Shown: positions 1 through 33,260 of the stretch, one piece after another | How the letters are laid out: each line of letters begins with the position of its first letter | How positions within the stretch are numbered: the first letter of the stretch is position 1 | Position numbers and translations under genes: made by a program | Notes under the pieces: model-generated | The model's input: only the letters and a program-made list of their open reading frames with translations | The model's database searches: none | What the model was told of the DNA's origin: nothing | Assembly: GCA_035529855.1 (NCBI GenBank) | Contig: DATKVX010000068.1 | Location: forward strand, 1 to 33,260 | Length of the DNA stretch: 33,260 nucleotides | Direction: 5' to 3' | Origin: a bacterium | GTDB lineage: Bacteria > RBG-13-66-14 > B26-G2 > WVWN01

Positions 1-155
1 GCAAGAACGTCACCGCCAAGTGCTACGGCGGCGACGTTACGCGGAAGCGGAAATTGTTGGAAAAGCAGAAGGCCGGCAAGAAGCGGATGAAGCAGGTGGG
101 CAACGTCGCCGTCCCGCAGGAGGCGTTCCTGGCGGTGCTCAAGACGGAGGGGTAG
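1..155 (+). CDS. lepA: Elongation factor 4 (LepA), C-terminal end, partial
   Basis: The window opens inside a reading frame (codons from base 3) that encodes about 50 residues and stops at TAG 153-155. The translated end contains [18 protein letters not shown] and [11 protein letters not shown], followed by PQEAF near the terminus. This is the conserved C-terminal domain unique to the LepA/EF-4 ribosomal GTPase, which back-translocates or remodels stalled ribosomes. The GTPase domains lie outside the window. I see no convincing intrinsic terminator in the 80 bases after the stop; only a GC-rich palindrome around 186-197 is visible. Confidence 0.95.
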
Positions 156-236
156 CCGTAGGGTACGCCTAGGGTAAAAAGTAAACGCGGCCGCGGCCGG
201 GTCTTCTATAGCAGGAAATACGCCCGCTCGAAACTG

Positions 237-265
237 TTGACGTACGGGGAAAGTTGTTTTACTAT
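237..265 (+). promoter_or_regulatory. Sigma70-type promoter of the secreted protein gene at 292
   Basis: A -35 box TTGACG (237-242) and a -10 box TACTAT (260-265) are separated by exactly 17 bp. The predicted start of transcription is near 272. An excellent Shine-Dalgarno sequence, AAAGGAGGG (276-284), sits 7 bases before the ATG at 292. The gene therefore has its own promoter, separate from lepA. Confidence 0.75.
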
Positions 266-291
266 TCCGCATAAGAAAGGAGGGAACGAAG

Positions 292-1155
292 ATGAAGGTG
301 GTTATCTACGTATGCGCCGCGGCCGTAGCTATGGTCGCCTCGGCCTTCGCCGCACCCGGCGATACCATTTGGTGGGGCGAGATCCCGGCGACCGAGAATA
401 TAGTCGTCGGCGGCCTGGCGTACGACCCGGAAGACGGCAAGATCTGGGCTGCGGGGCCGGTTACCGGTACTACTCGCCAATGCAAGTATTGCAAATTCGA
501 CCCGGAGACTCACCAGCTGGTTAAACCGTGGGCGGCGATGGCGCCGACGGTCGGGAGCTGCTTCGATATCGGCTACGGCTACGAACACGGCGGCGTCAAA
601 TGCCTCGTCGTCAACGACGACGTCGACTATTCGCCGTATACTAAAATTATAGACCCGCGGGACGGTTCGCTCAAGGGGAGCCTTCCGGATTATTTCAGTA
701 AGCCGAGCTACACCGCCGGCTGCGCCGTGGATGGGAAGACGAACGACGTATACATCTCAAGCAACGTGCGCACGCTGGACGGCGGTACCGACGACGCCCG
801 CGTCGCTCGTTACGACGGCAGTTCGTGGAAGGTGTTCGCGACGGTAGGAGAGGCCAACGAGGGGTTGGCGGTAGGCTGGGGACGCGTATTCCTCTTGAGG
901 ATGTACCCCTTTTACGATATATACGTCTTCGATATGGAAGGAACGCTTGAGGATAAGATCCACCTTACGAAGCCGCCCGTAAACTTTATCACGGGCCTTA
1001 GCTTAGGACGCGTCGACGCCGTCGGCGGGAACGAATCGTTGTTCATCGGGATAAAATCCGGCGGCCATAGCGTCTACGAAGTGGAGGTCAAGGACTACGC
1101 CGGCGTCGCAGTGGCTCCCTCGTCGTTGGGACGCGTTAAGGCGCTCTTCCGATAG
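292..1155 (+). CDS. Secreted propeller-like protein with conserved C-terminal tail
   Basis: The product has 287 residues. Residues 1-21 form a clear Sec signal peptide (basic start, hydrophobic core, AFA-A cleavage region). The mature part has recurring short motifs of the kind GLAYDPEDGKIWAAG and repeated strand-turn-strand segments, as in secreted six- or seven-bladed beta-propellers, but I cannot name a family. No catalytic motif is visible. It has four scattered cysteines in the first half. The last 16 residues, VAVAPSSLGRVKALFR, closely match the end of the other secreted protein in this window (9525-10286). The start is fixed by AAAGGAGGG upstream of ATG 292, and a strong terminator follows, so it is probably monocistronic. 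The envelope or extracellular location is inferred from the signal peptide. The function is unknown. Confidence 0.85.
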   Translation: MKVVIYVCAAAVAMVASAFAAPGDTIWWGEIPATENIVVGGLAYDPEDGKIWAAGPVTGTTRQCKYCKFDPETHQLVKPWAAMAPTVGSCFDIGYGYEHGGVKCLVVNDDVDYSPYTKIIDPRDGSLKGSLPDYFSKPSYTAGCAVDGKTNDVYISSNVRTLDGGTDDARVARYDGSSWKVFATVGEANEGLAVGWGRVFLLRMYPFYDIYVFDMEGTLEDKIHLTKPPVNFITGLSLGRVDAVGGNESLFIGIKSGGHSVYEVEVKDYAGVAVAPSSLGRVKALFR

Positions 1156-1173
1156 CTTCCTTAGATGTCTTTT

Positions 1174-1203
1174 AAAGACCCGGCCTCGCGGCCGGGTTTT
1201 TTT
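1174..1203 (+). terminator. Intrinsic terminator after the secreted protein gene
   Basis: A perfect 8-bp stem ACCCGGCC (1178-1185) / GGCCGGGT (1190-1197) with a four-base loop is followed by seven T (1197-1203). It lies 22 bases after the stop codon at 1155. A second, weaker hairpin, GGCC-GGTA-GGCC plus six T, lies at 1240-1257 and may back it up. Confidence 0.85.
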
Positions 1204-1280
1204 ACCCGGGCTGGTGCCGTGACGTTTCATACCCTTGGCGGCCGGTAGGCCTTTTTTATCGACTGTTATAGGTATTGCCG

Positions 1281-2030
1281 TTAAGGTTTACGCGGCGGCG
1301 TTTTCCGGCGGCGCCGGGCGCCGGGTTTCGGCGGCGCTTTTCGCGTCAGCTCATCCATAAGGTCGATCTGGATCTGCTGGATTTCCAGGAGGCGTTCCCA
1401 CTGGCGTTTTACGAGATGGTCGACTTTCTCGTGGAGGTTGCGGATCTCGAGTTCGGCCTTGAGGTTCACCTTGTAGTCGTATTCGGCCCGCAACCGGTCT
1501 TTGGCCTCGAGGCGGTTTTGACTCATCATAATGATGGGAGCCTGGATCGCGGCCAGGCAGGATAGAATGAGGTTGAGGAGGATAAACGGGTACGGGTCGA
1601 ACGGTCGCCACACGAGGTACAGCGAATTGGCGATAATCCATAAGATTAACACGCCGGCGAAAGCGGAAATAAAACGCCAGCTCCCGGCGTAGTTGGCGAC
1701 GCGGTCGGCGGCGCGCTTTCCAAACGTCAACCTGCTTTCGAAAGCGGCGTTGAGGTTTTCGGTTAATAATTCCTGTTCGGCCAAGCTTCGGACTACTTCC
1801 TGGTCCAACGCCGAGAGTTCGCCCCTTTCGACGCCGAGTACGTCGCGGACGTACGCCGTGCGGTAGCGGGCCAGGACGTCACGACATATATATCCGCCGC
1901 GTTTCCATGCGGGGTACTCCCGTAAGATTAAGTCCGCAACGCCGTCGGGAATCGTATCCGCCGGGACGGCGTCTCGCGGGGGCACGTCCCGTTCGCTCAA
2001 TTCGCAACGAACGGTAGTTTTGTTTTTCAT
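1281..2030 (-). CDS. DUF1003 family membrane protein
   Basis: The product has 249 residues. Two hydrophobic helices (about 118-141 and 147-169) are followed by the DUF1003 signature: MMSQNRLEAKDRLRAEYDY at about 168-186, then VNLKAELEI and a long amphipathic, coiled-coil-like stretch. Family members are small membrane proteins of unknown function. The N-terminal 100 residues are soluble and the C-terminus is very basic (RRRRKTPPRKP). The ATG start is supported by AGGAGA 10-15 bases upstream on the minus strand. It is the last gene of an apparent three-gene unit with two MscS channels (gap of 71 bases), which suggests a role at the membrane under osmotic stress, but that is only inference from context. 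Confidence 0.85.
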   Translation of the reverse strand: MKNKTTVRCELSERDVPPRDAVPADTIPDGVADLILREYPAWKRGGYICRDVLARYRTAYVRDVLGVERGELSALDQEVVRSLAEQELLTENLNAAFESRLTFGKRAADRVANYAGSWRFISAFAGVLILWIIANSLYLVWRPFDPYPFILLNLILSCLAAIQAPIIMMSQNRLEAKDRLRAEYDYKVNLKAELEIRNLHEKVDHLVKRQWERLLEIQQIQIDLMDELTRKAPPKPGARRRRKTPPRKP

Positions 2031-2101
2031 CGTCGTCGAGCTCTCCTATGCAAGGGTTTTTCTTTGCCACGGACCACCCTCGCCGCCGGCGGCCGTTTCG
2101 G

Positions 2102-3022
2102 TTACGTCTTTCGCCGTCCCGCTTTTTGCCCGACGTTAACGTTGAGCGGGGGTATATCCACTAGCTGCAGCGTCGTGGACGCGACGGCGACGCGGCCTTC
2201 CGTCGCCGCGAACTCGTCGAGGATGCGTTCGAAAAGTTCGGTCTTAACGGTCCGGCGCTTCTTGAAGTCCACGACGTAACGGAGGTAGAACTCGAGCCAA
2301 TTGTCGTTAGCGGTCATCATGACCATCGGTTCGACGCGGGCGTCCTCCACCAGGTATTTCCGGACCACGCCACGCCAGGCCGTCCGCGCGCCCGGTACGA
2401 ATTCGCCGCTTACGTCGGCGGCTACCCGCTCCAGTATCTCCCGGGCCAGTTTATGGTCGGAGCCGTATTTAACGGGGATTTTTACCTCGTCCCATAGAAA
2501 GGGAAAGTCGCCGGAGTAATTGAATACCGGTTCCTTGAAGACGAAGCTGTTGGCGATGCGCACGACGCGGCCGCTGTATTGGTCCCCCGAAATCCAATCG
2601 CCAATCTCCATTAAGGTGGTTCGCAATATCCCGATGTCTATAACGTCGCCCTTGATGCCGCCCAGCTGGATGCGGTCTCCGGTTTTATAGAACCCGCCGA
2701 ACGAGACGGCGAGCCATCCCGCCACGCTGGTGATGACCTCTTGCAGCGCGAAGGCGACGCCGGCACCCGCTACGCCGAGGACGACGGCCATGCCGCCGAG
2801 GCGGTCGTTGAAAACCGCGGCGACGAGTATCACGGCGGCGCCGTACCCGGCGAACGTCACGAACTTGCGAACGCGGTACCGGGTATCCTTATCGTCGATG
2901 TGGCCGGTGAGGGGGCGTTTCAACAGGCGCACGAGGATGCCGATAACGACGACGCCGACGAGTACGATAATTATTTTCTCGGCCGTGGGGTGAAGGGTCC
3001 ACTGCGAGAAGAAGTCGTTCAC
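2102..3022 (-). CDS. Small MscS-family mechanosensitive channel
   Basis: The product has 306 residues. Three hydrophobic segments (about 17-36, 52-70 and 75-100) are followed by a pore-like glycine/alanine-rich helix, VVLGVAGAGVAFALQEV. Then comes the MscS beta domain (GGFYKTGDRIQLGGIKGDV) and a C-terminal alpha/beta domain. This is the minimal MscS layout: an osmotic safety valve that opens under membrane tension. The start is GTG at 3022, with GGAGG seven bases upstream. It follows the larger MscS gene by 84 bases on the same strand and precedes the DUF1003 gene. There is no visible promoter in the gap, so the three probably share a transcript. Confidence 0.88.
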   Translation of the reverse strand: MNDFFSQWTLHPTAEKIIIVLVGVVVIGILVRLLKRPLTGHIDDKDTRYRVRKFVTFAGYGAAVILVAAVFNDRLGGMAVVLGVAGAGVAFALQEVITSVAGWLAVSFGGFYKTGDRIQLGGIKGDVIDIGILRTTLMEIGDWISGDQYSGRVVRIANSFVFKEPVFNYSGDFPFLWDEVKIPVKYGSDHKLAREILERVAADVSGEFVPGARTAWRGVVRKYLVEDARVEPMVMMTANDNWLEFYLRYVVDFKKRRTVKTELFERILDEFAATEGRVAVASTTLQLVDIPPLNVNVGQKAGRRKT

Positions 3023-3106
3023 GGTTTATCCTCCGGGCTTAGCTCCGCGCGCGCGCCCGGTTTCGGGAAAGGGGTTCTTGTATCCCCGCCCCGGGCGGCG
3101 TCGCGT

Positions 3107-4531
3107 TTAGGTGTCGGACGCCGGCCCGTCCGGCTCCGGGCGCCGTGTTATTTTATTCAGGACGTCCCCAGGCGCTATTTTAAACGAGGGGGAATGGTAG
3201 TCGTGGGGTAGGTAGTCGGGGGGGACGGCCGCGGCGTTGCCGTCGCGCAGGGCGGAATAATGCGGCGACGTTATTTCGATGCCGGCCTCGTTGCATTTGT
3301 CCTGGATATTCTGGTGGAGGTCGGAGTATATGCCCGCCATAAGGTTGGGCTTTTTGGTATAGGCGTTAAGTTCGTAGCGGACGTAGAAGTCGTCCAACGC
3401 CGTTTGGAGGATGAAGGGCGCCGGTTCCTCCAGGATATCAGGCGTGGCCCGGGCCGCGGCGATAAGGGCTTCGTGGACCCGGCGCCACGGCGCGTCGTAG
3501 CCGATGGTAACCTGGGTATGGAGGATTAACCCCCGGCCTTTGGCGTCCGCGCTGAAGTTGATAATGTGGTTTGCCAGGACCATCGCGTTCGGGACCGTAA
3601 TTTCGACGTTTTTTATCGTCCGAACCCTGGTTACCAGTATCGTTTTTTCGACGACGTCGCCGACGGTGTCGGCGATTTTTACGCGGTCGCCGAGTTTGAA
3701 GGGCCGCATATACGTCAAGACGACGCCGGCCACCGCGTTCGCGACGGCCGAGGTAGAACCGAGAGTGAAAACGAGGCCGACGAAAACCGATATGCCTTTA
3801 AACGCGCCCGAGTCGGAACCCGGGATGAACGGGAGTATTATTATGGCGGCGGCGATTATAATGAAGAAGCGGACGATTTGATAAGTAGGCCAGGCCCATT
3901 CCCGATGGAACCCCCGGAGGCTTATCATCCCGCTGTTGAGGGCGCCGAACGCGAACTTGACGAGTTTCGAAAAATAGAAGGTGATGACTATTACGAGGCA
4001 GATGAATAGGAGTTCCGGGACGTAGGAAACGAACGCCCGCACGGCGGCCGAAATCGGCATGGCGATGAAGTGGTAGATTTTCGCCCCGGCGGCGCGCGTA
4101 ACGTTGAAGAAACTGGAGGCGAGCAGGACGTAGATAAATAACGCCGTCACGGTTAAAACGAGCCGGGCCGTTTTGGCCGCGATTATGAGCAAGTGGGTGG
4201 CCCGGTCGGAACTGAGGAGGACGAGGCGTTGAAATTGTATCGCCCGGATTCGGGTGTCGCGCCAGGACTCGAGTTTGGCGTAGACGAGCGGGAATACTCT
4301 GCGGAAGCCTTGAAGCAATAAAACGAGTACGGCCGTGGCGATAGCCGTAAAGAGCAACCCTGGTAATATCGCTTTACCGGTTTCGGTTAACTCGTACCCG
4401 CCGGCCAGTTCGCCGATTTTACCCAACATCGCGCCAAGGGTGTGGGTAACGGAAATCGGCTTGTCCTGTTTCTCGACGGCGGCGCCGGAAACCCCCGCGG
4501 CGCCTCGCAAGGCCGCGATTATATTCAACAC
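3107..4531 (-). CDS. Large MscS-family mechanosensitive channel
   Basis: The product has 474 residues from the chosen GTG start. At least five hydrophobic segments precede the pore-lining region (GLVFTLGSTSAVANAVAGVV), the beta domain (MRPFKLGDRVKIADTVGDVV) and the cytoplasmic alpha/beta domain. The family is tension-gated osmolyte release. An open frame extends upstream to a TTG at 4624, but that TTG is the first half of a -35 box (TTGAAA, 4624-4619). Translation must therefore start later. The GTG at 4531-4529 is preceded by GAAGGGGG at a proper distance and gives a sensible N-terminus (MLNIIAALRG). It is the first gene of the MscS-MscS-DUF1003 unit. Two different MscS proteins side by side suggest graded responses to osmotic shock. 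Confidence 0.88.
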   Translation of the reverse strand: MLNIIAALRGAAGVSGAAVEKQDKPISVTHTLGAMLGKIGELAGGYELTETGKAILPGLLFTAIATAVLVLLLQGFRRVFPLVYAKLESWRDTRIRAIQFQRLVLLSSDRATHLLIIAAKTARLVLTVTALFIYVLLASSFFNVTRAAGAKIYHFIAMPISAAVRAFVSYVPELLFICLVIVITFYFSKLVKFAFGALNSGMISLRGFHREWAWPTYQIVRFFIIIAAAIIILPFIPGSDSGAFKGISVFVGLVFTLGSTSAVANAVAGVVLTYMRPFKLGDRVKIADTVGDVVEKTILVTRVRTIKNVEITVPNAMVLANHIINFSADAKGRGLILHTQVTIGYDAPWRRVHEALIAAARATPDILEEPAPFILQTALDDFYVRYELNAYTKKPNLMAGIYSDLHQNIQDKCNEAGIEITSPHYSALRDGNAAAVPPDYLPHDYHSPSFKIAPGDVLNKITRRPEPDGPASDT

Positions 4532-4595
4532 GTTAGCCCCCTTCCCCGGCGCCCACCCGTGCCCCGGGCCGCACGCCGGGTTTAACTCGCGGCTA

Positions 4596-4624
4596 AGTAT
4601 AGCTTTTTCCGGCGGTATTTTCAA
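4596..4624 (-). promoter_or_regulatory. Promoter of the MscS-MscS-DUF1003 unit
   Basis: Read on the minus strand, -35 TTGAAA (4624-4619), a 17-bp spacer and -10 TATACT (4601-4596). The predicted transcript start is near 4589, giving a leader of about 58 bases before the GTG start at 4531. It lies between the APC permease stop and the channel gene. Confidence 0.75.
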
Positions 4625-4673
4625 CGGTAGTGGGGAGAGGGGCGGGGTTACAGGCGAGTGTTTAATAAGACCG

Positions 4674-5960
4674 TTACAATTTAATCGTTCTGCCCTTACC
4701 CCAACGGTAGGCGGCCTCGATGCCGAACGCGGCGCCCACCAGGCCGACGAGGACCCAGATGGTGCGAGGCTCGAGCTTCGCCGTCTCCCATATAAGCGCT
4801 CCCATCGCGCCCAGACATAGGAGGATGCCCAACGCCGGCAGCCACGTCGTGCTGCGCGTATATTTGCGCAAGCGGATGTTGGCCGCGTTGACGGCGGCGA
4901 AGATGATTAGAAAACCCGCGCTCCCGATGGTGGCGATCCGGGAGAGGTCGAAGAGGTTTGCGATGGCCAGCGTGAGGGCGGCCGATATTAGCAATCCCCC
5001 GAGCGGTTTTTTCCAGATCTTCTTCTCCAATACCGCCGGGAGCTCGCCGTCTTTGGCGATGACGTAACTCATACGGGTAACGCCGTAGAGCGTGGCGTTG
5101 ATGGCGGAGGCGGTGGAGGCCAGCGCCGCCACCGCAATAAGGGCGAAGCCCGGTTTACCGAGGAACGGCTCCGCCGCTACGGCGAGCGCGTAGTCCTTGG
5201 CCGCCACGATCTTGGCGACGGGCAGGTTGCCCAACGTTACGAAGGCTATGAGGATGTATAAAAAGATAACGAAGCCGACGGCGGAGAAGAGGGCGCGGGG
5301 GATGGTTCGGGCGGCATCCCTGGTGTCGGCGGCGGCGTTGGCGATGAGCTCGAAACCCTCGTACGCGACGAAGATGACCATGCCGCCGGCGACTATTTGC
5401 CGGCCACCGGCCCAGGTGGCGGGCGCGAAGCCGGCGCTGTTGATGCCCCACAGGCCTACGACGGCGAAGAGTGAGAGGATGGCCATTTTAAAGACGACGA
5501 TCCATACCTCGGCCTTACCTATAACCTGGGCGCCGAGGAGGTTCAGGGCCGTCATTAAAATTACGACGGCGCTGATAAAAACGTGTTTGAATAAGGGCTG
5601 GGCGGAGGCCGAGAAGAAGCTCGCGCCGTAGCTGCCGAAGGCGTACGCGTACAGCGAGAGGGTGACGATGTAGCTGAGCCACAGCAGCACGTTCGCGGAC
5701 CCGGTAAAGTACCCGTGGCCGAACGCGCGGTCCAGGTACGCCACGGTCCCCGCGCCGTGGGGGTACGCGACCGCGAGCCGGGCGTAGGAATAGGCCGTAA
5801 TGAGCGCGATAACGCCGGCCAACGCGAACGCTATCGGCGTCCCGCCGGCCGCCATCTGGACCGCCAGCCCCAATACCGCGAAGATGCCGCCGCCCACCAT
5901 CCCGCCGACGCCGATGGCGACGACGGGCCAGAAACCGAGGGATTTTTTTCCGGTCGTCAA
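4674..5960 (-). CDS. APC-superfamily amino-acid permease
   Basis: The product has 428 residues and is almost entirely hydrophobic, with about twelve predicted membrane helices. The N-terminal helix carries the APC signature GVGGMVGGGIFAVLG (about 17-31), the unwound glycine-rich helix that binds the substrate backbone. A second signature region (VAYEGFELIANAAADT) and a third (ASAINATLYGVTRMSY) fit the same fold. These proteins usually import amino acids by proton symport or exchange; the substrate cannot be read from sequence. No ATG or GTG lies before helix 1, so the TTG at 5960 is the only workable start, and no good Shine-Dalgarno is visible. It lies 112 bases downstream of the DOMON lipoprotein gene and may be co-transcribed with it. 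The next gene has its own promoter. Confidence 0.88.
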   Translation of the reverse strand: MTTGKKSLGFWPVVAIGVGGMVGGGIFAVLGLAVQMAAGGTPIAFALAGVIALITAYSYARLAVAYPHGAGTVAYLDRAFGHGYFTGSANVLLWLSYIVTLSLYAYAFGSYGASFFSASAQPLFKHVFISAVVILMTALNLLGAQVIGKAEVWIVVFKMAILSLFAVVGLWGINSAGFAPATWAGGRQIVAGGMVIFVAYEGFELIANAAADTRDAARTIPRALFSAVGFVIFLYILIAFVTLGNLPVAKIVAAKDYALAVAAEPFLGKPGFALIAVAALASTASAINATLYGVTRMSYVIAKDGELPAVLEKKIWKKPLGGLLISAALTLAIANLFDLSRIATIGSAGFLIIFAAVNAANIRLRKYTRSTTWLPALGILLCLGAMGALIWETAKLEPRTIWVLVGLVGAAFGIEAAYRWGKGRTIKL

Positions 5961-6072
5961 CGGTCCAGTGCTTTAAAGAATTTACGTACGCTTCTTAGGC
6001 AGGATTCGAACGTAGTTTAATTAAACGCCGCTTATCGACCGGGTTCGCTCCCACTCCTAGCGTACCGGCCCT

Positions 6073-6633
6073 TTAAATTTTTAAACGCGTCCACGTACGG
6101 ACATGGTGTTGGCTCTTAAAGTTGTCGGCGCCGTCGGGGCCGTACGCGAAGAGGACCTTGTACGTCCGGCCTACGACGAGCTTGCGGTCGCGTTCGTCGC
6201 CCGAGTCGAGCGGGATCGTGAACCCTATCTCGGTTACGCCGTCTTCCTCCTTCCCCCTCTTGTTCGTCACGTTGTCTTGGCCGCCGCCGTTCACGTCGGC
6301 TTTGTGGTTGACGAGCGTGGAACCGTAGTCGTCTCGTATAAACGCTTGGCCGTCTTTAACGTAGCCGATTATCAGGTTAGCATCCTTCATCGCGATCGCG
6401 GGGTCGAAACCTACGGCGACCCATCCCGTCGTCGGCGCTTTCACCGTCGCGTTAAGGTTTTTCCCTTCCGGCTTCCAGGTAAACGTTATTCTGTCTATGG
6501 TTATGGAGCCGCCGTTATCCGGGTTGACGGGCGGCGTTCCGTCTTCGTCGCCGTTACAACCGCACGTTAAGACGGCAAACGCGAGCGCGGCCGACGCTGC
6601 GGCCGTGACCATGAGCCTGGCGCGATTGCGCAT
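6073..6633 (-). CDS. DOMON-like domain lipoprotein
   Basis: The product has 186 residues. It has a basic N-terminus, a hydrophobic core (residues 7-23) and cysteines at 24 and 26 that could be lipidated; the lipobox is imperfect, so this is a probable rather than certain lipoprotein. A Gly/Asp/Asn/Pro-rich linker (27-43) precedes a beta-sandwich with the DOMON pattern TGWVAVGFDPAIAMKDANL, then GYVKDGQAFIRDDYG, and an H-H-V-R-T-W-T ending. DOMON domains bind heme or sugar and often sit in extracytoplasmic redox proteins. The methionine and histidine residues expected of a heme ligand pair are present (M at about 82, HH near 177), but ligation is not proven. GAGGAGGT lies just before the ATG. 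Confidence 0.75.
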   Translation of the reverse strand: MRNRARLMVTAAASAALAFAVLTCGCNGDEDGTPPVNPDNGGSITIDRITFTWKPEGKNLNATVKAPTTGWVAVGFDPAIAMKDANLIIGYVKDGQAFIRDDYGSTLVNHKADVNGGGQDNVTNKRGKEEDGVTEIGFTIPLDSGDERDRKLVVGRTYKVLFAYGPDGADNFKSQHHVRTWTRLKI

Positions 6634-6720
6634 TTAAAGACCTCCTCGGGCGCTGGAATCTACTAAGCTGTAGACGCCGAGGCCGGAGTCAAATCGGGCC
6701 ACCGGCTTAAATACGGCGCG

Positions 6721-6749
6721 ATTATAATTCAGTTGCGGCGCCAAGTAAA
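6721..6749 (-). promoter_or_regulatory. Promoter of the DOMON lipoprotein gene
   Basis: On the minus strand, -35 TTTACT (6749-6744), a 17-bp spacer and a perfect -10 TATAAT (6726-6721). The predicted start is near 6714, leaving a leader of about 80 bases before ATG 6633. Confidence 0.65.
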
Positions 6750-6788
6750 GGGAAACGGCCCGCGGCCTACCGCCCCGGCCGCCGCGTC

Positions 6789-7736
6789 CTACAATAGGAC
6801 GAACCCTTCTTTGAGCGTCGGGTATTGCAACGCGGGGATGAGCTCCGCCTTCATCCGCGACGTATCGCCGTAATAGTCCGCCATCCCTATTTTTACGAAG
6901 TCGCGCGTCAGCGGCGCCCGGGTCCCGAACGCCGACGCGAATAGTTCGACGGCACTCGCCGCGACGTAGAAGGTCCACCGGGGGAGGCGGCGCGGCCGGG
7001 CGTATCCCCAACGTTTCGCCAAGGCGTCCAGGAATTCTTGTAGGGTAAGTCGGCCGTCGTCGCCGAGATTGTAGATGCCGGCGGCGTCGGGTTTTTCTAT
7101 CGCCGCGGCCGCGGCGGCCAGGAAGTCCGGGAGCGCGAGGAGGTGAACCCAAGTCGGCTCGGGCCACACGGCTAGGAGACGCCGCTTCGAGAGCCACCTC
7201 GCCGCCTCGATCATCAGGACGCCGCGGCCGTAAATCATCCCAGGGCGGAGCACGACCGGAACGGCGGCCGCCCCGTCGCAAGAAGCGAAGAGATATTTCT
7301 CCGCCGCCAGCCGGGTCCGCGCGTGAACGGACGGCGGGTTTCCCGTCAACGTACCGCGTGCGGGGTGGTCAGGGGAAGATTCGCCCTCGACGTGCGGGAA
7401 GCTGACCAGGATAATTTTACCGACGCCGGCGGCCAAGGCCGCGTCCACGACGTTTTGAACGTACCGGACGTTCGTTACCGGCAAAAACCTCTCGGGGCGA
7501 GGTTTGAAGAGGACGCCGGCGAAATGTATGACGGCGTCGACGCCTCGGAGAGGCTCGGCCAACGTCTCGGCGCGGCCCAGGTCGCCGCGGAATACGCCGG
7601 CACCAGGTATTCGGGCGACGTCGCCGGGAACGGGCCTTCTATGGACCAGTAAATTTAGCTCGTGGCCGGACGCCCCTATATAGCGCGCCAGGAAGGACCC
7701 CAGATTGCCGGCAGCTCCCGTTATAAGAATTTTCAT
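6789..7736 (-). CDS. NAD(P)-binding extended SDR (epimerase/dehydratase-like), atypical active site
   Basis: The product has 315 residues. The N-terminal Rossmann fold is clear: MKILITGAAGNLGSFLARY with GxxGxxG at 7-13, an acidic D-L-G after strand 3, and VDAVIHFAGV. The middle has ILVSFPHVEG, where the catalytic serine would lie, and RPGMIYGRG, typical of extended SDRs that act on nucleotide sugars or steroids. The usual YxxxK pair is missing: the aligned stretch reads HARTRLAAEKY, with His in place of Tyr and Arg in place of Lys. It may be a binding or regulatory SDR, or use another chemistry. There is no Shine-Dalgarno before ATG 7736; a TACTAA lies six bases upstream and could be the -10 of a leaderless message, though no -35 is clear. 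Confidence 0.82.
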   Translation of the reverse strand: MKILITGAAGNLGSFLARYIGASGHELNLLVHRRPVPGDVARIPGAGVFRGDLGRAETLAEPLRGVDAVIHFAGVLFKPRPERFLPVTNVRYVQNVVDAALAAGVGKIILVSFPHVEGESSPDHPARGTLTGNPPSVHARTRLAAEKYLFASCDGAAAVPVVLRPGMIYGRGVLMIEAARWLSKRRLLAVWPEPTWVHLLALPDFLAAAAAAIEKPDAAGIYNLGDDGRLTLQEFLDALAKRWGYARPRRLPRWTFYVAASAVELFASAFGTRAPLTRDFVKIGMADYYGDTSRMKAELIPALQYPTLKEGFVLL

Positions 7737-7800
7737 ATGCTATTAGTAAAAAAGGCGGTCCTGGGTTAGGTTAAAAAAGCAGGTAAATCAGGGCGTGTTG

Positions 7801-7843
7801 GGCACTACAGCATAGGGATAAGAGGTAGCTTTTAGGCACTACA
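7801..7843. repeat. Short direct repeat GGCACTACA (two copies)
   Basis: The nine bases GGCACTACA occur at 7801-7809 and again at 7835-7843, between the SDR and lnt genes. The second copy is also part of an inverted pair AGGCAC / GTGCCT that overlaps the lnt stop codon and may help end transcription. The meaning is unknown. Confidence 0.35.
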
Positions 7844-7853
7844 AAGGGGGTGC

Positions 7854-9386
7854 CTATTTTTCGGGAATTTCCCGCTTTCGGCGAAATGCCTGGACGACTA
7901 AAACCGCGAATAACGCTGCGACCAGCCAGGCGAAGACGTCGGCTATGTGCGGATAGGGCGTCCATACGCCGCGCGTCGGCAAATGGGCGACTATTACCGG
8001 GTCCTCGCCGGCGAAGTAATCCGTTCTCGCGACGGTCCGGCCCAGGTAGTCGGCCGCGACGGATACGCCGTCGTTGTCGGGCCGGAAGAGCGAAAAGCCG
8101 TTCTCGACGGCGCGAAAGACGGCGAGGTCGGCGTGCAGGTCGCCCAGCTCGCGCCAATCGTGGGCCGGGACGAGCATTATGTCCGCCCCGGCGCGGCCCG
8201 CCTGGCGGACCATCGCCGGGAAGTCCATATCGTAGCAAATGGCCCCGGCCAGACGGCCGTACGCGGTATCGAGCGTCGGCAAGCGGCCGTCGCCGTGTCG
8301 GCTTATGGCGGCCTCGGGCCCCGGCACCGGAATAGATTTCACGTAATCCCACACGACCGCGCCGTCGGGGTCGATGAGTACGAGTTTATTCGTGACCGGC
8401 TTGTCGGTCCCCGGCTCGAGCGTCGCGAGCGCCATCCCCAGGTAGATACGTTCATCCCGGGCGAGCTCCCGGCCCCGGGCGAGGAGCGCTTTTTCCTCCG
8501 AGGCCAAAAGTTGGGCGCCCGCTTCGCCCCATATAACTATTTTAGCGCCCGCCCGGGCCTCTCGTCGGCTCCGCGCGAAGAGGTCGTCGTTTATAGCCGC
8601 GTTTTCGGTGCGGAAGGCGGCCGTCTCGTCGTCGTCGAAGGGGTGGCCCGCGAGCAGCGGTTCCCACAGCTCGGGATGTTCCGACAGGAAAAAGGGCCGT
8701 GCGGTGATGCCGGCGACGCGTACCGTTTCGTCGGCCCGGGTAACGGCGAGGCGGACGCCGCCGAACAGCATAACGCCGGCCACTATTACCGCGTACGTTA
8801 TTACGCCCCGTTTTACCCTGTTCCAATCGAAGCCGTTTTCCCATACCCAGTTGACGACGGCGCCGAACCAGGCGACGACGAAGCTGACGCCGTAGAGGCC
8901 GGTTACGGAGGCGATTTGGATTAGCGGGAGGTTATCCACTTGCGTGTAGGCGACGGCGTTCCAGGTGCGGAACGGGCTGACGAGCGAAAGCGCGTATTCC
9001 AGCGTTACTATTGCCGCCGGAAACACCAGCGTCGAAGCGAATCCCGGGAGCCGGGGGGCCAGGGCGCGGTCGGCTAAATATGGTGCCAGGTAAACGAAGG
9101 CGGCGGCGGCCGCGAGCGCGGCGTACCAGTGAACCGGCATCATTACGTCGGCTATGCCGCGCCAGGCGAAGAAATTGGCCGCGCCCGCCGCCAGTACGGC
9201 GAGGGGGAGGCCGACGGCGACGCGTTCGCGGCGTAGCCACCGCAGCATAAAGACCGGCGCGAGCCAAGCCGCGGCGCCGACGACGTAGCGGCCCTCCGCG
9301 AAGAACCAAAACGCCGCGGCGACCGCGAGCCAGAGCCAACGGTGAATCCGCGCGCGGCGGCCGGTATCGACGCCGTTACTCTTCAT
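7854..9386 (-). CDS. lnt: Apolipoprotein N-acyltransferase-like protein
   Basis: The product has 510 residues from ATG 9386, the usual Lnt length. About six membrane helices precede a periplasmic nitrilase domain, and one helix follows it. The catalytic triad is visible: Glu288 (VIWGEAGA), Lys350 (YVKSIPVPGPE) and Cys384 (AGAICYDMDFP). An additional Glu eight residues after the Lys matches the essential Glu343 of the E. coli enzyme. Lnt adds the third acyl chain to lipoproteins in the inner membrane; the region around the Lys is divergent (no PFGE), so the assignment is Lnt-like. An open frame continues upstream to a TTG at 9425, but that TTG is the -35 box; see the promoter entry. The message appears leaderless. 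Confidence 0.85.
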   Translation of the reverse strand: MKSNGVDTGRRARIHRWLWLAVAAAFWFFAEGRYVVGAAAWLAPVFMLRWLRRERVAVGLPLAVLAAGAANFFAWRGIADVMMPVHWYAALAAAAAFVYLAPYLADRALAPRLPGFASTLVFPAAIVTLEYALSLVSPFRTWNAVAYTQVDNLPLIQIASVTGLYGVSFVVAWFGAVVNWVWENGFDWNRVKRGVITYAVIVAGVMLFGGVRLAVTRADETVRVAGITARPFFLSEHPELWEPLLAGHPFDDDETAAFRTENAAINDDLFARSRREARAGAKIVIWGEAGAQLLASEEKALLARGRELARDERIYLGMALATLEPGTDKPVTNKLVLIDPDGAVVWDYVKSIPVPGPEAAISRHGDGRLPTLDTAYGRLAGAICYDMDFPAMVRQAGRAGADIMLVPAHDWRELGDLHADLAVFRAVENGFSLFRPDNDGVSVAADYLGRTVARTDYFAGEDPVIVAHLPTRGVWTPYPHIADVFAWLVAALFAVLVVQAFRRKREIPEK

Positions 9387-9396
9387 AACGAGCGGG

Positions 9397-9425
9397 ATTA
9401 TAGCAACCGGGCGGTGCGGCGTCAA
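9397..9425 (-). promoter_or_regulatory. Near-consensus promoter of lnt, probably leaderless
   Basis: On the minus strand, -35 TTGACG (9425-9420), exactly 17 bp, then TATAAT (9402-9397). The ATG begins at 9386, only ten bases beyond the -10 box. Transcription would start at about 9390, leaving at most a few untranslated bases and no room for a ribosome binding site. Confidence 0.8.
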
Positions 9426-9483
9426 TCGGCGGTTGCCCCTCGGTCGACCTGGAAACGCCCGGCCGTGCCGCGGAACCGTGAAG

Positions 9484-9509
9484 AAAAGCCGCCCCGGGGG
9501 GCGGCTTTT
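9484..9509 (-). terminator. Intrinsic terminator after the second secreted protein gene
   Basis: An inverted repeat AAAAGCCGCCCC / GGGGCGGCTTTT with a very small loop lies 16-41 bases beyond the stop of the minus-strand gene ending at 9525. On the minus strand it ends in TTTTCTTC. It separates that gene from the lnt promoter. Confidence 0.8.
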
Positions 9510-9524
9510 GTAGGCATTTTCCGA

Positions 9525-10286
9525 TTAACGGTAAAGCGCTCTGACTTTCCCGAGCGACGCGGGCGCGACGCCGACGGTCGCCGGGCAACTAACGCGGTAG
9601 ATATAGCCGTTGGTACAGCCGATGAAGAGTTCCGAGTTGTAGTACGCCATGCCGTAGGAAGTGGAAGGCGGCGCCTCGAACGAGGAGACGATCGACCCTC
9701 TGCCCGAACCGGAATAGCCGTATATGTTAGGCCCGTACGCGCCCCAAATTAAGTTGTTCCGGTGGTCGTACGTGATGTCGCGGTAGTCGGAGTTGGGCAT
9801 AGGGAAGGATGAGAGAACGCTTCCGTCCGATAACCTATGGCGCCAGGTGTAACTCGGCGCGCTGTCGCTCACGAATATCGCGGAAGTACCCGCGCCCCCG
9901 TCTCCCGTCTGCTGCGGGGCGAGGCCGTAAGGGTCGTGGTTGACGTGCCAGGAACCGTACACGGACCCCGTTATCCAATGGCAATTGTACACGGTGTCGT
10001 TATTGTACGAACCTACCCAGACGTGGCCGGTCGCGGAATATGCGAGCCCTCGGTTGCTGGTGCTGGACGGCACGGTCCACGAACCGCGTACCGAACCGTT
10101 CCCCGGATCCAGGTTGTAGACCCTGTTGGGGTGGATGAGTACGTGCAGGTACGTCCCGGACCGGGCAAGGCCGCGGATGTTATTCGCCGGCGCCCGGTAG
10201 GAACCCAATATGTCGCCCAGCGCGCCGAACGCGACGCCCGCGGCGCATAAAGAAACCACTACTAGCGAAAACCAACTTCTCGCCAT
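9525..10286 (-). CDS. Second secreted propeller-like protein with the same C-terminal tail
   Basis: The product has 253 residues. Residues 1-20 form a signal peptide with cleavage after AFG-A. The mature chain is rich in Gly, Ser, Tyr and Trp. It is made of repeating units with G-S-[VY]-x-[GS]-S-W and G-[LM]-A-Y, for example GSVRGSW, GSVYGSW, GLAYSATGHVWVG and GMAYYNSELFIG. This points to a beta-propeller of about 35-45-residue blades. It ends VGVAPASLGKVRALYR, nearly the same as the tail of the protein at 292-1155 although the DNA differs at most third positions. AAAGGA precedes ATG 10286, and it has its own promoter and terminator. An extracytoplasmic binding or surface role is inferred. 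No enzyme motif is seen. Confidence 0.85.
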   Translation of the reverse strand: MARSWFSLVVVSLCAAGVAFGALGDILGSYRAPANNIRGLARSGTYLHVLIHPNRVYNLDPGNGSVRGSWTVPSSTSNRGLAYSATGHVWVGSYNNDTVYNCHWITGSVYGSWHVNHDPYGLAPQQTGDGGAGTSAIFVSDSAPSYTWRHRLSDGSVLSSFPMPNSDYRDITYDHRNNLIWGAYGPNIYGYSGSGRGSIVSSFEAPPSTSYGMAYYNSELFIGCTNGYIYRVSCPATVGVAPASLGKVRALYR

Positions 10287-10334
10287 CGATATAGTCCTTT
10301 CTGTTATAGGGTGTGGGTGTGCGTATTTAGGTTA

Positions 10335-10363
10335 TTAATATCATATATGATTATAAAAGTCAA
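10335..10363 (-). promoter_or_regulatory. Promoter of the second secreted protein gene
   Basis: On the minus strand, -35 TTGACT (10363-10358), a 17-bp spacer and -10 TATTAA (10340-10335). The leader is about 45 bases. The surrounding 10310-10440 segment is strikingly A/T-rich for this genome, and its upstream half could act as an UP element. Confidence 0.65.
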
Positions 10364-10493
10364 ATATATTTCCGATTTATGTTTATGTCGTTCAAAAAAA
10401 CAACATCTATACCGTAGAATAAGGCTTTTCGTCAGCTTTTATTTTGCTAACGGGGGAGTAGGTTCGGTGGGGGGTACGGGTGATACGCGAACG

Positions 10494-11732
10494 TTAGAAA
10501 TCCCAATCGGGTTTGGGGTCGGGGAGCCGGAGTAAGGCGTCCAACGCCTCCAGGAGCGAGCGCGGCCCGGCCAGATCGTCGGTGACGGCCAGGCCCGTCG
10601 CGGGCCGGACGCCCAGCCACATCCGCGTAAACGCGTTTACCGAAGCCGTAAGGGTGGGAAGCGACGGCTCTAGGCCGCCCTCCGCCCCCGACGAGGGTCC
10701 CAGCGTTACGACGTAGTCGCCGGCGACGCCGCGCCACGGCGCCTCCGCCGGCAGAAGGTCCGCGATGGGGTCGGACAGCACCAGGTTGAAACGCAACTCG
10801 TCCCCCGGCAGTTTCGTTCGGGCCAGGCACGCCGGTAAATCCAGGATCCGCATCTGCCAGTAGGCCAGGGCCCGCATCGTATTCTCGAATTTAGATTTGC
10901 GCGTCGCATTGCGGAGTTGGAAAGGCCGGTGCAAGAGATCTTGTAATTGGATGCCGGGCGGCTCGATTATCTTTACGAGGCGGACCTGGTCGCCCAGGCT
11001 TTTGATGAGGGCCATTAGCTCGAGAAATTGCCGGGCGTCCCGGTACGCGAGCCATTGTACGTAGTACGGTCCGGCTTCACCCGATTCCGCCGATAGCCAT
11101 ACGTGGTGGCCGAGTTCCCCTCCGTCCCCGCTTTCGTACCCCAGGCCGAATCCGTTTTTTGACCATATCATTTCCGCCCGGGTGAACTCCGGCGGCGTCA
11201 GGTTGCACGAACCGTGGGCGCGAACTCGCTGTAAGCGGTTGGCATGTACCTCTTCCCAATCGTCGACCGTGATGCGGCGAGGGAGGGCGGGTTCTAGGTC
11301 CACCGTTAGATGCGCCGGGTCGAAGTATAACCAGTGGCCGTATCCGCCGGAGCCGAAGCCAAGCCGGTCGTAGTAGCCCTGCTCGAACATCCCCAGGCCG
11401 GAGACCAGCGCGCCGGCCGCGGCGTCCGCGGCGACCGCTTCGGCGGTCAGCCTTCCGGCCAGGCCCCGTTTGCGGGCGACGTGGCCGGTCGTGACGGCCG
11501 TGACGCACGAGAACGGGAGGTCCTCGTCGAGATAACGCAAATCTCCGGGCGCGGTCGAAACCATACACTCGGCCTCGCCGGCGACGTCGGCGACGAGCGC
11601 CCGGCCGCAGGAGATGAAGATATCCAGCCCGTGGCCTTGTTTTTTGTCTCCGGGCTCGATCCAACCGACCTCTCGCCAAATGCGGTGGACGGCGGCCTGG
11701 TCCCTTCCGGCGTCGTAAACGCGGTATTCCAT
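10494..11732 (-). CDS. Eis-type GNAT acetyltransferase
   Basis: The product has 412 residues, the usual size of Eis-like proteins. The N-terminal GNAT fold has the acetyl-CoA loop region VTTGHVARKRGLAGRLTAEA (about 80-99; compare the R/Q-x-x-G-x-G/A loop) and LGMFEQGYYDRLGFGSG (Y-x-x-x-G-F), typical of Eis-like proteins. A second GNAT-like half lies at about 150-290. The C-terminal ~100 residues (LRFNLVLSDPIADLLP onward to LLRLPDPKPDWDF) fit the SCP2-like sterol-carrier fold found in Eis. Family members acetylate amines such as aminoglycosides or protein lysines; the substrate here is unknown. AAGGAGA stands before ATG 11732. It is transcribed away from the dcw cluster from its own promoter. 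Confidence 0.85.
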   Translation of the reverse strand: MEYRVYDAGRDQAAVHRIWREVGWIEPGDKKQGHGLDIFISCGRALVADVAGEAECMVSTAPGDLRYLDEDLPFSCVTAVTTGHVARKRGLAGRLTAEAVAADAAAGALVSGLGMFEQGYYDRLGFGSGGYGHWLYFDPAHLTVDLEPALPRRITVDDWEEVHANRLQRVRAHGSCNLTPPEFTRAEMIWSKNGFGLGYESGDGGELGHHVWLSAESGEAGPYYVQWLAYRDARQFLELMALIKSLGDQVRLVKIIEPPGIQLQDLLHRPFQLRNATRKSKFENTMRALAYWQMRILDLPACLARTKLPGDELRFNLVLSDPIADLLPAEAPWRGVAGDYVVTLGPSSGAEGGLEPSLPTLTASVNAFTRMWLGVRPATGLAVTDDLAGPRSLLEALDALLRLPDPKPDWDF

Positions 11733-11802
11733 ATTAAAAGTTCTCCTTCGTCCGCCTCAAGCAAAGGTTTGAATATAAAGGGCTTTAACGATGGCAGGCC
11801 CG

Positions 11803-11831
11803 ATTATATAACGCGACCTCGGCACCGTCAA
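11803..11831 (-). promoter_or_regulatory. Near-consensus promoter of the acetyltransferase gene
   Basis: On the minus strand, -35 TTGACG (11831-11826), 17 bp, then perfect TATAAT (11808-11803). The predicted start is near 11796, with a leader of about 64 bases that carries AAGGAGA just before the ATG. It is the same -35/-10 pair as the lnt promoter. Confidence 0.8.
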
Positions 11832-11921
11832 CGAAGGATTTACTCGAGCCGGCCTCGCCCCGTAGGGTTTAACTCGAAGCCGCGTTACCGCCGTTTACGT
11901 AAGTGCCGTTTTTTAGGCGAT

Positions 11922-11952
11922 TTCGCCCCTTTTTGGCGGCGAATTTTTTTTT
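11922..11952 (+). terminator. Orphan hairpin plus T-run upstream of the dcw promoter
   Basis: Stem TTCGCC (11922-11927) / GGCGAA (11938-11943) with an extra CC/GG pairing inside is followed by nine T (11944-11952). It has the form of a + strand intrinsic terminator, yet no + strand gene lies upstream. It could insulate the dcw promoter or end a short RNA. The T/A tract also lies where an UP element would be. Confidence 0.45.
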
Positions 11953-12001
11953 ATAAAAAAGTCATTTTTTCCTTGACAACTATCCCCAGGTTTGATTTAA
12001 T
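11942..12001 (+). promoter_or_regulatory. mraZ/dcw promoter with A/T-rich upstream tract
   Basis: A consensus -35 TTGACA (11973-11978), 17 bp, then -10 TTTAAT (11996-12001). Immediately upstream (11942-11970) is a run of T and A blocks that fits an UP element for the alpha subunit of RNA polymerase. The predicted start is near 12008. It drives mraZ and probably most of the cluster. Confidence 0.8.
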
Positions 12002-12008
12002 GTCCGTG

Positions 12009-12034
12009 GTGGTGAATTGTGGTGATTTGTGGTA
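12009..12034 (+). promoter_or_regulatory. MraZ box: three direct repeats at 10-nt spacing
   Basis: GTGGT recurs at 12009, 12019 and 12029, giving TGGTG-N5-TGGTG-N5-TGGTA. MraZ of E. coli is known to bind three TGGGN repeats separated by 5 nt just after the mra promoter. The spacing here is identical and the core differs by one base. The repeats begin at about the transcription start, so bound MraZ would block its own promoter. A fourth partial TGGT overlaps the first repeat at 12007-12010. Confidence 0.75.
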
Positions 12035-12069
12035 AAATCTATAGAACGTTCTCTTAAGAAATAACTTAT

Positions 12070-12570
12070 ATGCAGGAATTCGACGACAAACGGGAAGTAG
12101 GCGTGGACTTAGGCCGTTGGTCTTTCGGGTTCAACGGCCAATACCGCCACTCACTCGACGAGAAGGGCCGGCTCAGCGTCCCGGCGAACTTCCGTCGCGA
12201 CGCCGCCGGCAACGCCATCGGCCGGTTCAAACTTACGGTCGGCTTCGAGCGTTGCCTGTTCCTTTTCCCCGCGGAATACTGGCAAGCGGTCGTCGAGCCC
12301 CAACTCCTCGAACTCCCCATTATGGAACGCCAGGCCCGGCTCGTAACGAGGATGTTGCTGAGCCGCGCCGCCGATTGCGAGCCGGACCGCCAGGGGCGCG
12401 TTATGGTCCCGGCGCCGTTGCGGGAGTACGCCGGCCTCGGCGCGGAAGCCATCGTTAACGGCATGTACAACCGCGTCGAGCTTTGGAGCGTCGACCGCTG
12501 GTTGGCGTACGAGGCGGAGGCCGTCGCGGCCTTCGAGGATATGGCCGCCCGCTATAGGATTAAATTCTAA
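12070..12570 (+). CDS. mraZ: Transcriptional regulator MraZ
   Basis: The product has 166 residues, about 20 longer at the N-terminus than usual. It has two AbrB/SpoVT-type half domains: the first has YRHSLDEKGRLSVPANFR (about 25-42), the second DRQGRVMVPAPLREYAGL. MraZ forms a ring and represses the dcw promoter by binding repeats in its own leader, which are present here at 12009-12034. The family normally starts one residue before the F-x-G that precedes LDxKGR, but no start codon exists there. ATG 12070 lacks a Shine-Dalgarno; GTG 12103 has GGGAAG five bases upstream and would give 155 residues. Either start leaves an N-terminal extension. Confidence 0.92.
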   Translation: MQEFDDKREVGVDLGRWSFGFNGQYRHSLDEKGRLSVPANFRRDAAGNAIGRFKLTVGFERCLFLFPAEYWQAVVEPQLLELPIMERQARLVTRMLLSRAADCEPDRQGRVMVPAPLREYAGLGAEAIVNGMYNRVELWSVDRWLAYEAEAVAAFEDMAARYRIKF

Positions 12571-12572
12571 TC

Positions 12573-13520
12573 ATGGTTACCGTTTGGGAAGACGTCGCTA
12601 TTTCCGCGCTCGCCGTGAGTCCCGAGGCGGGCGCCGCGGAACCGCGCCACCAGGCCGCGATGGCGGCGGAGGTGGCTAAAGCGGCCGTGCGGCGGTACGG
12701 CGGCGTATGCGTCGACGCCACGGTGGGGGGCGGCGGCCACGCCGCGAAGCTCCTGGAGGTTTTACCTCCCGATAATATCTACGTCGGTCTGGACCTCGAC
12801 GCCGACGCGTTGGCGCGTGCGCGACGGTGCCTCGCTCCCTTCGGTTCGCGCGTGGTTTTGCACAACGTTTCTTTCGTCAAGCTGGCTGAAGTGGCGGCGC
12901 CGTACGCGGGCCGCGTGACCAACGTGTTGTTCGACCTCGGCCTCTCGAGCGAACAACTCGCGGACGAGACCCGGGGTTTTTCTTTCAAAGCGGCCGGCCC
13001 CCTCAATATGCGCTTCGACGGCGACCCGTCGGAGTTGACCGCGGCCGAGGTTGTAAACACGTTTGACGAGAAAAATTTAGCGGACATAATCCACGAGCTG
13101 GGGGAGGAGCGGCGTGCGCGTGCCGTCGCCCGCGCCATAGTAAGCCGGCGTGCGCGGCTTCCATTCGAAGACGCCGGCGACCTCGCCGAGGTGGTGGCCC
13201 GGGCGGCGGGCGGCCGCCGCGGCCGCATCCACCCCGCGACGCGGACGTTCCAGGCTTTGCGGATATTCGTGAACGACGAGCTGGGCGCGCTCGAGGCGGC
13301 TTTGCCGATGGCGGTGGGGATATCGGCGCCCGGGGCGCGCGTGTTCGTAATCGCGTACCATTCGCTGGAGGACCGGGTCGTCAAGAGGTTTTTCCGGGCG
13401 TCGGCCGCCGTGGGCGAATTGCGGCTCGTGACGCCCAAGCCGCAGCGGCCTTCCGCGGCGGAGGTGCGCCGCAACCGGCGGAGCCGCAGCGCGCGCCTAC
13501 GCATAGCGGAGAAGGTTTAA
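12573..13520 (+). CDS. rsmH: 16S rRNA m4C1402 methyltransferase RsmH
   Basis: The product has 315 residues (family about 310). It has the S-adenosylmethionine loop VDATVGGGGHAAKLLE (about 48-63), the acidic GLDLDADAL, and the RsmH-specific DLGLSSEQLADETRGFSF, PLNMRFD, ATRTFQALRIFVNDEL and AYHSLEDRVVKRFF. It methylates N4 of C1402 in the ribosomal decoding centre. It starts two bases after the mraZ stop, with a weak AGGA inside the mraZ end, so it is translationally coupled. The N-terminus carries about 25 extra residues before the normal R-H-Q start of the domain. Older name mraW. Confidence 0.96.
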   Translation: MVTVWEDVAISALAVSPEAGAAEPRHQAAMAAEVAKAAVRRYGGVCVDATVGGGGHAAKLLEVLPPDNIYVGLDLDADALARARRCLAPFGSRVVLHNVSFVKLAEVAAPYAGRVTNVLFDLGLSSEQLADETRGFSFKAAGPLNMRFDGDPSELTAAEVVNTFDEKNLADIIHELGEERRARAVARAIVSRRARLPFEDAGDLAEVVARAAGGRRGRIHPATRTFQALRIFVNDELGALEAALPMAVGISAPGARVFVIAYHSLEDRVVKRFFRASAAVGELRLVTPKPQRPSAAEVRRNRRSRSARLRIAEKV

Positions 13521-13521
13521 T

Positions 13522-13854
13522 ATGGCGACGGTGCGTTATCGCCCCCCGACCATCGACGTCGCGCGTCGCCCTAAGCGGCGCCGGCGGTTCTACGTTTGGG
13601 CCGTCGTCGCGATTTCCGGACTCCTGCTGCTGGCGTTTTTATATTTGTGGCAATACGTCTCCATCCTCGAGCTCAATTACGAAGTGGCGCGCGTTAAGCG
13701 CGAGTTGGACGAAGCGTACCAGGAGAAAGTGACGCTAAAGGCCGACTTATACCGGCGGCGTTCGATGGCCGAGATCGACGAAGTCGCGCACGAGAAACTC
13801 GGGTTGCAGCCGCCGGCGCCCGGCCAAGTCATCATCGTGGAGGACGGGAGTTGA
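13522..13854 (+). CDS. ftsL: FtsL-like septum protein
   Basis: The product has 110 residues. It is a basic cytoplasmic head (1-23), one membrane helix (about 25-44), then a leucine-zipper-like coiled coil (about 48-78) and a short tail with IDEVAHEKLGLQPPAPGQVIIV, which is the DivIC/FtsL pattern. It is a bitopic inner-membrane protein that bridges FtsQ/FtsB to FtsI/FtsW. Identification rests on topology and position between rsmH and ftsI, as the family has little sequence conservation. Its ATG follows the rsmH stop by one base. Its stop overlaps the ftsI start. Confidence 0.88.
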   Translation: MATVRYRPPTIDVARRPKRRRRFYVWAVVAISGLLLLAFLYLWQYVSILELNYEVARVKRELDEAYQEKVTLKADLYRRRSMAEIDEVAHEKLGLQPPAPGQVIIVEDGS

Positions 13855-15989
13855 GGTCCGCCCGCAAAATACGTTTCGCCGCGTTGTACTTGTTCTTCGT
13901 CGTCGTCTTCGGCGCCGTTTTAGTGCGTTTGGTGTGGGTTCAAGTGCTGCATCACGATTTCTACGCCGAAGCGGCGTTCAAGCAGCAATACGGGAAGAGC
14001 TACCTCCCCGCGGCGCGCGGCGTCATCTACGACCGCAGTATGAGCCCGCTGGCGATGAGCAGGCCGGTCTACGACGTCTATTGCATACCGCGGCTCATCC
14101 GGGACGGCAAGGCGGTGGCGAGAGTGCTCGCCCCCGTTCTGGACGCCGACGAGGCGGAGCTCGAGCGTAAGTGCGCTTCCGCTTCGGAGAGCGAGTGGCT
14201 GGCCCGCGAAGTATCCAGGAGTAAGGCGACGGAAGTGTTGGCGATAGGCTTGACCGGCGTCTTCGCCCGCCCCTGTGAGCGGCGGATCTACCCCGAGGGT
14301 GAGCTCGCGTGCCACGTACTGGGTTACGTAGGCCCTCGCGACGGCGCCCGCGCCGGCGCCGAAAACACCCTCGACGTTTACCTCGAGGGTTTGCCCGGCT
14401 ACTTCGACGGCGGCGCCGACGCCGCGGGACGCACCCTTCCCGACCTGACCGATAACTTCGTACCGCCGATGAACGGCTTGGGGTGTGTCTTGACCATCGA
14501 TAGATGGTGTCAGTACGTGGCGGAGCGCGAGCTGAGGGCGTGCTGCGAACGATACAACGCGGAAGCCGGCGCGGTCGTCGCGATGGACCCCCGCAGCGGC
14601 GAAATACTCGCGCTGGCCTCGTGTCCCGCGTACGACCCCAACGATTACGGCGAGTACCCGCCCGCTTGTTGGCGCAACAACGCCGTCACGTCGGCCCTCG
14701 AGCCCGGGTCGATCGTGAAGCCTTTTCTGGTGGCCGCGGCCTTGGAGGAACGGGTCGTATCGACGCGCGATATCTTCGATTGCTCTAAAGCTTTGCATTT
14801 GGGCCGATATAAGATAACGGACGTTAAACCCTGTGCCGAGCCGCTTACGACGTCGCAGATAATCGAACGCTCGAGCAATATCGGCGTGGTCCTCATCGCC
14901 CAAAGGTTGGGCGGCCGCCGTTATTACGAGTACTTGCGTAAGTTCGGGTTCGGCGAGCGGACCGGCGTCGAGCTGCCGGCCGAGAACCCCGGCATCCTTC
15001 GTTACGACGAATTTAGCCGGCCGCTCGGCCGGGCGTTCGCCAGCTTCGGCCAGGGGCTCTCGGTAACGCCCATACAAATCGCTACCGCTGCTTGCGTCCT
15101 CGCCAACGGCGGCGTACTCGTCAAACCGATGCTCGTTTCGGCGGTAGTCGACGAGAACGGTCGCACGCTCCGCCGGTTCAAACCCGAGGTTCACCGGCGG
15201 GTAGTCTCCGCCGAGACGGCGGCGGCGGTAAGGCAGATGATGGCGCTCGTCGTCGAGCGGGGCGGCGGCAAGTTGGCTCAGCTACCCGGCTACCGCATAG
15301 CCGGCAAGACCGGAACGTCCGAAATCGCGGCTCCCAGCGGCCGGGGATACGTGCCGGGCGCATACAATTCCTCTTTTTTGGGGATTTTCCCGGCCGACGA
15401 CCCCCGCGTCGTTATATTCGTTACGGTAAAGAGACCGAGGGGCGAGGTCTTCGGCGGTACGGTGGCGGCGCCGGCTTGCGCCCGCGTCGCCGCGGATATT
15501 TTACCGGCGTTGAGGATACTTCCCGCGGGCGGCCGGACGTTGGCGTTGGCGGCTCCGCCCGCCGGCAGTCGCGCCGACGCCACGTTCCGGGACGTCGCCG
15601 CGTCCACGGCGGTAAGGCGGCTGACGGCGGCGGGCCTCCGCGCGCGTTTCGAAGGTAAGGGTGAACGCGTATTGTGGAGCTCGGCGGATAGCGGCACGCC
15701 TCCGGACGCCGGCAGCGTCGTCTTATTGAAGTTGGGCGGCGGCGCCGGCGCTATGCCGGACGTGGTCGGCCTTTCGGTGCGGGAGGCCATGAGGAGTCTG
15801 GGGCCTTCCGGGGTCGAGGTTAAGTTAAGCGGCGGCGGCGGGTGGGTAGAAGGCCAATCGCCCGCGCCGGGCGCGAAATTAAACGGTGCGTGCACGTTGA
15901 CGTTGGCGGAACGCCGGTTGCCGCGGCGGAGGTTTTCTCCCGCCGCGACGAAGGCGTCGCCGGCGGCCGGAACCGAGATAGCCGGGTGA
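13851..15989 (+). CDS. ftsI: Septal peptidoglycan transpeptidase (PBP3/FtsI) with PASTA repeats
   Basis: The product has 712 residues, longer than a typical Gram-negative FtsI (about 590). It has a membrane helix at about 8-30, a pedestal domain with RGVIYDRSMSPLAMS, then the penicillin-binding domain. The active-site motifs are all present: S287-I-V-K290 (SALEPGSIVKPF), S341-S-N343 and K486-T-G488. Two C-terminal PASTA domains follow (about 577-628 and 634-687), then a basic Ala/Pro tail. It crosslinks peptidoglycan at the septum together with FtsW. The start is TTG at 13851, sharing four bases with the ftsL stop, and GGAGG precedes it by seven bases. The SxxK has Ile-Val where Thr-Phe/Met is usual. 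Confidence 0.93.
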   Translation: MRSARKIRFAALYLFFVVVFGAVLVRLVWVQVLHHDFYAEAAFKQQYGKSYLPAARGVIYDRSMSPLAMSRPVYDVYCIPRLIRDGKAVARVLAPVLDADEAELERKCASASESEWLAREVSRSKATEVLAIGLTGVFARPCERRIYPEGELACHVLGYVGPRDGARAGAENTLDVYLEGLPGYFDGGADAAGRTLPDLTDNFVPPMNGLGCVLTIDRWCQYVAERELRACCERYNAEAGAVVAMDPRSGEILALASCPAYDPNDYGEYPPACWRNNAVTSALEPGSIVKPFLVAAALEERVVSTRDIFDCSKALHLGRYKITDVKPCAEPLTTSQIIERSSNIGVVLIAQRLGGRRYYEYLRKFGFGERTGVELPAENPGILRYDEFSRPLGRAFASFGQGLSVTPIQIATAACVLANGGVLVKPMLVSAVVDENGRTLRRFKPEVHRRVVSAETAAAVRQMMALVVERGGGKLAQLPGYRIAGKTGTSEIAAPSGRGYVPGAYNSSFLGIFPADDPRVVIFVTVKRPRGEVFGGTVAAPACARVAADILPALRILPAGGRTLALAAPPAGSRADATFRDVAASTAVRRLTAAGLRARFEGKGERVLWSSADSGTPPDAGSVVLLKLGGGAGAMPDVVGLSVREAMRSLGPSGVEVKLSGGGGWVEGQSPAPGAKLNGACTLTLAERRLPRRRFSPAATKASPAAGTEIAG

Positions 15990-15993
15990 GGTC

Positions 15994-17376
15994 GTGAGCG
16001 TAAACTGGACGTTGCGTGAGGTTGCCGATTTGCTCGGCGCCGAGGTCTCGGGCGACGACGGCGTTCGCGTTTCGGGCGTACGTACCGATAGCAGGTCGGC
16101 CCGCGCCGGGGACCTATTCGTCGCCTTGCGCGGCGCCAACCGCGACGGCGCCGACTACGTGGCGGATGCGGCGGCGCGCGGGGCCGCGGCCGCGGTGGTC
16201 ACCGCGGAAGTGCCCGAAGCCGTACCGCAAGTCCTGGTCGAGGATACGCTCGAGGCGTTGCGAGTTCTGGCCCGCGCCCGGCGACACGAGTTCGGCGGGC
16301 CGGTGGTGGCCGTAACCGGTTCGTGCGGGAAGACGACGACTAAAGACTTGATAGCGGCTGTGTTGGCTCAAAAATACCGCGTACGGGTCGCCCCGGGCAA
16401 CTTCAACAACGAGGTGGGCCTGCCGCTTTCGATACTCTCGCTCGAGGAGGGCGACGAGGTGCTCGTGCTCGAGTTGGCGGTCAGCGCGCCCGGCGAGATG
16501 GCGCCCCTGGCCGACGCCGCGGCGCCGACGCTGGCCGTCGTCACGAACGTCGCGCCTACCCATCTGGAATTTTTCGGCGACGTGGCCGCGGTACGCCGCG
16601 AGAAGATGACGCTGCTTAACTACGTCAAACCCGGCGGAACGGCGGTACTGAACGCCGACGACCCGCTGGTGGCCTCGGCGGTTGCGGAGCTCGTAAACGG
16701 CCTTAAGGTCGTAACGTTCGGTACGAGCGCCGACGCAAACGTGCGAGCCGATGGTTTGGTTGCGGAAAGCTTCCAGGGCTCGAGCTTCGAGCTAACGGGC
16801 GGGACGCCGGTCGAGCTGCCGCTGCCTGGTCGGTACAACGTCATGAACGCTCTCGCCGCGGCGGCGGTGGGGTACGTACTGGGCGTACCGGAGGAGGACG
16901 TCGCGGCCGGCCTTGCGGCTTACGCCGGCAGGGAGCTCCGCTCCAAGGTAGTCGTCGACGGCCGCAGCGTAACGTACTTCGTGGATTGCTACAATTCATC
17001 GCCGCAGGCCGCGGAGGTCGCCCTCGCCTTCGTGGCGGCCGCGCCGGCCGACGGGCGACGCGTCGCCGTCCTGGGCGATATGCTCGAGCTGGGGGAGACG
17101 AGTGAACGGGCCCACCGCGACGTAGGGAAATTCGCCGCCGAGGCGGGGTTCGATATCGTCGTGGGCCTGGGGGACGGCGGCCGTTTGATCGTGGACGGCG
17201 CCCTCGCCGGCGGGATGACGCCCGAGGCCGCGCCCTCCTTCCGAGACCGGGACGAACTGGCCGCCTTCCTGGCGGAGCGGCTGAAACGCGGCGACGTCGT
17301 CTTGGTAAAGGCCAGCCGCGGCGTACGGTTGGAAGAAATTTTGGACAAGTTAGGCGTCGACGTCCGAGGAGGCTAA
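15994..17376 (+). CDS. murF: UDP-MurNAc-tripeptide:D-Ala-D-Ala ligase MurF
   Basis: The product has 460 residues. It has an N-terminal UDP-binding domain (SGVRTDSRSARAGDLFVAL), the ATP loop GSCGKTTTKD at 109-118, NNEVGLPLSILSL, TNVAPTHLEFFG, and the C-terminal domain with VDCYNSSPQAAEVAL, where MurF has D-x-Y-N-A-N-P. It adds D-Ala-D-Ala to complete the pentapeptide precursor in the cytoplasm. It starts with GTG four bases after the ftsI stop. In most bacteria murE lies between ftsI and murF; it is absent here. I considered a MurE identity, but the GNFNNE and domain-3 motifs are MurF-type. Confidence 0.94.
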   Translation: MSVNWTLREVADLLGAEVSGDDGVRVSGVRTDSRSARAGDLFVALRGANRDGADYVADAAARGAAAAVVTAEVPEAVPQVLVEDTLEALRVLARARRHEFGGPVVAVTGSCGKTTTKDLIAAVLAQKYRVRVAPGNFNNEVGLPLSILSLEEGDEVLVLELAVSAPGEMAPLADAAAPTLAVVTNVAPTHLEFFGDVAAVRREKMTLLNYVKPGGTAVLNADDPLVASAVAELVNGLKVVTFGTSADANVRADGLVAESFQGSSFELTGGTPVELPLPGRYNVMNALAAAAVGYVLGVPEEDVAAGLAAYAGRELRSKVVVDGRSVTYFVDCYNSSPQAAEVALAFVAAAPADGRRVAVLGDMLELGETSERAHRDVGKFAAEAGFDIVVGLGDGGRLIVDGALAGGMTPEAAPSFRDRDELAAFLAERLKRGDVVLVKASRGVRLEEILDKLGVDVRGG

Positions 17377-17379
17377 CGG

Positions 17380-18468
17380 TTGCTCTACCTATTACTATAT
17401 CCGCTGCACACCGAAATTTCGTGGCTCAACCTCTTTCGCTACGTCACTTTCCGCTCGGCGTACGCCGCCGTGACGGCGTTTTTAATAGCTTTCCTTTTGG
17501 GGCCGCCGCTCATCAGGTTCCTCAAGCGGAAGATGGTAGAAGAAATAATACGCGAGGAGGTGCCCCGGCGGCACCTTCAGAAGGCGGGGACGCCCTCTAT
17601 GGGCGGCCTGCTGATATTGGCGGCCATCGTCGTGCCGACCATCCTGTGGGCCGACGTCACGAGCCGGTACGTCCTCGCCATTCTCGTCGTAACCATAGCC
17701 TTAGGCGCGATGGGCTTCGTCGACGACTATTTGAAACTGGTGGCCAAGAAGCCGCTGGGTTTACTCGCGCGTTGGAAGTTCATCGGCCAGGCGTTGCTGG
17801 CGCTCGGCATCGGCCTCTTCGTGTACTTCTTCCCGCTCGACAACGGCATGACCACCTGGCTCACGTTCCCTTTTCTCAAGGACGTCACCGTCAACCTCGG
17901 CGCTTTTTATATCCTTTTGGTGATGGTCACGGTCGTCGGCTCTACCAACGCCGTCAACCTGACCGACGGCCTCGACGGCCTGGCCGCGGGCGCGATGCTC
18001 TTCGCCGGCGCGGCGTACGCGGTGATGTGCTACGTCGTGGGGAACGTCAATTTCGCCCAGTACCTCCAGGTGACGTACGTGTCGGGCGGCGCCGAGCTCA
18101 CGGTATACATGGCGGCTACGGTGGGCGCGCTGCTGGGCTTCTTGTGGTTCAACAGCTACCCGGCCCAGGTGTTTATGGGCGATACGGGGGCGCTCCCGCT
18201 GGGCGGCGGCATTGGCACCGTCGCCATTCTTATGAAGCAGGAGTTGTTGCTCGTTATTGTGGGCGGCGCCTTCGTCGTCGAGACGTTGTCGGTCATCATC
18301 CAGGTGTTGTACTTCAAGGCCACCGGAGGCCGGCGGGTCTTCAAGATGTCGCCTTTGCACCACCATTACGAGCTCAAGGGTTTGGCGGAGCCCAAGATAA
18401 CGGTCAGGTTCTGGTTGATTTCGGCGATATGCGCCGTTATCGGCCTTTCGACGTTGAAGATAAGGTGA
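17380..18468 (+). CDS. mraY: Phospho-MurNAc-pentapeptide transferase MraY
   Basis: The product has 362 residues with about ten membrane helices, the family norm. Signatures are HLQKAGTPSMGGL, MGFVDDYLKL (catalytic aspartates), NAVNLTDGLDGLAAG, VFMGDTGALPLGG and MSPLHHHYELKGL. It transfers phospho-MurNAc-pentapeptide to undecaprenyl phosphate, giving lipid I at the inner face of the membrane. It starts with TTG at 17380, preceded by GAGGAGG in the last codons of murF, so it is coupled to it. It ends in GTGA, whose GTG starts murD. Confidence 0.97.
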   Translation: MLYLLLYPLHTEISWLNLFRYVTFRSAYAAVTAFLIAFLLGPPLIRFLKRKMVEEIIREEVPRRHLQKAGTPSMGGLLILAAIVVPTILWADVTSRYVLAILVVTIALGAMGFVDDYLKLVAKKPLGLLARWKFIGQALLALGIGLFVYFFPLDNGMTTWLTFPFLKDVTVNLGAFYILLVMVTVVGSTNAVNLTDGLDGLAAGAMLFAGAAYAVMCYVVGNVNFAQYLQVTYVSGGAELTVYMAATVGALLGFLWFNSYPAQVFMGDTGALPLGGGIGTVAILMKQELLLVIVGGAFVVETLSVIIQVLYFKATGGRRVFKMSPLHHHYELKGLAEPKITVRFWLISAICAVIGLSTLKIR

Positions 18469-19850
18469 GTACGTACGAGGAGAAATTGGAGGTTTTCCGC
18501 GGCCGCCGCGTCCTGGTGGTCGGGTTGGGGCGTTCCGGCGTAGGGGCGGCCCGCGCGCTCGCGCCGGTGGCCGCGGCGGTGACCGCCTGCGACCAAAAGG
18601 CGGCCGGCGAATTGAGCGCCGAAGCCCGGGAGCTGGCCGGCGCCGGCGTGGAGCTCCGCCCCGGCGAGCAAGGGCCGGACCTCCTTACGGGCGCGGACCT
18701 TCTGGTTCGGAGCCCGGGCGTCCCGTGGGAGACGCAACTTATTGCGGCGGCGCGGGGAAAGGGCGTAGAGGTCATCGGCGAGCTCGAGCTGGCGTACCGC
18801 CTCCTCGTAACGGAACGCGTCGTCGCCGTCACCGGGTCCAACGGCAAGTCGACGACGACGGCCCTCCTGGGCGAGATCTTCCGGCGGGCCGGCGAAGACG
18901 TAGTCGTAGCCGGCAATATCGGCGTCGCGCTCACCGCTGTGGCTGCGGAGCTCGAGCCGGCGACGACGGTCGTGGCCGAGGTCTCGTCGTTCCAGATGGA
19001 GGACGCGGTAACGTTCAGGCCGCACGTAGCCGTTTTGCTTAACCTCGCGCCCGACCATTTGGACCGACACGGCTCGCCGGCGGCCTACTACAAGATGAAG
19101 TGGCGTCTGTTTCAGAACCAGCGCCCCGAGGATTACGCCGTGTTGAACGCCGACGACGCGTCTTCCGCTAATCGGGACGAACTACGGGCCGCGGTGTTGT
19201 TATTCGGGCGAGGCGCGGCGCCGGGGCCCGGCGTGTGGCTCGCCGGCGACGACGTGGCGTACGACGTCCGCGCGCAACAGGGGAAGTTATCGGCGACCCG
19301 CGACGTCCGGTTGCCAGGACCCCATAACCTGTCGAACGCGATGGCGGCGGCCTGCGCGGCGTTGGCCATGGACGTGCCGGCGCCGGCGATAGCGGAAGCG
19401 CTCCGGGAATTCGAGGGCCTGCCGCACCGTTTAGAGTTCGTCGCCGAAATCGAGGGCGTGCGTTACGTGAACGATTCCAAGGCCACCAACGTCGCGAGCG
19501 CGCTTACGGCACTCGCTACTTTCGAGGAGCCGGTGGTATTGATAGCGGGCGGCAAATCGAAGGGCGGCGATTTCGCGGCGCTGGCCGCGGCGGCGCGCGG
19601 AAAGGCGCGGCTGGCGGTGCTCTACGGCGCCGCGCGCGACGAACTGGCCGCCGCGTTCGAGGGCATCGTACCCCTCGAGCGGGTGGATACCATTAAAGAG
19701 GCCGTGGCCGAGGCCGCGGCGTCGGCCCGGCGCGGCGACGTCGTGCTTCTCTCACCGGCCTGCACGTCGTGGGACCAATACCGCGATTTCGAAGAACGGG
19801 GCGACGACTTCAAAAAGGCCGTGGCCGAGTTGAGCCGGGAGGCCGGCTAG
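18465..19850 (+). CDS. murD: UDP-MurNAc-L-Ala:D-Glu ligase MurD
   Basis: The product has 461 residues from GTG 18465, which overlaps the mraY stop by four bases. The open frame continues far upstream inside mraY, but that part is a shadow; the protein proper begins VSTYEEKLEVFRGRRVLVVG. It has an N-terminal Rossmann-like domain, ATP loop GSNGKSTTT (124-132), VVAEVSSFQMED, NLAPDHLDRHGS, LPHRLEFVAE, VNDSKATN and SPACTSWDQYRDFEERG, all MurD signatures. It adds D-glutamate to UDP-MurNAc-L-Ala in the cytoplasm. Confidence 0.96.
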   Translation: MSTYEEKLEVFRGRRVLVVGLGRSGVGAARALAPVAAAVTACDQKAAGELSAEARELAGAGVELRPGEQGPDLLTGADLLVRSPGVPWETQLIAAARGKGVEVIGELELAYRLLVTERVVAVTGSNGKSTTTALLGEIFRRAGEDVVVAGNIGVALTAVAAELEPATTVVAEVSSFQMEDAVTFRPHVAVLLNLAPDHLDRHGSPAAYYKMKWRLFQNQRPEDYAVLNADDASSANRDELRAAVLLFGRGAAPGPGVWLAGDDVAYDVRAQQGKLSATRDVRLPGPHNLSNAMAAACAALAMDVPAPAIAEALREFEGLPHRLEFVAEIEGVRYVNDSKATNVASALTALATFEEPVVLIAGGKSKGGDFAALAAAARGKARLAVLYGAARDELAAAFEGIVPLERVDTIKEAVAEAAASARRGDVVLLSPACTSWDQYRDFEERGDDFKKAVAELSREAG

Positions 19851-19853
19851 CGG

Positions 19854-21014
19854 ATGCCGCGTTCACTCGTCATTACGTTGATAGCCGTGTCGCTCGCGCT
19901 CGCGACGGCGGGCGTCCTGATGGTGTTCTCGTCGAGCGCGGCCTTGGCGTACGTGAAGTACGACGGCGACAGCATGTACTTCCTGAAGCGGCACTTAATT
20001 AATTTGACCGTTGCTTTGGCCGTCGGCGCGTTTTGCGCGCTGGTTGACTACCATTTGTGGCAGCGGCTCGCCTGGCCCGCCGTGATCGTCGCGGTTTCGT
20101 TGCTGGTCGTGACGTTGGTCTTCGGCGTCGGGAGTTACGCCGCCCCGGTCCACCGGTGGCTGAAATTGGGGCGGTTCTACCTGCAACCCTCCGAGCTCGC
20201 GAAGTTGGCCACGGTTTTCGTATTGGCGAAGTACATCGCGCGACGCGGCCAGCTCGAGAACGCGTACGAGAAGTGGCTTCCCCTCGGCGCCGTTGTCGTG
20301 GTATTCGCCGCGGTGGCGGCGCAGCCCGATTTCAGCATGGCTTTTCTCATCGCCGCTTCGGCCTTCGTAATGCTCTTTCTGGGGGGCGTCCGGTTCCGGT
20401 ACATCGTCGGCGCCGGGGCGTTGGTAATGCCGCTTTTGGCGATAATGATCTCGGCCCAGAAATACCAGATATCGCGGCTCATATCGTACGTCGACCCGTG
20501 GCGCTACGCCCGGGGCCGCGGTTACCAGGTCATACAATCTTTGATCGCGTTGGGCTCGGGCGGCCTGTTGGGCAAAGGCCTCGGCGCGAGCAACCAGAAA
20601 TTATTCTACTTGCCGCAATCTCATACCGACTTCGTCTACGCCATCCTGGGGGAGGAGTTCGGCTTCGCGGGGGCCGCGGCGGTGCTGGCGGCGTTCGCGG
20701 TTCTGGTTACGGCCGGGTTCAAGGTCTCGGCGCGGGCGAGCGACGTGTTCGGCAGGTACCTGGCGGCGGGGTTGACCGCTATCGTCGGCCTTTGCGCCGC
20801 GGTGAACCTCTGCGTCGTCACCGGGTTGATTCCCACTACCGGAATCCCGTTGCCGTTCATATCGTACGGCGGGACGTCGCTCGTCGCTACGTTCGCCGCG
20901 GTCGGCATCCTTGTGAACATCGCGCGCCGCTCCGGCGTCGACAGCGCGTTCGGGTACGCCCGCCGCGAGATGCCGCCGGCGCCGTTGAACGGAACGTTCG
21001 TCGATTACGTTTAG
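19854..21014 (+). CDS. ftsW: Septal glycosyltransferase/SEDS protein FtsW
   Basis: The product has 386 residues with about ten membrane helices. SEDS signatures include GSYAAPVHRWLKLGRFYLQP, ELAKLATVFVLAKYIA, AAQPDFSMAFLI, RARGRGYQ-type RISYVDPWRYARGRGYQ, LPQSHTDFVYAILGEEFGF and GIPLPFISYGGTSLV. It polymerises lipid II into septal glycan with FtsI as partner. It starts four bases after the murD stop with GGGAGG just upstream. In place of the usual G-A-x-R of SEDS proteins it reads APVHRW. FtsW is favoured over RodA by its position in the cluster. Confidence 0.95.
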   Translation: MPRSLVITLIAVSLALATAGVLMVFSSSAALAYVKYDGDSMYFLKRHLINLTVALAVGAFCALVDYHLWQRLAWPAVIVAVSLLVVTLVFGVGSYAAPVHRWLKLGRFYLQPSELAKLATVFVLAKYIARRGQLENAYEKWLPLGAVVVVFAAVAAQPDFSMAFLIAASAFVMLFLGGVRFRYIVGAGALVMPLLAIMISAQKYQISRLISYVDPWRYARGRGYQVIQSLIALGSGGLLGKGLGASNQKLFYLPQSHTDFVYAILGEEFGFAGAAAVLAAFAVLVTAGFKVSARASDVFGRYLAAGLTAIVGLCAAVNLCVVTGLIPTTGIPLPFISYGGTSLVATFAAVGILVNIARRSGVDSAFGYARREMPPAPLNGTFVDYV

Positions 21015-21018
21015 ACCG

Positions 21019-22125
21019 ATGACGTCGAGCCAAGAGACAATTAAGGTAGTTATAGCGGGCGGCGGAACCGGCGGCCACCTCTTCCCGGGGCTGGCCGCGG
21101 CGGAAGCGATAACCGCGGCGGTAACTCGGGCCGAAATCACTTTCGTCGGTACCGGGCGGCCGGTGGAGGAGCGGGCGCTGGCCGCGAAGCCGTACGGGTA
21201 CCGCGTTTTGCGGGCGCCGCGCCTCGAGCGCAGCCTCCACCCGCGGAACATCCTGATGCCCTTCCGGTTCGCTTGGGCCTTGGCGCGGGCGGCGCGGCTG
21301 TTGGGTAAACTCAAACCCGCGCTCGTGATAGGGACCGGCGGGTACGGCAGCGCGCCGGTGGTCGTCGCGGCGCGGCTTCGGCGGACGCCGACGGTGATAC
21401 TGGAGCAGAACATCATACCGGGGTTGACGAACAGGTTGTTGTCGCGGGTCGCGGCCTTGGCGTGCGTGGCGTTCGAGCCGTCTCGCGATTGGCTCGCCGC
21501 GGGCGTAAAGGCCGTCGTGACGGGCAACGCGATACGCGCCGTCCGCGACGCCGACGACGTCGAGGGGGCGCGCGCCAGGCTCGGCCTCGAGGCGAAGAGG
21601 TTCACCGTTTTCGTGTTCGGCGGCAGCCAGGGCGCGCAGCGTCTCGTGGACGCGACGGCGGCCGCGTTGGACGAACTCGTAGACGCGGATATACAGCTCG
21701 TAGTTCAGACGGGCGACGACGCGGCGCTCGAGGTGCCCGCGGCCTGGCGAGGGCGCCTCGTCGTGCGGCCCTTTTTCGACGAGATATACGACTGCTACCG
21801 GGCCGCGGATTTGGTGGTGTGCCGCGCCGGCGGCGGCGTGGCGGAGGTCCTGGCCTTCGGGAGGCCGATGGTCCTGGTGCCCTATCCCTATGCCGCCCAC
21901 GGCCACCAACAACGCAACGCCGCGTACGTAGAGCAAGAGGGTGCGGCCGTCGTCGTCGAAGACGAGGATTTGGACGGCGCCAAACTGGCGGCGCTTATCT
22001 TGGAACTCCGGAACGACGACGCCCGCCGGGCGGCGATGGCGCGCGCCAGCCGCGAACTGGGGCGGCCCGACGCGGCGCAGCGAGTCGCGCGCGAGGCGTT
22101 GGCCCTTGTAGGTGTCAAGACGTGA
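21019..22125 (+). CDS. murG: Lipid II-forming GlcNAc transferase MurG
   Basis: The product has 368 residues (family about 355). It has the N-terminal G-loop VVIAGGGTGGHLFPGLA, VIGTGGYGSAPVV, ILEQNIIPGLTNRLLS, FVFGGSQGAQRL, and the donor-site loop CRAGGGVAEVLAFGRPMVLV with PYPYAAHGHQQRNA. It adds GlcNAc to lipid I at the cytoplasmic face of the membrane. It starts ATG, four bases after ftsW. Its stop TGA lies inside the GTGA that starts murC. Confidence 0.97.
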   Translation: MTSSQETIKVVIAGGGTGGHLFPGLAAAEAITAAVTRAEITFVGTGRPVEERALAAKPYGYRVLRAPRLERSLHPRNILMPFRFAWALARAARLLGKLKPALVIGTGGYGSAPVVVAARLRRTPTVILEQNIIPGLTNRLLSRVAALACVAFEPSRDWLAAGVKAVVTGNAIRAVRDADDVEGARARLGLEAKRFTVFVFGGSQGAQRLVDATAAALDELVDADIQLVVQTGDDAALEVPAAWRGRLVVRPFFDEIYDCYRAADLVVCRAGGGVAEVLAFGRPMVLVPYPYAAHGHQQRNAAYVEQEGAAVVVEDEDLDGAKLAALILELRNDDARRAAMARASRELGRPDAAQRVAREALALVGVKT

Positions 22126-23504
22126 CGGACTTCGGGCCTATAAAGAAGATCCACTTCGTCGGCGTAGGCGGCGCCGGGATGTGCGGCCTGGCCGAGATAT
22201 TGCGGAACCTCGGTTTCGACGTATCCGGCTCGGATATTAAGTCGAGTGCCGTCACGGCCCGCCTTCGCGAGTTGGGCGTAAAGGTCTACGAGGGGCACGC
22301 CGCGGAGAACCTGGGCGACGCCGAGGTGGTCGTCGTCTCCACGGCGATACCGCCCGACAACGCCGAGGTGGCGGAGGCCCGGCGGCGCCGCGTCCCCGTC
22401 ATCCCGCGGGCCGAAATGTTGGCGGAGTTGATGAGGTTAAAGAAAGGGGTCGCGGTGTGCGGCACCCACGGCAAGACGACGACGACGTCGATATTGGCGA
22501 CGCTTTTGGCCGAGGGGGGGCTCGAGCCCACCTTCGTCGTCGGCGGCCGTTTGAACAGCGCGGGGACGCACGCCAAGCTGGGCGAGGGGGATTACTTCGT
22601 CGCCGAGGCGGACGAGAGCGACGGCTCCTTCCTAAAACTCTCGCCCATATACGCCATATGCACCAACGTCGACGAGGACCACATGGATTATTACGGGACC
22701 TTCGAGCGGCTGCAGGAGGCCTTCGTAGAGTTTTTGAACAAGGTACCTTTTTACGGCCTGAACTTGGTATGCGCCGACGACCCGGGCATCGCCGCCATCG
22801 TCGAGCGCGTCTCGAAGCCGACGTTGACGTACGGCACGGCCCCCGGGTGCGACGTCGTAGTCTCGGATATTACGGGCGAAGGGTTAAAAACGTCGTTCGA
22901 GCTGACGTTCAAGGGCGAACGGCTCGGCCGGTTGACGATAAACCTTCCCGGCGAACACAGCGCCTTGAACGCCGCGGCGGCCGCGGCCCTCGCCGTCGTG
23001 GCGGGCGTCAGCTTCGATACCGTCCAAAGGGCGTTGGAAGAATTCGAAGGAGTCGAAATGCGATTCCAGCGGTTGGGCCAGGTGCAGGGTTCGGTAACGG
23101 TGATGCACGACTACGCGCACCATCCGCGCGAAATCGAGACGATGTTGGCCGCGCTCCGCCAGGCTTACCCGAGAAGGCGGCTGGTAGCGGTCTTCCAGCC
23201 TCACCGTTACACGCGGACGCGTGACCAGATGAAGAGATTCCCCGGCGCGCTGGCGGCGGCCGACGTCATCATCGTTACCGGGATTTACGGCGCGGGGGAG
23301 GCCGCGATCGCGGGCGTCTCGGAGGAAGGCATCGTCGCGGGCCTGGTTCATCTTGGCCACGCCGACGTTTATCACATACCGGATAAGGCCGACGTCCCGG
23401 CGCGCGTGGCCGCGGTGATGCGGCCGGGCGACGTAATCGTACACGTCGGCGCCGGAGACGTGTGGAAGGTTGCGGAAGATGTATTGCGTTTTCTTACCAA
23501 TTGA
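22122..23504 (+). CDS. murC: UDP-MurNAc:L-alanine ligase MurC
   Basis: The product has 460 residues from GTG 22122 (four-base overlap with murG). The same frame runs on upstream inside murG but has no family resemblance there. It has HFVGVGGAGMCGLAEIL (UDP-MurNAc binding), GSDIKSS, CGTHGKTTTTS (113-123), EADESDGSFLKL, VDEDHMDYYG, VMHDYAHHPREIE, VFQPHRYTRTRD and VHVGAGDVWKV. It makes the first peptide bond of the peptidoglycan stem in the cytoplasm. Its end overlaps the start of murB by 26 bases. Confidence 0.97.
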   Translation: MTDFGPIKKIHFVGVGGAGMCGLAEILRNLGFDVSGSDIKSSAVTARLRELGVKVYEGHAAENLGDAEVVVVSTAIPPDNAEVAEARRRRVPVIPRAEMLAELMRLKKGVAVCGTHGKTTTTSILATLLAEGGLEPTFVVGGRLNSAGTHAKLGEGDYFVAEADESDGSFLKLSPIYAICTNVDEDHMDYYGTFERLQEAFVEFLNKVPFYGLNLVCADDPGIAAIVERVSKPTLTYGTAPGCDVVVSDITGEGLKTSFELTFKGERLGRLTINLPGEHSALNAAAAAALAVVAGVSFDTVQRALEEFEGVEMRFQRLGQVQGSVTVMHDYAHHPREIETMLAALRQAYPRRRLVAVFQPHRYTRTRDQMKRFPGALAAADVIIVTGIYGAGEAAIAGVSEEGIVAGLVHLGHADVYHIPDKADVPARVAAVMRPGDVIVHVGAGDVWKVAEDVLRFLTN

Positions 23505-24411
23505 CGGCGGTTCGTCGAGCCGGTGGCAGGACCGCATAGAGGGCTCGGTCGCGGAGGGCGTCGCGCTCGCGCGGCATACGACGTACCGGGTGGGCGGGCC
23601 GGCGAAATATTTCGTGGTGCCGGCCACGGCCGACGACGTGCGTGAGGTGTTCGCCTCGAGCGAGGACACGTTCGTACTGGGCGCCGGGAGCAACGTGCTC
23701 GTCGCGGACGCGGGTTTTGACGGCGTAGTTCTCAAAGTATGCAATACCATGGCGCACATATCGGCGCACGATGGCGAGGTCGTCGTGGGCGCCGGACGGT
23801 TGTTGCCGTCGCTCGTGAATAGTTGCGTGGAAATGGGGTTGTCGGGGATGGAGTGGGCGGTGGGCGTTCCCGGCACGGTGGGGGGAGCGGTTTGCACCAA
23901 CGCCGGCGCGTTCGGCTCCGCGACGTGGGATTACGTCGATTACGTCGAGGTGATGACGGCCGAGGGTTCGCGCCGACGGCTGGCGGAGGCCGACGTCGAG
24001 CACGGGTACCGCTTCGCCGACTTGGCCGTCGCGAAGCCGTTCGCCGTAACCGAGGTGGCGTTTCGTCTTACGAGTTCGGACGCGGGGCGCGTGCGCGCGC
24101 TGACGGAGGAATACAGAACGCGGCGCGGCGCGACTCAGCCCGTGGGCGCGGCGTCGGCGGGGTCCGTTTTTAAGAACCCGCCCCAGGGCCCTTCGGCCGG
24201 GGAGTTGATAGATAAGGCGGGCCTGAAGGGGCTAACGCGGGGCGAGGCCGTCGTCTCGCCCAAGCACGCTAACTTTATCGTTAACGAGGGTGGCGCGACC
24301 GCCGCCGACATATACGGCCTTATCGAGGAAGTCCGCGAGAAAGTACGGGCTGAATTCGGCTTAACGTTGGAGCTCGAGATCCGGCTCGTGGGAGATTTTG
24401 ACCGTGGTTAA
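23479..24411 (+). CDS. murB: UDP-N-acetylenolpyruvoylglucosamine reductase MurB
   Basis: The product has 310 residues from ATG 23479; a TTG at 23470 in the same frame is possible but has a poorer context. The FAD-binding domain shows HTTYRVGGPAKYFVVP, VLGAGSNVLVAD and GVPGTVGGAVCTNAGAFG. The catalytic part has SAGSVFKNPPQGPSAGELID, AGLKGLTRGEAVVSPKHANFIVN in two halves, and the C-terminal acid LELEIRLVG. The short form without the Tyr loop is type II MurB. It reduces UDP-GlcNAc-enolpyruvate to UDP-MurNAc using NADPH. It overlaps murC by 26 bases, a sign of coupling. Confidence 0.95.
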   Translation: MYCVFLPIDGGSSSRWQDRIEGSVAEGVALARHTTYRVGGPAKYFVVPATADDVREVFASSEDTFVLGAGSNVLVADAGFDGVVLKVCNTMAHISAHDGEVVVGAGRLLPSLVNSCVEMGLSGMEWAVGVPGTVGGAVCTNAGAFGSATWDYVDYVEVMTAEGSRRRLAEADVEHGYRFADLAVAKPFAVTEVAFRLTSSDAGRVRALTEEYRTRRGATQPVGAASAGSVFKNPPQGPSAGELIDKAGLKGLTRGEAVVSPKHANFIVNEGGATAADIYGLIEEVREKVRAEFGLTLELEIRLVGDFDRG

Positions 24412-25258
24412 CGTACCGGACGGAACGCGTACGTCGAGGGTTAGGCGAGCGCGCCGGCGGCGGAGCCGGCCGTCCGCGGCCACGGCGGGTAGGCGGCTGG
24501 GGGCGTTCGCGGCGGTCTCGGCGGCGGCTTTCCTGGCGGCGTTTCTGGTTTACGCTTCCGTAACGTCGGCGCCGTGGCGGCTGGGTAGGTATACGGTTCG
24601 CGGCGCGTCGTATTTGACGGCCGCCGAGGTCTTGGCGGCGGCGGATTTAAAAGCCGGCGACAACCTTTTCTGGGTGGACTTGGAGAAGGCGGAAGAGCGG
24701 CTTTGTCGACACCCCCGCATCCGGCGCGCGGAAATAAGGCGGCGGATGCCGGCGGAAGTATGGGTAGAGGTCGACGAACGGCCGGCGGCCGCGGCGATAA
24801 TCATTAACGGCGCGTTGCACAAAATTTCGGCCGACGGCGTAGTGCTCGAGCCGGCGGCGGCGGCGTACGAAGACGTTCCGATTCTCGTCGGTACGCGCTT
24901 CCGCGCGTCGGGCGGCGTCGCCGGAAAAAAGGTGAGCGGCGGCGACGTAGCGGATGCGCTGGCGACGGTGGAAGCGCTGGCCGGCGTTGACCCGGCTTGG
25001 GCCGCCGCGGTGGAATATGTCGACGTCGAAGCGCGGGTCGTCGTTTTGGCCCGGGGCCGGTATAAGTTGAAGTACGGCCCGGATTTCGACGAGTCCGCGG
25101 CCCGGCGTCTGCGGCGCGTGTTCGAAGCTACGCGGGCGAACGGCGGCGGCGTAGTAACGTACGATACCCGTTTCGGCACGGACGTTATCGTGACGGGCGG
25201 ATTTAGCGGCGTCGGCGGCGCCGCGGGAGGTGGTTCGGCGGATGACCGAGCGGTTTAA
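24404..25258 (+). CDS. ftsQ: Division protein FtsQ (POTRA-containing)
   Basis: The product has 284 residues from GTG 24404; TTG 24398 is also open, but GGAG at 24391-24394 is nine bases from the GTG and only three from the TTG. It has a very basic cytoplasmic head (R-rich, to about 33), one membrane helix (about 34-52), then the POTRA domain (WRLGRYTVRGASYLTAAEVL, GDNLFWVDLEKAEERLCRHP, IRRAEIRRRMPAEVWVEVDERP) and the beta domain to about 262. It recruits FtsL/FtsB to the septum. The start overlaps the murB stop. Its tail overlaps ftsA. ddl, which often precedes ftsQ, is absent. Confidence 0.92.
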   Translation: MVNVPDGTRTSRVRRARRRRSRPSAATAGRRLGAFAAVSAAAFLAAFLVYASVTSAPWRLGRYTVRGASYLTAAEVLAAADLKAGDNLFWVDLEKAEERLCRHPRIRRAEIRRRMPAEVWVEVDERPAAAAIIINGALHKISADGVVLEPAAAAYEDVPILVGTRFRASGGVAGKKVSGGDVADALATVEALAGVDPAWAAAVEYVDVEARVVVLARGRYKLKYGPDFDESAARRLRRVFEATRANGGGVVTYDTRFGTDVIVTGGFSGVGGAAGGGSADDRAV

Positions 25259-26480
25259 CATAGTGGCCGGCCTGGACGTCGGCACGACCAAGGTTTGCTG
25301 CGTAATAGCCAAGCGGGACGGCGGCCCGGCGGTAGAAATCCTGGGTACGGGGCTCGCGCCTTCGCTGGGCAGCAAGCGCGGTATGGTCGTGAACATCGAG
25401 AGTACGGTCCAGTCGGTAGTGGAGGCGGTTCGCGAGGCGGAGCAGATGGCCGGTGTCGAAGTCGGCGAAGTGAACGTGGGCATCGCCGGCGGCCACATCA
25501 AGAGCATGAACAGCAAAGGGATCGTCGCCATCTCGAGCGCCGACCGCGAGATTTCGAATAAAGACATCGAGAGGTGCATCGAGCAGGCGAAGGCTATCGC
25601 GCTGCCGGTGGACCGGGAAGTCCTCCACGTCCTTCCCCGGGAATTCGCGGTGGACGACCAGCGCGCCATCCGAGACCCGCGCGGGATGGTCGCGACGCGG
25701 CTCGAGGCGGACGTCCACATCATAACCGGCGCTATAACTTCGGCGCAGAATCTGGTGCGAAGCGTAAGCCGGGCGGACCTGAAGGTCAACAGATTGGTTT
25801 TGGAACCTTTAGCGTCGGCGCGCGCCGTCCTTACTCCCGACGAGATGGAGCTCGGCGTGGCCCTGGTCGACATGGGCGGCGGCACTACCGACATCGCCAT
25901 CTTCCACGAGGGCTCGGTTCGCCACACGTCGGTGCTGGCGGTGGGCGGCGACCAGGTTACCCGTGACCTGGCCGTCGGATTGCGCACTCCTCGCTTAGCC
26001 GCGGAGCAAATTAAGCAAAAGTACGCGTTAGCGATGGCGTCGCTCGTGGACGAGGACGGCGTCGTCGAGGTGGCCGACGTGGGCGGCCGACGCGCGCGGA
26101 TGATAGACCGCAGCTACATCGCCGAGATCGTCCAAGCCCGGTTGGAGGAGATAATCACGTTGGTGAAGCGAGAAATCGACCAATCGGGGTTCGCGGACCA
26201 CCTAGCCGCGGGCGTCGTGCTCACCGGCGGTTGCGCCAATATGGAAGGCATAGCCGAGCTCGGCGAGCAGATATTCAACATGCCTACCCGCATCGGCGTT
26301 CCGCTCGGCGTAACCGGCTTATCCGATTCGGTAGCCGACCCCATCTTCGCAACAGGCGTCGGCCTGGTCCTTTACGATTTGCCGGAAGGAGGCCGGTTCC
26401 ACGACGGCGCGGAAAGCGACGCCGTTATATTCTATAAGGTCTTTTCCCAAATGAAGTCATGGATGGAAAACATCTTTTAA
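25242..26480 (+). CDS. ftsA: Actin-like division protein FtsA
   Basis: The product has 412 residues. The start is ATG 25242, because GGGAGGT at 25225-25231 serves it with normal spacing, whereas the upstream in-frame GTG 25230 lies inside that sequence. Nucleotide-binding motifs are VAGLDVGTTKVCCVIAK, VNRLVLEPLASARAVLT, LVDMGGGTTDIAIF and VLTGGCANMEGIAEL. It has subdomain 1C in place of the usual actin 1B. The C-terminus ends FSQMKSWMENIF, an amphipathic helix that anchors FtsA to the membrane. It tethers the FtsZ ring. Its start overlaps the end of ftsQ. Confidence 0.96.
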   Translation: MTERFNIVAGLDVGTTKVCCVIAKRDGGPAVEILGTGLAPSLGSKRGMVVNIESTVQSVVEAVREAEQMAGVEVGEVNVGIAGGHIKSMNSKGIVAISSADREISNKDIERCIEQAKAIALPVDREVLHVLPREFAVDDQRAIRDPRGMVATRLEADVHIITGAITSAQNLVRSVSRADLKVNRLVLEPLASARAVLTPDEMELGVALVDMGGGTTDIAIFHEGSVRHTSVLAVGGDQVTRDLAVGLRTPRLAAEQIKQKYALAMASLVDEDGVVEVADVGGRRARMIDRSYIAEIVQARLEEIITLVKREIDQSGFADHLAAGVVLTGGCANMEGIAELGEQIFNMPTRIGVPLGVTGLSDSVADPIFATGVGLVLYDLPEGGRFHDGAESDAVIFYKVFSQMKSWMENIF

Positions 26481-26493
26481 CGGAGGTAATAAA

Positions 26494-27636
26494 ATGCTCG
26501 AGTTCACGCCGGAATACGAACATTTCGCCACCATAAAGGTGATGGGCATAGGCGGCGGTGGCGGAAACGCCGTTAACCGGATGATCGACGCCAAGATCCG
26601 GGGCGTGGAGTTTATCGTCGCCAATACCGACGCCCAGGTACTGCGCCAAACGAAAGCCCTTCAAAAGATCCAGATCGGTTCCCGGCTTACCAACGGCCTG
26701 GGGGCCGGCGGAAAACCGGACGTAGGCCGCCTCGCCGCCGAAGAGGACCGCGACGCCCTGGTCCGAGCCCTCGACGGTTCCGACATGGTCTTCATAACGG
26801 CCGGGATGGGCGGCGGTACGGGTACCGGCGCGGGCCCGCTAATCGCGGAGATCGCGGGCGAGATCGGCGCGCTGACGGTAGCGGTCGTGACCAGGCCTTT
26901 CCATTTCGAGGGGCCGCGTCGTCTCAAGATAGCCGAAACCGGCCTGGCGGAGTTGGCGGACCGGGTGGATACGCTAATCGTCGTCCCCAACGAGAAACTC
27001 CTGAAGATCGTGGCACGCGAGACTACTATTACGGAGTCCTTCCGGTTGGCCGACGACGTCCTGGTGCAGGCCGTGCGCGGGATATCGGACCTCATTACGG
27101 TCCCGGGCCTTATAAACGTCGACTTCGCGGACGTCCGCGCCGTAATGTCGGAAGCCGGCGGGAGCGCCATAATGGGCACCGGCGTCGGCGTAGGCGAGGA
27201 CCGCGCCGTGGCGGCGGCGCAGAACGTAATATCCAGCCCCTTGCTCGACGGCATGAACATCAAAGGGGCGCGCGGGATTCTCATCAACGTAACCGGCGGC
27301 ATCGACATGTCGCTCCACGAGATCAACGAGGCGGTGAGCATCGTCAACGAAGTCGCCGACGACGACGCGAACATCATCGTCGGCGCGGTGGTGGAAGAGG
27401 GCTTGGAGGAATTCCGCGTAACGGTCATAGCGACGGGTTTCGAGGGGCCGCCAGTGCAAGAAGTCGGCGTCTTCGGCGATGCCCAAGTCCCGGCGTCTAT
27501 GGTCCACGCCGCGCCGCTTCCGCCCGTACCCCCCGACGGCGTAGAAATGGATTTCGACGACGCCCTCTTAAATTCCGAATTCGACATCCCGGCCTTCATC
27601 CGACAACGCTCGCGCAACGACGATATGAAAAACTAG
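26494..27636 (+). CDS. ftsZ: Tubulin-like division protein FtsZ
   Basis: The product has 380 residues. It has VMGIGGGGGNAVNRM, FIVANTDAQVL, the tubulin signature GGGTGTG at 106-112, VVPNEKLL, FRLADDVLVQAVRGI and the T7 loop VDFADVRAVM. The C-terminal linker is short and the conserved tail EFDIPAFIRQRSRN (about 362-375) matches the FtsA/ZipA-binding peptide D-I-P-x-F-x-R. It forms the GTP-dependent Z-ring. A strong CGGAGGT stands eight to nine bases before ATG 26494, stronger than that of most genes in the cluster, which suits the high FtsZ level needed. It is the last gene; a strong terminator follows. Confidence 0.98.
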   Translation: MLEFTPEYEHFATIKVMGIGGGGGNAVNRMIDAKIRGVEFIVANTDAQVLRQTKALQKIQIGSRLTNGLGAGGKPDVGRLAAEEDRDALVRALDGSDMVFITAGMGGGTGTGAGPLIAEIAGEIGALTVAVVTRPFHFEGPRRLKIAETGLAELADRVDTLIVVPNEKLLKIVARETTITESFRLADDVLVQAVRGISDLITVPGLINVDFADVRAVMSEAGGSAIMGTGVGVGEDRAVAAAQNVISSPLLDGMNIKGARGILINVTGGIDMSLHEINEAVSIVNEVADDDANIIVGAVVEEGLEEFRVTVIATGFEGPPVQEVGVFGDAQVPASMVHAAPLPPVPPDGVEMDFDDALLNSEFDIPAFIRQRSRNDDMKN

Positions 27637-27646
27637 CGCAGCGCGC

Positions 27647-27677
27647 AAAAAAGCCCCGGCTCGAGCCGGGGCTTTTT
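27647..27677 (+). terminator. Bidirectional terminator between ftsZ and the convergent operon
   Basis: A perfect palindromic stem GCCCCGGC (27653-27660) / GCCGGGGC (27665-27672) has loop TCGA, flanked by six A on the left and five T on the right. The A-run and T-run make it a terminator on both strands, so it closes the dcw cluster and the minus-strand operon that ends at 27696. Confidence 0.92.
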
Positions 27678-27695
27678 CATCGGCAAAACGGCCGC

Positions 27696-28505
27696 CTAGC
27701 GAGTGTGCGCCTTGTTACGCAGGATGGTCTTGTACTCGATTCCCGCGGCGTCGATGGCCTCGCCCCACGAGCCGAAGCGCCTGAAGGCTGCGGAGAAGAG
27801 GCTGGGGTCGTGGCGTTGCATATACCCGCTGGCCAATTTTCCACCGGAGCGATATCTTTTTTGGATTTCGTCGATTATTCGGTCGGGCGTCCACTTCCGG
27901 TTTTTAAAACTCTTTTTGATGAGCTCTTCCGGCAAACCCGCGGCCCGCAGCGCGTTTTGCCAATTCCCGAACCGGCGATACGCCGCGGAGTAAAGGAGTA
28001 AGTTCTCTTTGGTCATGTTGCCGTAGGACAGGCGGTCCGGCGGTAGCTCGCGTATCATATTTATAATTTTTTCCCTGGTCCAGGACGTATACCGGGTGCC
28101 CGCCGCTTTATTTACCTCGTCGTAGTCGTAGCCGGCGGCCTCCAACGCCTTGCGCCACGAACCGAATTCCCGGCGCGCCGCCGAATGGAGGGCGACGTTA
28201 TTTTTGTAGACGTACCAAAGTTTGTCGAACGGGACCTTGTTGACCTCTTCCAGGACCCGCGCGCGGTTCCATTTCGTAATTTTCTTCACCGCCTCACTCC
28301 GGCTTTCTTTTTTGATCGAATCGTAGTCGATGCCGCCAGCTTTTACGGCGTCGCCCCAGCTTCTGTAGTACCGCAACGCGGCGCTGTAGAGGGCGGAGTG
28401 TTCGCGGGAGACGTTTTTGACCGTAAGCCGCACGCCTTTGTCTGCAAGTTGTTTTATTTCAGCGGCTATCTTTTCGCGGTTCCACCGGCTTTTCTTGGGG
28501 GACAT
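27696..28505 (-). CDS. Four-repeat protein resembling homing-endonuclease-associated repeats
   Basis: The product has 269 residues built of four tandem units of about 55 residues beginning at W8, W79, W142 and W205. Each unit opens W-[NT]-[RP]-x-[KR]-[IV], has a middle with [LY]-x-S-A-A-[LYF]-R-[RY], and closes F-G-[SN]-W-x-x-A-[LIV]-x-A-A-G (unit 1: YRSWGDAVKAGG). This is the pattern of the HNH_repeat / homing endonuclease associated repeat, a small helical DNA-binding-like module, but there is no HNH, GIY-YIG or LAGLIDADG nuclease. It is Lys-rich, unlike its Arg/Ala-rich neighbours. It is the last gene of the infC operon, 40 bases after the kinase gene. GAGGAGG lies some 12 bases before ATG. 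DNA binding is inference; the function is unknown. Confidence 0.8.
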   Translation of the reverse strand: MSPKKSRWNREKIAAEIKQLADKGVRLTVKNVSREHSALYSAALRYYRSWGDAVKAGGIDYDSIKKESRSEAVKKITKWNRARVLEEVNKVPFDKLWYVYKNNVALHSAARREFGSWRKALEAAGYDYDEVNKAAGTRYTSWTREKIINMIRELPPDRLSYGNMTKENLLLYSAAYRRFGNWQNALRAAGLPEELIKKSFKNRKWTPDRIIDEIQKRYRSGGKLASGYMQRHDPSLFSAAFRRFGSWGEAIDAAGIEYKTILRNKAHTR

Positions 28506-28545
28506 AAGCTATCGAGATCCTCCTCGCGTTGTAACGTCGGTTGTT

Positions 28546-29271
28546 TTAAGGTAGTTTTTTAGGGATCGTTAATTTAAATTCGGCGCCGGTTGACGCTTCG
28601 CCCAACTCGAGTCGGCCGCCCAGAGATTCGGCGATGGCGCGCGCCGTAGGTAAGCCCAGGCCGGAACCTTCCGCTTTGGTCGAATAAAACGGCTCGAAGG
28701 CCTGGGCGGGTTCGGCTAAGCCGGGGCCGTCGTCACGCACGGTAACGACGATGGCTTCGCCGGAATCTTCGGCGGTTAGCTCGACGCGGTCGGCGCCCGC
28801 TTCGAAAGAATTTAGAATAACGTTTAATAGCGCTTGTTTCAAAAGGTTCGCATCCGTCTTGACGACGATGTCGGCGATAGGCTTGAATTCTAATACTACG
28901 CCGGTGGTGGCCGCTACCGGCGCGATGAACGTTTCCAGCTCGGCCAGCGCCCGGGCGAGTTCGACCTCTTGCGCTTTGGGTATTTTGGGGCGGGCGAAGC
29001 GGAGGAAAGCGGTTAAGAGCTCGTCGAGCCGCCGGATCTCCTTTATGGCGGCGGCTAGTTTATCGGCGCCCGGGCCGTCGCCGATTTCCCGCGAGAGTAA
29101 GCCGAGGTTGACCGATAACGCGTTGAGCGGGTTGCGGATTTCGTGGGCGAGCGAGTTTACCAACGTAAAGTAATAGTCGTGTTGGACGTCAGCGGCGTCG
29201 TCGCCGCTACCGGACGCCGCGGTTTCGGGGTCGTTGTTCAGGACGAGTCCGTCTTGTGCCGTTCGACGCAC
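28546..29271 (-). CDS. Soluble orphan sensor histidine kinase
   Basis: The product has 241 residues and no membrane helix or recognisable sensor domain; residues 1-32 are a low-complexity Ala/Gly/Asp segment. The dimerisation/phosphoacceptor helix has H43 in NSLAHEIRNPLNALSVN. The ATPase has N154 (NVILNSFEAG), the G1 box DDGPGLAE (about 180) and the G2 box GSGLGLP (202-208). This is a full HisKA-HATPase kinase of the NtrB-like (PAS-less) type. No response regulator is next to it. It starts GTG at 29271, 21 bases after the pdxA stop, so it is in the same transcript. The trigger and partner are unknown. Confidence 0.88.
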   Translation of the reverse strand: MRRTAQDGLVLNNDPETAASGSGDDAADVQHDYYFTLVNSLAHEIRNPLNALSVNLGLLSREIGDGPGADKLAAAIKEIRRLDELLTAFLRFARPKIPKAQEVELARALAELETFIAPVAATTGVVLEFKPIADIVVKTDANLLKQALLNVILNSFEAGADRVELTAEDSGEAIVVTVRDDGPGLAEPAQAFEPFYSTKAEGSGLGLPTARAIAESLGGRLELGEASTGAEFKLTIPKKLP

Positions 29272-29292
29272 GATGCATTTACCCGGGAATTA

Positions 29293-30327
29293 TTAGAGCG
29301 AGGTACGTTTTTTCGGTAGTTGCGGGCGTTCGGCGCGTACGAGCTTAGCGGCTAAATTTACGGCGTTCCTCAGGCTATCGATTTTGGCGATGCCTCGCCC
29401 CGCGATATCCAAACCGACGCCGTGGCCCACCGACGTCCTGACGAAGGGCAGCCCCAGCGTGACGTTTACGGTCTTGTAAGGTAATAATATTTTAAGCGGT
29501 ACCAGGCCCTGGTCGTGGTACATGGCGACTACGCCGTCGTACTTGTTGCCGACGTGCTTATGGAACGCCGCCTCGGCGCTTAGCGGCCCGTCCAGGTCGA
29601 TGCCCCGGACGCGGCAGGCTTCGACCGCGGGTTCGATTTCGTGGAGCTCTTCGGTGCCGAGGAGGCCGTTTTCGCCGGCGTGAGGGTTTAAGCCCGTGAC
29701 GGCGATGCGCGGCTTTTTTACGCCCACCTTACGGAGGAATTCGTCGAATAAGAAAACGGTTCGAATCACGCGCGCCAGCTTTATTTTGGAGTGGACCTTT
29801 CGTAGAGGGTAATGTGACGTTACGAGGGCGACCCTTAGCGAATCGCCGAGGAAGCACATGGCGTATTTCGAAGTGTTCGTCCGATTGGCGAAGTATTCCG
29901 TGTGGCCGGTGAAGTAGTAACCGGCGTCGTTGATCGCCTTTTTCGATATGGGTGCGGTCACGACGGCGTCGACCTGGTGGAGCATTACAAGGTCGGTCGC
30001 TTTTTCGACGAAGGCCATCGCCGCGCGCCCGGTTTTGGCGGTCGGCCTTCCGGGCTCGACGTCTTTCAGGTTCACGGTTTTTAGCGACGCGAAGTTAGGT
30101 ACGTCCGGCGCGAATTTCTCGCGGCTGGGCCTCGACGTCGCGTTGAGTTTACGGATATCGAATTTAAATTTCGCCGCCGCGTCGCGCAGCAGGCGCTGGT
30201 CCCCTACGACCACTAGCGTGAAGTCGCTTTTCTTGAGGCCGGCTAGATACTTCGCGACTATTTCGGGACCTACGCCAGCGGGTTCCCCCATAGTCAAAGC
30301 GATTACCGGCCGTTCGTTAGGTGGCAT
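29293..30327 (-). CDS. pdxA: 4-hydroxythreonine-4-phosphate dehydrogenase PdxA
   Basis: The product has 344 residues from ATG 30327; an upstream in-frame GTG at 30351 adds eight residues but fits the family less well. Signatures are VIALTMGEPAGVGPEIVAKY, VTAPISKKAIN, the metal-binding histidines in GHTEYFA, GLNPHAGENG and MYHDQGLVPLK, and TLGLPFVRTSVGHGVG. It oxidises 4-phosphohydroxy-L-threonine in the DXP-dependent route to pyridoxal phosphate. It lies 48 bases after rplT on the same strand, an unusual position within a ribosomal operon. No separate promoter is evident. Confidence 0.95.
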   Translation of the reverse strand: MPPNERPVIALTMGEPAGVGPEIVAKYLAGLKKSDFTLVVVGDQRLLRDAAAKFKFDIRKLNATSRPSREKFAPDVPNFASLKTVNLKDVEPGRPTAKTGRAAMAFVEKATDLVMLHQVDAVVTAPISKKAINDAGYYFTGHTEYFANRTNTSKYAMCFLGDSLRVALVTSHYPLRKVHSKIKLARVIRTVFLFDEFLRKVGVKKPRIAVTGLNPHAGENGLLGTEELHEIEPAVEACRVRGIDLDGPLSAEAAFHKHVGNKYDGVVAMYHDQGLVPLKILLPYKTVNVTLGLPFVRTSVGHGVGLDIAGRGIAKIDSLRNAVNLAAKLVRAERPQLPKKRTSL

Positions 30328-30374
30328 GGGCTTATCTTTCGGCGCGAGCACGAGGCGAAGACTCGCCGCCGCCT

Positions 30375-30737
30375 TTAAGATTCGCGTAGCGCGTTATGCG
30401 CGACTTCGACCAGCGAGCGGAAGGCATCGGGCGACCGGACGGCCGTGTCGGCCAACATTTTCCTGTTAACGTCGACGCCGGCCTTCTTGAGGCCGTGCAT
30501 AAAAGTGTTGTAAGGAAGGTTGAAAGGCCGCACAGCGGCATTGATACGGGTTATCCATAAACGTCTCAAGATGCGACGTCGCCGCCGCCGGTCGGCGTAC
30601 GCGTGCTGCCGGGCTTTGAAAGCCGCGTTGCGCGCTACGCGGTAGAGGTTTTTACGCGCGCCGCGGAAGCCTTTGGCCCGTAGTAGTAACTTTTTGCGCC
30701 GACGACGCCGATGGGGCGCGTTGGTTGCTCTAACCAT
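30375..30737 (-). CDS. rplT: Ribosomal protein L20
   Basis: The product has 120 residues. It has the very basic N-terminal tail (HRRRRRKKLLLRAKGFRGAR) and then RNLYRVARNAAFKARQHAYADRR-type sequence in the L20 pattern, with RLWITRINAAVRPFNLPYNTFMHGL in the globular half. It is a 23S rRNA-binding assembly protein. AGAAGGT is found before ATG. It follows rpmI by 21 bases in the order infC-rpmI-rplT typical of bacteria, where L20 or IF3 levels control the operon. Its N-terminus (MVRATNAPH) differs from the usual PRVKRG. Confidence 0.96.
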   Translation of the reverse strand: MVRATNAPHRRRRRKKLLLRAKGFRGARKNLYRVARNAAFKARQHAYADRRRRRRILRRLWITRINAAVRPFNLPYNTFMHGLKKAGVDVNRKMLADTAVRSPDAFRSLVEVAHNALRES

Positions 30738-30758
30738 CGGGACCTTCTTTTTGTCAGG

Positions 30759-30968
30759 TTAACTTTTGCGCCGCGCGTAGGGGAGTAACTTCTTAACTCC
30801 TTTGCGGTCAACGCGGGCGACGGTGACTTTCCGGCGGAACCGCCGTCGCCGCCGCGGCGTTTTACCGGTCATAAGGTGGCCGCCGCACGAACGGTACCGT
30901 ACAAATTTCCCGCGAGCGGTGCGCTGGAAGCGTTTGGCGGCGCCCCGGTTGGTTTTCATTTTAGGCAT
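30759..30968 (-). CDS. rpmI: Ribosomal protein L35
   Basis: The product has 69 residues: MPKMKTNRGAAKRFQRT, then GHLMTGKTPRRRR and a basic end, the L35 layout. It is a large-subunit component. AGAGG stands shortly before ATG 30968. It lies between infC and rplT, 28 bases after infC. Confidence 0.96.
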   Translation of the reverse strand: MPKMKTNRGAAKRFQRTARGKFVRYRSCGGHLMTGKTPRRRRRFRRKVTVARVDRKGVKKLLPYARRKS

Positions 30969-30996
30969 TTAAGAACCTCTCGAAACCGGCCCGTTC

Positions 30997-31533
30997 TTAA
31001 TCGCTACGGGGGGGCGGTATTTTTTTGGCGGGCGCGAGCAGCGTCATCATGTGCCTACCGTCGAGCGTAGGCGGGTTTTCGACCACGGCGTAGCCGTCCA
31101 GCGCGGATATGATACGGGTCAATAATTCGCGGCCGCGCTCGGCGTGTGATACTTCTCGGCCCCTGAAAACAACCGTCACTTTAACCCGGTTTTTTTGCTC
31201 GAGGAATTTTTTAATGTGGCTTAACTTGAAATTAATATCGTGAGTTTCTATTTTAGAACTGATTTTTATTTCTTTGACGAGGCCGCCGGTTTGCCCTTTA
31301 CGGGCGTCGCGTTGCCGCTTTCGCTGCTCATAAAGGTATTTACCGAAATCCATTATCCGGCAAACGGGAGGTTTGGCGTGCGCCGCCACTTCGACTAAGT
31401 CGAGGTCTTTCTCTTCGGCTTGGGCCAACGCTTCGCGGGTGGGGATTACGCCGACCTGCCTTCCCTCATCATCTATAAGGCGAACCTCCGGGACTCGTAT
31501 CCTCCGGTTCACCCGGGCCCGCTTTTCTACGAT
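30997..31533 (-). CDS. infC: Translation initiation factor IF-3, probable AUC start
   Basis: The product has 178 residues if it starts at ATC 31533. It has an N-terminal domain with RVNRRIRVPEVRLIDDEGRQ and DLVEVA, a linker with GKYLYEQRKRQ, and a C-terminal domain with EIKISSKIETHDINFKL, VKVTVVFRGRE and LDGRHMMTLLAP. IF-3 keeps the 30S subunit free and checks the start codon. The first ordinary in-frame start is GTG 31512, but a perfect AGGAGG (31548-31543) is 30 bases from that GTG and nine bases from the in-frame ATC 31533. The known family habit is a rare AUU start that IF-3 itself rejects, so AUC fits autoregulation. A TAA just upstream of CTC-GAT-ATC bounds the frame. It has its own promoter. 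Confidence 0.92.
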   Translation of the reverse strand: MVEKRARVNRRIRVPEVRLIDDEGRQVGVIPTREALAQAEEKDLDLVEVAAHAKPPVCRIMDFGKYLYEQRKRQRDARKGQTGGLVKEIKISSKIETHDINFKLSHIKKFLEQKNRVKVTVVFRGREVSHAERGRELLTRIISALDGYAVVENPPTLDGRHMMTLLAPAKKIPPPRSD

Positions 31534-31548
31534 ATCGAGTTACCTCCT
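31531..31548 (-). promoter_or_regulatory. infC ribosome binding site and rare ATC start
   Basis: On the minus strand, AGGAGG (31548-31543), nine bases, then ATC (31533-31531) in frame with IF-3. The next possible start, GTG, is seven codons further on and too far from this strong site. This element would let IF-3 repress its own translation. Confidence 0.7.
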
Positions 31549-31581
31549 AGGTGATTGTTTCGGCCGTGTTTGAAGTTATGC

Positions 31582-31610
31582 CTTATACCATACTTTCGCC
31601 CATTTGTAAA
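31582..31610 (-). promoter_or_regulatory. Promoter of the infC operon
   Basis: On the minus strand, -35 TTTACA (31610-31605), 17 bp, -10 TATAAG (31587-31582). The predicted start is near 31576, about 43 bases before the ATC. Just upstream is an A/T-rich block with an inverted repeat TTTTAG-CTGA-CTAAAA (31616-31631) that may be an UP element or operator. Confidence 0.65.
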
Positions 31611-31631
31611 GTTAATTTTAGCTGACTAAAA

Positions 31632-32175
31632 TAAACATTTTCCCTCGGCACTCGCGCGGGAAACCGCCCGTAATACGTCCGCGGCGTCGCGGGTGAGAAA
31701 CGGCACCTCCCGTACTCGTTTGCCCGCGCCCCGGAGGTTTTACCGTGCGGTTAGACCGGTTGTTAGCACCGAACGGGTATACGTCGTGAAGCGGGAGGTC
31801 CCGGCCCAACGCGTGGCCGCCTATCCCGCGGGACATACGCCGGCCGGGGCGACGCGAACGTACGTTTAGGTTCCCGGCCTTTCGTTCGCAACTTCGCGCC
31901 GTTCTTGCGGTTATGTATTAGATATGGTAGATTAACGGCGATGGTACGGCGTTTCTTATTCCGGAAGATAGGACGTACGTACCGGCGCGCTGTGAGGCTG
32001 CGACGTTGCGTCGCCGCGAGCGCCGTCGTGGATGCGTTACCGCATAATACAAAGTCGGTTGCCGCTGGACGGTTTTCCGTTCGTTACCCGTCGTACGGCT
32101 ACCCCCGGCGTAACGGCAGGTCCCGGCGTCGGAACTTCCACGCGTCCGCGGGTCGGGTTGGGGGTATAGCGAAGT
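31632..32175. other. Gene-free interval between infC promoter and the AMMECR1 gene
   Basis: About 540 bases hold no reading frame with a recognisable product. I looked for RNase P, tmRNA, SRP, 6S and tRNA signatures on both strands and found none. A weak + strand promoter-like pair, TTGCGG (31905-31910) and TAGATT (31928-31933) with 17 bp between them, could start the transcript of the AMMECR1 gene, giving a leader of some 235 bases. A small Arg-rich frame from ATG 31941 to 32189 is open but has no family resemblance. Confidence 0.4.
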
Positions 32176-32889
32176 ATGTTGAACTCTGAAAAAGATTATT
32201 TCGGCCGAATAGCTATTTGGCTTTGCCTCGCCGCGTTGTTTATGGTTGGGGCGGCCTGCAAACGAAAGGAGCCGGTGGAAGTGAGCCCGCCGGAGAGCGC
32301 TGAGGTCCCGCGCGAAGAGGGAACGTCGGCAACGACGCCGGCCGAGAAAGAACTTTTGAGAATCGCCCGCGAGACGCTGCGTACCGCGGTGGAGGAGGGG
32401 CGGACGTACGAACCGCCGCGACCCGACTCGGCCGAGCTGCTCGAGGAACGCGGCGTCTTCGTGACGTTGAAGAAACGCGGCATGCTGCGCGGTTGCATCG
32501 GCTACGTCCTGCCGACGGTGCCGCTCTACCTCGCGGTCCGGGACATGGCCATAAACTCGGCGCTGCGCGACCCGCGTTTCCCGCCCGTAACCGCGGCTGA
32601 GCTCCCGGGACTATATATCGAGATATCGATTATGACGTTCCTCCAACCCGTCGAAGACCCGAAAGAGATCGTCGTGGGCGAGGACGGCCTGGTCATCGAG
32701 GCGGGGGGACGGAGCGGCCTGTTGTTGCCGCAGGTGGCGCCGGAGCAGGGGTGGAACCGCGAACGGTTCCTGGAGGGCGTGTGCATGAAGGCCGGCCTGC
32801 CGCCCGACGCGTACACGTGGGAGGATGCCAAGCTGTCGAAATTCCAGGCCCATATCTTCGGCGGCCCGTACCTCGAGCCGGCGGCGTAA
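32176..32889 (+). CDS. AMMECR1-domain protein with membrane/lipoprotein leader
   Basis: The product has 237 residues. Residues 11-27 are a hydrophobic leader ending GAAC28, a possible though imperfect lipidation site, followed by a Pro/Glu/Ser/Thr linker (29-55). The rest is an AMMECR1 (AmmeMemoRadiSam system protein A) domain: GVFVTLKKRGMLRGCIGYV with LRGCIG at 104-109, VRDMAINSALRDPRFPPVTAAEL, IEISIMTFLQPVEDP, GRSGLLLPQVAPEQGW and RFLEGVCMKAGL. AMMECR1 proteins are otherwise small cytoplasmic proteins often next to Memo and radical-SAM partners, whose joint function is unknown. No such partner is seen downstream in this window. The ATG lacks a strong Shine-Dalgarno. Confidence 0.87.
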   Translation: MLNSEKDYFGRIAIWLCLAALFMVGAACKRKEPVEVSPPESAEVPREEGTSATTPAEKELLRIARETLRTAVEEGRTYEPPRPDSAELLEERGVFVTLKKRGMLRGCIGYVLPTVPLYLAVRDMAINSALRDPRFPPVTAAELPGLYIEISIMTFLQPVEDPKEIVVGEDGLVIEAGGRSGLLLPQVAPEQGWNRERFLEGVCMKAGLPPDAYTWEDAKLSKFQAHIFGGPYLEPAA

Positions 32890-32923
32890 GGGGTCGAATT
32901 CAATTTAAAGGAGGGGCTTAAGT

Positions 32924-33260
32924 ATGGGGCGTAATATACTGATATTAATAGTTTTAGCGCTGGTCGCGGCGCCAGGCGTTGCGGGGACGGTAAAGTATTT
33001 CAAACTCAACGAATATAAGGAAATAACGGAAGACGAAGCGAGACGGAGCAAGTACCGCCTCGAGATCTATGACGACGACGGCAACGAGATTTCCGAGGGT
33101 TATTTCAACGCCGCCGGCGAAGCGATTACGGAAACCGGCGTTCACCTGGTGGAGTACGCGTACGACGGCCGGGGAAATAGAACAGCCGAAGTGCGTTGGG
33201 GCCTTGGCGGCGAGGCGGCGGCGTGGGATTCGGTTCATAAGAGGGAATGGAAGTACGACG
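32924..33260 (+). CDS. Secreted protein, N-terminal part (runs off the window)
   Basis: ATG 32924 follows AAAGGAGGGG (32907-32916) at good distance. The first 112 residues are visible. Residues 1-21 form a signal peptide (MGRNILILIVLALVAAPGVAG) and the rest is hydrophilic, with repeated Asp/Gly/Asn motifs: IYDDDGNEISEGYF, YAYDGRGNRTAEVRW and KREWKYD. These resemble YD-type or MORN/antitoxin-like beta repeats (Y-D-x-x-G-N). No named family can be fixed from this portion. It is 34 bases after the AMMECR1 gene on the same strand, so probably co-transcribed. Confidence 0.8.
   Translation, partial: MGRNILILIVLALVAAPGVAGTVKYFKLNEYKEITEDEARRSKYRLEIYDDDGNEISEGYFNAAGEAITETGVHLVEYAYDGRGNRTAEVRWGLGGEAAAWDSVHKREWKYD

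Follow-up and report, generated by a model that had tools for sequence, protein, structure and literature searches.

The HER-array gene and its operon

The gene described here occupies positions 27696..28505 on the minus strand of the window, by which we mean the whole 33,260-nucleotide stretch of DNA that was analysed. It is an open reading frame of 269 codons with an ATG start, and its product is an array of four homing endonuclease associated repeats (HER), the unit of Pfam family PF18780 (HNH_repeat), with no nuclease attached. The HER gene is the last of an operon that runs from right to left in the order infC-rpmI-rplT-pdxA-histidine kinase-HER, in agreement with its earlier placement by a sequence-only reading of this DNA. 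On the minus strand, infC (IF3) lies at 30997..31512, rpmI (L35) at 30759..30968, rplT (L20) at 30375..30737 and pdxA at 29293..30351, followed at 28546..29271 by a soluble histidine kinase with HisKA and HATPase_c domains, in which no sensor domain was found. A Shine-Dalgarno sequence, AGGAGG, that is kept across the genus precedes the HER gene at 28519..28524 (minus strand). On its other side the gene meets ftsZ (26494..27636, plus strand) tail to tail, and the interval separating these convergent neighbours contains an inverted repeat bearing runs of A and T (27645..27677), a probable two-way terminator.

The kinase lies directly upstream of the HER gene in all five genomes of the order and most resembles AtoS/ZraS. 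The partners of AtoS and ZraS are NtrC-type regulators; an NtrC-length regulator is present in G000, and the partner of the HER-adjacent kinase may be an NtrC-length regulator encoded elsewhere in the genome.

At the head of the operon, a sigma-70 type promoter with an extended -10 element lies at 31583..31611 (minus strand). This conserved element 5' of infC was considered as an operator for the HER protein and rejected, since it is a promoter of which a similar copy precedes a tRNA gene elsewhere. The region of about 540 bases 5' of infC (31640-32180) carries no evident gene, and its aligned part is unconserved among congeners except for the promoter. The true start of infC is probably slightly upstream of the listed GTG, the frame being conserved 5' of this codon to an ATC after an AGGAGG, at about 31530-31535 of the minus strand. 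The corresponding codon is ATA in G004, and the pattern suggests a non-canonical start comparable to the E. coli AUU.

Composition of the protein

Membership of PF18780 is defined by repeated matches above a curated cut-off of 26 bits, and the 269-residue protein matches the profile in four stretches with 91.2 bits (E 5.2e-26). Unit 1 comprises residues 8-78, including a long linker helix (28272..28484), unit 2 residues 79-141 (28083..28271), unit 3 residues 142-204 (27894..28082) and unit 4 residues 205-269 (27699..27893), all on the minus strand, and together they take up the whole length of the protein. The units share the motif F-G-[SN]-W-x-x-A-x-x-A-A-G and are 37–43% identical to one another over 55–61 residues, so that the repetition cannot be due to chance. 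Pfam scans revealed no credible domain besides HNH_repeat and no Response_reg (receiver) match, and Pfam and NCBIfam scans gave no nuclease domain of the HNH, GIY-YIG, LAGLIDADG or PD-(D/E)xK types. The profile search thus bears out the initial description of a nuclease-free array of four units. It is the sole HER protein found in the host genome (2.62 Mb, 97% complete), a metagenome-assembled genome whose phylum is probably Coatesbacteria.

The protein is strongly basic, with a pI of 10.1 and a net charge of about +25 that is positive in each of the four units; it contains 10.4% arginine and, as first noted, is rich in lysine (10.0%). The GC content had also been described as lower than in neighbouring genes, hinting at transfer or a different history. 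The description holds for most neighbours (0.563 for the whole HER gene) but not for infC, which is lower still at 0.533, and the hint finds no support. The GC3 of 0.730 exceeds that of infC (0.60), rplT (0.68), rpmI (0.69) and the kinase (0.69), indicating that the low whole-gene GC reflects the lysine-rich composition and not foreign DNA. Recent horizontal transfer is rejected on the GC3 together with the conserved synteny, and the very low dN/dS reported below also speaks against it.

Conservation and descent

All three congeners have an orthologue (92–94% identity), and two other families are represented by G004, which belongs to the same order (69%), and by G005, which shares the class (55%); none was found in G006, also of this class, nor in seven other genomes of the phylum. 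The ten-gene block murB-ftsQ-ftsA-ftsZ / HER-HK-pdxA-rplT-rpmI-infC (HK, histidine kinase) is intact throughout the genus and in G004, so the neighbouring context is conserved as anticipated. In G005 the gene lies instead between lnt/prfB and aminotransferase/lysS genes (prfB confirmed in a profile search, the rest assigned by eye), with no two-component neighbour.

Against the three congeners the HER gene gives dN/dS values of 0.048, 0.023 and 0.047, as low as those of ftsZ and ftsA (0.05–0.08) and below those of rplT (0.08–0.15), rpmI (0.12–0.27) and infC (0.07–0.20), with pdxA at 0.09–0.16 and synonymous sites near saturation in the farther pairs. The kinase, at 0.20–0.36, is fast-evolving beside a nearly frozen neighbour. 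A comparison of sampled parts of G002 and G004 gave 25 reciprocal-best pairs, of which the HER protein is the second most conserved, with 69.8% identity compared with a median of 45%. Judged by these comparisons, the gene is old, vertically inherited, under strong purifying selection and conserved in its location. The marks of homing-endonuclease mobility, namely sporadic presence and an intron, intein or insertion context, are replaced here by synteny and purifying selection in both genus and order.

Predicted fold of the HER unit

An AlphaFold2 model of the whole chain (pLDDT 82, pTM 0.36) has confident units whose mutual arrangement is undefined, suggesting that the array is organised like beads on a string. 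Modelled singly, unit 4 is predicted with higher confidence (pLDDT 91.6, pTM 0.78) as a module of four helices, at positions 6-18, 25-31, 33-43 and 46-52, in line with the helical modules that had been expected. PDB sequence searches and Foldseek fold searches gave no significant match, and no solved structure or DNA-binding record was found for any HNH_repeat. Weak, non-significant fold matches of the unit included the TetR-family proteins SmcR/HapR and a eukaryotic/archaeal small-subunit ribosomal protein (8fvy_N and 9e71_BQ, for example, with TM about 0.55); in a viral fold library the best matches were unnamed phage proteins (E 0.016).

Conservation is distributed very unevenly over the predicted helices. 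Over six orthologues, 90% of positions are invariant in helix 3, 53% in helix 4, 47% in helix 2, 30% in helix 1 and 11% in the first loop, and the value for helix 2 rises to 70% when G005 is left out. Helix 3, with the pattern L-Y-S-A-A-x-R-x-F, could be conserved in part for structural reasons. Helix 2 is unlike between units (LTVKNV, WYVYKNN, LSYGNMTK and LASGYMQ in units 1 to 4) and yet largely fixed within each of them. Across the class, units at the same position are 48–61% identical, compared with the 37–43% between units, which indicates that the units have remained distinct and in their original positions. Such unit-by-unit constancy of helix 2 is what one would predict for units that each contact a separate stretch of a conserved partner, and from the family and its fusions we infer that this partner is DNA.

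Relatives and their neighbourhoods

PF18780 occurs in 32 of 386 sampled genomes, in 25 of 327 genera. The view that these repeats normally accompany nucleases proves to be overstated. Fusions to HNH domains do exist (L025, L027, L029 and L033; Pfam HNH was run on L027 and the others were read by eye), as do nuclease-like tails (L030 and L032, by eye, Pfam giving only the repeat in L030) and helicase-like proteins (L037 and L044, also by eye), but at least a dozen arrays are nuclease-free and others are fused to DNA-binding domains. A Ros/MucR-like finger, just below the cut-off, accompanies the array in L034 (G163), and a Brevibacillus plasmid protein (L061:4599-5978) begins with an HTH-like part, followed by four HER-like units and then an HTH_3 domain. 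These Ros/MucR-like and XRE-type fusions have the array in common with the window protein, which lacks the additional DNA-binding domain. The window protein matches stand-alone arrays with E values of 1e-21 to 1e-37 and an HNH-fused array with only 3e-3; although all four of its units carry the family motif, its stand-alone subtype is far from the HNH-fused units. It also differs from the nuclease accessories of the family in being a vertically inherited gene of a core locus.

A survey of stand-alone arrays, as proposed at the outset, revealed forms with two, about three and four units, beside core genes or two-component genes. Every one of the seven genomes in the G270 phylum has stand-alone arrays and, directly 5' of one of them, a receiver-only response regulator (L110, L162-L167); the two genes overlap by 4–13 bases in five genomes, and gaps of 14 and 51 bases lie between them in the other two. 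An OB-HD (YhaM-like) protein follows the array in six of the seven. A two-unit array is present in 9 of 45 genomes of the G218 phylum and adjoins the ribosomal-protein/rpoA cluster in six of these nine. Elsewhere the order is HER-DUF1385-prfA-prmC in three species of one genus and HER-polA in two species of another.

Units 1 and 2 of the G270 arrays match units 1 and 2 of the window protein best, and unit 2 of the G218 arrays is 56% identical to its unit 2; by these matches, unit types recur in order across phyla. The G270 and window operons are alike in having unit types 1 and 2 in the same order and an adjacent two-component gene, but that gene encodes a receiver in the former, with about three HER units, and a kinase in the latter, with four. 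For the G270 phylum the two-component link is strong; it is weaker in Coatesbacteria, where the adjoining kinase is soluble, fast-evolving and AtoS/ZraS-like.

Functional interpretation

Conservation at the level of FtsZ, and the proximity of its relatives in a second phylum to signalling genes, give the HER array the look of an undescribed type of chromosomal DNA-binding regulator. We consider it a resident chromosomal DNA-binding protein of four HER modules, most likely a sequence-specific transcription regulator with conserved targets, with a probability of about 0.5. For this reading we count, besides the fourfold profile match, the conservation, the unit model, the positive charge and the unit-specific helix 2, the relatives fused to DNA-binding domains (HTH_3, Ros/MucR-like finger), the kinase-HER pairs in 5/5 genomes of the Coatesbacteria order and the receiver-HER pairs in 7/7 of the G270 phylum; against it we count the negative searches for DNA-binding records, solved structures, PDB matches and a shared motif, the rapid evolution and AtoS/ZraS-like character of the kinase, and the different location of the gene in G005, away from two-component genes. 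The proposal of a regulator made from the sequence alone is strengthened by this analysis but unproven.

In the mechanism that we envisage, each module would be a four-helix bundle with helices 2 and 3 taken as DNA-facing, and the four modules, on flexible linkers, would follow the DNA and together recognise a single long, asymmetric site, to which every module brings its own fixed helix 2. The array would then act as a transcription regulator on conserved targets. Lacking a sensory domain, it would be switched by partner proteins, for which two-component proteins are the best candidates. DNA contact, sequence specificity, target, regulation and any signal input or phosphorelay link are what we infer for the array. 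When words and dyads were counted in 400 kb samples of G002 and of G004, covering about 16% of either genome, no shared motif emerged beyond promoters, terminators and GC-rich words; a scan of this size (800 kb in total) is weak and misses rare or degenerate sites, and its outcome suggests that the targets are few, that their motif is degenerate or that they fall outside the sample.

That null scan would also suit a nucleoid-architectural protein with a role like that of HU or H-NS, in which the array would coat or bend DNA largely irrespective of sequence, as would the basic character, single copy and extreme conservation of the protein. Nonspecific binding, however, would not require the distinct helix 2 of each unit to be kept across the class, and the phylogenetic distribution is sparse, so that we regard this role as unlikely. 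Less probable still is an RNA- or ribosome-associated function, which would account for the position among infC, rplT and rpmI, or elsewhere near prfA, prfB or rpoA. Translation genes are indeed neighbours in several lineages, and the weak ribosomal-protein fold likeness points the same way, but the neighbourhood may simply be where core genes usually reside, and HER units also occur in fusions with DNA nucleases, helicases, HTH and Ros/MucR-like domains. That the array is a functionless relic of a homing endonuclease deprived of its nuclease is hardly credible despite the family name and the HNH fusions, because purifying selection was measured (dN/dS 0.02–0.05); the conserved locus and the closer match to stand-alone than to HNH-fused arrays also speak against it.

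A special form of the regulator reading would make the array the output half of a split two-component system, with a separate receiver protein, phosphorylated by a kinase, docking on the array to control its DNA binding. The receiver genes of the G270 phylum and the adjoining kinase in Coatesbacteria favour such an arrangement. It is nevertheless doubtful, since no receiver adjoins the array in Coatesbacteria, the kinase there is NtrB/AtoS-like and fast-evolving, and no such link exists in G005, the prfA-linked genus or the rpoA-linked phylum. Returning to the regulator as such, we tentatively suggest, as a broader possibility, that stand-alone HER arrays form an unrecognised class of bacterial transcription factors, modular readers of long sites that are themselves fixed in core operons of several phyla and, in some lineages, supply a two-component system with its DNA-binding half, split off from a receiver-only partner.

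Comparison with known repeat proteins

No published function for PF18780 was found in the literature searched, which covers a minority of subscription papers, consistent with its earlier description as undescribed. One paper (PMC8078820) includes the family in a list of repeats that were modelled in the absence of a known structure, and it is absent from the main text of a screen for DNA-binding tandem repeats (PMC11417379). The TALE-like and STAR tandem repeats (PMC11417379) offer an analogy in working principle only, as modular helical arrays in which each unit presumably reads one segment of the site. TALE-like units have 33–35 residues, two helices and a repeat-variable diresidue, whereas HER units have 63–71 residues and four helices, are only four in number and diverge along their whole length instead of at a few code positions; the two kinds of repeat showed no relation in sequence.

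PF18780 has been filed as an accessory of selfish nucleases, but a nuclease-free copy more conserved than the ribosomal proteins of its own operon shows that the HER array is kept to serve the cell itself. Should the array bind specific DNA, one segment per unit, uncultured phyla would have a new family of regulators, and the array would be a candidate scaffold for modular DNA binding. A split response regulator can be put to a concrete test with the receiver-array operon.

Other HER-containing proteins

No relatives were found in annotated phages, and there was no PADLOC match. Plasmid relatives comprise haloarchaeal, Bacillus and Brevibacillus proteins (24–33%). Three viral contigs from IMG/VR (L054, L055 and L056) have a four-unit HER array between ParB/RepB and an AAA ATPase, with a Ser/Gly-rich protein nearby. 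Two in-frame HER units form the C-terminus of a hexapeptide (left-handed beta-helix) protein in G001 alone (L018:5873-6961). Its orthologues in G000, G003 and G004 end before the repeats, so this hexapeptide transferase-HER fusion is lineage-specific and was set aside as evidence; its gene lies between glmR/yvcK-like and phosphoglucomutase-like genes.
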